Assembly (NCBI RefSeq): GCF_019649055.1
Contig: NW_026570241.1
Coordinates: 1,192,501 to 1,256,500 of the forward strand
Direction of reading: 5' to 3'
Source: Paramacrobiotus metropolitanus
Taxonomy: Eukaryota; Tardigrada; Eutardigrada; Parachela; Macrobiotidae
Length of the DNA: 64,000 bases
Numbering within the stretch: the first letter of the stretch is position 1; the number at the start of each line of letters is the position of its first letter. Shown piece after piece: positions 1-64,000 of the stretch. A program made the position numbers and the translations under genes. Under the pieces are notes generated by a model. It worked only from the letters and a program-made list of their open reading frames with translations, was not told the DNA's origin and made no database searches.

Positions 1-222
1 CAGTACCGCTTTAGGGATCAATATATTAATCACTTTACCGAATTGAGAGCCTTTGTGGCGGGCGGCTACATGAACAACCACGGCTGACTGAAATGCAGTC
101 TATGCATTACCATTCAGTCTATGCAGCCTACGCAGCTTATCAGTGTGCAATCTATGCAGTAAGACCAGCACTGCATCTATGCAGTAAAAGTGATTAATAT
201 ATTGATCCCTAAAGCGGTACTG
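1..222. repeat. MITE with 36-bp perfect terminal inverted repeats
   Basis: The first 36 bases (starting CAGTACCGCTTTAGGGATCA) are the exact reverse complement of bases 187-222. The interior has several copies of the octamer CTATGCAG and no coding capacity. This is the form of a short non-autonomous DNA transposon. The left flank lies outside the window, so the target-site duplication cannot be checked. Confidence 0.85.
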
Positions 223-349
223 ATTAAAATAATGGGCAAAGCGAAGTATACGTGTTGATGCTAAAACCTTAACTGCAAATTTAAGTAATGTGTGAGCCTT
301 AAAGACAACACTGAACGAATTCATGATTTTTCCCATTATAATTTTTCAG

Positions 350-1034
350 ATGGGCCAGTCATCAGTGTGAGCAGAAAAAACGATGTTACCGGAGCCAATC
401 AGCGGACGGTTTTAGGGGATGCACTGTTCCTGATAAGATTCCCTGTTATGACGCCCGAAGAAGTTGCCGGTGGACCAGCCAAGGTTTGGTTTGCGTATTA
501 CATGCTTTTTACAATTTAAAGTGTTTTATCGATTGATGAACTTCAACCAGTATTTCATGGCTTAATTGCGCGTTTGTTATTTATATAATTATGCTGTTTT
601 TTTTTAAATTTTTCCATAGCCAGTAAATTAATTCATCGATCTCATGCTTAGCTGTTGATTAGTAATTATTTGCTTAACTGTTGATTAGTTGTACTCGTAT
701 TATGATACTTAATAGAGGTACTGCAATTTTAAATAAAAATAATTATACGTTTATTTGCTTTGCAGTCGGGTATATTACTGGCGGAAGAAATCAGCCAGCT
801 CTTTCAGTTCTGGTTCGCTAAAGCAGTATTGGCGGAGAAATTTGTCAACCGAATCCGAGCCGGCAACCACACGGCCGTGTGGTTGCCGGCTCGGATTCGG
901 TTGACAAATGGTGCTGAACCTAGAAATGGTCACTTCCGCGGAAGTGACCATTTCTATAGGTTCAGCACGAATAGCGGGTGCACGAATAGCGTGGGATTGT
1001 GGGCATACAGGGCTGGTTTTCCCGATGTCATTAA
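350..1034 (+). CDS. BTBD-type BACK-PHR protein, 3' part, rearranged
   Basis: Two exons are visible, 350-483 (entered in phase 1) and 766-1034, joined in phase 0. The first gives the end of a BACK domain with QRTVLGDALFLIRFPVMTPE, which matches the family pattern seen in BTBD1/2/3/6. The second continues with SGILLAEEISQLFQF and, after the two palindromes at 840-968, enters a PHR-like start (RFST, then WAYRAGFPDVI, the W-Y-G-D-I pattern). Known family members are cullin-3 substrate adaptors with BTB-BACK-PHR order; the BTB part would lie upstream, outside the window. The segment between FWFAK and RFST is about 20 residues longer than I expect from family memory, roughly what the palindromes add. 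The rest of the PHR domain is not downstream on this strand but on the opposite strand at 1079-1345. A working gene is doubtful. Confidence 0.6.
840..968. repeat. Two adjacent long palindromes inside a coding exon
   Basis: Bases 840-909 form a perfect 70-bp palindrome (35-bp arms, no spacer, centre ACGGCCGT). After one base, 911-968 form a second palindrome centred on CCGCGG, with arms of 28 and 30 nt that differ only by an extra AT in the right arm. Both lie within exon 766-1034. The reading frame stays open through both, and the whole block is 129 nt, a multiple of three. Confidence 0.9.
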
Positions 1035-1078
1035 GTAAAGTATAATTTAAGAATAACTCTGTGGCACTGCTTCCAGTT

Positions 1079-1345
1079 TTATCGTATTTCGCAAAAGTTT
1101 TCGTTAATCACAGAACCTACTGCAAGCTGCAGTGAGAGAGCATACTGCTTTTCGGGCAATACCGGAAAGGCGTTGGTCAAGGCGAATTTGGCAGTCGTTG
1201 CGTTCGTGGTGTTGGGAATGGTCCATGTTTGGCGGAAATCTTCCAGTTCTCTTGGCTGATCTCTCTGTTGTCCCTGAATGTTGACCGCTTCGTAGACGTA
1301 GATCTTAAAGGTCGCAGTGCAAACAATTCCGAAAGGAAGTGGGTT
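1079..1345 (-). CDS. PHR-like C-terminal segment on the opposite strand
   Basis: The minus strand has an open frame of about 90 codons ending in TAA at 1079-1081. It contains PLPFGIVCTATFKIYVYEA and, near the end, FPVLPEKQYALSLQLAVG, then a short tail to EIR. The last motif fits the close of a PHR domain (a proline-lysine-x-Y turn before a final strand). It lacks its own start codon and sits directly after, but opposite to, a PHR beginning at 766-1034. The simplest reading is an inverted last exon of that gene. The family call is from short motifs, so it could also be an unrelated beta-rich fragment. Confidence 0.42.
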   Translation of the reverse strand, partial: NPLPFGIVCTATFKIYVYEAVNIQGQQRDQPRELEDFRQTWTIPNTTNATTAKFALTNAFPVLPEKQYALSLQLAVGSVINENFCEIR

Positions 1346-1410
1346 TTAGGCAGAACAGAAAACCTGCGCAGGAAAAATCGTCATCATATTTATTTTGTAG
1401 CGCATGTTTG

Positions 1411-1941
1411 ATATGATGTTCGTGAACAGCTCAGTTTTCAAGTGAATTCGGCTTACATTATAAGGTAAACCTACAATGCATATGACACAGCAGATACTGT
1501 AGTGTATTCACTGTACTGGTACCACTGGGCATAAACGTAATACAAACACGTCCGCGGAAACTGAGGATCACGTCCAGATAAACTGTAGAACAACATCTAC
1601 TATCCCCTTTATGGATTGCTTTTACCGTCATCTCCAGAGAGAGAAAACAAGCAGGTATGCTGTGCGTTTAGAGACTATTCCGTGGAAATAACTGAAGGTG
1701 TGGGCATTTCCGTGTATTATGCGGTGAACCTAGCCTAGTGTAAACGCGCGATTCTGAAACGCATTCTTCTTGACGCTGATGTTTAATCAGATGATAATGC
1801 AGTTACTAGTATAAGAATTCGCTTCTCTTGCTCCCCATGCACGCACTTCTGTCCGACACTTGAAATTGTGTGTCGATGAAGTAAGGTGGTAACTGGTAAC
1901 TACTGTAGCGTTCAAATTAGCAAATCGGCGAATCGCTGGAT
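1411..1941. other. Intergenic, no gene seen
   Basis: AT-rich s​equence between the rearranged BTBD gene and the first GPCR. I see no ORF with recognisable content on either strand. Confidence 0.5.
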
Positions 1942-2898
1942 ATGACTCAAAACGATACCGTGAAGGAGCAGATAAATGCTTCTGTGGTTGACCTATCAAG
2001 CAAAACATCCCTGTGGATCGAACTCTCCTTGTCGACCTTAGTACTGATTACAAATCTTCCATTGTTGGTCCTCTTTATCGCACACAAGCAGCTCCAAAAC
2101 GCTTTTAGCATCTACATTATTTCTCTACTAACCTTTAATCTTCTCAGCTACTGCGTGTTGGGGAATCCGATTGAAATGTACAACTACGCCGTTGCCAGTG
2201 AATGGATCCTTGGACTGGCCGCCTGCATTGTTAACATCTACGCCTATTGGGTGACAACCGGAATGTCCGCTTACTGTCATTTCTTAATTGCTGTTAACCG
2301 CGTCTGGGCGATCATCTCACCGGTATCGTATCGAGAAAGGCACACGAAACAACTTGCGATTGCTCTGTGCCTTGGTGTCTTAATCGGACTTCACATACTC
2401 TGCATTCCGAACATTGTGTATAACCAATTTTATTTTAATTCACTACCGAATCAATGCGAACTGGATGACTCAGATCCGGCGCAAGCGGCTTGGATTTTCG
2501 GTAATTTCTTCGTCGTGTTCGATGTCCCGGTGATTGCAGTGGTTGGCGTGTGTCCATTCATCCTGTATAAAGCGTTCCAGCGCCGTATGGGACAGCGTCA
2601 GATCAGTGATTTTAGCATGAAACGTAACGAACACTCGGGGGAATCGTCGCGAGCACTGTTCACCTTAACAGTTATGACGCTGAGCCTCCTGGCTTGCTGG
2701 GGACCGAACCAGTTTTACTGGACAATTAATTTCTTTTTCCACATGAAGCGTCCATCTTGGCTTTATCTCGGTCAACTGTACACTGTGCAGGCCATTGTGG
2801 ATCCAATCATCTTTGCTTTTTGTCTGCCTAACGTGCGACAGCTTTTGCTGCGGCTTTTGGTATTTAAACGGAAAACTCGTATTCAAACATCGAGTTAG
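1942..2898 (+). CDS. Orphan rhodopsin-like GPCR, single exon
   Basis: An intact 318-codon ORF encodes a seven-pass receptor. After a short N-terminus with glycosylation sites (NDT, NAS), TM1 lies near residues 24-46, TM2 near 57-77 and TM3 near 100-125. TM3 ends in NRVW where class A receptors usually have DRY. TM4 is near 138-160, TM5 near 184-208, TM6 near 233-258 with ACWGPNQ (a variant of CWxP), and TM7 near 273-293 with DPIIF in place of NPxxY. The C-tail is short and basic. The variant DRY and NPxxY motifs and the lack of introns are typical of lineage-expanded invertebrate orphan receptors. Ligand and G-protein partner are unknown. Its decayed relative lies 1.3 kb downstream, and a more distant relative is at 51.8-52.7 kb. 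Confidence 0.88.
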   Translation: MTQNDTVKEQINASVVDLSSKTSLWIELSLSTLVLITNLPLLVLFIAHKQLQNAFSIYIISLLTFNLLSYCVLGNPIEMYNYAVASEWILGLAACIVNIYAYWVTTGMSAYCHFLIAVNRVWAIISPVSYRERHTKQLAIALCLGVLIGLHILCIPNIVYNQFYFNSLPNQCELDDSDPAQAAWIFGNFFVVFDVPVIAVVGVCPFILYKAFQRRMGQRQISDFSMKRNEHSGESSRALFTLTVMTLSLLACWGPNQFYWTINFFFHMKRPSWLYLGQLYTVQAIVDPIIFAFCLPNVRQLLLRLLVFKRKTRIQTSS

Positions 2899-4165
2899 CG
2901 ATTTACCATTGGCATAAAATATAATCTGAACGTGAAGCGACTAGTAGCCTCAAGCTGCACGCTACTATTTTCTACTCCGCAGTATTGGACGAGATCCTGA
3001 AATTCTTAGAAAGAAAGAAAACTTGCTCGCCATGCACGAAAAGCATGCAAAAGATTCTTTTATGAATGAAACATTCTTTCAACTGTATCAGTTTTAAAAT
3101 GATGTCATATGCTCTCGGAAATGCGGAACAATTCTTGCATGTTCTCAAGCTAATCTTTTTCAGTGAGACGGTTTCCTGGACAAACAGGCAATTACTGACG
3201 GAATTATTTGCACCGCGTTATACCAGTACCGGTACAATACCTACGTTTTACATACAGAGTACAATTCGTAGTTATAAGAGCGTATACAGAGTATATCCCG
3301 TAGCTTCCGCCAAACGGTCATTACCGTAACAGACACTGTTCTTTGAAAGCGCTCTCCAATAAGCAAACATTTGGCTTGATTTCTATTCTATTAATTTTAT
3401 GAACCGCTTCAAAAACCCTATATGCCCTGCTAAAATTACGGGTGTCAAATTGCGTCCCGTTGGGTGACTGTGCGTTTACACGCTGCACCTATCCTTTTAC
3501 AACGCGATGGCAATCAAGCAGCATCCTGCTTTGTACTTCGTTATTATAAACTTAAAATCAAAAACGCAAACCGATTTACAACACGAGTTCAGGTACAATG
3601 TGTTCTGTTAGCGATTGGTTTAACTTGGTTGGCTTGGAACCGGCGATAACGGCAAGTCTGATACTACAGAGTACAGATACCTCAAGTTTCCCTAATCTGT
3701 CCTAAATTAATAACTTTCCTGTCAACTGCCTACAGACTGTTGTGAGTGAGCCCATATTCGGTTAAGGGTTAGTACAGCGTAGAGGTTGATAGTGATGCCT
3801 TCCAGCGTCCGTCCCGTGTACATGTCCTAGGCACACGGAATGACGTCATTGCAAACTGCTGACCACCAGAAACAGTGATTGCTGACAAGTTAGTAGTAGT
3901 AGTAGACAGAACACGCCGTTTAGGACAAAACTTAGTAGACAGAACACGCCGTTTACGAACTTAGGCTTAGAAGTCCACAAAAAAAAAGGTTTATGATATC
4001 GTGGCGCGAACACAATAACCAGCAAAGCGTTCATGAGGAATCTCAATCCGTTAACGATCGCGGCAAAAGTGTCTTTCCAGTCAAACTCTTCCATGGAAGG
4101 GTGTAAGGGGATGTATTATTGGAAAGGTTTCCAGACAGCATAGTGAAAGGTTCTCTATAGAACTA
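2899..4165. other. Intergenic, one short direct repeat
   Basis: No gene is recognised. Around 3896-3953 the 23-mer beginning TAGTAGACAGAACACGCCGT occurs twice, about 37 bp apart. Short hydrophobic ORFs on both strands here lack family motifs. Confidence 0.45.
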
Positions 4166-4712
4166 ATGGTCTATCCAGTTTCTTATCACCAGCATTCCGC
4201 ATCCCGGGGATTAACGGGTTTAGTTTTAGCGGTTGTTATCCTTGTACATCTGATATGTATTCCTGGAGTAATCCTACAAGCAAGTTACGGTACCACGGCT
4301 TGTCAGATCCGCGGTCACACGGACGTTCAGTTATAAAAGATTACTATCGTGACGATTTTCGACCTGCCTTTGGTGTTCTTACTGGTGGCTTTACCCTATC
4401 GTCGGAAATATTTAGCCTATTTAGCCTGTTTAGCAGGAAAAAGCGCTATCAAGGGATTGTGGCTATTAGTGCGCTGATTGCATCATTGCTGATTTGTTAA
4501 CACCACAGAATTTTTTAGCTATGGCACGGATGTTAAACGTTATCGAGCGAAGTCGGACGTTTAAAGTTTACTTTCAAGTGGGTGCGGTCAGCGACGTTTT
4601 CTACCTTCTGCTGATGATTTTTGATCCTGTGATCGTGCTCGTAACTATGTCGGAAAGCAAGATGATGACTGCAAAAAAACATTGGAACCAAAAAAGCGTT
4701 ATATCCACTTAA
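4166..4712 (+). pseudogene. Decayed orphan GPCR, TM3 end to TM7
   Basis: Pieces in three frames line up in order with the intact GPCR at 1942-2898. Frame one gives YPVSYHQHS followed by a TM4 like the intact gene's (LVHLICIP against LHILCIP) and the second loop with a cysteine. After a TAA stop the same frame continues as TM5 (TIFDLPLVFLLVALP). A second frame supplies TM6 (IVAISALIASLLIC). A third supplies LTPQNF, matching WGPNQF, and a TM7 with FDPVIVLV, like DPIIF. At least one stop and two frameshifts break it, and nothing equivalent to TM1-TM3 is visible upstream. It is best read as a 5'-truncated pseudogene from local duplication. Confidence 0.7.
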
Positions 4713-4806
4713 TTTAGGTCTTTGCGTTCGCCCTAAAGCTTATCTGCAGTGTAAAACTAGGTACACTACCACAGCGCTAGATTTTGATGTCTTGGCATGG
4801 TGGTTG

Positions 4807-4840
4807 ATATAAATCAAGGCTGTGTGCAACGATCCTCAGT
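4807..4840 (+). promoter_or_regulatory. TATA plus TCAGT core-promoter pair
   Basis: GATATAAAT near 4806-4814 is followed about 30 bp later by TCAGTT at 4836-4841, the spacing and initiator form used by arthropod-type core promoters. No gene is recognised downstream before the MITE at 4946, so its use is unproven. Confidence 0.3.
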
Positions 4841-4945
4841 TCTCACTAATTTAAGCAGCATTAATTAACACATGCTAAGAGCATAACCTGCACTTTGTCT
4901 AAATAAACATTACTGTGTAGATTGGATCAATTCCGACAATACGTA

Positions 4946-5212
4946 CAAGCCCGTTTTCAAACCCGTAGACCGCTGTAAGCGGGATATTTGAAAAACGTGG
5001 GCTTGAGCCATTCAAGGTGCTTCGGCACGTCACGGCGTATTGGTCATTAACGCCACTGCGGTGTGAGGGGTGTGTGAGAGAGACAAGTATGAGATAGACT
5101 GACTGCTCTACGCCAATGCATCCAGTGTCGAGTAGATAAAATCTAGCCTTTAACTGTGCGCTTATTCACTGCGTCGCGCTTACAGCGGTCTACAGGCTTG
5201 AAAACGGGCTTG
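4946..5212. repeat. 267-bp MITE with TA target duplication
   Basis: The left end CAAGCCCGTTTTCAAACC... and right end ...CTTGAAAACGGGCTTG are inverted repeats over about 37 bp, with few mismatches (GTAGACCGCTGTAAGCG is shared). Both ends are flanked by TA (4944-4945 and 5213-5214). TA flanks and these termini suggest mobilisation by a Tc1/mariner-type transposase. There is no internal ORF. Confidence 0.88.
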
Positions 5213-5214
5213 TA

Positions 5215-6569
5215 CTTACAGCATACTGTACTGAACGAACCGCTAGCTGTGCTGTTTACCGTACTTGATCCTATGATACAATCATATTAGGAACAAAGAT
5301 AAAAATAGTTATACAGTATCATTCGCAGCTTTAGCCGATTAATCCAAACTATCCTTCTCGGACATCTCCAAATTTCGACTGATGTTTCCTAAATATTTCA
5401 GTACTTTATACAAAACGATAAAGCTATTATAATTTAGTAATATGCAACTTGGCAGCCGCAAATGCCACTGGGCGAAAAACTTTGCAACGAATAAAAACAG
5501 CATTCGGAATCTACGTACTTCCGGTCTTGTCAGTTTTTAGTATGTGCTAGTCAAAGCATTCACTGAATGTATTCGGCTTCAACTTTACATCCCTTTAAAG
5601 GCACTATGGCACTTTCTGAAATTGTTCGGTACGTCAACTTGATGGGTCATAAAGGTCAGTTTCTTCGAACTTTCAATAAACGCATGCACAAAAAAATTGC
5701 GAACTTTTGCGGACTCTGGGTTACAGCGGTAAAAGCTACACTCTGTACGTCCCATGCTAGTCACATTAGCGTGTCAGCTATAACTTACTAGCTGATATGC
5801 AGACAAAACGTTTTTAGTTTTCGATTTCTTTACTTTCGTAATTTTTTTTCGTGTAACCCACCAATAGCGATCATTCACTGCGCACAATCCATCATACTTT
5901 TCCTCTATGTCCTTCATTCCACTCTCCATCCCTTCAAGTTCACTGACCCTTGCAATGCCACCTTGACCGGCACCGCTGCCTGCTCGCGTGACCAAACAAC
6001 AAGGAGAAACCAGGCGAAAATAAGCCCGGAAATTCAGAATCCGACAAAGTGTTCGAGGGAAATATTGTACAATACATGCTGCAATTACAGTATTTAGCAA
6101 AAAACAGGGTAGTAAAGTTTAGTGGTTTATAGACTACCGCAATTTAAAGGCATAACTGGAGCCCGGAGGCACTCGCAAAAAAGAAACAACTTGAAACATG
6201 ATGATTTTCCCATCAAATAAATCAAGTTCGTATATGGCAGCAGTTGCCTGCTAGGTGCGTTTTCACTTTTCACCACCATTATACGAGTACACAGCCAAGC
6301 CTATGCGTTTCTCTTTGCTACTTTTACAATAACACTCTTCTTTTATTATTCACAAATATTGTATAACAGGGAGAATGAACTTCGTATTATGGTTAAATTA
6401 TAATAAACCATTCAAGACGTTGCTGGGCCGAAGGGCAAAAATGCTGGGCCGACGTTGCTGGGCATAAATTTTTGTACAAATAAATAGAAAAAAAGCAGAC
6501 ATAAAGAAGGGATTTAATGTCACCGGACAGCGGGTGCATAAAAACGTCATTTGTGCATATTATTACATG
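5215..6569. other. Intergenic, no gene recognised
   Basis: A minus-strand open frame of about 108 codons at 5774-6100 contains an acidic stretch and NDRYWWVT but no family signature or splice context, so I do not call it a gene. Near 6424-6470 the phrase TGCTGGGC recurs three times. Confidence 0.4.
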
Positions 6570-7863
6570 TCAGACACTGTGCATGTGTTGATTAACAGCC
6601 AAATATTCCTGTCCATCGGAATCGCGTGCCCGCAGAGCCTTTAGCCGTCTCCAGCTGATTTTGCACACGATGGCCTGTGCCAAGGAGACAATACAGGCGA
6701 CGATGTCCAGTGACAGGATGGCGATATCTTTGGCTAAATACCACGAGTGGTCAGCACCGTAATGGGTGTCCCGGCGAATTGTGGTGGCCGCCGCGAGGAC
6801 AATGAAGTATAGTGCCACGCCGGTCAGGATGAGACTGAGGATAAACGCCGACAAGAGAGTGTATAAGCGGCGGGATAAATTTTTCCCGGTGTGGAAACGC
6901 CGTCCGGCGATGATCCCACAAATTCCACAGGTGATGAGTAAAACGCCGGTGATGAGGGAAATGAGTTTGTGAATGTGCCAGTGGCGAAATGTGGTCACGA
7001 ATTTTATTAGAGCTGTGAACAATAATTCAGGAAATAAGTAATATTAAGTAAGTATGTAAGTATGTAAGTAAGTATGTAAGTACTGTATGTAATATTAAGT
7101 ATGTAAGTAAGTAAGTAATATTAGTAAGTATTGTAATATTTTAGAAATAATATTTGGCAAAATATATATAATACATACTACCTAGTTTAGTTTTTAATAC
7201 TAGCTTTTAATGCTAACTTGCTTTTTTGTACTAACTTTTAATGATTTTAATGGGCAAGTCTAATCAGGGTAAAAATGAATCATCCTTACATAATTTAGCT
7301 ATCTACAGTACACAGAAACGTTCTGCTAAATAAAACTTTTACTGCTAGTAATGGTGGTATTTTATTAAAATAATATGGACGGCGTTTTTGGGTTACGCTT
7401 ACTGTTTTAACATTTTTTTCATCGCTTTCACATTATAAATGAATGAAACAATGAGTCATGTACATAAATGCATGAAATAAAATTATCTGACACTGGCAGT
7501 GCTAAAAACAAAAATAATTTTCTTTTTTCAGCTATTTGATTTTAATTTAATTGCACGTATTTTCAGCTGAATTAGATGTGTGTATAAAATCTGACGGATA
7601 AAATCTTCGCCAAATATAAAGTTATTCCAGGCAAAAATATTAAAAAACCCAAACGCATATCACGTAATTACAACACAAAGAAAATCGGTACCACTCTCTG
7701 ACAAGCGTAATTAGGGTTTGCTGGAGATGGGCATTAGCGATGTACCTGTTGTATAATAGGCAGAAAATATCAATCCGATGACCAGTTGCACGATGCCTTG
7801 TCCACACACCAGCCGGTAATTATACGGTTCCATGGGAAGTTTGTCACTAGGGAACTCCAGCAT
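6570..7863 (-). CDS. Four-pass membrane protein, copy 1 of a tandem pair
   Basis: Two exons, 7863-7746 and 7012-6570, join in phase 1 (ACAACAG|GTACATC to TTGTTCACAG|CT) and give 186 residues. An in-frame TGA lies just upstream of the ATG at 7863; a second ATG at 7833 is possible. TM1 is in exon 1 (GQGIVQLVIGLIFSAYYT, residues about 20-38). TM2 (LISLITGVLLITCGICGII), TM3 (LLSAFILSLILTGVALYFIV) and TM4 (IAILSLDIVACIVSLAQAIV) are in exon 2. Both ends face the same side. The layout resembles MS4A or other small tetraspan families, but I recognise no signature. Its neighbour at 9096-10234 has the same exon structure, donor sequence and phase, so the two are paralogues. Function is unknown. A TAAG/TATG microsatellite lies in the intron. 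Confidence 0.8.
7030..7135. repeat. TAAG/TATG microsatellite in an intron
   Basis: Imperfect tandem TAAG and TATG tetramers with interspersed TAATATTAAG lie within the intron of the copy 1 four-pass gene, close to its acceptor. Confidence 0.85.
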
Positions 7864-8356
7864 AATTACGATGAGAAACTGTCATCGAGAGTTGATCGCA
7901 CGTGTGATAGAGAAATTGATTTCCATTGTGGAAACTTCTGTTATACCCGCAGCAGGCCTAACAATGTTTTTGCAAGCAGAAGCTCTATTACTCTTTTCAC
8001 CCTTCACGCCACAGGCTTTTCTTTCGCGTATACACTGTGCGGCGTATATTACCGATATACACAACTGGTCGGACTAGTTTTTGTACACTTCAGCAATAAA
8101 CTATCCATGGCCACGAGTGTGTTAGGTGCAAATTGCTGATATTACCGATACGTCTAATGATATGCGGTATCCGGTCTATGATCTTGTTCAACAACAACCG
8201 GCACCCGCCGCAGCAGTGCGCCGAAACAGTAATGAAGTATGTATAATTTTCATTACCGTATCAGATCCGTGTCTATCAATTGGGCCGATCAAAATTACCA
8301 TTTACCAAGGGGACAGGTACCTACAATGTACAGTAATTACCATTTATACCGAACCA

Positions 8357-9085
8357 CAACGAGCGTTATTATAATCAGAACACCTTATTTTTCCCATAAG
8401 AAGCACACCCAAAGTTCAAGGAAAACCACCCATATGAATATACAAAATTTAAACAGTAAAAATAAAAATTCCAGATTAATTTCCTTAACCAGGACGCGAG
8501 ATGAAATGCGCAGTATTTTCAACGGGTTGTTTATGTTTTAGTTTTTCATGTAGACGTTAAAAAGACGGGTTAAAAACTGAGAAACAATAGAAACGTAAAT
8601 TTCACTTGTTGAGTTTAATCAACGCACCGGGTGAGCCACCACGGTACGGCAAGAAAAAGGACACTCCAGGGCGACACTGTTACTAGCGAACCAACGAGCG
8701 TTATTATAACTGGATTATATTGGATCGTTATTCCAATCAGAACGCTTTATTTTTCCAATAAGAAAAACACACCCAAAGTTCACAGAAAACCACCATATAA
8801 TCGCACAAAATTTAAGACAGCAAAACTAAAAGCAATAGATTGATTTCTGTAAGCAGGACATCAAAATCAAAATGCACAGTATTTTTACACATTCATTGGC
8901 TGGCAAGTAACTGATTATGTTTTTAATTTGGTTTATGTATAAGACATTATAAAAAGCAGATCAAAATTGAGAAAAATTAAAGAAACGTAAGTTGCACTTT
9001 TTGAGTTTAATTATTATCATAGGTCAGGACGCGGGTGAACCACCGCGGTCAGACGATTAGGAAAAGGTCACTTCAGGATAACAGC
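8357..9085. repeat. Diverged tandem duplication, about 340-370 bp units
   Basis: The first unit starts at AACGAGCGTTATTATAA (about 8358) and the second at the same phrase near 8693. They share in order CACACCCAAAGTTCA, AAAACCACC, CAGTATTTT, AGAAACGTAA, TTGAGTTTAAT and a closing motif GGTGARCCACCRCGGT. The units have diverged by substitutions and indels and have no shared ORF. They lie between the two four-pass genes, in a stretch where I see no convincing gene; a lone 25-codon frame at 8162-8236 ending in a good donor is the only exon-like piece. Confidence 0.8.
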
Positions 9086-9095
9086 GTTGAAAAGG

Positions 9096-10234
9096 TCACG
9101 CTGAGACGGCCGGTGTCTCGGCGCTCCTGACCAGAATGACCGCGCCGACATTGCGCAGATTCATGCCGATGATGGTCAGCTGTAACCCGGTGATGAGCAA
9201 CGCGATGACGTGCAGCGCCAGCAGGACACACCCCTGCACCAGCACCTTGACGTACAGTTCATGCTGGCAGGACATGATGACGATGTAAATGTTCAGCGCC
9301 AGGAAGAAGACGTGCCCGGCCGCGGCCAGCGCGTTGATCACCGCCGAACGCGTGAGGGTGGTGCGGCGCGAGGGAGCAGTCTCGCCGTTGCGGCAGGGGC
9401 GGGCCAACAGGATCCCGAAGGTGCCGCAGATGATGAAGAAGACGTCGAACACCACACCGAAGGCGATGTCGTACGTGATCAGCTTCTCGTCGCGGCGCAC
9501 TTTGAAGAAACCTAGAGCACCTTCACATTGAGGTAAACACGTTAATTAAGACAGAAATCAAATTGCTGTAAATCAGTTACAGTATATTCCAAAACAGACG
9601 TTCGTCATACGCTACTTGCATAACTGAAAATCACTGGGTATCCAAATGAGTCAGTGAGGAAAATTTCATGTTTATTCACGCGACGTTGTAATTAATCCGT
9701 ACACGATAGCTATGCATTGTACATAAATGCTGTTTTTATACGAAGATCGAACTCATCGTCAATTAAACAAGTAGATTAGACTTAAATCATTTACTTCCGA
9801 GAAACAGTTTTACAGCAAAAAAATATTGTTGTAAAGTCGAAATGTCGTTCATCAAAAAACGTCTTGAATAGGCTATCTGTTTCAATGTAAATTCCAGCAG
9901 TATATACGAGTATGTACTGAATTCTGTAATCTATCATATTAATAGTACTTCAAGTAGTAATAATAGTAGTAACAACAACTGTTTACTTATGCCATCTGGC
10001 ATGCGCATGCGCATCTGATAAGTAGTTGCTCCAGAAAATGCAGCCGTACTTTATTCGGTTAGTTCTTTCAAAAACGGCTCGGTTTACGTACGCAGCAGTT
10101 TCTGTACCTGTTAGGTCTATCGCAAGAAGTGCCGTCCCCATCGTAATCTGGAGGATGCCCAGGATGAAGGCATAGTTGGCGAATAGGATCCTGCTATCCA
10201 GCCGGTTAACGTACTGTTTTGTGGATGATGTCAT
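9096..10234 (-). CDS. Four-pass membrane protein, copy 2 of a tandem pair
   Basis: Two exons, 10234-10108 and 9511-9096, join in phase 1 (CTAACAG|GTACAGA to GTGCTCTAG|GT), giving 180 residues. TM1 (NYAFILGILQITMGTALLAI) ends exon 1. Exon 2 carries TM2 (IAFGVVFDVFFIICGTFGIL), a basic loop, TM3 (AAGHVFFLALNIYIVIM) and TM4 (GCVLLALHVIALLITGLQLT). Length, topology, intron site, intron phase and even the donor core ACAG|GTACA match the gene at 6570-7863, so this is its tandem paralogue, although sequence identity is low. Exon 2 is clearly GC-richer than its surroundings. The start is the first ATG in frame after the upstream region loses coding character. Family and function are unknown. Confidence 0.8.
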
Positions 10235-11536
10235 TTTCAGGATGACCACAGGACTGCGATGTTCCAAATATCCGAAGTTAAAACAAATCTGCGCAGGATA
10301 ATGAAAAGTATCAGTAACGGGTATTCCGGCTGGATGGTTAAACTTTCAATCCTTCGTTGAGTAAGTGAAGTGTTTAAAAAATTCCGTTCCAGAAACATGT
10401 GTGCTGAATGCCCAACCTGCCCCATATCGAACACTGCGATCAGCTGTATTTAGGATTAGTCAGGTTTAAACACGATGGCGGAGCGGCATGTTGCTGCACA
10501 GTGAGTCAGTGAGGATCGTGATTCACGTTTCGCACGTTACTCGGCTCGTCGGCTGATCCGCGCTGCAGATGCAGTGATGTTGCTTTAATTTCGCACACTT
10601 ATCAAGTTGATCGATCGACAATTTACAAGTGGCGGTATATCGTTGTACAAAGTGCATGAAATACCGGCATCAAAAATATTGTAAAGATAATTATTTCAAA
10701 ATTCTGCCTTTAATAAACCGTCAGTTTATTTGTAGTGTTTCTTTCTGTAATATCCATACTTCAGCTTTTCAAAATGGTTAGTTCTGGTACGTTTCGCATA
10801 CTGAAAAATTATTTCTTCCAGATTATCAATAGAAATAATTTCTAGAACTTTTTTCCAAAATTGTTTCAAGTTTTATTTCCTATAAATTTCTGTTTCTGCG
10901 TGTATTTTCGTATTCGGCATTTTGCGCTGTACATTATAGTTGTACAATTTTTTTGAATGCGGAACAGTACAATTTTATCGAAACCGACGACTAATGCATC
11001 CAAGAAATCCTTTTTTTAAAATAAAATTCAAACCAAAGTTACATAACAGTAAAAAGAATCAAACTCCAATCGTTTGCATGCATCCATAAAAACAGTTAAC
11101 AAAGTAGAAGATTCAACAACAAAACGAGTACTTAATTACCCATTACAAAGAAAATGTGCGACATTGGTCAAATTATGAAGATCAGTGCACTGTGCAACCA
11201 ACGAAATACGCTCTCATAAAACCTGTACTAAAAATCTTCGGAATAGAGTGATCAAAATAATAACAAAATGACGCGCAAGTAATTATCAACATCACGTCAG
11301 GCAGATCGCGTTTGAGATCGCGGCCTGTACAAAACCGCCAGCCCAATCGTAAATACTCAGTAACTGTATCAAAACAAAAGGCAACCGATTATATTCTCAT
11401 AGAGAGTATCCACCACTGGGTTTCATCGTCCAACGAAATACTAAATTATCGAGTTATCCATCTGTCGTGTCACCATTCCACAATCATCCAAGACACAGTA
11501 CGCTTGTTACATTTCCCCCGGAAGACATTTCTCCGT
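10235..11536. other. Intergenic, no gene seen
   Basis: AT-rich. The ORFs here (for example plus strand 11312-11629) run across the antisense of the last exon of the neighbouring zinc-finger gene and have no family motifs. Confidence 0.45.
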
Positions 11537-14500
11537 CTAGCGCTCACTGGAAGCGACACGCTTTCGCGGCATCAGCAGTTGTCCGCTAAAGGGCCGATCC
11601 GACGGGGGCGATTCCTCGCTCGCCTCTGATGGCGATTCGCCTGTCAAAAAAAAACTCATTAATAAGTGACACTTTTAGCGCAAACAATTACCGTTGAATA
11701 AATTTTATTGGAGAAAAATAAAACGCTGAACATATCAAAATAAGGGCAGCTACAGATACATACCTCCCTCACCTTCATCAGTTAATTCAAAAACGTAAAT
11801 AATTCAAAAGCGGATAAATCATTTATCAACAGTCCTGTGGAAAAACCCAAATATATCACTTATATTTGAAATTTTTATGAAAATTTAAAATTTTACTGAA
11901 TCCTAAATGAATTCAACAATTTTATTTGATGCCAGAAAATCCAAATCAAATGCTGAATTTATTAAATTAAACGTTGGTCAATTATATATTGGTTTAGTAC
12001 TGTTTAATTTTTTAGCGAATTGTTAAAGGTTTTAACAAATTAGTCAGCCACTCACCACCTTTCACAGACGGATTCCGCATGGCCGCATCCGCACCACCCC
12101 ACGCCGCCGCCGACATCACCGCCGCCTCCTGCTCGGCCTCCTCCTGCTGGTGCACTTTAACGTGGTGATTGAAACGCTTCCGGTTGTCGGTGGCGAAATT
12201 ACAGCGCGGGCATGAAAGAGGACCAGCACTGCCGTGGAACGCCATATGCATCGTCATTTCCCGCTTGATCGCCTTCCGCTGCGGACACATGGGGCATTTG
12301 TAGCCCAGGAATTTGTTGCTGGCCGATACTCGCTCCACGATCGGTTCCCCGGCGCCCGGCTGCACCAGCGGCGGTGGCATGGTCATGACCATCAGGGGCT
12401 GGCTGGACGAGGGCAGCGTGCTACTGCGCTGCTTGTGCTGGACGATCCCCTGCTTGGCTTGCTTACGACGATCCGCCGAGGCCACCACCGACGACCGCGC
12501 TCCCATGAGCTCGGCGAAATGCACGCGTTTAGGAGCCTTACGCAGATCCTGCACCAACGGCCCTGAAACATCACAAGAGCAACTTTAATGTTACACTGTA
12601 ATGCTAAAAAGGTAATAAATACTATGAAATCATTCACTTATATAGCTCTAATTATGAAATTTATTTATAGCTGAAAATCATAAAAAATTATTATACATGC
12701 GGCAATAAACGCCAGGACGCTGATTCAGTGTTGATTCAGATCTTACGTTGATTCAGCGCCGGCTCCAAGTTACCATGGATGGAGCCACGCGAACCGTAAT
12801 TCTCGACGGTGTCGCTCGCTCGATGAGATGCCACTATGCTGTGAAATCCATCAACCCGTCCGCGATTAATTCCTACTCGTACGCAAAATGATCTTATAGC
12901 TATGCCGCATTTCTTATTATACTCGTACTAACAAGTGAATACCTGCTTCCATGTACAGAATCATGTCTGCATTTTTTAAGCATGTTAATACCACTCCAAA
13001 TAGTATAGGAGTATAATAAAAATGCCCGTAAATTCATGTACTGATTATTCTATACTGATACGATTGTTAAAAAATTCGTGTAAATGTGAAACATATCTGT
13101 AGATTTAACACCAGCCATTAAGACGCAGTAATGATAATTATTGTACTAGTACTGTACTCGTAAGATTTTTTGTAAAGTAAGTACTGTAACTATTATCTAT
13201 ATAATCAATGGCATTGCACCAATATTTGTTACCGCATTTATTCTCATTATAATCACTGAAATGTACTGTCTGAATTAATTCGCTAGTTTTTTTAAGCATT
13301 ACCGCCGTTGCTTCCGGGCGTGTCCAGCACATGTTGCAGTCCATCGGACTCCCGCGGCACAGCATTCCCGGGATGCGGCGAAGGTGAGCGTTCCGCGGTG
13401 CGGCTAGCGATACGATTCGTCATCTGGTCAATCATGCCGCGCAGCACGGGAACCTCGTTCTCCTTGGGCAGCATCAACTTTACGGCGTTCCACATGTGGC
13501 CGACGGTGATCTGCACCGACAACGCTGCAATCAAAACATCACACTCACCCGCAAATAAGAACAGCATTATATTCTTGCCAGTGTCGTTAGAAAACACAGG
13601 TGCGTGTGGTGGTGCACTTGCTCAGCAAATATCGAAAACGCGCAACATATATTCCAGGCAAGAGAAATGCGGTATTGTATATAGTATATACTATATACTG
13701 GCAAATAGGTATAAAAATATAGATATTCTTCACCTTACGATTGATATCCATGTTATTATATATAACTGCATGTTAATAACAAAATCGCTAAGCATTATTC
13801 GCGATACTGTAAAAATTATTTTCCTGAAAATAATTCAAAAACATGCAAAGGGACTTTCACAATTTCACACAAGAAAGGTGCGGTGCATATTTATGAAGAC
13901 TCCTAATTCTTGATTTCTGCATACTATCGTGACACTATCCGCTCTCGTACGTATACCAAAAAAGCGCAGTGTTGTTAATACCCTGTTCTGAAACCATTTT
14001 TTACAAATTCGTATGGATAAATCATAAACGAAACTGAAATCAGTAAGAAAATTGTAGAACAATGACTGTTAGAATGAAATCGATCATACAGGGTTTCAAG
14101 CACTTCAATCTCAAATCAAAAAACGCTTTATCTGTTATTTACGATGATTTTAATGTGGACAACTATATTCCGCTACGCCATAATGAAACTATGACAACAC
14201 GCACAGTGTAACACGATCGGTAAATCAGTCACGTACCTGTTGCGTCATCCGCGTTGCTGCCAGCAGCGGAGCCGTGCGCACGCCGAGGCAAGCGCACAAC
14301 ATGCAGCTCCAGAATATCGCGTCCGCCCTCATCACTGTGTCCGTGGTGCAGGAGATTCTGCAGGTCCGTCTCCGACTGGCACTCGATACTGTGCTCCTTC
14401 TGGCCGATCATCGCTGTAACGGGTCAGAGTGCATCCAACTGCAGAATGTCATCAGCCAGAACAGTACTTAGTACTACTTACTGCGGAAGACCAGACGGAA

Positions 14501-14632
14501 ATCATCCGTAAGCAGCCGCGCACGCAGCGTGTTACGGCAGGCTTGGTAGCAATGTGCACCGCCTGCCAACAGGGTGAGGGGTGTCTGGCCGAGCAGGCTG
14601 GGAGAGCACAGCTGGATGTAACGCGGAGCCAT
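11537..14632 (-). CDS. PB1-like plus paired C2H2 zinc-finger protein, copy A
   Basis: Exons 14632-14482, 14413-14237, 13524-13303, a tentative 60-nt exon 12833-12774, 12562-12056 and 11640-11537 are all joined in phase 1; together they encode 406 residues (386 without the short exon). The N-terminus (YIQL..., DDFRLVF, then SIECQSETDLQNLL, ILELHVV) has the strand-turn-helix order of a PB1 domain, without an obvious acidic OPCA loop. Exon 3 holds a helix-like block (MWNAVKLMLPK). Near residues 265-330 are two fingers of form C-X2-C-X12-H-X3-H (CPMCPQRKA...HMAFH and CPRCNFATD...HVKVH). The last exon is acidic and serine-rich and ends in a basic PRKRVASSER tail that could be a nuclear signal. An unspliced reading would stop at 12012 instead. 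Its paralogue lies 1.8 kb upstream. A nuclear regulatory role is inference. Confidence 0.75.
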
Positions 14633-16447
14633 AGTAATTCTGTAATCAGTGATCACGGATTCAGAACCAATATCAGATAAGGCAAACGCCGCAACCGTTA
14701 TCGTGCTGATGCTTCTCAGATCTCATTCTACGCCTGACTAACTGGAACGTTCTCGGTTCTTCGTAGTTGTACTGTATCACTCTCCAGTCTTCCTCCCTCG
14801 AGATTCAATATTCTGCATTGAATACTCACCATAAATAAATCTCCGATGACAATAATTATTACCGTTGAGGTTATAAAAGAAATAAGGAATCAAAACAGTC
14901 AAGAAAATCGTTAACAAACCAGAATACGGATTTTGATGGCAAATGCAACTGACAAATGTCACAAAGCTTCAGGAATGCACATGTCTGGTTTCAGCGGTTT
15001 GCGCTTTGCTGTACTGGAACTTGGAAGTGCCAGATATACGTAAACCGCCACAGCCTCATCTTGCCTTGTTGATTGGTATTTGGCACCGTGCCCGTGGTTA
15101 AGTCTTGTACGTACGTACTGTACTGGCTCTGGCTTCTCGTGGTCACTGGCTCGTACAGTAAAAAATGCAGTCTCGCTGGACTGGAGAAAACCGTTGCGAA
15201 CTCTCAACTGGCTACTGATTATTATTATCGTTCTCGTATAAGTACAGTATAAATTATTGTATGAGTCGTACTTGTGTCCATTTTAAACCTACTGTACAGT
15301 ACTGTATTTAAATTGTACCTCGTACGCGTGTTAAGTACGTACTTCCGTAAACTTATTAACTACTCATGGTCAGCATAAATCGCACAATACAATTACTTAA
15401 TAATTTATTAAATGCATTTGTAACAGTAGATTTACCAGTTATGTACGTGATTACTGATTAGCCATAGCCACTGATTACATCAGCGCCGTTGAAGGCCACG
15501 GAATTGGTAAAAAGTTACAAAGAAAAATTTCGTATATCCTCGTCTAAATATGTACTTGTACTTCTAAAAGTAATACTATATTGTATTTGTTAAATGTAAT
15601 GCAGAATATTGGTAATGGAATGCACAATATTAGTAATGTAAATAATGAACACTGTCGCAAATATTGTATCTGTAATTTGTAAATACGTAATCAAAACGAC
15701 GAGAGAGCACGATTAAGAGCGGCTTCGTGCAGTGTATCTATTGCTGCATATCTATATTATTATATTCATAACACTAACAATTTAATAAACCGGTTGGCGG
15801 TGTAAAGAAGTGTTTTCACCGAAACTGTGAATTCACTGAATTGTCGATCTAAGTAGACACAGTATGTACTTGTTGCCTAGACAAGAGCCATCTATCAGAA
15901 TAATTATGATAAGATCAACAGCAATAAAGGTGTCTGTTGAATGTGATAACCAAGTTTTATCAATATTTTAGTTCTTGGTGCGTGTCATGACAATAGACTA
16001 CTGGTGCAAATTAATTTACTACGCATTTCACAATTACCTACATCGGCGGTAGGCCGCTTACCGCTAAACCAGAATGCCGGTATGCAACAACGGGTTGTTC
16101 TTCGCTTTCGAAACCGCTAGGATAACTTTCGTATGTGCCAACAATCATGAATATTTTATTCGTTACCTGAACTAATGCAATCGGATACAAAAATAGTTAA
16201 AATACTTATTCAAGTCGCATTTCAGAAAAGCAACATCAACAACACGTTAATCATTAATCAAGCCTGCATAAAAAAACCGAACAACGCAATATCAAACAAC
16301 ACCGTAATGTTACTGTAAATTAAACGGTCCGAATTCCAAAATACCACGCATTTAAATACTAATTACCAATCAGTCCAAAATTGAGACAACACGAAAGGTC
16401 AGCCAGGAACCATTTCGAAAAAAACCGATCAAACACACCAGGCACGA
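14633..16447. other. Intergenic between the two zinc-finger paralogues
   Basis: AT-rich, with many scattered TACTGT/GTACT words. No gene, strong inverted repeat or RNA gene is recognised. Any promoter of copy A should be in its first part. Confidence 0.45.
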
Positions 16448-16453
16448 TTTATT
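16448..16453 (-). terminator. AATAAA polyadenylation signal of copy B
   Basis: The minus strand reads AATAAA seven bases after the stop codon of the copy B zinc-finger gene. It would give a very short 3' UTR. Confidence 0.5.
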
Positions 16454-16459
16454 CACCGT

Positions 16460-19400
16460 TTACAGTTGACCATAAATATCCTGTGCCGCGTGCTCCCCGA
16501 CCGTTCCCGTCTCCGCCGGAGCCTCTCCTCCGCTCAGCGTCGCCTGATGGACTTTCACGTGGAATTTGAAGCGGGTGTGGGAATCCGTGGAGAAATCACA
16601 TTCCTGGCACGTCCACCGCCCGCCGCTGCCGTGGAACTCCAGATGTTCCAGCACCAGACTGCGGGTGGCCTTCGTCTGCGGACACCGCGGACACACGAAG
16701 CCCGGCTTCCCGCGTCCGATATCCGCCAGTCTCCGGGGCTCCTGCGTGACAGTGCCGGGGAAGCTGACCAGGGGCGCCATGGTGGGGGCCATGGTGGGTG
16801 CGGCGAAGGTCATGCTGCGCTGCTTATGCTGCAGGAGGTCGCGTTTGCGCTGCTGCTTGGGCGCGGGTGTGCCGGGCGGAAGCGGGACCGCCGGGGCGGC
16901 GTTCAGCAGACTGTGCAGGTGCTGGAAGCGGGGCGGCGGTTTCGCCGCATCCGGCGTCGGGGGAGCTAACGGATAAACACATATCAATGATGTTTAACAA
17001 ACCGATGTTTCACGTTGCCTTCTGATTCTCCTTGGAACTCCAAAATAGAAATGTGGAAAATTTAAAATATTTGGTGGATTTTAATCCTATCCGTAAATTA
17101 CAGTACTGGCATTAATCTCTTGAATAAATTAGAGTGCAAATGCTGATAAAAATTTTAATTTAGAAATGCAATATTACAATATATTATATTCCAGCCATTA
17201 ATATCGCTGATAAGTGTTTCACTAAAATCATCTAAGCGTGGGCCCTACAGGTTTACATAAAGATCACTGGAATTAATAGAAATCCTCACAACAGTGGCAC
17301 AAGAAACTGGACAAGAATACAGATCGGGTCAATTTGCATGTAAGGCCCCCCTAAAACTTAATATGATCTCATTCTTCAAATTTCACAAAATACAGAGAAA
17401 CAAAATACTGATACTCTTTTTAATACATTTTATAGTCAGTGACAATTGGAAGATATTTTTCACAATCCAGTACGTGCAATGTAAATAAGCAACGAAAATT
17501 CAAGAACTATTTTATCGTTAATATTAACTGTCTGCCCAGAAATTTCTTGCTTATAAATTTCTCGGATACAGGTTAAATCATACAACGGCAACGTCGTACC
17601 TTGCATCTGCTGCCCGTTGATCATCCGAATCCGTGGACGGTCATCGCTACTCGTACTGCTCTCACCCGTTCCACGCCCTTCGGCGTTGAGAACTGTGTAA
17701 CAGAACAAAGTCTGCATTCGACAGTTTGACCGACAGTTCTCACGCATACAGTTACAATAAATCTTTTCCCGCCAAGACATTTCCGCTGGTCACATTTATC
17801 TCGGGGCATGTGCATGAAAGGTCACGCTCACCTGCGTTACTCGCTCGAAAATCCGTCATGCTGTGCCGCGAATACCCAGTGCCGAACGATGCACTGCTCG
17901 TACTGGCCGGTTGGTCCGCATTGCGGCGTCCGGACGCGACGGCCAGGCTGTAGGAGATCTGGTCGTTTAAACGGCCCAGCACATCGCTTTCCCGGCCCTT
18001 GGGCAGCATCAACTCGACAGCGGCGAAAATCTTCCCAACAATGCTTTCGGCACTTCCGTCTGCAACAAAACCTGGATGCAGTTGCCGGTAATTCTGGCAG
18101 CGACCGCAAAACACAATGCGACAGATCCATTCCTTCAAGCTACAGTGACTTTTGTGAAAATAACGAAAGGTCAATCGCTATTTATTGCGCGTTTTAAAAT
18201 TAATTCATACCGCCGGCAATTAGCTTAAAAAACTGTATACGCGTCACTTTGCGTACACACAAAAACAAACACAAAAAAGTTTATAGATATTCATTTCTTT
18301 GGCTACAAGTACAGATTTATTGAAATCTTCATCGATTTCTAATGTTTACACCTGCGAACCATTTTACGACAAAATGAAACTGATAAACGCACAATCAATT
18401 CAATAATTATATTTTTCAAAATATTTTAAAACGACCACAAATACTAACTCTCAGTAATCTACTCGTATATCATTACAGTATATTTATATCATTTACACGT
18501 ACAGCTGTATACACGAATGCGCTGTAAATTTTGCAATAACACACAGTATTAATAAGTGGTACTATTATACTAACCATAAACAGAAGAACTACCAATTTAT
18601 GGAATAAAAGTGTATTTGCTCTTAATTAATACTTTACAGTTTATACGCTTTACTTTATATTTTTAATAAGTACGTAACTAAATAAGTGTTCAGTGTAATT
18701 TTTTAATTAAATAGCTTCTAATCGTATTGAATCGTTTAAAATGCCAGCGTCGCGGCTCGTTGTCTTTCACAGACGCCGCAAATTCTCGGGAACAATGTGG
18801 ATTAAATTTGCGCCATTAATGAGACATACCGATGCTTTCTTCGTCCATGTTTGGACCAATGCCAGCATGCATTCCGCTGGCTGACTGCCCGTGCGCATTT
18901 TCCTGCTGCTGCTGCATGTCGTGATGGTTATCGGTGTCCTGGGCCAGTGGCAGAACAATAGCCTGAGCCGGCACGGGATGAGGTTCCCGTGGCACGCCCT
19001 GCACCGTCAACGGGATACAGTAATTACACGCCATTTCGTAAAAGCGCACCAGCAACTGCAGGTCCTCCTCCGACGCGCAGATAAAGGTCCGTTGCGGCTG
19101 AATACCCGCGGGAGCTGTTAACGCGGAAAAATTAGAATATGCAAATAATATAATGTGCGTTGATACTGTGTGTGTGTGATTTTCACTGAAACAGTTGACA
19201 AAAATTGCATGCCGACTCAAGAAATTTCATTGTACTTTTAAGGTGATCGTTGGCTTATTGCCAATAAATTACCGTGAAAAATCTTGGAAAATCTTTTTAA
19301 TGCCTGATATTACGGTTATTACATAGCGATACTATACAACATCACAGCGGTACAACTACAACCGTACCGCTGTATGTACACTGGACAGTTTTGGACTGCA

Positions 19401-19821
19401 AAAAATTAATCTAAAGTGACGTATTGTCGGACTGAACCAGTTGCGCAAAGGGCTTTAGCGGCTATATTGGTCAGCGTTTAGTCTATTTTGTAGTTCATTG
19501 AAGGTACACCGATAGCAATTAATTCTACTCGGTTACAAAGTGGATACTGGATTCTTACGATGACATTCTCCAATCCCCAAGACATTCCGTAAAAACTACA
19601 GCCGTGAAATTCCCCTCAATGATGGCTCAATCATTATTAGTTTATTACAAATGCTAATGTTGTACATGCTTACTGTAGAAGAGGAAACGGAAATTGTCGG
19701 ACTGGAGTAGACGGCGCACTTCGGCACGGCACGCCTCGTACAGGTCGGGTGTTGCGGTGCTGACATGGACGACCAGCGAATCCACGCCGGGAAAGCGCAG
19801 CTGAACACGTCCCGCGGCCAT
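16460..19821 (-). CDS. PB1-like plus paired C2H2 zinc-finger protein, copy B
   Basis: Five exons, 19821-19674, 19114-18830, 18059-17832, 17692-17600 and 16965-16460, all joined in phase 1, encode 419 residues. Exon 1 (VQLRFPGVDS..., DNFRFLFY) and the start of exon 2 (FICASEEDLQLLVRFYE, IPLTVQG) look like a PB1 fold. Exon 2 then becomes glutamine- and histidine-rich. Exon 3 carries FAAVELMLPKGRESDVL, matching copy A. Exon 4 is a serine-rich linker. Exon 5 has a proline-rich run, a conserved LLQHKQRS block, and two C-X2-C-X12-H-X3-H fingers (CPRCPQTKA...HLEFH and CQECDFSTD...HVKVH). Unlike copy A it ends within this exon, reading through GGEAPAETG where copy A has a splice donor. Two fingers alone could bind DNA, RNA or protein; PB1 would mediate pairing with another PB1 protein. 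Confidence 0.8.
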
Positions 19822-21476
19822 TCTTGGATATTCCCGTTTCCGACAATGAAAACTGCAACAGCAGCGGTAATATCAGAATTCAGAAAACGAAAGAAATAAA
19901 CTGCAAAGCGCCTTCCTAAAATTAAACAGTACAGTAATCTGCTATGTTTCAGTGTTACGTAACCTAGTTTCGGCAGCTATTTGATTCGATCTAAACACCG
20001 GCACTTTGCGGTAGACAAAGAAAATCGAAACATCGAAATCGTTTAGGTCGCAATGCAAAAAGAAACGACAAGAGCGGTGCGGATTCCCGTTTATTTAAAT
20101 TCTAGAACGGACTGCTTACCGGCATATAAACAACACTCAACAGTCAATCGAACAAAACTACAGCCTGCTTGTTCCACAAAGTTTAGGAACTATTGGGAAC
20201 CAGACTGCAGTGCCGACTAAAAAGTAAAAACTGCAGCTAACCAACAACAGCCGAATACTAACAGACTTCTTGGAATGTGCGAATCAGACAGCCCACTGAA
20301 AAATTTCTTGCACTGACACGAATGCCGCATTTGACCGTTGTATATCCGTTGTCTGGGTGAGCCGTTGAGGTGTCTCTTTAAAATTTCTCTCTCTCCTCTT
20401 GCTCTTGTGTGCGATGGCCTTTGTGACACGCCTGGATACGACGGCTTTATTGCATTTGCGAAGTTGTTCTGCAGACTTGTTGCTGTGCCAGTGTGCATTT
20501 TAATACAGCAAACACGGCAAGTTACATAACATGATTCATCTGGGTACGGTGACGTCAGTTAATTTGAGCGCCAAATGTGGAATTTTGTCAGAACATTGTT
20601 TCTAACAATATTCAACCGTTGTGTTCGAATCTCGATTATTTCCGGAAACTTTCACCCTGCCGACTGCTTCGGGATTAACCGAAACTGCAAAACGGTGCCA
20701 AAACCAGTAAATGGAAAGTTAACAATTTAAATTCACGGAAAACGGAATTTAAACTTCCAGTTATATGCAGTAATTATTATTCAATCGAATTATGAAATTA
20801 TGTGCAACACGGAAGATGGAAAATTTTTATTAATAAATTTGTCACGAGAAGTACAATTATATTTACATACCGTAGAATATATATAAACGTAATTTATCAA
20901 AGCGGACCTTTTACGAAGGAGAAAAGGTCGAAAAGCTGTGTCCTATTCCTAAAATTATTAATCTTAAACTCATAATATTAAGTACGACTACGTACCATAA
21001 AAAATATTCATGGTTGTTGTCAATTACGTAACATATAAGAAAGTTCGAAAGTTGAAAAATATTTCGAAAGTTCGTACAAATTTGTACGCTGGATAAGCCT
21101 GGATTTGCAAGCAGTTTTCCGGTGTGCCCTTTATAACTGCCGCTTATCGTACTGAATTTGAGCGTAAATTTAGAGCGACAGCAAACCACTTTGTTGGTAC
21201 GAATAAGCGAGTGACCTATACTGGCAAGTTAGCAAAACCTGCGTCGTTCGTACGACAACATAATAATTTTAATTCTTTTATATAAAAAACCGGCACACCG
21301 AGATCCAGGTCAATCGCAAACCACGCCCCTCGCAACACTCAAACCGGTCAACCACGGACCCAAAATCCACCGGGGCAGACAGCAACCACAAAATCATACG
21401 ACAAATAAAACCGGCTCTACACAATAAAAGAAACCTCTCCGCGCATAAGGCCAACGCGTTGCCGCAACACGCGTCT
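19822..21476. other. Intergenic, no gene seen
   Basis: Mixed composition. The short ORFs on either strand have no motifs or splice context. The part just above 19821 should hold the copy B promoter, but I see no TATA box in good position. Confidence 0.4.
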
Positions 21477-21740
21477 TCAGAAGCGATCCTGCATGTACGC
21501 CTTCGTCCCGCTGAACCCCATGAACGTGTCGCTGGCCTGCACACCTCCTCGATCGGAATCATAATGCACCGCCGACAACTCCGGACTATCATCGTACTCA
21601 TCCCCATCCAGATCCACGGTACTGCAGATATCGCTGCGGAATAACGATAACTACGGCCAGAAGTAGCTGTGCAGCAGACTGTAGGCGATCACCAGGACCA
21701 GCGATCCGATCACCACCGACGTCACAATATCCCCCATCCG
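21477..21740 (-). pseudogene. Single-pass membrane segment with acidic tail, broken
   Basis: The minus strand reads a hydrophobic segment (TSVVIGSLVLVIAYSLLHSY), then a TAG at 21651-21653. It continues in the same frame with an acidic, tyrosine-containing tail (DLDGDEYDDSPELSAV) to a stop at 21477. The shape is that of a type I receptor end. It lies just 3' of the broken GT31 gene on the same strand. I do not recognise a family and found no intron that removes the stop. Confidence 0.3.
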
Positions 21741-21761
21741 TCTCACCACACCATCGTCACC

Positions 21762-24700
21762 CTGCCGGCATGCAAACTCCCACCCGGGTCAGGGCGCGCC
21801 ATAATTCCTCCATCTCGGCGGGTTTCATCCGTAAAATGCTGCACGATGATTAATCCAGCATCCCGATCTCCCATTCCACGTCTGCTCCACATTCTCCAAG
21901 CGGAACCGCTCCAGTTCCGCGTAATCCGCGATCCCGGTGAGGAAGAAGCCTCTCCGGGACGAAGGGGATTTTGGGATCAGGTCGAGGAACGCGCTGGAGG
22001 CTGTTTTTATCAGGACAAATTCGTCGGGAGGTACTGGGTGGCGCGCCAGAGGAGATTGTCTTTGGATGAGCAATGAGACCGTCCAGAAAGGCGGGGGTGG
22101 TGGTGTGAAGCGGTGCCATGCAGACCGGGTGGGAGGTGGTCGGCCGTGGTCAGGAGGGTGGGCAGGTGATAAACGGCCGGGGTGGTGCGGACGATGAAAT
22201 CCGGGGAGGGCTCGCTGCAGGTGCGCTGGATCCAGATTAAGGCCGCTAGAAATCAGTGGGCAGACGCAGATACTGCAGGATGTCGGCGAAAAGGCGAGAT
22301 TCAGTTGCCATTGGATCGTCTGCAAGACAGGCAAAATGAGGCATATCGGGCAAATATCCGATCGCGTCAGTTAAATTGCAGCGCAAGACGCAGTAAATGT
22401 AAATTTTCAATGTACAGATAATGGAAATCAATGAAATCGATGCCAGAAAGACAATACGGTAATATCAACACCATTTCTTTCACACCGGAAAAGCCTCGGA
22501 ATCCAAGAACGAAGAACTTCTATATTACTTATTAACTGTCTTTAATTTTCATTTGCTAGAAAGCGACACAAAACATTACTTTTCCTCATCGCTGTTTTGT
22601 CTTTCTAACACAGAACGGAAATTACTGAATGGTAAATTACTGAGAGAGTAATACAGAAAATTGGAAGCAACATACAGTACAATAATCATCAATTAATACT
22701 GGCTTGAGAAGCATCAAAAACAGTGAATTATCATTTATCGATGATATGTTACTGCTCCACATGTCATGTATTTTATTTTTCAATTTAAACCAAAACTGAT
22801 CCTATCGTCCGACATTCCCAATCAACCGGGCGCGATTCTAAATCTATCGAGCAGAAAATATGGAAAATGGTAAATTGCCATCATTTACTATATCTTATCA
22901 GCGTTTCCGCTACCATTCCCCGCATTTTGAAAACGGGATGAGCTAGATTCAAGACTGCCGGCTAATTTTAGAAAGAACAACATCTCCAGCGACCACACAC
23001 AGGGTATGAGCAACAACCCGTGCTGACGTCACGGACGTTCATCCCGCCAGCGGAGCTCGCGCGCCGATATGAAATGAATGATCGACTATCTGGCGCAGAC
23101 GCGCGCGCGGGAGAAAAAATCAATTGCCCACATTACAGTCAAATCCTGTTGAGCCCATTCCACCTGGACGGCTTGTCACTCTCTGGCATCGACACCGGTC
23201 ATGTTCGGCGTATTTAGCGGCGCCTCGGGGATCGGTCGGCTTAGCGTTTACAGCAGACGACAAAATCGGCGAACGCTGGACAGTTCGACGCTGTCGGCTT
23301 ACAGCGTACTACTTTGAATGACGCTTTCACGATCACCGCTACTGAGCGGTGCGCGTCAGCTACGCTCTCTGTTCTTTCATTCATTTGCGCAACCGGCTTT
23401 ATCGGCTTTAGCCGCAAAACCGGTTTACACGTTAACTGATTTTAGTCGTTCATTCATACATGCAATATATAAACGCGGTGCGCGCACAGGGGACTGGGGA
23501 TGTTGGTTTTTAATCAAATGATCACTGCACTTAATCAGATCAATAATCTGCCCCGGCCCCCCTGCTTTATGACAAATAACAACATCAATGCCGCTTAATA
23601 ACCGCCGCCCTCCGGCCACTAAACGCTGCGCGGCTGACGTAAGCACAATCTCAATAAAATGATTTACTCCCTCGCTTCCTCCCGTCTACCGCGCGCCCGG
23701 ACGTACCCGACCAGATGGAAGTTTTGACTTTTTTCTTGACGACGCTACTTGTAAGTATACGCGCTGGCCCTGGGCAGTGCTGGCACGGAATCACGCAATT
23801 ACCCGACCGAAATCGAAGTTTAATCGTCCAATTACGAGTGTGCGGAATTTCTGTGGAACGGGACCGACTGGTGTTCAGTGTTCTGACAAGAGCGGCGATT
23901 TCTACCCAGCATTTAGAGAAATCAAGCATAGATCAATCAAGTTCAAGAATAAATTCAGCATCAAGCAACGTCGACCGTATAACAAGGATAGATAAAAAAC
24001 TGACAAGGTTATTTCGAGAGAAAATTAATAACAAATGAAAAATACTGGAAAAAGTGTTAATTCACAATCTACGCGACCCGTAAAATTCCTTTAGACTAAA
24101 TGTTAACCGGAAGTCTGAAAAGACGACCTACTTCCATTAATAAAACCGCAGCGAAGAATACAGAATATCCAAAACAAAATCAAACAAAGCCATAAACAAT
24201 AACAGAATTAAAAATACAATGAACCGATCGCGATATCGAACACTTAATATCAAAGAACTGAAAGAAGCAACAATCAAAAGCCAAAGTAAACCATTGATCG
24301 GCGCGTCAAAGAAAACCAGTTTGTTTAAAACATACTATTTACAGAGTTACCAACACAAACACAAATTTATCAATCATCACTTTCCAGACGAGAGTGCACA
24401 ATTCACAATTTATTCATTTAAAATTGCACCGGAAACATTCAATAGATACGATAATACCTTTTCTTAAGCGCCATTAGACGCCGAATACCATTGTAATACT
24501 AACGAAAACATTAAAATGATATTTTAAAAGTTATTCTACTCAAACGGGTCGATAAAGATGACGTTACGGAATCCGGAGATAACTCACTTGATAACTTTTT
24601 TACAAGTTTTCTCAGCAAATTACGTATTAACCGCAATATTCTTTCAGATTTCGATTTTATTCAGAAAACTTAAAACTACGAGTTTTTCTCTTAGCGATGC

Positions 24701-25285
24701 TTCAATCGACAGTGTTCAGAAAACTCAGAATAAATTTCTAACGACACTGCAGCAGATTCTTTTACCTTCCTTCGATCCAGCCATGAGTCGACAGACAAAC
24801 ACCACTCTTATCCGCGCTCCCTTCATCCACGCCCCGCTGCCCCACGTCCGCCTAATACTCTCCCGCGTTAATCTATCACAGGCCCCCGTCACCACAACCA
24901 CCCCGTAGGATTCCGGCGGCGCGGGAGCCGCGGGCTCCTCATTATCCGGCCGTGCCTGCAGCAGTTCGCCCCAGCGCACCCGTACCCCCTCTTCCCGCTC
25001 CAGAGCGGCGGTCACCCCGCTCCCCCCGCACACACTCCCCTCCGGCGTTACATCAAACACAAAATCCTCCCCCTTCAGCAGCGCATACGAGACATTGCGC
25101 GCGGCGGACGGTTCAACAAGGATCTTTCCCCGCAGAGCCTCGCCACGCGGCGCCACCCCACCATCCATGACGCTCTGATTCCACATGATCAGCACCAGCA
25201 GACACACACTGCTCAGCACCAGGAGGACGAAACATTTTCGGGGGGATAGGAGGCACAGGAGGCGCTTGAGTATACGGCGGATCAT
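21762..25285 (-). pseudogene. GT31 (beta-1,3-galactosyltransferase-like), frame-broken
   Basis: Exon 1 (25285-24766) is intact: a basic N-tip, a signal anchor (CFVLLVLSSVCLLVLIMW), a stem, and the GT31 opening VVVTGACDRLTRESIRRTWG. It splices in phase 1 to an exon starting at 22319 (DDPMATESRLFADILQY). From there the family order continues only by switching frames: LIWIQRTC and PDFIV, then LLWRATQYLP, then EFVLIKTASSAFLDLIPK, then FFLTGIADYAELERF, and finally MKPAEMEELWRAL, which fits the usual C-terminus. At least four frame changes are needed. Where GT31 enzymes have the metal-binding DDD, this copy reads VRTTPAVYH. It is a pseudogene, or a divergent inactive enzyme damaged further by assembly indels. 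Confidence 0.65.
22432..24765 (+). other. Long GT31 intron with a candidate start exon on the plus strand
   Basis: Most of this stretch shows nothing. On the plus strand a TATA-like ATATATAAAC at about 23464-23473 lies 240 bp before a 12-codon frame, 23715-23750 (MEVLTFFLTTLL), followed directly by a strong donor GTAAGT. It could be a signal-peptide first exon, but no following plus-strand exon is seen. Confidence 0.25.
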
Positions 25286-28243
25286 GGCATAATGGAGCGC
25301 AGGCGCCCAGCATAATGGAATATCATGGCATCCACGGTGTTGCTTGTGCTAACGTTAACTACACAGTAGTGAAATGACTGGTCGTGAAATCAATACAGCG
25401 ATGCCAGCTTGGTGCGGGCAGGTGAAAGATGATATGCGCCGGGTTGAGGGATTACTAACACAGATAACGGTAGAGGAATATACAGAGATGTATTGGGGAT
25501 AATAATTGTCACATTGTCGGATCCCGTCGGCTGGGGAAAATTGACGAAAGGAAAAGGAATGGATCCAGTGGCAGCGGCAATGTGAGTGTGCGTGTATGAT
25601 GCAGGCTGGCAAAGCGCATGGTTAAGTACCGTTGCTGCCGGAAGTGTGTACGGTTGATGGAAATGATTAGATGTATGGGGCGGAGCTGTAGTCGGATCGG
25701 TCTACAGGGAACTACTTCCGGCCTATCCAGTTTGCACACTGTTACCATATTTTGCCTCCTGTTTGCTTTGTTTCCCTACGTGCCGCATCTGCAGACGGGG
25801 ACTTCCGGTCCACATACTAAAATCGGGCAACTGTCGAAACTGTAAAGCACTCAAATATAAATTTTTTCGCTTGATTTCCAGCAGCTAATGGAAGATTTTT
25901 TTAAACAACGAGAATTACGTGGTCTATGGTGAAAATTTAAATCGTGCATCGTCTACTCGTAGAAATTCGAACCAACACCATTTTTGTTGCAATTTTCCTA
26001 AGTAGGTAGATTTCTCTAACGTACATACAGAGTATTACCAAAAATTCGGAGTATTTGATCAATTCAATTTCAAAGACCAATTCCCTTTTTCCACTATGTT
26101 CCTTCATAAGAAAAATGTAAAACAATCGCAACATATCAATCAATAAATACGTTCGTCGAAATTGCCATAGTTATTAATAAATAATGGATAATGCGCGTTG
26201 AAATTATTTTAATCAAGTTTTTAACCTGTAGCGATATTCAAACCATTAAAAATGAACGCCGAATTACTTTTCCGGTTATGCATATTTGAACAGTCAGGCT
26301 GACTTTGCATATCCGGAAAACGAAACTAGAGTTACGCTTATAACTTTGCGCCACAAGAAAATTTATTTAAAAATTAATTTGGCAAGCAGCAAATAATGTT
26401 GTAACTTGAAAGCACAGATATTTTCAGAAAAAAAATATAAAAAATCCAAGGACAAAATTGGATAAAGTCGTGTACGGAGGTTTAAGCGATAAAATGCAAC
26501 CCGGTGATATAACAGGATTAATTCCAAAACGGAATATAATCAATCTATCACCGCAGCCACATCCACCGTTTCAACCCCGCACTCGCCGTCCACGTCCAAC
26601 ATCCCGTCGAATAATCCGATTAGCCGTGGGGAGAGTCAGGATCTAGTCATGTTCAACAACCACCAGCACCATGACTATGATCCGACACGTCCCACGGCCA
26701 CATCGGCGTCAGCGATCCCCTCCACACAAAAATCAAAATGGCGGCCAAATAAATCCAACCATCCAACCGGCTAACCCATCTAGGAGAAGAATATGCTTCC
26801 CGGTGACCAGATCAATGCTAGGTCCCTGCAGACGGGAAGATATTCCCCGCTTAGATGGAGTCAGCGGATAAATAAAACTGAAAATAATCTAGAAAAAACT
26901 GAAGAGCTCGGCAAAATGCCAGAGCGTTGAAAATGCCATGTGCTGGGCGCCGCTGCAGCGTGTTAAATATACACGGTCCATGCGGATCTGCAGCAGCACG
27001 ACCAATGGCCATCTGACATAACCGGATAATTCTCAGCAGAACGATAGTGGACTGTTCCGTGTGTACGCTGTGTGTGTGCAGCTGCCCACAGAGAGACCAG
27101 AGAGAGAGAGAAGGCTTTCTCGGTATCGGGGACTTGTTTGTCTCTCGCTGGCTATTGTCTCTCCATGCGCAGTTTTCTCGAAAGATAAATCCGTAAGGAG
27201 AAACAGAGAGGGAAGGGAAAATAATCTTTTCGGGGTAATAAGTGGCAGGTTGGGCCTATTTTTGTTGGCTGCTGACAATGGGGGGAGACCAGCGAGGAAA
27301 AAGCAATCAGGATGTGTGCACGCTGCTGCAGTGTGCGCGGTTCAGTCCAAATTTTGCTAGGAAAATATCGGTCAATCATTAATAAACGAAGGGAGAGGAA
27401 CAACAGCAAACTATACTGATTAAAGGTAATTATTCTAGGTAAAAAATAATGACCGATCAAACATATTCCGGGATAAGAAAACTGCAAGAGCTCTTGCTCA
27501 ACTGCAGCTTAAATCTGTGTCAGATCAAAAATCATCACAATGGAAAATATTTTTGGTGGAGAACTCCATGCTCTTTATGTTTGCCTTTATGCGAAAATTT
27601 TGGCGCTGTCGACGGCCATTTTCCTGTACCAGCAGTACGATAAATGCAAGAACGCAACATGGACATTTGTGATCAGCTCCGAACAATTGTCAGCGTGATG
27701 AGTTTGTTTACTACTGGCGTAACGAAGTATCAAACACAACCACAATTATTGTAACCGTGTACAATATCAAAAATTTAGTACGTAGTTAGACGCGCAAGTG
27801 TTTGTACGTTCGTTTTAAACTAAACCTAACTCACGTACTCGTATGCTTACAAAATGTTGAAAATATCGTTTTCCAAGAATTTATTAGTGTCTTTCTAGAG
27901 TACTTGGTTGAATCGCTGCCATTTTAATCGTCAACGCGCACACTGCATTAAACCGAGCAAAAATATAGAACCTCGATACAAACAACGAACAGGAAGACCG
28001 GCCAAAAAGTTAGTACACTTCGTCTTGTAATAACTTCAGTGCATTTTGAGATCACTTTTCCGCTTCGCAGTACTTAGTTATGCTGAAAACGCATCGGTAA
28101 AGCCCAACCGCAGCGCGGGCGGCTAAATTTTTTATGTATGTATTAATGGAAATCATCGATTTACTGTAGTTATGACAGCCTTAGAATCGCCATTAATGTT
28201 CTTTTTTTATATGTATTTAAAAATAAAAATATTGCGATAATGG
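25286..28243. other. Intergenic, no gene recognised
   Basis: Several ORFs of 60-110 codons occur on both strands but none has motifs, splice context or codon character that I trust. It separates the GT31 start from the 3' end of the convertase gene. Confidence 0.4.
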
Positions 28244-31200
28244 TCAGCCCCAGCTTTTCAACCAGTCGATAAATGTATGGGATGAACCGGGCGCGGCCGT
28301 GAGATTTGCCGGTTTTGCCGCCGAATCCTGTGTGGATGTGGGGAAAATGAGCGCCACCACCGGCGGAGCCACTGGCTGATTCAGATCCGGATGGAAAGCG
28401 GCGCCTTGTTTGATGCGCCAGTCGCGGAGAATGCGGGTGGATGCCGGCTCCTGCTTTGTTCCATGGAAGATTAGCCGCAATGAGTGCAGCGACCCGATGC
28501 TCTGATTCGCCTACAATAATACAATAACTGCAGATAAAAATTGTAATAACCCTCAACAGATTAATACAGCATATATTGTACTTGTACAGAGTACAATTCG
28601 TATTTGCGGTAGGTATATCACCGTATATGCATTATGCGACTGCCGTACAGCCAGAAATTAGTTTTTCATAACACAAGTTTACTTATACAAACAACGTATA
28701 AAATCGTATAATTAAGAAAAATTTCGTTCACATCGTTTTATTTTGGAGGTTTTATTTAACCTAAAATTTACCCTGTGTCGGCTTCAAAATTCATATTACA
28801 AATGCATTATATAATTACAAAAATTTATTTTTGATAACTATGAACAACGAACAGTGCTGCACACATACAGTACAGTAGCTATTTACAATATTACACTTTT
28901 TAAATTATTTAATACGGTCAATTGTGGTAAGGCACTAAGGCAGAAAACCTTCCATAAAATAAAAATAGGTATAAACCTTCCAGCGTTGCTGATTACATAA
29001 CTATTATAATTTAATACACGAATGATTGACATGTTATGCCGACATTGAGCTGATTCTCGGTTTGCACTGACATGACTTTCCATTATGACTGTCCACATTC
29101 CGCGTGGATTTTCTCCCCAGTTGTGGACAGACACAAATGACCATCCATTCAAACCATCCGGCGCCACGTCGGCATCCCGGCGGGGTGCGATTAATGTGCG
29201 AGTACCTGTACAGAAAGTCGAAGATTCAACATATAATTATATGAATTATTTACAAATTTTGCTCCGCTTCTATAGTGGTTAACGAAGCAGTTTATTGTAG
29301 AGCGCATAATTAATTATTACGCAGTGAATATGTTCTCGTTTTAACGCCAGTACTCGTTCATTAAGTACATAGTGTTTGTATTAGAAATGGAAATTTGCCA
29401 CATGGAATAAAAGTCGAAAAGAATCTTTATTATGAGAGAAAAAAACAGAGAATAAAAATACAGTGAAGCTGTAAAATATTACTACAGTTTTTATGCAATC
29501 CTGGATGCTACTTCGGAGGTTCATTTACGTAATATGTAAATGATTACTTACCCATGGGGCTTTCCAGAAATATTCGCACGGCACCGCGCTTAGGATGGGA
29601 AAGCGACAGAACGGTCTCCACATGCTCCAGATAATTAATTTCGTTGCCGCTCTCGTGGCACGCCTGCGTTCGAACCTGTACCCGCAACGGGCGGTTGTGA
29701 GTAAACGCACTAAAAATAAAAATTAATATATAGTTATTTTGTAATCATACTGGAGTTATTTCGTAATCGTATGTTTTGTAATTAAGCGTTTATAATATTT
29801 TGTAATCGTACATTATTCGTACTCAACGTATATCAGAATTAAAATAATGTTTCCAAGTATAGAAAATAGTTCCCTTACAGATCTTCCACGCCAGCTTTCC
29901 GTACAACGCATTTGACCTTTGGCGGGGCTGTCTGCCAGACTTTGGCCGCTTTTACCAACTTATTGGCGTCCATCAGACCAAAGCCGAATGCCGGGCTGAC
30001 CAGCAATCCGGCGCCGTTGACGCTCCAGCCGGGATTGTTCAGCAGCGGAAAAGGATCGGCACTCCACGCCACAATATGCTTCATGTCCCTCCACGTCAGA
30101 CTGGGACTACACACAGCGATCAAGAAAATCACTTTAATTTTTTTGCCATTTTTATTAGCGGACGGATCATGCTTTTTGCACTGACTTCGCTTCCAGTGCC
30201 AAGGCGATCATGCCGGCGGCTAATGGTGCGGAGGCGGATGTGCCGGTGTGTTCGGTTGTGCAGCTGTTCAGAATATCCGTGCTAATCTGCAAAATTTATA
30301 CAGTGGCGATTATTCAGTAATTAATCACAACTTTAATTAGGTACAGTATATTGTATTTTGTAATACTGAGCCGATCCGTTACAGAATAGGTGTATAAGCA
30401 AGGAAAATAACTGGAAAAGTAAAACGTGAACCCAGCAGTAAAATAAATAAATCGTATTCTTCTAATACAAAACCTGGAGACCAGTGTGACAGATTTCGTA
30501 GTGAATGGGCGATACTGGCGAATAAACCAGTTTCCTCGTTAAAAGCAATGTCATAGCTTTTGCATACATACGTGATACCGGTAGGAGAACCCAACGTCAA
30601 AATTATTTTAGAACGACTTCATTTTTTCATGTGATGATTGAAGAAGCGTTAATGTAAAAAATATTCGATTGAGAAAAAACGAATCCATCCAAATTTATGA
30701 ATGCCATTTCCAGAAACGGCAATCCTGGAACATGTAATAAATAATAATATATTTGCATCACATGTAATTGTTGTTTTACTTTTACAAATCTTGAAGCATG
30801 TAATAAAGCGAATAATTATAGGATCCTTTTTCGCTTTATTGTACGACTAATTATGAGTAAGTTTCTTGAGATTTGTAATGCTGCATATAACGGAATTGTC
30901 CGATGTTGAGCGCCAGCAGGTAAAACGTACATGCGCGGAAGTCGACAATTGTAGAAATACAAATGTTAAGTACAACTGTACAGGATCTATACTACGCGCG
31001 GCGCCCCATAGTTTTGAGATCTCTATAACCATAAAACTTCTGGAAAAACGGACAACGCCATTAGATCCGGGATAGTTCAGAAGTGGCCGGCATGTGTTTT
31101 TTTTATGACAATATCGAGCCGGCATCAAGACCAGATTGATCCAACCCATCTTAAAGGTCACCTTGAAACTTAGAAATAGTTGCTTAGAAAACGCTTATTA

Positions 31201-34200
31201 AGTAGAAGATCTATACTACGCGCGGCGCCCCATAGTTTCCAGATCTTAATAATCAAATCGATTTTTTTTTAAAAACTGAAAACGCCAGTTGATTGGCCTC
31301 GGTCCAGAACTGGCTCACATGATGTTCGTTTTTAAATTCGTTCGACCAGAATCGTGCCGGCACGACGCCGCAAGCGATCCAACCCACTTTCAAGGTGATC
31401 TTGGGACATAGAAAAAATTTGCCTAGATACAATACAAAATACCAATTGACATAATTATTACACTAATTAAACCGAAAAATAAATAAATTATTGTGCTTAT
31501 TCAAACACTCGCGTTATTCAAACACTGCTGCCGGTGTTGCCGAGCTCGAAACACGTTTAAAATCAACCGATATAAAATGTAAAAATATCAAATATAAAAT
31601 CAATACGAAAAATCACTGGACGAGTGAGTGACCGAAACACTATCACCGACCACTGAGCGGAATCTCTAGATGAGCGGGTGACCGAGCTACTACCACTGAC
31701 CAGTAAGAAAAATCACTAAACAAGTGAGTGACCGAAACACCATAACTGCCCACTGAGCGGAATTTCTAGGTGAGTGAGTCACTGAGCGGGCTTTGCTCTT
31801 GCTCACCTAACAGGCTCTGTGCACTGGACAGTAGTTGTAGCAGGGTCACTTCCTCACCTAGCGATTTTTCTTACTGGACAGGTGGAGCTCGGTCAGTCAC
31901 TCACCTAGTGATTGAGTGCGTCAAAAAATCGCTAGTGAGTAGGTGACCGAGCTACCACTACTGTCCAGTGCACAGAGCCCGTTAGGTGAACGCGTGACCG
32001 AGCTACCACTACTGTCCAGTGCACGAACTCCGTTAAGTGATCTAGTGACCGAGTTACCACTACTGTCCAGTGCATAGATCCCGTTAGGTAGATGGGTGAC
32101 CGAGCTACCAATGCTATCCAGTGCACAGAGCCCGTTAAGTGACGTATGACCAAAATGCAATATTACTGAGCAAAATAGAACAAGGCCCGCTAAGTTCTTA
32201 GTGGGTGACCTATCTAGCACCATTGTCCAGTCTTAGCGTCCTTTTTGGTTTTTAATGTAGTACTATCGTGGGTGATTAATTCGGATGGTTTTTCGCTACG
32301 AAAATTTAACAAAAATGATCTGTAAAGTCAAAGTAACTGCGTTCGACTGCACGAAACCAGAACATCCATTTTTTTATAAAATTTTTGTTATCGGGCTCTT
32401 CGGATTTATCCGTTCTAAGTTAACAATCCGCAAACCGGCCTAGGAGTTTAGAACCCAAGAAACGCGGAGGCGAAGCCGAGGCTGTTTCTTGTAGATATAT
32501 ATTACGCAGGTATATATCACATTTATGTTATCGTTAATACGAGTATACATGCATAATATACTCACAATTTTGCCCTCTTTGAGCGATCCACTGGAATATG
32601 TTACGGCCATGGTGGACGCACAGATCTCCCCGTAGATAGGAAAATGTCCCCGTTCCGTGGTGCTGCCGACGCTGAGGGTGAAGATATTAGAGGCGTACCC
32701 GTCGTACGCGCAACTATCGCCGTTAATTCCTCCGTTGCCGGACGCCCAAATATACAGAACTCCCTTTCCTTGGCGACCCTAATTAGTTTTTGCAAGCAAT
32801 TTATTCTAATTTCAGATACAGTTAATTTTAGCTGAAATAATATATAGATATGACAATTTCGGGAACAGCTGTAATTAATCGGTATGAATGTACACCGTAA
32901 ATTCGACACTTTAATTAAAGATATAACAATTGTAATATTTCATCGATCTTAAAAAGAAAAAAATTTCTTATAAATACAGACTACTTTTTTAATCACTAAT
33001 GTCTTGCGACGTTATGCATTCAATACAATCATGTAGTGTGAATGAGCAGCCAAACCAATGTGCGTCTGGGTGTATGCTTGTAGGCACCGTACTACACCAA
33101 CTTTAAATCTTTCTCGACTCTCAAGTCAACGCCGCTGCATACGAAAGATGTACCTTACTGTTTTGCTTTTAGTTCCTAGTTCAAACCGTCATCGCTTTCC
33201 TTGCTTGTAAGCGACCCAAATCTAATTGGGAAAGTACTTATATGCGACAAAATAAAATAATGTGAGAGTTGTACCAATAATAATTATTGATTTCTGTAAA
33301 TGATCCGCTGCAGAATGGGTAGTACGCGCAGAGTAAACGCTAAGCACCGCGCACGGAAAAATGCATTGGTTTAATATGGTTGTTATATTTACGAATGACA
33401 GTCTATAACGTACGCGTACCTCTCTTCTACCCGTAGAATTTAAAATACAAATGGCTGGATTCTGCTATCGTTTTCACCTCGGTGACACCTTTTTCGAAGG
33501 CCCTAGACGCCATCAGACCCGGTCCCTCCACGGTCTTCCCGTCATCGCTCGGTCCCCAGGATGAGCTGTAAATGTGGATGTAGTTGTTGTTGAAGGAGAA
33601 CGCCTCGCCCTCCACCCGGTCGGTGACAATGCCGTCCAACATCCGGATACCGCCGATGCGGGCGTTGTAGGCGATGCCCACGCCGCAAATGTTGTTGTTA
33701 GCCTGCATGGCCACTTCTCCCGCACATCTAAACACATCGACCGGTTGCTCCACCTTAACTTCAAACCCCATGTTCTTAGCATAAAAATACAAATTATGCT
33801 AAACTATGCATACTAATTGCATTTGGCCAGGTTGCAATGACAGTCGTCAGTTTTAAGCAAAATAAGATTCTCGTTTATAAATGTTGCTGTAGAGTCTGTA
33901 GATACCACGGATTTATGAAGGTGACCTTTCTACGTACCGCGTTCCGTGATGGGTGTCCTCGGGATTGTCGTAGCGCGGCGATGGATCCCGGTCATTGCCG
34001 TTGATATCTGTGCTTGCATCTGGATCCTACCAGATTTTAATACAACCAGTAAGTATACAATACATCAACGGAGATTTGTTCACGAGTAAGACAGAGCGTA
34101 CAAGTCACGAGTAAGACAGAGCGGAAACTTGAATATCCACTATTGCGATATTTGTAAATTCGTAATCTCATGCAGCACCAATCGGCAGCTTTTTGCAAAA

Positions 34201-36306
34201 GTACAGTAATTGTACCGCACATAGTACATACATAATTCGATATCAGATCGGTGTGATTGGTTTCCACTCCTATACAGGAAAGTGTTGAGAGCTGTTAAGC
34301 AAATTGTCGCGGCAACAAGAAATACGCGTTCGCCGGGATAAATATAATTACCATCGTCCAGAATGGTTACTACAATGTCCTGACCGGTGTATCCCGACTG
34401 CCATGCCGGGAAGACGTTGAGACTGCTGATTTTGGGGTCCGAGGGGATCATGGAGCGCATGGCACGCCCGCTGGGTACCAGTTCGTCTAACTAAACATAG
34501 ATATTGTAATAACCAGTTATTTAGTGATTAATAACTTGTAATAATTAGGACATACTGTAAATTAAATAAGAAAAATAGATTGGAAAAGGTATTACGCTAT
34601 GCTTCAAAATCAAAAAATTTAAATCAAAACTTGTAAATTATTTTTGGTTCAGAAGATATTCGAGTATACGAGTACAATAGAAAACAGTTAACAGCGGCTT
34701 TCCTCGTAAACCGAAAACTGCCGGAACAGACAGAAGGGATCACTTTTTTCCCATCCATGCAGCAAACATTTTTAACGGTTATTGATCAATTACGTTTTAT
34801 TATGAAATAAATTATCAGGTTATTACGAGTAGAATCTTTCACACGCAAATAACTACAGAAATCAGGGACGGGGTATAACTTAATTATCGAAAGCATTAAT
34901 GCAAGAAAATGGATACTTACCATGTACCACTGGTGTGACCACATGGGATCATTGAAGAGCGATGTGTCGGATTGCGCATGTGATTGCTTGTTAGCCGGCA
35001 GGCGTCCGGTTCCGGCACTGCTGCCGGCTTCCAGGAGGTCCTGATGCAGCAGCACATTGGATGTTCCACTCACGTCCACTTCGCCAGCTTCACGGTGAAT
35101 GAAGTCACGTTTCGTGCGCACTTTCGCTGATTGCTGCTCGACCCAACGTATCTACATCGCATAAGTGATTCCCGCTAAATTTCATTCCGCATACATCACC
35201 GGATTATTTAGAAAAAATCAGCGCTGTCAGTATAATATAATTATTGTGCAAGTTAGCAAGTTTTGCAATGAGCAGCATACGTTTATAACCAGCGTTTCAA
35301 AGTGATTTTCAACTGGACTGGGAAACAATAATAAGGTAACACAAATAAATACAAATGTGTACAGATACATGTACGAATACTACGAACTGAATATTGTAGT
35401 GTGAGGGCACAAAAGCAGTCTTCGCAAAGCCCATCGAAGTGCCGACAGAATCAGTAAATAGGAAAATCATAAACTGCAGAAAAAAATTTGGATTTGTAAA
35501 ATTATAATTTTAGCGCTGATTTTTGCTACATACACAATTTTATTTCGTTTATTTTTGTTTAATAATATTAAAAGCAGACTACAGTATTCACTGTGGACCA
35601 GGAAGCTCGCATGCATACGTACCGTACGGTGTAAAACTAATACATACTCATATTAACGATAAATTGACGGTTACTGATATTGATATATGCGGAATTGCTG
35701 ACAACCGTTTCTAGGTGCAACAGAACGAAAATCCTCATAAGTTTATAACAATACCCGCCGATCAGTCGTTAAAGATTTCGTAACGTTCCCATCCACTCCG
35801 CGCTTCCGGCGGGCCGGCCAATGCTTTTTCCGAAAGACATAAATGTTAGGAAAGCCATCTGAAAACTGCATCGAGAATTTTTATCGTTAATCAATGCATC
35901 TGGTAATCTGCATAAACAGTTATTTTTTTACAACGATTTTACTACGTAAATATTTTTCTATTTTTAAGTAGTATATTATTTACTATTCATAGACTATGTG
36001 TAGTTAATTGCTGATCGCTCTAGATTTATGTTTATTAATTTATTCGTAATTATATTATAAGGAAATTTCGTATAATTTACCGTATAGTTTTCAGTTGATA
36101 AAGCTTATTGGTATTTACAGCACCTGTTTAACAAGCTGAAATCCATACTGATCACCGACATCCTTGGCCATATTCGGCCCACCCGGCACTTCCAGCAGCC
36201 ATTCGTTGACATAACTGGCCGAGCAAGACGGCATAAAATAACCCAACAAACACAATGTTATGACTGTCCAGACGCGTGCCCTTTCTGATATCTGTACATT
36301 CATCAT
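28244..36306 (-). CDS. Furin/PCSK-type proprotein convertase, complete, 13 exons
   Basis: Exons 36306-36124, 35865-35755, 35151-34921, 34490-34352, 34269-34232, 34026-33938, 33727-33478, 32778-32566, 30286-30186, 30106-29879, 29709-29552, 29205-29072 and 28510-28244 keep phase throughout: 2142 nt, 713 residues. Order: signal peptide; prodomain with secondary site ARRKR and autoprocessing site VRTKR-D; subtilisin domain with catalytic Asp in TILDDG, His in HHGTRCAGEVA, oxyanion Asn in WASGNGG and Ser in [14 protein letters not shown] domain with [18 protein letters not shown] and [11 protein letters not shown], ending LRLIFHGT. A 70-residue tail without a membrane segment follows, so the enzyme is probably secreted or luminal. 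The oxyanion Asn argues against PC2, which has Asp. It would cleave hormone, receptor or matrix precursors after dibasic sites. A 38-nt microexon encodes [13 protein letters not shown] next to the catalytic Asp. Confidence 0.93.
30975..31435. repeat. Tandem duplication, about 230-bp units, in a convertase intron
   Basis: ATCTATACTACGCGCGGCGC followed by CCCATAGTTT occurs at about 30987 and 31207, and the downstream parts of both units align loosely (AACGCCA, then ATCCAACCCA and AAGGTSA). It lies in the long intron between exons 8 and 9 of the convertase gene. Confidence 0.8.
31620..32225. repeat. Minisatellite with inverted blocks in a convertase intron
   Basis: A unit of about 55-58 bp (GTGACCGAGCTACCACTACT, then GTCCAGTGCACAGAGCCCGT and a variable end) repeats at least four times from 31940 to 32150. 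Reverse-complement copies of the same unit lie at about 31800-31920 (GGCTCTGTGCACTGGACAGT). Related shorter CTGAGCGGAAT/AGTGAGTGACCGA copies lie from 31620. The minus strand therefore shows an open frame with a 19-residue repeat, which I take as a by-product. Confidence 0.88.
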
Positions 36307-38957
36307 CCCCGACGAAGGCGGCTAACATAAGACAATTTAGCTAACGATACAATTAATTTCATATACTATCCATGGTAAATATTGCCGGCTTACTTATGAG
36401 ATTACTATTTTTACAAATGTTTTTAAAAAAAATTACAAAATTACGGAAAAAACGATGATAAGCAAAATCCGATCGTGCTGTATATAGAAAGCACTTCCGG
36501 TGGTCGAAAATTTAAACGGGGATGGAGTAAGTGGTGGCGTTTCTGAGGCGGAACAGGGTTATTTTATACTAGCGATATGACGATGGTTCGGTTAAAAGGA
36601 TTTAGGCAATAAAAATTGGCATTCCGGAACGTGTGTTATGCCGCTGCTGCTGCGTCTTGGGTGGGCGGTGAAGGAAGCGCAATCAACATGTTGACACACA
36701 CGCCGGCGTGTTAGCATTGTGGTCACGTTGATAATCGTCCTTGTTGCTCTCTTACATGATGTACCACAGATCGCGGCAGCAGCAAAATGGGATAATCGGA
36801 AGTGAAAGTGGATGATTGTTTAAGATGCTCTAAGATGCCGGGTTTTCCTGGGCTGGAATATGGTCGCTTGCGGCGGTATATTACTGTCCTATAAGACGAG
36901 ACAGCATATCGTCACAAATATCACTCAGCTGTCTCAGTAAAGATTTTCCGGGAATTTCCAGAAATACTCGTAATGGAAGATTGTCAATACTTCCCGAATA
37001 ATCGGATAGTCAATTTCAACGATTACATTTACTAATGACAAGAACACGTGCATGACGAAATAAATAACTGACGTTAATTTTGCAGGTAATACATACAATG
37101 ATTCAGCCCATTTGAAAAACAGCCACATTAACCTCAAGATATGATAAATTGACTTAAATTATACGAGCCACTGACGTGCAAATTGCTGTAAACTTCAACA
37201 TTTAAAATTCGTTTTTTCTAACATTTTAGTATTTCCGGCGTTAATTTAGGTATTTGTTAATATTTATACATTGTATTCAAAAACGCACGCAAAACAAGAC
37301 TGTATACGAGTGATTAATTTGTGCCCTGTATCAAATATTCTAATTGAGCGTTTAAGCAAAAAATTGCATCAGAATTTTTATTCAAACGGACACTGTTCGC
37401 AGGCTTTAGACAGAATTAAATCAAAGCAAAGAAGTAAGGAAGACTCCCAAATGATAACAGTACCCTAATTTTTACACTGCATTACAGCTAAACTTGCTTC
37501 GCGAATTATGCCGGTAAATTTATTTGTCAATGTTGCATAATTGCGGTGAACATTCTTTCCGGGTACGTGCATATCGCATGTGCCCGTTGAAACGCAATTA
37601 CGCATCCATGTTTTATTTTCCAACGCGAAAATGCTAGATTCTTATTAGAAAAGCATATTCACGCTCTTTATAATATTTATTTTACTGCGAAACGATACCG
37701 GCAACATTTACCTTATATCACTGCCAACTTTGTCGTGAAATCCAAGCCGTACCAAAACACAACCGTACGCCTGTGCATGTGAGTATTCCACAATATGTCA
37801 TATATGTATGTACTTTGTACATTCAATCAACAACAAGACAGCGAATAAAACAATCCCGTACTCCACAATCTGGAGCACGCATTCGTATATTTAATCCACT
37901 CCGCGCCAACAATGGTAGAAGATAAAATGTAGGTCGAGTGAAAGTGACTGGAGGAAAACGAAGTCGCCGGTGGCTAAATGCACCTCTATCTGCCGGTGCA
38001 TATAAGGTCAGCGACGATTTGGCGCTGGATGCGTCCGATTACGCGACGCGGGTTAATTAAAAAGCAGCGCACATTGGAGAATGTCTAATGAAGTTATTTG
38101 CAGTTTATTGTACACCGACTCTATTTGTAATTACATGAGGAATTTTGGCGGACAATCGCGCTCCGCAATACAAAGTACACGGTAGTTTTTCTACGGCTGA
38201 ACAATGCGGTGTGGGTTATTACGAAACCACAGTGAGTTTTGGTTACATTATGCGTCGCGCGGTGGCAGTCTGCATGCGCGCCAGTTAGTACAAAATCTAC
38301 AAATTACACACGAGATGAGTGGACTATGAGTTATTACCGCATAAATTGGTGTGCTGCGGTTAATAAAAATGCTTATCATTGTTTATGTAAAAAACCGTAA
38401 GTTATGTAATATTCTTGCAAATGTGTAATTGAGCCGTTTTTGCTTTCTCGGTGCTTCGCTATGTGCTGTGTACAGATACGTACATGTACAACAGTTCACA
38501 TCGGATCTCGGATGTCTGCATCTCAGAATTAGAAAAAAAGCGCTTAAAATGAATTCATACTGCCATGTAAAAAAATCTGATAAACACTAAAATCGTTCGA
38601 ATAAAAATACTAATAATCAGCCGCGTTTGCAAAACTATATTCATGAAGTTGCAGAATACAAAACAAACTCGTGCACGAAGCGTATATTGATGTTTACAGA
38701 TCTGGTCTATCTAAACTGATTAAAAAACTTACTGATTTATTCTTTTCTCCATCTTTACTTCTGCTGAGTCCCGAAGCGGGAATATAATTATATCCTGCTT
38801 TCTTTGCAATGAATATAATAAAATAAAATTGCTTTTAACTGAGTCGTGTTAATTGCTTTTAACTGAGTATGTTAATAAACTCTGATTGTAAATTCATTTA
38901 ATCATCCTTTCGCTCAGTCAATCTTTGTTAATACACAACAAATTAAAATGGTAAACA
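36307..38957. other. Intergenic, no gene recognised
   Basis: AT-rich with small ORFs only. The convertase promoter should lie in the first few hundred bases. I see no strong repeat or RNA gene. Confidence 0.45.
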
Positions 38958-38976
38958 TTTATTAATAACATTTATT
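38958..38976 (-). terminator. Twin AATAAA signals of the ABHD14-like gene
   Basis: The minus strand reads AATAAA at 38976-38971 and again at 38963-38958, about 85-100 nt past the stop codon of the hydrolase gene. Confidence 0.5.
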
Positions 38977-39058
38977 ATTTTTGTAGAATAATAATATCAA
39001 TCAACAGATTATACAACGTCACTATAATATATTGTTAGCCGTGCAGATGTTTTCTGGA

Positions 39059-40755
39059 CTAAGTTGGGCTCTGGTTATGCTCCCGATTAATGGCATGCTG
39101 TGCACCATACCACACCTTCACCTTTCGCAGGAAGACGTTGAGAAGGCGGTGCCAGAGATCGGGCTGGTTCATATAGGCCGCATGACCGGCATCCGGGAGT
39201 TCCACGCTTTTTGCATGCCGGGAAAGATTGAACTTCTGAGCGACACGTTGTCCCCAAGCTTCATCGCGCGATCCGTATACGTTTAGTACCGGCACCTGTT
39301 CAATAAAATAATATTAATGGGAAAGTTGTACCTATACTAATGTCTAACTGGAAGTCTGGAATTAGCTAGTACCTTTTCTAGTGTTGACAAGACAGTGTAT
39401 TTATATGCTACGATTTACTTCAGTTGCAGCAACGCTACTTGTATTCTACTTCGAAGAGTTAACATACAAAAAGAGTTTTCCTGATGGGAGTAGGGTTTAG
39501 AAAAAATTCGGTGCAAAACAGATTAAGTACGCAAAACACCCTGATTCGAAAGAGACAAGAGGTCTAGCCGCGCGCGCTTTATGCTGTACGTATGATAGTT
39601 CCATATACTCTGTATGCTGTATATGTAATAGTTCCAATTAAACTTTCGGATTATCATCGTATAATTGTTGCAATTTTATTAGACGATCGTAAGCGGACAA
39701 ATTTGCAAATTACGATGCACTTACCTGGATGGCTTTATACTCCTCATCCGGATAGTTCTCCGTGCCCACCGGCGACACGAACACCATAGCCAGATCCTCG
39801 GAATTCGGTTGGCGGAACGGGTTGTTCATGAGATAGGGTACCGCGTACCCGCCCGACATGGACGGTGCAATAATCACCAGGGTCTTTTTGAGCATCCCAC
39901 GCGTCAAGGCAAACCGGTACACCAATGCTGCGGCCGCCACGCCGGTCAGCGGTTTCCCGCGAGTCTTCCCGAACCCCGGCAGATCAATTGCCGTGGCGCT
40001 GTATTCCAGCGCCGCTAATAACTGGAGCGTCCCTAAATTCTGCCAGGTTTCTGATGAGAAACTGGCGCCGTGCAACAGCAGAATGTGCAGTGCCGTGTGG
40101 CCGGGGTTCTCCGGGTCGCAGTGGCGAAAGAACACTTCGCGTTCCTAGAATCATCAAGATTACAACGTAGGACAAAAAAGTAAAAATTGGCCCGTCGGTC
40201 CCACGGTTCAAAAAATTTGAGAATGAAATCACCCAACAGAAAAATGTCTAATGCGTTTAAATTTTAGCACGGGGTTCGAACAGAGAAGCGTTTGTTTAAA
40301 TACTTGTTAAAACTAAGAAGCTGCTTTCTTGAATCCTACGTTTCACTCGTATATCTCGTATATTCCCGCTTTTTTAGAATTGATTTTGCAGTTACTTCGA
40401 GGCTCTCGTTGGGATTGTTGAGCGTCACATCCTGGGTTCCTTCGACAATCCGGATAGCTTTAGCTTTCTCGGCCACACCGTCCGGTAAAGGCGGGAACCA
40501 ATCGGATTCTTTGGTAGCCCAAAAATCGTTCGTTGCGCTGGTTTCGTTAGCCATCGCGAGCTGCTTAAAGAAACACGATGTTATTCCTCCGAAGCGCTTA
40601 CCGCAGTGTTTTCTTACGGAATTATTCTGATCGGCAATAAAACTGCTGTCTCGCGGTGTGCGCCGATTAATCGCGGAGTAGATAAAGAGTCGAAAGATGA
40701 TAAAAGCGGCGATAGCAAAGCACAACCACCATCGTACTGCTGCGCGCTTACACAT
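39059..40755 (-). CDS. ABHD14: ABHD14-like alpha/beta hydrolase
   Basis: Exons 40755-40396, 40144-39725 and 39295-39059 are joined in phase 0 and encode 338 residues. An N-terminal membrane anchor (WWLCFAIAAFIIFRLFIY) is followed by IRIVEGTQDVTL. Exon 2 has the very characteristic ILLLHGASFSSETWQNLGTL, AIDLPGFGKT and the nucleophile motif IAPSMSGGYAVPYL (Ser in place of GxSxG). Exon 3 supplies the acid (VYGSRDEAWGQ) and the histidine (PDAGHAAYMNQPDLWH). These match ABHD14A/B, whose B member acts as a lysine deacetylase with CoA; the anchor and length are closer to ABHD14A. The substrate here is not predictable. Its start codon lies 434 bp from that of the divergent GT92 gene, so the two may share a promoter region. 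Confidence 0.9.
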
Positions 40756-41188
40756 GGATTTGTGTCGAACCCTTTAGTCAAAGCACAACATACTTCAACG
40801 ACACGGAAGCGACTGATTAAAAAGCGTTGACTGCAACGCTAACCGGCTTGATATGTGGTGATTCCAATCCAAAACTTAGCAGGTATATGAAAGTTGCAAG
40901 GTGTTTAACTGCAGGCAATACTCACTATACCTACATAACAATGAACCGGCTTTCCCTCTTTCGATTTCACTTTGGACAAAGGGCGTTCACCGCTGAGAAG
41001 CACACCGAGCACACCTGAATTGTCGCAGCGCAGCGATTTCACTGATTTTATATTATGTTTGTACTTCGCATGCGTTTCATATTTTGCGTTATGTGTCTGT
41101 TTGAAGAGTGCTCATAAAAAATGATGCTGAGTCAACATTTTGCACAGCCGCCACATTTACTGTGTTAATAACCGCATTTTCCATAACT

Positions 41189-42107
41189 ATGAGGAGAAAG
41201 CTTTTACGTTGTGTTAGAAGTTCCAGAATTCCTCTACTCTTATCCATTAGCTGTTCATTTCTCGTTCTTCGATCCGTTAGTAACACTCCACAAAATGATT
41301 ACACGGAGTTTGAAGAGCGCCCAGAAACTGCTCCAAAAGCGATATACAGGCGTAGTTATACACGGGCTACGATGCGGGAATTTAAGAACGGATACAACAC
41401 TACTTTCTTCGAATTAAACCGCAACGTTTCCTCGTGCAACGTATCGGAAACATTGCCCCTGCCTTATGAATCTCCATCATGGACGCAGATTTTAGATACT
41501 ATTCATGTATATTCCGCGCATTTTAAAGGGAAATACTTTCATTTTATTGCGCTTGTGGATGTGAACAATGACGCATTCGTCAACGAGACATCGTGCGAAT
41601 GCAGATTCAAGACGTTCTTCAGATCGACTGTTCGAGTGCAGAATACGCGGTACGATAACAACAGGGAGCGGTTTCGTAGTGTGCGGTTAGTGTGTCGAGC
41701 TCCCGCTGCGTGGTCCATCGACGCCGTGGAATTGGTTTGTCAGAATAGGAATTCCTGTGGAAAATTAAGCTACCAGTTGCCGAAAGAGCACAACCGTAAA
41801 ACAAAGCGATTATCGTTTGCGCTTTGTGGACCTATTCTGTGGGGCAACGTTTCACCGAAGCTCCTGGTGGAGTTTATTGAGTACTATACGCACATTGGAA
41901 TACGACATTTTGTCTTCTACAACAACCGAGCCAGCGAAATGACATTAAAGATTTTAAAGCACTATACGTCAGCGAATACACATCTAATGACGATTCTTCC
42001 CTGGGAACTGACAGTGTCCAGTGATTCCGTTAACTATTTTGGACAACTGTCGGCGGTCAATGACTGCACGGAGCGGACTAAAGGACACTGGGATTACACA
42101 CTTTTTG
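41189..42107 (+). CDS. GT92 (DUF23) glycosyltransferase, 3'-truncated
   Basis: From the in-frame ATG at 41189 a type II protein starts with a basic tip and signal anchor (IPLLLSISCSFLVL). It runs through a stem to the GT92 core: CGPILWGN, LLVEFIEYYTHIGIRHFVFY, ILPWEL, YFGQLSAVNDC. The frame meets a good donor (TTTTTG|GTAAGA) just after the segment where GT92 enzymes have their aspartate-containing DxD site, so the catalytic metal site should be in the next exon. I find no such exon downstream; instead the repeat copy at 42.77-43.2 kb follows. Unspliced, the frame ends at 42175. Enzymes of this family add galactose in glycan synthesis in the Golgi. As seen, this copy lacks its active-site half and may be a gene fragment. 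Confidence 0.75.
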
Positions 42108-42769
42108 GTAAGAAAAAAGAAATGATAATGAACATTAAGCATTATCTTTTCCAAATTTGTAGAAGTAAAGCATAATGTTCAAATATAGACAATGCCTGTA
42201 GAATATAATGTTAGTATGTTCAGAATACGGTATAATGTTTTTTATGCTTTGTAAAATAAGATTTGCGTAATAATAGTGTTAGAATTTATATTATGAGATT
42301 ATTATAGTCACGGGAACAGAAACCGGAAGCGTCACACACACTGGTGTCAGTTCTCTTGTTGTTCTGTTCAACAATGTTATACAAGCTGGTTGCTTATATA
42401 GCACACGGTACATTCATGATATTAGTAAGTTACTGCACCTAAACATCTGATAAACAAGGGGATTGGTGACCTGGGTGCACCGTACACTCATAGATCAGCT
42501 AGTAAGACAATGGTCATAGTTCACAAGTAGATGACACATTATGAGTGTTTATTATATTGGCAATATAATTTCTAACAAATAGCCTTTATTCTTTACTTTA
42601 ATCTCACAGTTTGCGACACATTCTTGATAAGAATATTATCCGTGTTATGAAGTAGAGCAATGTGGTTTCAAACACATAAAATGTTCATTCAATGTAATAT
42701 CTTTTCTATTACGTTTTCTAAAAATTTCTGTAATAGTGACCTTTGAAAATTTGTAGCTGATCTCGATGA

Positions 42770-43199
42770 ATTTGTCGGTATAAGTGGAGACGGTGACCTT
42801 TCGAGTCTTCTCCGATTTGGAATTGTCGATTGTATAATTATCCGCAGTGCGTTTATGCACCAGGTTTCAATCGGAAACGCGGCGGTTGATTGCATCTCGC
42901 ACAGCGTTTTATATACGGATAATGTGCGGAGAGAAATCAGTGTGCTGCCGGAACAGGAGCGCTCCAAGTATGTCTGTCGCGGTGCGAATATCCTGACGGC
43001 TGGCATACACTTTCCGCATTATGTCCTGGAGGAGACGCACGCGCAAGTAGCTGATCCTATTCGGGATGGAGTTATGTTGCACTTTCGCCGACACGAAGGC
43101 ACGGAAAAGAGATCATATGTCGATGATGCCCGAGTGAAAAACAAAATGGCGACAGTGGGTAGCCAAGCACACAGTGTAATGGCTGCGGTATGTCCGTAA
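42770..43199 (+). repeat. Dispersed gene-like repeat, copy 1 (better preserved)
   Basis: This segment matches 57.66-58.09 kb in the same orientation. Shared words include GATTGTCGATTGT, CTTTCCGCATTA, GTGAAAAACAAAATGGCGA and GAGGAGACGCAC. Here one frame stays open for about 140 codons (SGDGDLSSLLRFGIVDC..., IHFPHYVLEETHAQVADPIR, YVDDARVKNKMATVGSQAH) to a TAA at 43199. In the other copy the same phrases are spread over frames. The start region in both has an AG|TGG junction like a splice acceptor. It may be a lineage-specific gene family or a coding part of a mobile element; I recognise neither. Confidence 0.55.
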
Positions 43200-44241
43200 T
43201 GCTAGCATAGTTTCTATGCAGCGTACGGTTATGCACTTTGGACATGAGACGAAGAAGCAGCTAAAAGTGTACTCCTTGTCAAACGCTGCGACGATTTTTG
43301 CATGTACAGTTTAGTAAGAATAATAATTATGGATACGTTATAAATTATCGGATCAATTTCCAAATGTGTGCTTGCGATTCGTACTGTATGTGACGACCAT
43401 ATGTAACCAACGAATAAAGCTAACATCACTATAGTACAGTGCCCGATAATCTATTGTGTTTAGTACAACTGAAACTGTTTTCCTGAACTACACATGAAAC
43501 AATCTGTCAGTGGTTTTTCAGAAATTTCCGCGTACATACAAGTACAACCGCATTTAGAAGCTCGTGCAGCCTCCGGGAGCCAACATTTTGCAGCCGTACA
43601 ATACTTGCGGATGAGCGCCATTCACCATTGAGTATGAACTGTGCCGGTGCGGTGACGAACCGAATTTTACGAGTACATGCACTGCTTAAGTGGACGAAGA
43701 CGTTACGTTACCCATTATTTTAATCATTGCCATTGTTACCGTTTTTCCGTAGAGAATGCTTCGGTTTACTGACTATAAAATTCGATCTTGCTTTTACAGT
43801 TTTACTCGATTGACAAAACGGATAGCTTAACTGCTGAAAATTCACAATCCGGCGCACACTTGAAGACGGTACTGTATCGACATAAAAATATAATAGAAAA
43901 CTCAAGAATATGTTATTACAACTTTCAAACATCCTTCCTAATCAGCTAATAAACTCATTCGAACCCAACTGACGAAAAATCCAGCAACAGGAATTGTTAT
44001 TAAAAACATAAACAGTTAGGCCATTTCAGGATAAACTGAGGACTTTCCGTAGACATGTTTATTATTACTGTATTCACGCTAGTCGCTGTTCCTCATAGTC
44101 ATAACTGTACATCCAAATTCGCTGTCTCACTGATCACCCAGAATCCAAGAGGAAATTTGAACAATTCGGAAGACCATCTTGTCACTTCATCGTTTACTCG
44201 TGCCACATTTTCCACATATAAACCCACATTTCGAAATGTAT
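43200..44241. other. Intergenic, no gene recognised
   Basis: AT-rich stretch between the dispersed repeat and the 3' end of the BTB-BACK-MATH gene. The short ORFs show no motifs. Confidence 0.4.
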
Positions 44242-45757
44242 TCATTCGGTTCCAACCGGAAGACCAGCAGTCACTTGAATTTCTAATCTCAAGGAGAAGT
44301 CGGCAGGGTTGACGTAGCCTTTCGCCGGATCCAGTAATTCCTGGAAATACAAAATACACTTGAACGAACGCGTAAACAATGATCTGGCCCTTTCACCCAC
44401 GGAACCATAAGAAACCCTCACTTCCATAGAGATATACTCCGAGCATCCCCAGTAACGATTATCCTTGTCAAACACTGAGGACATGTCTACAAAATGTACA
44501 AAAACCTGGCCAACATCCGGTGTTTTTTTCTGGCGTCACAATAACCACGTACGCAAACTATCTGGTGCAGTTTCCGTTTTCCAAGGTAACAGGCGCAGCT
44601 CTGCATGGACCTGGCACGTCCAGGAAACCCACCGGGGACAGCCCGAACACCGCAGGTAGAAGCTCAGATTAGCCGACTCGTCTCTGGTTTTTTTCGAAAC
44701 TGCGATACTCCTGCAAAAAGCGATTCATGTTTATTCAATGGCGTCAGGTTCTCGACCACGCTGTCAAATAATTGGTGTTAATCTCTTTTCATTACGGCGG
44801 CCGTCTTACCACAGTAGCTTTCTAATTGTTATGGGATCGCTGTACGTACGAGCTTTCTGCAGCTCCCTGATATCCGGAATCGTATATTTAATAACACCTT
44901 CAGCGCGTACATCTGCAGATATACAATATATACAGTACAGTTACCAAACAATTTCCACAGCATGCATACAACTTTTTATAAGCGCATGACATGCGCTTAC
45001 TTTGTCTGGGCTCCGTATGGAAAGGCAAAGGCGGCTTGATGGCGGCGTACTTGTAATGGTAAATGTCCAATAGTTCCGATTGCGATAACAATCCACTCTA
45101 AACCAACCATACAATAACGCGTATGCTTTAGCAGTACATGTTTGGTCTTTACGACGTATAATATACTATACGTCAAGTTTTAGAAGACGTGCTCACAGTG
45201 GAAAACTGCATCTGATTGGGAGCACAGAGAAAACCACGACTGCGACGCCGATTGGCGGCGGACGCTTGATGTTTCTTTGCGTGCAGAAGTTTGCAGCCCA
45301 CCTGCCAAAAAACGAGCCAATAAAAGACAGTTACAACGAGCTGCAGATGTGCACAGGTAGAAGAGAACAACAAAATTTTCTTACTTATCCACAGACGAAC
45401 AGATGGTGTCTTCGTTGGCAGTCAGTGTATCCCGTTGGAGAATGGTACACAGCTCCTCTAGTCCAATCCCATCGAGCTGCGCCGATTCCAAGACGGTTTT
45501 CGTTGATTCGTCAATCAGACACAAACACTTCTCCAGGATACTTGGCGCTGCGGCTGCATAGTGAAACGCCTAGGCAACACATTTCCCAGGAAACGAGAAA
45601 CACCTCAGTTGTAGCATAACCCCAAGAAGACCTCCATTCAGTGCGTTTTCCAGAACAAGCAGGCAGTTGTTGGCGTTGAGCGTGTCCATGACAAAGTCGG
45701 TACACATCGCTGCCAGCAACGGTAAATCATACTTGTCAGCGCACTTTAACGATGTAT

Positions 45758-46963
45758 TCAAGAAACGCCGACATGGGTTTTTGGGGCATATGGCCAGCCT
45801 CGGCTCGGCCGCGGAGTCTCGTGGAAAACGTCAGAACATGCTCGGCCACCGGAAGGAGCGTATACGTGAAATAGCGAGCAGTGCCACCTGGTCCGTGGCC
45901 AGGTGACCCCTGATTCGTGGCCAGGGGTCGAAGGCACCTGATTCGTGGCCAGGTGATACCCTGATTCGTGGCCAGGGAGTGAGCTGGATCCTGATACGTG
46001 GCCAGGATGTTGCGGCTGCCTTCCGGTGCGGTTCTGTGCGTACCATAGCGAGAGAGCGGCGCGAGTGAGGGGAGCCCCAAACAAGAATGGTACGCGCAGA
46101 CGTTGCGGGCGGATGTAACGCTTAAACGAGGACGATTTCCACCGTCCTCGTTCACATATGGCGTCAGCTGATAGGCCATCGGCGGCTGCCGAAGTGGCGC
46201 CGCCAATTCGAAAAGAATGGGATGAATAGCGGGCGCGGTCCTCCCCATCAGGAAGGGTCGTCTTCAGTGCCCGTGTAAGGTCAATCCGCGTGAGGAAGCG
46301 GCCGCTGCTATGGATAAAAAATGGCAAATCAGAAGGCTGTCGATTCTGACGCTGCTGGGCATAGGTGACACAGGCGTTGTAGATGATTGGAGCTTCGCTA
46401 GCTGTCAAAGACAGCGTAGCTCCCTTCCTGTGCTGGTCTGTTTTAGACTGCTTGATGGAAAGCTGCAGCATAGAGTCGTTCCATCGCACGTCCTGGAGCA
46501 GGAGGGTGGCAGACATCTCAAACGTTGTCGGTGATGGCGATGTCAGTTCCGACACTCGCAGCAGGAAATGATGAGCCATCGTAAAAGCGGCCCAAATCAT
46601 CTGTTGGTCGTATTGTGTGGGGAAGGTTAGATGTAATCGGCTTGGAAGGCGTCCCAGTAACTGAGAAGTGACCGGAAGTCGTTGATCCGGTTGCGTTCCA
46701 GTCAGTCGGCGGGCGCCTGCCACAATCTGCTTCAGTCTGGGGTTGGCTGTCGGATCGGCCAATTTCTGCGATATGTGACGTCTGGCGACAGCGGCTACAT
46801 ACACATTTATAGTTGACGATGACGACTTCCGGTTGAACAAGTATGCCACATAATCTTCGACAGTTTCCGGAGTGGCGGGCCATGGTTGTTTCACTACTGA
46901 TCTGCAAAACTGCTCGAAACTTCGCTCTCCATTTGCGTAAACTCTTCGGGTAGAAGTAGCCAC
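45758..46963 (-). CDS. Tyrosine recombinase of the DIRS-group element
   Basis: An open frame of about 400 codons without an ATG at its head (it opens at GTG) overlaps the end of the RT frame by 70 nt, so it is probably expressed by frameshift or internal start. After a core-binding region (FEQFCRSVVKQPWPATPETV), the catalytic set is present: arginine in LLRVSELT, histidine and arginine in HSFRIGGATSAAADG, then GRWKSSSFKRYIRP with the nucleophilic tyrosine. The enzyme would integrate the circular cDNA. About 110 codons beyond the tyrosine are low-complexity and overlie the hairpin array at 45885-46008, where all frames tend to be open. Confidence 0.9.
   Translation of the reverse strand: MATSTRRVYANGERSFEQFCRSVVKQPWPATPETVEDYVAYLFNRKSSSSTINVYVAAVARRHISQKLADPTANPRLKQIVAGARRLTGTQPDQRLPVTSQLLGRLPSRLHLTFPTQYDQQMIWAAFTMAHHFLLRVSELTSPSPTTFEMSATLLLQDVRWNDSMLQLSIKQSKTDQHRKGATLSLTASEAPIIYNACVTYAQQRQNRQPSDLPFFIHSSGRFLTRIDLTRALKTTLPDGEDRARYSSHSFRIGGATSAAADGLSADAICERGRWKSSSFKRYIRPQRLRVPFLFGAPLTRAALSLWYAQNRTGRQPQHPGHVSGSSSLPGHESGYHLATNQVPSTPGHESGVTWPRTRWHCSLFHVYAPSGGRACSDVFHETPRPSRGWPYAPKTHVGVS
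45885..46008. repeat. Array of five hairpins with a constant loop and varying stems
   Basis: Five units lie at 45885-45905, 45907-45927, 45935-45955, 45959-45977 and 45988-46008. Each has the form stem-CCTG, loop ATTCGTGG or one-base variants, then CCAGG-stem. Outer pairs differ but stay complementary: CACCTG/CAGGTG, CCCCTG/CAGGGG, CCCTG/CAGGG and ATCCTG/CAGGAT; the first has a 7-bp stem CACCTGG/CCAGGTG. They are 22-29 bp apart. They sit in the 3' third of the recombinase frame, toward the element's right end. Confidence 0.85.
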
Positions 46964-48861
46964 TCCGGCGGCGAAAAGGGCGCCGGCGTCGAGGTTGTTA
47001 TGGCAGGCTCCTTTCCGGTGAGGAATGGTTTCAGCCGTGTAAGCAGATCCGGTACCGACATACCGTCGGCGTTCGCTGAAGGATGGAGCTGACGAAAACG
47101 TTGCAACTGGAATCGAGACAATGCATCAGCAATGCTATTATCAACGCCAGCGATGTGCGTAATTCTGATAATAAAATTAAACCGCGCCGTAACAAAGTGA
47201 ATTCTGCGTATGAGCTCCATCACTGCTGGGTTCCTACAACTGCCAGATGACCATGTATGAGCTGTCGCTGTATTATCGCAATGAAAAAGCACTCGTTTTC
47301 CGTACAGCTGTTCATTCCAGATAACGCACGCTACATAGATTGGGTACATTTCCAGAAACGTTATCGGTGGGTTTACTTTTAACAGCCAACCCGGCCACGC
47401 GCCCTGGAACCACTCATTACCCAGCGTGCCTCCAAAACCTATCGCGCCTGCCGCGTCAGTGTACAGATGAAATACGCTCGCCGGTAACCATTCTGGTTGT
47501 ACAAAGCCGGCCGTCCCGTTCCATGCCGGTAAGAACTCTCTCCACCACGCAACATCACGACGGAATCCGTCCGTCAGTGTAATTCTGTGATACAGCCGAT
47601 TCACCTTGCAGCTCAGCTGGATCATGCGTCTCAGAAATATTCGACTGGCCGGTATACATTTCGTCACAAATGACAGCTTACCAATTAAGCTCAAGAGTTC
47701 CCGTTTTGTGCATTGCGTACTTGTGGAAAAGCTTTCGAGTAACTCTGTTAATTCTGTTAAACGAGCGGCCGATACAGATAAGGTAAAGGTTTCACTGTTG
47801 ATCTCTATACCGAGAAATTCAATTACCGTAGCCGGACCCACCAACTTTTTCTCATTGATCGGAACACCCAAATACTTACACACTGACTGAACCTGCATTA
47901 CTAACCGCCCACATGCCGAACTTGCTGCTTTATCGCACATGAAAAAATCGTCCAAAAAATGTAGAAACGTATCACTTCCGGTACACTTTTTGAATATCCA
48001 CTCGAGCATGCGGGCAAAGGTGTCGAACAAATACGGGCCTGAACGTAAACCGAACGGGACTACTACATCGTGGTAAAACTGCCCTTCCCATTCGTATCCC
48101 AGCAAATGCCAATCGCTCTGCCTGACTGGTAAATTACGAAATGCGTTCTCAATGTCTACTTTTGCCATTAACGATCCCCGCCCATGGAACATCACCATTT
48201 TAACTGCATCATCTACGCCTACGTAAGTTAGCGAATACTTATCTTTTGGAATAAAATCATTCACGCTCAGTCCGAATGGTTGCGACAAATCCATAATCAC
48301 TCGATGGCCTGACGGTCGCTTTGGGCGCAGCCCAAGTGGATTCACAACAAAATTCGGATGTGGCTGCACTTTAAAAGGACCCCTTGCGTGATCGGCTTGC
48401 ACCTCCTTTATGATCATTGCGGTGATGACCTGTGGATCATGGAGTGCCGAACGTGCGTTTGCGGTAAACCGGCGTACTTGTGGGCCGTTATATCCGATTG
48501 CAAAGCCAAACCTGAAACCCTGCAATAGAAAACACACAGCCTCACGGTCATCATGCTCTACCAGTAATTCAGCGAGTCTCTCGTCGAAAACGGGCGTCGC
48601 CACCTCCGGCCTTGGCGTTAGTACTACTGGCAGGCTTATGCTGCGTTGAATCGTGCTCGTGGACGGTGTGGTCGGCCGCCCTGCATGTTCCACACAAGTG
48701 CTTGAAGCGGCAGTTCGAACCGTTGGTGCATCGCCCGTTGTTCCAGTTCCTGCACAAGTCTGGCGGGATGTGTCGAAAGGGCCGATCCCCCTTGGCGTCT
48801 TTCTGTCCGTGTGCAGTGACCTGGAGCTTTTTCGGGCAGTCCTGATCCGTATGGTCCGCAA
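46894..48861 (-). CDS. Reverse transcriptase-RNase H of the DIRS-group element
   Basis: A 655-codon frame overlaps gag by 293 nt and opens at TTG with no early ATG, so it is probably made by frameshifting from gag. RT motifs: VVNPLGLRPKRPSGHRVIMD, MAKVDIENAFRNLPV (first catalytic Asp), VPFGLRSGPYLF, and HFLDDFFM as the catalytic box. RNase H follows with FHLYTDAAGAIGFGG, FLEMYPIYVA, LFHCDNTATAHTWSSG and IADALSRF, giving the D-E-D-D set. The IADALSRF ending is typical of DIRS/Ngaro polyproteins. No methyltransferase or integrase follows. The frame is uninterrupted. Confidence 0.92.
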   Translation of the reverse strand: MRTIRIRTARKSSRSLHTDRKTPRGIGPFDTSRQTCAGTGTTGDAPTVRTAASSTCVEHAGRPTTPSTSTIQRSISLPVVLTPRPEVATPVFDERLAELLVEHDDREAVCFLLQGFRFGFAIGYNGPQVRRFTANARSALHDPQVITAMIIKEVQADHARGPFKVQPHPNFVVNPLGLRPKRPSGHRVIMDLSQPFGLSVNDFIPKDKYSLTYVGVDDAVKMVMFHGRGSLMAKVDIENAFRNLPVRQSDWHLLGYEWEGQFYHDVVVPFGLRSGPYLFDTFARMLEWIFKKCTGSDTFLHFLDDFFMCDKAASSACGRLVMQVQSVCKYLGVPINEKKLVGPATVIEFLGIEINSETFTLSVSAARLTELTELLESFSTSTQCTKRELLSLIGKLSFVTKCIPASRIFLRRMIQLSCKVNRLYHRITLTDGFRRDVAWWREFLPAWNGTAGFVQPEWLPASVFHLYTDAAGAIGFGGTLGNEWFQGAWPGWLLKVNPPITFLEMYPIYVACVIWNEQLYGKRVLFHCDNTATAHTWSSGSCRNPAVMELIRRIHFVTARFNFIIRITHIAGVDNSIADALSRFQLQRFRQLHPSANADGMSVPDLLTRLKPFLTGKEPAITTSTPAPFSPPEWLLLPEEFTQMESEVSSSFADQ

Positions 48862-49729
48862 TGCTGCAGTCGCGACATAATGGCAGATGAGCGCGAAGCG
48901 GATGCCGGGCTATACAGCGGTCCAGCAAGTTTCGATCCAGCAGGTTCCACTGATCATGGTTAGTGACATCACGGATGCGGCAGGCACGAAAAGTCTTATC
49001 ATACTCCAACCACACTGGCGGCAGGTAGACACCTGCCATTTCAGTCATAATCGTATGGTAAGAATCGAGCGGTTGCTGAAGAGCGGGATAGTAATAACTG
49101 CGCACACGGCGAAACACAATAAATGCCTCGTTCCACAGAGTGAATGAAGTAATCGTAATCTTCTTCGGCTTTGAATCAGAAAGAATAAAGTTTCCATCCC
49201 TAATCTCGAATTTAGCTTCCCCCTGAATAGGCGACATGATGGTATTTGCTCTAAGCAGTTTATCTAAGTCAACGTTCACCGTAAGATCGTACAGTTCTTC
49301 AAGACATTTCTCACTGACAATTGGGAACCCAGCCGGCAACGGTGGCGGTTTCTTACTGTTACTCGCTCCGGTGCTGGTAGGTGGCGTCGCCTGGGCCTCG
49401 TTGACCTTCTGAGTGAGTTGGGCCAGCTGATTCTGCTGATTCATCATGAGCTGAAGCAGCATAGTCGTTTCCGTCGGTGGTGGCTGTGGAGGCTGTGGTG
49501 GTGGTGCCTCCGATGTCGACAAGATAGGGAGGACGTCCGCATCCTTCTGCGCTAACAACGACTGCAAATGCTGCCTTGCCATGGCAATCTGCGAGTCCAG
49601 ATCTCCCGTGCTTCCACCAGTTGCCGTCGGACGGGTAACAGGGTTCGCGCGCGCACGCGGACGGCCGCGAGCTGGCCGTGTCGCAGGCGGTCCCGGCGCA
49701 TTGGATCTTCTACCTCGCCGTCCAGTCAT
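48569..49729 (-). CDS. Gag-like protein of the DIRS-group element
   Basis: From ATG at 49729 the frame encodes 386 residues. It has a basic RG/RP-rich start (GRRGRRSNAPGPP, RGRPRARANP), then a glutamine- and proline-rich linker, then a folded middle. Near the C-terminus is the CCCH-type zinc finger CRNWNNGRCTNGSNCRFKH followed by CGTCRAADH, the form seen in gag proteins of DIRS and Ngaro elements, where it should bind the element's RNA. An earlier cysteine set, LPLCRDCSIADHTDQDC, may be a second finger. The end overlaps the RT frame. Confidence 0.85.
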   Translation of the reverse strand: MTGRRGRRSNAPGPPATRPARGRPRARANPVTRPTATGGSTGDLDSQIAMARQHLQSLLAQKDADVLPILSTSEAPPPQPPQPPPTETTMLLQLMMNQQNQLAQLTQKVNEAQATPPTSTGASNSKKPPPLPAGFPIVSEKCLEELYDLTVNVDLDKLLRANTIMSPIQGEAKFEIRDGNFILSDSKPKKITITSFTLWNEAFIVFRRVRSYYYPALQQPLDSYHTIMTEMAGVYLPPVWLEYDKTFRACRIRDVTNHDQWNLLDRNLLDRCIARHPLRAHLPLCRDCSIADHTDQDCPKKLQVTAHGQKDAKGDRPFRHIPPDLCRNWNNGRCTNGSNCRFKHLCGTCRAADHTVHEHDSTQHKPASSTNAKAGGGDARFRRETR

Positions 49730-50407
49730 GCTTAATGTGAAAACACAATGCTGACAACAAACAAACTAACAGGAAATTGCAAACGTTAACTTTCAATGAT
49801 CAACATCCAATTCTGACACACACGAAAAGTGAGGATAACAGGCAAAAAACTCGCACATGCCGAAAAACACCAATGCGATAAATACAACTAGGCCAGCATG
49901 AGATAGAACTGACGGTTAGGTAGTCCGTAGGCAAAAAGGCAGTTTGCACACCGTCCGCAAACAGGAAAGGCAGGCGATTCGCTGGCACACATGCTGGTGC
50001 TACATTCCAGGAAGGAGGAGAAAATGCATCCGTCGGTTCGCTCAAAGTCCGGCGGCTAATCTTTAATGTCCTGTGCAGAAAGAGAGTAGCTCTTGCCGGC
50101 GTTTCTCTCGCATCGTTAAAACAAGTTAGCGATTAAACGCTAACTTCAATTAACGTGTGAAAGACGTTGTCTGTGGGTGAAATTCGTCACCACGTCCGTG
50201 TACATGTACTGCTGAAGAGTTTTATCGTGTTGCATGTACAATACACTGTACAACATACAACGGTACGTCAAGCACCAGACCCACCTAAGCATATTAGCGA
50301 AAGCAGCAGGAAGAATGTCCGGGATATTGATGGGAATCGTGCAGTTCTCCGGTACACTTCCAAAGAACATCGCCCGGAACACTGCACTGCGGACACTCAT
50401 GATCAAC

Positions 50408-51821
50408 CTGCATAAAGTCACTGGTCAAATTAATCATGGAAGGACTAGACTAAACAGTTTGGTAAAACCGTAGATTTTCGATGGTAAGGTGTCAGAGACT
50501 CAAAACATCGTGTCCGTCGTCGGTGTCGGTATCTTGACGTATCTCACCTGTGAGCTGGAAAGATCTCCGTTGCGCCAAAATCACGTCACGTTCTCGGAGT
50601 TTGAGGATTGCGTTGGTGCTTCAGACATGACAGCGATTGGTGCAGGAGAAGAAGGCTAGAAAGCCTGGCTACTCCATTCGCAAGTATCTCGTACTCGTGG
50701 CATTATCAACCTTGACTTCAACACGCAACAAGAAGAGTTTTTCGCTATTCGGACGTGCATTAATGATGTCTGACTTATATAATGGACGATCTTATGCAAA
50801 AGCGGAAAACAAACAGAGTGGCGCAGAATATTTATGTGGTAAACATCAAGAAAACTTGAAAACCTACATATATTTTACTCTTATTTAGTCCCGTTCTTCA
50901 ATATGGCATTAAATGCACACGAGCGGCTGTCTTCATAACCGGTTACTTAGTCTACTGCACAATACAAAGTACAGATTCAAGCTTTGAATCCGGTACCGGT
51001 ACAGAATCAAGCTTTAATTTCGAAAAACCGAATTTTTTAGCATGATGCACATTATGCCATACAACGCAACCAAATCGTTGTATCGTCGTTGTCTTGTTCC
51101 GAATTTGCACGGTGGCGTCTTCGTTTCCGTTGTTTGTTTGGTGATTGGTTCAGGCAGAAAACGTCACCCGATTGCTTGAAGTCGACATTTTCGCCATACG
51201 AGCTGCTCGATTTCGATCACGTGGCTGGAAACCCTTTTGGAAACTCTCTTTCAGTGTGTTGCGGTAGTCTTCGTTCACGGCAAAGAAGAACACCTAAAAA
51301 TTTTAAACTCAATGTCACTGATCACAAATTACTTAAACGCTAGAAAGTAGAAACTAAGTAACACCGGCAAGCGCATTATTTATTCTCAGTAACAGCGTAA
51401 AACCCTGGACAAACTGGACCGTATCCGTTAAACCGCAACCATCATCTAAAAATACCGAGATTGAGAAAACAGGCCAGTTCAAATGAACACCCACGTACGG
51501 CTGGTGGGATACTTCGTGCCGTGTTGGCAATGCAAAATGCAGTGAACCATGGACAGAAGGTCGAGTTTGGCCATATTAATCTAGCTCTACAGAAGGATAT
51601 TCAGCCAAGTGTGCTCAGGTTTTGAAAAAAAATCTTCTTTGGTCGCCGCAAAAACTTTAATTGCATTTAACAATTTTTATTAAACGTTTATGGCTACATT
51701 CTTCTGAAAAGTCGGTTTATAAAAAATTTCTTATAAGCTGAATATTCTGGCTGAATAACCTCTCTACCTATTAATTTTTTTATTTATTGTCAACGTTCGG
51801 GTTCCACTTACTGCGGTTGCC
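50408..51821. other. Upstream region of the BTB-BACK-MATH gene, first exons unresolved
   Basis: The BTB domain needs an N-terminal exon above 50407. A minus-strand ATG at about 50629 (MSEAPTQSSN) leads to a donor at about 50545, but its frame hits TGA and the phases do not fit, so I do not call it. Nothing else is recognised. Confidence 0.35.
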
Positions 51822-52673
51822 GAATAGCCGAGAATCTGGGTAATCCGAGTGTACAGCATAACAGGCACAGTTTTCAGCTACGATCCACTATAGACCATAA
51901 CCAGCATGGACGGCGGTAGAACACACACCCAATACCATACAAACGCAAAGTACAACGCTTTTGTTAGCACCAAACGCTTCCGCAGCGGACTGGTCAGTTC
52001 GCGCTCAGCATGCACCACCGAACCGCATAACTGCCGGATCCGATACGCCAGAAATAGTATCGTGTAACAGGAGCCCTGTACCGCCAGCGGAATATACGTG
52101 CCCAACACCGCAATCACCCGTAACGTCACCCCGCCATCTCCTATCCACCCGCAGGCGCCGGACGACAGTCGCCCATAAATTACACCGGGAATCAGAAAGG
52201 TCGTCACGATATTATCCGCCAAAGGGACGGTCCAAGTGACCAGCAGGGCGCCTGCCGAAAATCGAAAGGAGGCGATTTTCTTGTAAAATTGCGGGAAAAC
52301 AATGGCGAAAAAAACGGTTTAAAGATAGCAGAACTCCCGTCCAGTTTTCCGCGTGGTACACCAGAAGGTTGAAGAACCCCGCAGTGCGGCAGTTAATTTC
52401 CAACGGTTCGGACATTTTCATCTGCTTTAGGTATAAAGGAATGCAGGTGACCATGTTGATCAGTAGACAGAAAATCAGTTCGACGGTTAATAAATGGGCG
52501 ATTAACAAACCGGAGCCGGTTTTCAGTTTTCGCAATCGGTACATAACCAATAAAAGCAGTGCAATGGTGACAGCGCCGAATATGCCCAGGCCCACTTGTC
52601 CGACAATCCAGACTGTCAACGCCGTTGGAGAAACGCGGTCATGGTGTGATGACGCATTGGAACTATTTGTCAT
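51822..52673 (-). pseudogene. Orphan rhodopsin-like GPCR with a one-base frameshift
   Basis: From ATG at 52673 come an N-terminus with NSSNAS, TM1 (GQVGLGIFGAVTIALLLLVM), TM2 (LLIAHLLTVELIFCLLI) and TM3 ending LLSLNRFF. There, in a run of seven A on the plus strand (52308-52314), the frame is lost. Shifting by one base gives AIVFPQFYKKIASFRFS, TM4 (GALLVTWTVPL) and the rest to TM5 and TM6 (FAFVWYWVCVLPPSMLVMVY). This aligns with NRVWAIISPVSY of the 1942-2898 receptor. A TAG follows at 51878-51880, but the same frame continues (LKTVPVMLYTRI) to a strong donor GTAAGT at 51821. No TM7 exon is recognised downstream. It is a pseudogene, or a gene with assembly indels. Confidence 0.7.
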
Positions 52674-53767
52674 AACTGCTAATTAAGCTTTTCTGCGTGG
52701 TGTAATTTAATAGAGTTCACCCCCGCAATAGATTGCGCTGTAGAATATGTATCGACCAATACAATTTCCATACGCCGGCAAAAGTCAGCAGACAATCGGT
52801 AAACAGAATCGTGAATGCGCAAACGTGATGACAAACAATAATATTTATCTGTAGTAAAGTGTATTGCTTATTCGGCGATGTCAGCAGCGAAATTTGTTGA
52901 AATACTATAATATTACGAACCATGAACACAGGACTGCAAAAGCCGGTATCAAATTATAAATCCCTGAACTATTAATATCGTACGGAAACCATGGACGTTG
53001 GCAACCTGGAGAAGGTAAATAATTATGGCCTCTTCCCCATCATTTATAGGGCGGTATGGGCCTATAGTACGAGCCTGAGTAATTACTGGATAAAGACTCA
53101 TCAGTGATTTTATTGCATCTCATATCGAAGCTCTGATTACACTGTTATAAGAACAGCAGAACCTTTTCTGGGCTTTCGTTTGTTATCGTTCTTACCTAAA
53201 ATACAAAGACATAATGTTTATAACGAAAAGGATAAGGAAGGGACACCAGATATATAATTTTACATGGATTTCTCACTGTCCCTTGGGAATGCGGGACTCC
53301 ACATTTCATCTAATTTGGAGACTCTACATGCTCACCACTCGCCAGTACACCGCCGGCACTGTACAGCAGCACAGCATCATATGCCACGCCAAGGACCATG
53401 GCCATCAGCAAGCGCTGCATATAATAGCTTATAACACGACGAGTGGCAGTATATTGACATCTATCACAGCTTCCTTTCAAGATACGGGTTACCTTGCACC
53501 CGGACAACTGGGAACGCGATATTTCGACTGAGACTGGGAACGACGGCTGGAAACAAACTCGAATTCGACTCGCGACTTTTCGCCGCGAAAGCATTTCTCC
53601 GCTGGACATCCGGATGGCGTGCACTCCGGTTTGAGGCATATCGCTCTGAGACAATCTGCGTCTGAGACCTTTCGTCACAAGACGTCGAGTTGCGGAGGCA
53701 ACTGTGTAGTGTTTTTGAGATTCGCGCCTTTTCTTTCGTGCTCCGACTCGAGTCTCTCTCCTGAGAG
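52674..53767. other. Intergenic, no gene recognised
   Basis: A minus-strand frame at 53310-53678 and others have no motifs. It separates the broken GPCR from the foldback element. Confidence 0.4.
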
Positions 53768-54195
53768 AATGTCCAAGTTAGGACATTAGTGCCTTACTGG
53801 TTCTAGGGATATGAAACCACCATAAAACCTCCATATAACCGCCATAGAACCACAATGGAACCACGTGCAAAGTCACAAGCCGGCATGCTCCCATACTAGC
53901 CCTCTTCTCTGGCGCCCATAGAACCACATAGAACCTCCATAGAACCACCATAGAACCGTTCTATGGTGGTTGTATGGAGGTTCTATGGTTGTTCTTTGTG
54001 GTTCTATGGGCGCTAGAAAAGGGGGCTAGTATGGTAGCATGTCGGCTTGTGATTCTGCACGTGGTTCCATTGTGGTTCTATGGTGGTTCTATGGGTTCTA
54101 TTGTGGTTCACTGTGGTTCTAGGTGTTCAGTTGCTTATGTCCTAGTCTGTTGGTTTAATCCCCATAGAACCACTTAATGTCCTAACTTGGACATT
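53768..54195. repeat. 428-bp foldback element with 21-bp perfect ends
   Basis: The first 21 bases (AATGTCCAAGTTAGGACATT, then A) and the last 21 are exact reverse complements. Each end is itself a 7-bp inverted repeat, AATGTCC/GGACATT. Inside, long arms made of imperfect copies of CCATAGAACCACNATGGAACC and CATACTAGCCC fold back around a centre near 53958 (GAACCGTTCTATGG). No ORF is credible, and no target duplication is clear in the flanks. Confidence 0.88.
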
Positions 54196-54661
54196 CTATG
54201 CTCGAGTTCGTAACATGCAGCTCAAGACTGTTCGAAATCGACTTCATAGCTGCATGGCTGTGTGCTTATTTTGTTAAACGAAAATGTTTCACATCCGTAC
54301 GTAGCGTAAATCCGGGGTTATACAGTAGTTTTGTCTTATTTGTTAGCACCGTAGTACCCACCAAAACAAAGGATTTGCTGATATTACGTACTGACGTTCG
54401 ACGCATCGCTGGCTGTGGTGGTTACCGGCGAAGTACGGACGCTGTCACGCTGGCCTGATGTTTAGCACTGTGAAAACTGGTGGTGTACGGTTCAATGCAA
54501 CCGCTACGTTTGCTGCTGGTGACGGAATATAGCAGTACAGTAGCGATACATACGTAAAGTGACGGTTTTACTCGTACTTTCTATTATTCGCTGAACCTTC
54601 TCGATCTTTCTCTTTTGTGTTCGGATTTACTTTTGGTTGTTTCTACACGGATGCGCGGTGT

Positions 54662-54700
54662 CTATATAAGTCCGAGAGTTGCAGTACTTTCGATCGTCAG
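54662..54700 (+). promoter_or_regulatory. TATA box and TCAGT initiator
   Basis: CTATATAAG at 54662-54670 is followed by CGTCAGTTCTC with TCAGT at about 54696, roughly 32 bp on, as in arthropod-type TATA promoters. About 300 bp of CT- and GT-rich leader follows with no clear ORF until the candidate gene at 55512. It could equally be the promoter of an unrecognised LTR. Confidence 0.4.
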
Positions 54701-55511
54701 TTCTCTCATTACGAGTTTTGGCAGTTTCGGAGTTTCTAATTAAATATTCGTCGGAGATGCAGTTATCGCTTCGCGTAGATTCGTAGTCTTAGCTATGCCA
54801 AATTGAGATTACTAGCTCATCCTCTGTCGTTGAGTAGGTCGGTAGGATAGATTATTACGGTAATTATTCCTATCGTGCTGATCTCTCCGTCACTGGTCGC
54901 ATGGATATGCCTGAATCAGATTTCTATTTGTATACCGGGTGCCTGTCTACTGCTGTAAATACATATTCTTGTTAATTTCCTGGCTCTTGTTTCGCAGTTT
55001 GATTTGTGGTACTGAATCACGATCATTCTTCGTCTTCAGGAAGGTGCATACATACCCACAAGGATAACTGCTTTTCTTAAACAATTTCATGAGAACTTGA
55101 GGACATAAACAAACATCAAAAAGGCATGCCGAGACGGAATGGTATACAGACTACAGAGTACATACCTATACAATAAAAACGTTATCGAAAACTGTTGGCA
55201 TCCGGCAAAATGATACCACGTGTTCAATTCATCAGAAATTTGGCAAATCTGGAAAAAGACGTTAAACTGTGGAATATTTGTGATAGCAAAGAGTGTTAAT
55301 CGCAACTTAAGGTAAAAGAAATGTGATAGAACTGAATAATTAGCCTTCACAAATCGACTGCAAAGAACGCTATGTACTCGTATTATGTTGTATACAAAAC
55401 CGCCGGGAACAACCACCACCGCAGATCCGTTGTGGCTGCTTCTATCCGGTCGAAATAAGATCGTATGTAGAACTGCGACCGGCCATAAAAACAGTAAAAA
55501 GAAGTCAGGAA

Positions 55512-55950
55512 ATGACAAAAAGCATCAGCGTCACGAATTTGTACAGAAAGAGTCACTATTTTCGAATATTCATGGCATCATCTATTTGTTTATTCCGGTT
55601 TTTAAAAAAATTATGGAAGGTGAAATACGTGTTGTTTTTACCGCTTCTAATTTGTACAGTTGTAATAGATGTGCGTATTGCTTTGGGTGCCTAGCACTGA
55701 TAAACGAGGAGGAAGCGTTTGCAATAACTATTCAGTAAAACAACTAGCACCGTTTTTGTCTCGATTATTTTGTTCCTTTTGCTTTCAGATTTTGTTTTCA
55801 TGTTCTTTACAGACATCGTTGTTGAGCAATGCTCAGCGTTACCCAGTTCTAGATTTGAACGAACCTCCTCCAAATAACAATCATGCGATTGTGGCCAACG
55901 CCGGCCCGCTAGAAAATGCTAATCGGCAAACCATAGCCATTAAATCAAAT
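55512..55950 (+). CDS. Candidate type II membrane protein, 5' part
   Basis: Exon 55512-55670 (53 codons) encodes a basic N-terminus and a signal anchor (VKYVLFLPLLICTVVID). Joined in phase 0 at GAT|GTGCGT to TTTACAG|ACA, exon 55813-55950 gives a proline- and asparagine-rich stem (RYPVLDLNEPPPNNN, GPLENANRQ). This is the shape of a Golgi enzyme. The following donor (AAT|GTTTGT) is weak and I cannot place the next exon. A frame at 56097-56254 (PPTPDDILQDLLAFFQADG) and another at 56794-57033 may belong to the same gene. The TATA/initiator pair at 54662 lies upstream. Family unknown. Confidence 0.4.
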
Positions 55951-56337
55951 GTTTGTTTCTACACCCTTGCCGTAATTCATTACGTTTCTCCCTTAATAAT
56001 TTTCTGCTCCGTTCATTTATCAATATGGCTATATCTTTTCCAGTGACCTTTTTCTTGGTGGGCCTGGCTGCTAATAGTATGGGGGGCACCCATGACAATG
56101 ACAGGAACATCACTGGTTGAATATCAAGAAGAACCGCCTACCCCCGATGACATTCTTCAGGATCTCCTAGCTTTTTTTCAGGCTGACGGTCTCACTGTCT
56201 CCATGGATTTTAAACCATCTTCGCTGGAGACTACTTCTTCGCAAACCAGTTAGTAAACTATTTTGTATTGGTCACGCAATTTTGTAATTTTTATTTTGTA
56301 GCATGCAGTAACTAGAGTGTAAAATATTCAACACTAT

Positions 56338-56617
56338 TGTCACGAGTACTCCTCGTGCCATAGCTTGCTTAGATGCTTCTATATATGGCGATGCTCTTGT
56401 TCTATGTGTCATCCTTCATTGTTTCGAGCTGCTAAGTGCTTTTGATCATTAGCGCTGCTAATGATCATCGTTCGTTGTGCAATCTAGCCTTCGGCTAGTT
56501 TGTTTGTTTCCTTCCTATATAATGCTAGCGCATTATATGCTAGAGCAGAGAGTAGCCAATAAAGGTCCAGCTTCAGTTGTGTCGTCAGGGCACGTCGTAC
56601 AGTCCGTGCCCTTGACA
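56338..56617 (+). mobile_element. Solo LTR with CTAT target duplication
   Basis: The 280-bp segment begins TGTCACGAGTACTC and ends GTGCCCTTGACA, so it has TG...CA ends with a short terminal inverted repeat (TGTCA/TGACA). CTAT flanks both sides (56334-56337, 56618-56621). Inside are TATATAAT-type A/T boxes and AATAAA near 56562, as expected of an LTR. Three perfect or near-perfect hairpins lie in the middle: GATCATTAGC/GCTAATGATC, CTAGCC/GGCTAG and ATAATGCTAGCGCATTAT. No internal retrotransposon is adjacent. Confidence 0.75.
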
Positions 56618-57655
56618 CTATATTTACTCGTGTAACTAGGAAAATCCACATTTGCTAGTATGTGCATGCATTATCAGCATACCGGAGTGCTACTTTTTTC
56701 GTCTTCTAAAATCCTAAATTACGTACGTTTTAATCATTGAGTTTGCATTTCACTGGGCGTCGCTGTACGTAATAAACTATCGATTTCTGAATTTTGGCTG
56801 AATTATTAAAGTACAATGCCTGCGCTCCGGTCGACAACTTATTTCAATGCCATTACTCAAATTCTAATAAAGTTTCCTTCGATAACATCCAAAGATCCAC
56901 ATCGGGCTTCGTAACGGACTTCCGTAATCTTTCAAACAATCTCAAACAACTCCAGCGATACTCTCCCATCGTGTCTGGTTATAACATTAAATTCGTGGTC
57001 AACCGGGAACGTGTGAAGGGTAAAGGAATTTGAAGGATCCATTAATTACTAATTTTTTTTAAATGGCAAGTTCTCGTACTTATCAAGGCACATTTTCCGG
57101 GTGTAAACCCCATGAAATCTCTTTTGTGGAAAAAACAGTATACTACCGTAGTAGGTTTAAACAAATTTTTCATCTGCAATGGTCAGTAAGGCGTGGCCAA
57201 ACAAAAATTAGGTGGGTACCATATAATTATATTATTGCAACTTGTTACAAAGTGTAGTCACTACAGTAGATTTTTGGAATTTTTTAATGTTGCGTGATTG
57301 CGTGAAAAATGGGTGAGTGTAACACATTTTATCTTCAAAATATATTTTTAACCATCCTGGTTGGTTGTTCTACCAGGATTGCCTGCCTACCGCTTGGGTA
57401 TGGATACTCCCAGCCCGGCATCCGGTGCGGCTGCAAACGTGTAAACCACATCGCTGGAGTAATGCAACCTCGGATTCCCGGTCCATGATCCTTAGACTAC
57501 TCGTTGACACCGGCAAATTGATCTGCCAGACATACTAGTATATGGATGTAATCTTTCAAATTTTAAGGAAGTTTTTATAGTTAAGAGGTATATAACAACA
57601 CTTTTTTATTCAACCCAAACTTTTCCGATTTGAAGTGAATCTCAAAACTTTGTCG
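56618..57655 (+). other. Possible 3' exon, otherwise nothing recognised
   Basis: A plus-strand frame at 56794-57033 (DNLFQCHYSNSNKVSFDN, FVTDFRNLSNNLKQLQRYS) to a TGA has coding-like composition and could be a last exon of the candidate gene at 55512, but no acceptor or family is convincing. Confidence 0.25.
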
Positions 57656-58086
57656 TCATTACAGATAGTGGAAACGGTGACTTTTCCATCCCTATCGAAT
57701 TCGGGATTGTCGATTGTCTCATGGCTCGCAGTCGCTTTTATGCAGAAAATCTATTTCGGGCAATGCGAACTGAATGCGTTTCGTGCACGTTTCTTACAGA
57801 TATTATGTGCAGAGAGAATTACCAGCGTGCTGGGAAGCGCTCTAACTCTAAGTATATCTGCCGTGGTGACAAATGACAATGTATGGACAGCTGGTATACG
57901 CTTTCCGCATTACTGTATGTTTACGGAGGAGACGCACATGCAAGTGGCTGATCCTATTCGAGATGGAGTTTTGCTGCATTTTGCCAGCATGAAGGCACGG
58001 AAAGGTGACTGTATGTCGATGACACCCGGGTGAAAAACAAAATGGCGATAGTGGCTAGCGAAGCGCATAGCGGAATGACTGTATAA
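57656..58086 (+). repeat. Dispersed gene-like repeat, copy 2 (frame-broken)
   Basis: This is the second copy of the segment at 42770-43199, in the same orientation. It preserves GGAAACGGTGAC, FPHY...EETHMQVADPIRDGV and the words GTGAAAAACAAAATGGCGAT, but indels move these phrases between frames. An acceptor-like CATTACAG precedes it. Its surroundings do not match those of copy 1. Confidence 0.6.
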
Positions 58087-58878
58087 ACTTGTGCAGCACA
58101 CACTTGTAGGGTCCTGGACCGCCTGCATAAAACTGTTATGAACACCGAGATGTCAGGGCAATTTGTGTAAAGATCTATTCTAGTGAAGTCGCGTGGATCC
58201 CCCTTGTAATTTGCAGATACCTGATTGTAAGATTGACTTTGTGCTTACTACTATGCATACATTCGTTATGGTATCTGTACTACTGTAGTATTTAGGCCGT
58301 AAAGCAATGGCTGCCTCATGAATTCATCAATTTACGGACGAGTATACGTTGATTATTTGCTGAACGAGAAGATTACAGTGCGAAATTCTCCAGGAAAATG
58401 ATGTGTTTAAATAACACTGCGGTATGTGTGCGTTATCCAGCCGAATCGGATGTTGAAGATATAGAATAGCAAATCTATAGAATGTCTGATATAGAATAAT
58501 AGAATGGCGAATAGAATAGCAAATCGATCTGAGCAAAAAGTGCCTGTTGGAGTACACATTACGTGATGTGCTTTAGCATTTGACAGCCTAGCAATTTTCT
58601 GATGTTGAATAGTATTTGTTTGAGTTTTCAATTTGTAAAACTGTAATTCTGCGAAAGCGGCAACTTAACATGTGTAATTTCCTGCAAAAAAACGTGAAAA
58701 TGGTGCTTTTCAAAAATACAAGCATCGATTCCAAGAGAATAAGGAAACATGCCTAAGTAGTAAAACAGCTGAATCACACGTTCTAATTGCCTGTTTCCCT
58801 GTCACATTTTCTCAGTAGCCAGCGTTTGTCACGTCGGTATCACTGCCGCCCGAATTATGTAAAACGGTAAAAGCTCAA
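58087..58878. other. Intergenic, no gene recognised
   Basis: At 58452-58530 the phrase AGAATAGCAAATC and relatives (TATAGAATAGC, AATAGAATGGCGAATAGA) recur as a short degenerate tandem repeat. Nothing else stands out. Confidence 0.4.
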
Positions 58879-58987
58879 ATGGATTTCCATCAAAGTTGTA
58901 TGATAGTAATTATCCTACTTATCGCTCTGGCGTGCCCACATTGCGTCACCAATCCTTGCGAATTGTGGAAGGTCAACAAAATAAGTA
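58879..58987 (+). CDS. Candidate signal-peptide exon
   Basis: ATG opens a 36-codon frame (CMIVIILLIALACPHCVTNP, then CELWKVNK) that looks like a cleavable signal peptide with cysteines after it. It runs into a strong donor A|GTAAGTGG in phase 1. It might be an alternative first exon of the guanylate cyclase just downstream or the remnant of another receptor. I cannot place the next exon. Confidence 0.3.
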
Positions 58988-59319
58988 GTAAGTGGTCACC
59001 GTGAGCATTCTAAGGTTTTATGCATGTAATTCGTAGTTTATAAGCAAAACTGGTAATCGATGACATTTGAGCTTTATTTCAGAAATGCGTAGATGAGATG
59101 TACCTATCTGTACGTACGAGTATGTAAGTACCTAACGCGGTTTATTCCGGTCTGCGTCAGCACAGTTGGCTCACACTTTGGAAGCTGGATAATCGTCAAC
59201 ATCAGGATAGGACTATACGAGCTTTAAATGCTAAAACATGCTAAATCCTGCACTCACAGTTGTTAAATTAAAACGGAGTGCTGGACCGGTCAGTAAATCG
59301 ACTTCCATGTCAAACTGAT

Positions 59320-62300
59320 ATGAAGATGGTTTCTTTTGCCTGGTTTTCCATCCTTGCTGTTATGGTGAATGCCGGTCCATTGCTTAATCAGTCGGAGCGA
59401 AAGCTGCTGGATCGCCCTATTGTCAATGTTCGGTTGATCGTAGCCGGCATTACCACCACAAACGAGGGTTTTGTCGCTCTGCCATATACTGCACCTGCGC
59501 TATCTTTGGCTGTTGAGCGAGTTCACAAGGTGTACAACGGAACAATAAACTTCAGTACCGAATATATTCGTGATCGGAATTGTGCCAGCCTTACCGGAAG
59601 TGTTGTCGCATCGTCAGCCGATATTTATTATCGTAAAGGAAGCGGACACGATATTACGGTGTCGATTTTGCCAGGTGGGACCCTGCAGTGTTATAAGTCG
59701 GCGTGACTGCTCGAGCTACGACATGCAAATTACCGGTATTGCAGGGTGCGGCGAAATCGGTGACGATTTGGAGTTATCTCGTCTTTCTGTCGAGTGGGAC
59801 ACCTTATGGATTTCAACGTAGGTACTTGTAATTCACGCTTGACGGTAACAAAATTTAATAAGGCATAAACTTTATGTTTTTCAGAGCAGGAGCCAGCCCA
59901 CCTACGCGTCCACTTCGTTTTTCTTACCCAACGGGAATAACAACCAACGTTTTTTCACTGTCCGATGGCGTTGAAATTTTTCTTGATATTTTGAAAAGAT
60001 ACAACTGGACATCTATAAGTGTAATAATCGACTTAAATTCCCCTCCTTTCTATGCGGTTTTGGGATCGGCATTCGTGGGGAATTTGAAGAGCAACAGACA
60101 CATAAGGTATACTGCGTGGAACATTCGCACCAAATTAGGTTCTCCGTATGGTGGCTTTGAGTCGATTCTGAAGGAGGTCCATGCCACAAGCAGAGGTGAG
60201 AAAGCGTCATTTGACCGTTCGCTTTTCGCTTATAGACTGTTGGATCTGTGTACTTTCAGTTGTGCTGTACTTTGGGCTGGGCCCGGCTTTACGGGAATTT
60301 CTGGTAATTAATATTAATCATGTCTGCAAATATTTTTGCTTACCGCAGTTTGAAATCTGAAGAAGTGTTTCCACAGTTCACTGCTTCATCATTGGAGATG
60401 ACGAATGGCGAATATGTAAATCTTTTGTCACAAGTTTTGTGTGTCTTAAATTCCTGGTATCCAGATCTGCTGACTGAAACATGCATGTCGCTGCAGGTTT
60501 ACGTTTTGGTTGAAAACAATCTTTTTCGTCCAATACATTGGCAAGTGGGAGATAAAGACGATTCGGTGAGCGAGAATTTGATCGCATCTGTACTACGAGG
60601 CCAATGTCAAAAAGAGGAAGGGATAATTAAAGGAAGGAATGTTTTTTGGTCAAAAAGAGGAAGGAATAAATAAAGGAAGGAATGTTTTTGGTCAAAAAGA
60701 GGAAGGAAATTTTGATGGTAAAAAAAGGAAGGAAATTTTTGCGGTCAAAAAGGCAGGAGATTCCGATGGTCCAAAACAAGAGGAATAATGCGCTAAAAAA
60801 ATTTTTCAAAAGTTTTGGACCTGAACGTGATGGTCTGAACCTTTTAAAACACAAGTAAATGAAGTACGTAATGCATTAAGCGGTACAGCTAAACATATTA
60901 AAAGGAAAAACAATTCTATTTAATCAACATAAATACGGAGTACAGTGCGATCTAGGTAATGCGCTTTGAAGTGTTGAATTATGCAGAGCCTGAATCAGCC
61001 TTTTGGTCAAAGAATAACCATCAGTGGCGGTTGCCTCTGATGTCTCACCGGGCAGTTCCACATTCAAAAAATGACTGAAAAATCAAAAAAATGAAGCATG
61101 GCATGGTGGAAATAAACATTTAATCAACAACATAATATCTGAATAAGACTAGAATAATACTAATAATACTCAGCATATGATGATAGAATTGCTAGAATTA
61201 CTAACTAATATAGGTGTACAGTACTATAATTATTACTTTACTAATTAGTGACGTTGTTAACATTATTGTTAATTACTGTTGTAATGTACGGAGCCTGGAT
61301 ATACAACTCTGCTTAATACCGCTTCTTACACTGCAAAATGTGGCGCTCTAATGAGCTTATACGAGAATATGTACATGCTTTCACAAACCGTTCTGTAGTC
61401 CCAGTACCGGCAGCTTTTGAAATTAGAAACAGATTTTAGATAGTATTTAAGAAAGATGCAGCCTGCAATGAGTGCAATCGTGCATTCAGTGTTCTTCGCT
61501 ACCCCAAAAAAGATTTCCAAAAACCGTTATGCTATTTTTGCTTCTAGTTATGCACGTTTGAGTTTTTCGCCACACAAGAAATTTCCTTCCTTTTTTGACC
61601 ATCCGCATTTTACCTCTTTCTCACCCAAAAAACGATTTCTTCCTTTAATTATTCCTTCCTCTTTTTGGCCAAAAATAATTCCTTACTTTATTTATTCCTT
61701 CCTCTTTTTGACCAAAAATCATTCCTTCATTTATTTATTCCTTCCTCTTTTTTGACCTTGGCCTACTACGGCCACGTTTATTCATCGCGCTAGATATCCT
61801 AAATAGAAAACAAATATTGTCCCTTTTTACTGCGAATCGTCGGACGGTCCTGTATTATAGAAAACTATTGATAGCGCTAGTTGTACCGCAGTCTGGGCAA
61901 GCATGGAGTTGCTTAATTCTGTCGTCTACGATTTACAATAAGAGTTACGGTTGATTGCGGTAAGAGGCAGTATTTACATACGCTGGCAATCTTCTTATCT
62001 AGATTATTCTACAAGCTTTCCGTTCCATTCTGTTAATCAATCCAACTGAAAAAAACAACGACAGCTTTGCAAAAATGCAGCTTGGAGCAGAAATTCTTCG
62101 GCGAACTGAAAAAGATTTCAATTTCACCTATCCTCTATCTAACCAGGTTGGTTGATCATTCTCATCGTCAGATAACCGTACCGTATGAGGTATCGTAAAT
62201 ACAGTCTGTATACAATCTCAAAATACAGCCCGAATTTACATTAATTTATTATTTTATTTGCAGCCGTACATTCTTATCGCCAGCGGATATACAACTATTC

Positions 62301-63912
62301 TTGCGCTGGCCGAGGTAAATTTTGCGTTAAAGGTCAAGAAGATTTCAGGCACGACAGTCACAATAATTCTGTTATTTCCTTTCTTTTCAAAGTGTCAATT
62401 TTTAGGCTATTAACAATACATTAGCGATGGGAAACCAAGCAAACTGGAGTGGAGCGGCTCTAGTGCAGCGGCTTGTTAATCGAACTTTTGAGGATGATTT
62501 TGGTAACACGATGTACATTGACAATAACGGACAGCGGCGCACCGATTTCACTGTCTCTTTCTTCAGTGCATATGGAAATCGGGAGGTAAGATTTATTTAC
62601 TTATAGCCTGTTTTCCAGTAGCAGCAAAAGCGCACATCAAAACCAGTTTTTTGCAGCCTTTGTTGAGAAAGTTTGGTCGAACCGGGTGTCTACAGGAAGT
62701 ACGGGAGCTACTGTTATGGTCTGCCGCCAATGCTTCTTTTCCTCCTCCTAACGAACCGCTATGTGGATATCTTAAGCAAGGCGTACTGTGTGTGCCCGGT
62801 GAGTAAGATGTTGAACACCTACTGTAATTATACACACATGCTATCCGTACATTTATATATAGGATAAATGGTATAACATTTATATGACATTTATATGACA
62901 AGCACCCTGTCTGCCGCACATGCTTGTTAAAACGTGTGAAATGCTTTGAGTCCTTTCGTTAAAGGATTTACTACATTTGGTGTACGTTACAGGTGGCAAT
63001 CGATCTCCGTACGTGCTTACATCCATTAGTTTAATTTGTGTAATCGGGGTCATTATCATCCTGGGATGCGCAGCGTAAGTCGCATTGCGTCGCATTTCAA
63101 ATTTGTTTTAGTGATCTAAACTCTGCCAAACGTATGTTACACCGATAAACGTTACGATGAATTCATTTTCACAGCTGAAAGCTATACGAATCGTTGGTGG
63201 CGATTCAAAAACCGACAATTTCTGGGCATGGTTTCAGCGAATTTAGTTTTTCTTCTAAATATTTTCGAGGATAATCACAAGATTGTCACATGTATGCCAC
63301 ACGGATGAATGGTAAACACGAATGCATCAGTTGAACCAAAAGTGCCCACAGAGATTCTTTTGGCATGGAAAAATTGCGAACACTGATTTATTCACGTTCA
63401 AGATCCGATTACGTAAACCTGCACCTATTAAATTTGAAATAGGGGTTAAGTTGTAGTGGACGCGAGCTTCAGGACGTACAAAATGATTGACTTTCCAGTG
63501 TTCTTATTTCAACGAATACCCTTAGGCGCATCAAATACAAGGCTGATAACCAGTTACTCCGTGACCCCTGGTGGCAAGTACAGCTACACGAGACATCAAA
63601 TCGCCGAGAAGCATCCCGCTACTCGACGATATTAGCTGAAGAAAAGAAATTCCGTTTCGATGACTTCGTATTAGGGCCGAATGCCCTACAAGGCGCTACT
63701 GCCGTATCACGCGCAAGTCAACCATTTTTTAAACGAAAGGTTGGTGGCAATTATTCTGTGCATCGTTGGTTCCTTAGAGCTTTTGCAAAGCCGTCATTTT
63801 TGGATCATATAACAACAAGTCGGTGATGTGCTGGAAAGCGGCCAGAAGAAACAGTCCAGTCAGCTTTGCTAATATCGCCACTAATAAAGAACTCCTCCTT
63901 CTACTACGCAAG
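59320..63912 (+). CDS. Receptor guanylate cyclase (natriuretic-peptide-receptor type), 5' part
   Basis: Exons 59320-59817, 59885-60195, 60260-60303, 60377-60415, 60497-60589, 62081-62146, 62264-62314, 62406-62585, 62657-62798, 62993-63074, 63526-63739 and 63820-63912 keep phase. A signal peptide (FAWFSILAVMVNA) is followed by an ANF-receptor ligand domain (APALSLAVERV, VGPCSV, SRLSVEWDTLW, FLDILKRYNWTSISVI, MTNGEY, NQANWSGAALVQRLVNRTF, FGNTMYIDNNGQR). Then come a CG...C closing region, one membrane segment (LTSISLICVIGVIIILGCAA) and the start of the kinase-homology region (DPWWQVQLHE, FRFDDFVLGP). The cyclase domain lies beyond the window. The protein would turn an extracellular signal into cGMP. 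Exon 1 needs a one-base shift near 59680-59690 (SILPG to VGPCS), and the next apparent exon at 63961 soon meets TAG, so the gene may be damaged. Confidence 0.82.
60590..61772. mobile_element. 1.2-kb inverted-repeat element with GGAAGGAA arms
   Basis: The left end GTACTACGAGGCCAATGTCA, then AAAAGAGGAAGG, matches the reverse complement of the right end (...CCTTCCTCTTTTTTGACCTT, then GGCCTACTACG). The arms, about 150-180 bp each, contain several copies of GGAAGGAATNNWWGGTCAAAAA in inverse order. The interior is AT-rich without an ORF. It lies in the intron between exons 5 and 6 of the guanylate cyclase gene and begins exactly at the donor GT of exon 5. Confidence 0.8.
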
Positions 63913-64000
63913 GTACCGTAGTCTTTTGTCGTGTACGTTTGCTTTTACCGCTCATTCCAGATGGTCGATGTTTAGCTCAATAAAACGGAAAGCATCAACA
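63913..64000 (+). other. End of window inside the guanylate cyclase gene
   Basis: After the donor at 63913 a good acceptor (CATTCCAG) opens at 63961, but phase 0 gives MVDV then TAG. Either the true acceptor lies past the window, or the gene is broken here. Confidence 0.4.

Follow-up and report, generated by a model that had tools for sequence, protein, structure and literature searches.

The closest described relatives of the structure reported here are packaging signals of RNA viruses. In the MHV packaging signal an invariant apical loop is carried on covarying stems. SL5, a branched domain with repeated UUYYGU loops, is a proposed signal whose testing has not been systematic and whose activity in one particle system was minimal, and some deltacoronaviruses have five stems with a repetitive loop motif that is unproven as a signal (PMC12911879, accessible part). 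GACG tetraloops take part in alpha- and gammaretroviral packaging (PMC516450, accessible part). For retrotransposons that encode a tyrosine recombinase, the Ngaro layout is defined in section 7 of PMC4157794. Packaging has been tied to a Gag zinc motif with no RNA signal named in PMC6681497, the accessible part of which mentions no hairpin, stem-loop or secondary structure.

Literature searches on DIRS, Ngaro and tyrosine-recombinase retrotransposons, with subscription journals mostly uncovered, returned no such array in the titles and visible abstract starts listed. Among the matches listed for Paramacrobiotus metropolitanus, no title or visible abstract start dealt with its transposons. We know of no answer to the question of how the RNA of a DIRS-order retrotransposon is selected for reverse transcription. 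Two recognition systems are useful for comparison. Retroviral GACG tetraloops are read by a zinc-knuckle Gag and lie in the 5′ leader. Integron integrases, which are tyrosine recombinases, bind folded single-stranded attC sites through their shape.

Here we describe an array of hairpins in a retrotransposon of the eutardigrade P. metropolitanus, found in a window of 64,000 nt (the whole stretch of DNA that was analysed) and followed through the other copies in the genome. The hairpin is short, has a fixed loop, occurs in up to five copies and persists in derivatives of the element that are poor in genes; it constitutes a defined RNA candidate.

A hairpin array in the B repeat of a Ngaro-like element

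The array occupies positions 45885-46008 of the window. A pattern search of the window with CCTGATTCGTGGCCAGG, allowing up to three mismatches, recovered five units, all on the plus strand, at 45887-46006; 0.07 matches are expected by chance and none of 100 shuffles held five, which bears out the five tandem hairpins of the preliminary description. All five point in the same direction. On the plus strand the stems are CACCTG/CAGGTG in units 1 and 3, CCCCTG/CAGGGG in unit 2 and ATCCTG/CAGGAT in unit 5. Unit 4 has a stem of only 5 bp (CCCTG/CAGGG) with A against A at the next position, so the initial statement that the outer stem bases always pair is accurate for four units and slightly too strong for the array. 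The loop, first described as fixed, is indeed shared, with deviations in unit 1 (GTCCGTGGC) and unit 5 (ATACGTGGC).

Read in the sense of the element, which lies on the minus strand, the structure begins with a 5′ closing arm at 46019-46028 (CACCGGAAGG). Then come hairpin 1 (45988-46008; AUCCUG/CAGGAU, loop GCCACGUAU), hairpin 2 (45959-45977; CCCUG/CAGGG, 5 bp, loop GCCACGAAU), hairpin 3 (45935-45955; CACCUG/CAGGUG, also with loop GCCACGAAU), hairpin 4 (45907-45927; CCCCUG/CAGGGG, which can extend to 8 bp) and hairpin 5 (45885-45905; CACCUG/CAGGUG, loop GCCACGGAC). A 3′ closing arm at 45847-45856 (CCUUCCGGUG) completes it.

The surrounding element, delimited by blastn against the copy on contig C34, spans 45746-50155 on the minus strand and is a Ngaro-like tyrosine-recombinase retrotransposon of the single-B form (A1 - gag - RT - YR - B). 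Its 5′ end is the A1 repeat (49767-50155), 97.4% identical to A2 of the C34 copy. All three open reading frames share this strand: gag (48569-49729, 386 aa), with the motifs C-X2-C-X4-H-X4-C, a CCCH finger and C-X2-C-X4-H-X4-H and a zf-CCCH match; the reverse transcriptase (46894-48861, 655 aa; RVT_1, E 3.7e-12); and the tyrosine recombinase (45758-46963), whose Phage_integrase match over residues 153-284 (E 0.0014) lies below the cut-off. Some relatives of the recombinase are named xerD-like integrase/recombinase. Its conserved part stops near 46110 (RYIRP) and the frame continues through the array. The B repeat (45746-46070, minus strand), which matches both B1 and B2 of the C34 copy, holds the whole array just 3′ of the recombinase and about 140 nt from the 3′ end of the element, close to the right end as originally noted.

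Fuller copies reveal the repeat layout. In the C19 copy, A1 (777-1192) and A2 (5265-5680) are 100% identical and B1 (4941-5269) and B2 (5767-6095) 99.4% identical, forming split direct repeats of which the inner pair follows the recombinase; the order B1-A2-B2 was read in the C34 copy. Thus the Ngaro traits of a reverse transcriptase and a tyrosine recombinase on one element, and of split direct repeats with the internal ones 3′ of the recombinase, are present, the latter in the C19 and C34 copies. No methyltransferase matched the three frames at a maximum E of 5, a search that a divergent domain could escape. The absence of a methyltransferase match from the reverse transcriptase frame, together with internal repeats placed after the recombinase, gives the Ngaro layout, and we class the element by layout and domain content as Ngaro-like rather than DIRS1 or PAT. 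PAT (Pat1) is characterized by a methyltransferase domain, not found here within the sensitivity just stated, and by a Gag zinc finger, which is present but not exclusive to PAT. The label "DIRS-type element" given at the outset is therefore correct for the DIRS order but not for the layout.

The window copy contains no repeat pair, its A2-B2 being absent, and there is no inverted repeat of at least 20 nt at 44000-51500 of the window. It runs from A1 to B without A2-B2 and has CGTTAA, the sequence at which the element ends, at both of its own ends. Near these ends lie the two halves of a recombination-site-like inverted repeat, both on the minus strand: the left half at the B end (45762-45772, sense GTCGGCGTTTC) and the right half near the A1 end (50095-50105, sense GAAACGCCGGC). 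The copy looks like the product of recombination between the two B-end sites, or like an integrated one-junction circle. At the B/A junction of the C19 and C34 copies lies a composite inverted repeat whose arms are GCCGGCGTTTC and GAAACGCCGGC; a motif search located it in other copies as well. In one such junction (L052, sense ~365-447) the outer arms GTCGGCGTTTC/GAAACGCCGGC enclose a middle pair, CATCGTTAA/TTAACGATG, and an inner palindrome, AAGTTAGCG...CGCTAACTT. The junction repeat looks like the crossover site. Because AATAAA (C19) or ATTAAA (C34) stands just ahead of B2, the RNA of the element may end early in B2 and would then hold the array once, from B1.

Other structured or coding features were observed elsewhere in the window. 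At 53811-54129, tandem repeats of about 11 bp resembling CCATAGAAC are followed by their reverse complement, GTTCTATGG, as an inverted array pair. Tandem repeats of 43 bp (GTCAAAAAGAGGAAGG...) at 60606-60776 and 61628-61757 likewise occur with their reverse complement, about 1 kb apart, and two adjoining arrays at 31611-32142 have units of about 50 bp with GTGACCGA. An open reading frame at 41108-42175 encodes a glycosyltransferase of family 92 (PF01697, E 7.5e-16).

Covariation, strand and the outer domain

The consensus of the unit in sense is NNCCUG-GCCACGNAY-CAGGNN. Its exact 17-mer occurs at 89 places in the 170 Mb genome and its reversed control at none; a looser pattern, TGRTNCGTGGCCA, occurs at 205 places, compared with 24 for the control. 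The exact matches form 56 clusters (55 plus the window), and arrays were read in 41. From 192 matches at up to four mismatches, 165 units were counted (96 distinct 41-mers), the 27 left out comprising 15 that scored below 13/17, six that scored 13 and six other-strand reads of a unit. Two isolated matches outside arrays, identical to each other, are included in the pair counts on 96 units and were dropped before the alignment of 68.

Among the 96 distinct units, pairs 1-4 (CCUG/CAGG) are nearly invariant. Pair 5, mostly A-U, C-G or U-A, is paired in 84 and pair 6 in 85, where the make-up of the columns predicts 43% and 54%. Pairs 7, 8, 9 and 10 are paired in 32, 40, 21 and 46 of the 96 units; this is near the 37, 39, 28 and 38% expected, and thus the covarying stem ends at pair 6. 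For 68 distinct 25-mers, 94.3% of cells are paired compared with 83.2% in shuffles, and structures slid along the alignment reach at most 57.1%. The covariation score is 0.332 versus 0.134, with none of 500 shuffles as high, a comparison in which kinship alone can place related sequences above all shuffles without any structure. For this reason a test on 26 units of seven arrays was added, these being hand-chosen, less decayed arrays, two of them for the epsilon subfamily. Pair 5 is paired in 26/26 units and pair 6 in 24/26, none of 20,000 shuffles being as high, and pairs 7 and 8 are at chance.

About five stem types recur, with CA, TC, CC, AT or AC ahead of CCUG. They recur by descent, so that independent double changes are few. 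One is unit 4 of the five-unit arrays, which has CC in the alpha and TC in the beta subfamily, if the positions correspond. Unpaired substitutions, named in the preliminary description as the observation that would count against folding, do occur: the two outer pairs are broken in 10 and 9 of the 68 distinct units. Several of these units are fusions of two units through deletion. The paired changes nevertheless exceed chance, and the idea that they reflect selected folding, put forward from the window alone, is well supported by the alignments of other copies.

The two ends of the nine-base loop segment form G.U in 51, A-U in nine and G-C in seven of the 68 distinct units and are unpaired in one. 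Hence a standard RNA pair is possible in sense in 67/68, a figure to be read with the expectation of only about one A.C combination. Because the 51 G.U closings would read A.C on the other strand, the closing pairs appear to favour the sense strand, as RNA or as plus-strand DNA. In the 26-unit set the closing pair is no better than shuffled, and folding energy gives no preference for sense, the antisense hairpins folding about as well or better. Units within any one array share their orientation. A resemblance of the plus strand (TTCG) to a T-arm or B-box does not extend to the invariant bases of those motifs and was set aside.

An outer inverted repeat encloses the hairpins. In 37/43 segments, the 43 including two isolated matches that are not arrays (L036 and L048), CACCGGAAGG stands ahead of the first hairpin and a second arm, CCTTCCGGTG or its delta-subfamily counterpart CTTCCCGGTG, follows the last one, each with at most two changes. 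A segment holds one to five units with the loop kept, and one subfamily has a single standard hairpin. The closing-arm sequence ACCGGAAG is ETS-like, which we take to be a resemblance only. Folding of the array alone is modestly better than that of shuffles (z -1.85 sense, -2.00 antisense). The window domain with its arms, taken as sense RNA, is predicted to form the outer helix and four of the five hairpins (z -2.78, 3/200 shuffles as good). The closing arms do not covary in the within-subfamily alignments and therefore might function as DNA as well. The alpha alignment has no compensatory change among 50 predicted pairs, and some alpha units were paired with each other by RNAalifold instead.

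Within subfamilies, substituted columns number 6/115 in the core stem, 3/80 in the closing arms, 6/57 in the outer pairs, 19/127 in the loop and 61/337 in the spacers; the loop, in a figure that includes the free N, varies almost as often as the spacers. The hairpin of the single-hairpin subfamily is identical in 9/9 segments, its spacers varying and containing indels. Directly after this hairpin there is a second one with a larger loop (CCTGG...CCAGG; L036, ~5234-5278, sense), which changes little among copies.

Distribution of the array among copies

The array was compared with a list of at least 131 recombinase matches (130 of 390 candidates scored), using the exact 17-mer clusters and one place of the looser pattern, drawn from the first 100 places listed. 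Twenty listed matches have at least 51% identity and reach the C-terminal part, six N-terminal matches being left out. An array lies within 1.5 kb downstream in 19/20, at up to 300 nt in 18 of these and at 750 nt in the other (C53). The lone exception, C121, is truncated, with no unit in the 541 nt read below it. Among the matches listed with less than 51% identity, the highest at 43%, none of 105 has an array. On the strength of 19/20 versus 0/105 listed matches, the array marks one clade. The absence of the units from most intact copies, which the preliminary description had named as evidence against its reading, is not what we see. Gag shows a similar break in identity, from at least 46% to at most 37%; since this is the clade that the array marks as well, finding Gag and array together does not amount to an independent test. 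The zinc motifs of Gag are intact in most of eight aligned copies, the defects being one cysteine lost in L041, a first part out of frame in L045 and a stop in L042.

Three stretches downstream of recombinases of distant clades were also read (L071, L072 and L073). In L071 a perfect hairpin of 6 bp with a 7-nt loop, GGCACC-GGCGGAG-GGTGCC, lies just after the recombinase, with a repeat copy about 446 bp further on. Its 19-mer has 10 exact places (contigs C7, C9, C31, C54, C68 and C73 among them), with none for the control, and adjoins five distant recombinases (C9, C13, C31, C54 and C73). We treat it as a lead only, since a stretch as long as this should, by estimate, contain about one hairpin of the kind by chance. 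A wider pattern search was noisy (312 places versus 196 for the control), and L072 and L073 contain other inverted repeats but no unit of the L071 type.

Several derivatives of the clade have lost genes and carry arrays, decayed in C6 and C15. The C81 derivative (L065) has a Gag match ending about 230 nt before B1, which leaves no room for reverse transcriptase and recombinase, and B1, A2 and B2 come next. C8 (L042) consists of A, Gag and B with no reverse transcriptase or recombinase match and keeps its array. C15 (L047) has A, a partial Gag and B, with the reverse transcriptase and recombinase of another element beyond on the opposite strand. A copy at 141 kb of C13 has Gag and reverse transcriptase, no recombinase match and four units. 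Finally, A-B copies of about 0.8-0.9 kb, in which none of the three genes was found, occur on C9, C13 (188.7 kb), C21 (1.05 Mb) and C6 (1.1 Mb) and are comparable to solo LTRs (L043 5174-6078, L046 5305-6078, L050 5380-6172 and L040 5301-6143, sense). In C81, B1 and B2 share 99.7% identity, so that this derivative looks recently mobile, and both contain a fused unit in which pair 5 is broken. For this reason single hairpins seem expendable.

Candidate functions and known systems

In our preferred reading each unit would fold in the sense transcript into a fixed inner stem, CCUG/CAGG, extended by two pairs of free identity and capped by a seven-base loop, CCACGNA, closed by a G.U, A-U or G-C pair. 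An outer helix (CACCGGAAGG/CCUUCCGGUG) would enclose one to five such hairpins. The RNA would thus present several copies of one loop and could form a multivalent binding site. Its likeliest partner would be the Gag of the element itself, with two zinc knuckles around a CCCH finger, and Gag binding would lead to packaging of the RNA into the particle where cDNA is made. We propose tentatively, as a reading with a substantial chance of being right, that the array is a cis-acting multivalent RNA-recognition domain through which Gag marks the RNA for packaging. The proposal is made by analogy with retroviral and coronaviral repeated-loop signals, and both traits of such signals, a shared loop on several hairpins and covarying stems, are present. 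The derivatives that have Gag without reverse transcriptase or recombinase and keep the array (C81, C8) count in favour of packaging by Gag.

The covariation and the evidence for sense-strand RNA apply equally to an RNA element in the 3′ untranslated part, with additive sites for a host RNA-binding protein controlling export, stability or translation. In the C19 copy the recombinase frame meets a stop immediately ahead of the array, and the number of units ranges from one to five with the loop kept, as additive sites predict. However, no Rfam family matches (two matches, both far below gathering scores, lie outside the array), and we know of no host factor with this loop; such a role is conceivable but unlikely. 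The C19 stop bears also on the idea of a coding repeat, in which the array would supply the recombinase with a repetitive C-terminal tail. The window frame passes through the array and in one subfamily a public gene model (P0004) reaches into it, but single-base indels distinguish close copies and change the frame within the array, the public model of the C19 copy likewise ends at the stop, and arrays or remnants persist in Gag-only and A-B copies. Because of the indels inside the array and the stop before it, we consider that the array is not kept for coding and give the coding explanation almost no credence.

Position invites explanations at the level of DNA. The array lies in B, near its end and near the composite inverted repeat of the B/A junction, as might be expected of recombinase sites in folded single-stranded cDNA, bound in the manner of attC, or of accessory arms next to the site of crossover. 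If shape were recognized and not stem sequence, covarying arms would be permitted, and the single-stranded DNA of either strand could fold. Against this, a separate junction repeat is already crossover-like, Gag-only derivatives keep the array without encoding a recombinase (which they could use in trans), and G.U predominates at the closing pair of the sense strand. Exchange at the array itself is seen only as deletions from unit to unit, and the element ends some 140 nt away at CGTTAA. We regard recombinase sites as improbable, and hold out little hope for the specific case of a eukaryotic tyrosine recombinase that would read single-stranded DNA hairpins through loop and shape, attC-like outside bacteria, in cis on cDNA before or during circle formation. 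An aid to reverse transcription, in which the array would help a template jump or cDNA circularisation between B repeats, is similarly doubtful: with AATAAA or ATTAAA ahead of B2 the RNA may end early in B2, which would then be restored from the array-bearing B1, but single-B and A-B copies are uninformative here and we know of no template jump that needs repeated identical loops. It is very unlikely that the units are mutational palindromes that arose without selection, slippage copying the tandem units and template switching inside the hairpin maintaining the complementarity of their stems. Template switching can write both arms of a hairpin at once, and the deletions between units indicate a recombining array. 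Such an origin, however, leaves unexplained why pairing stops at pair 6 and why loop and core stem recur across subfamilies, and core stems change less than spacers.

Compared with the Ngaro group as described, the element differs by its hairpin array, the main text of PMC4157794 containing none of the terms hairpin, stem, palindrom or secondary structure. Integron attC sites belong to bacterial cassettes and have extrahelical bases, and strand exchange inside the hairpins is not seen here. With GACG-tetraloop packaging regions the array shares hairpins with a common loop in the RNA of a retroelement (PMC516450, accessible part); it differs in the size and sequence of the loop and in lying 3′ of the recombinase with up to five units. 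Unlike coronavirus signals, it is found in a retrotransposon, has the loop CCACGNA where MHV repeats a bulge, and is a sequence for which we infer packaging; like the MHV/Embecovirus signal and SL5, it combines several units, an invariant apical loop, covarying stems and a variable number of units (PMC12911879, accessible part). If packaging by Gag is its function, the array would play in a transposon the part that repeated-loop packaging signals play in RNA viruses.
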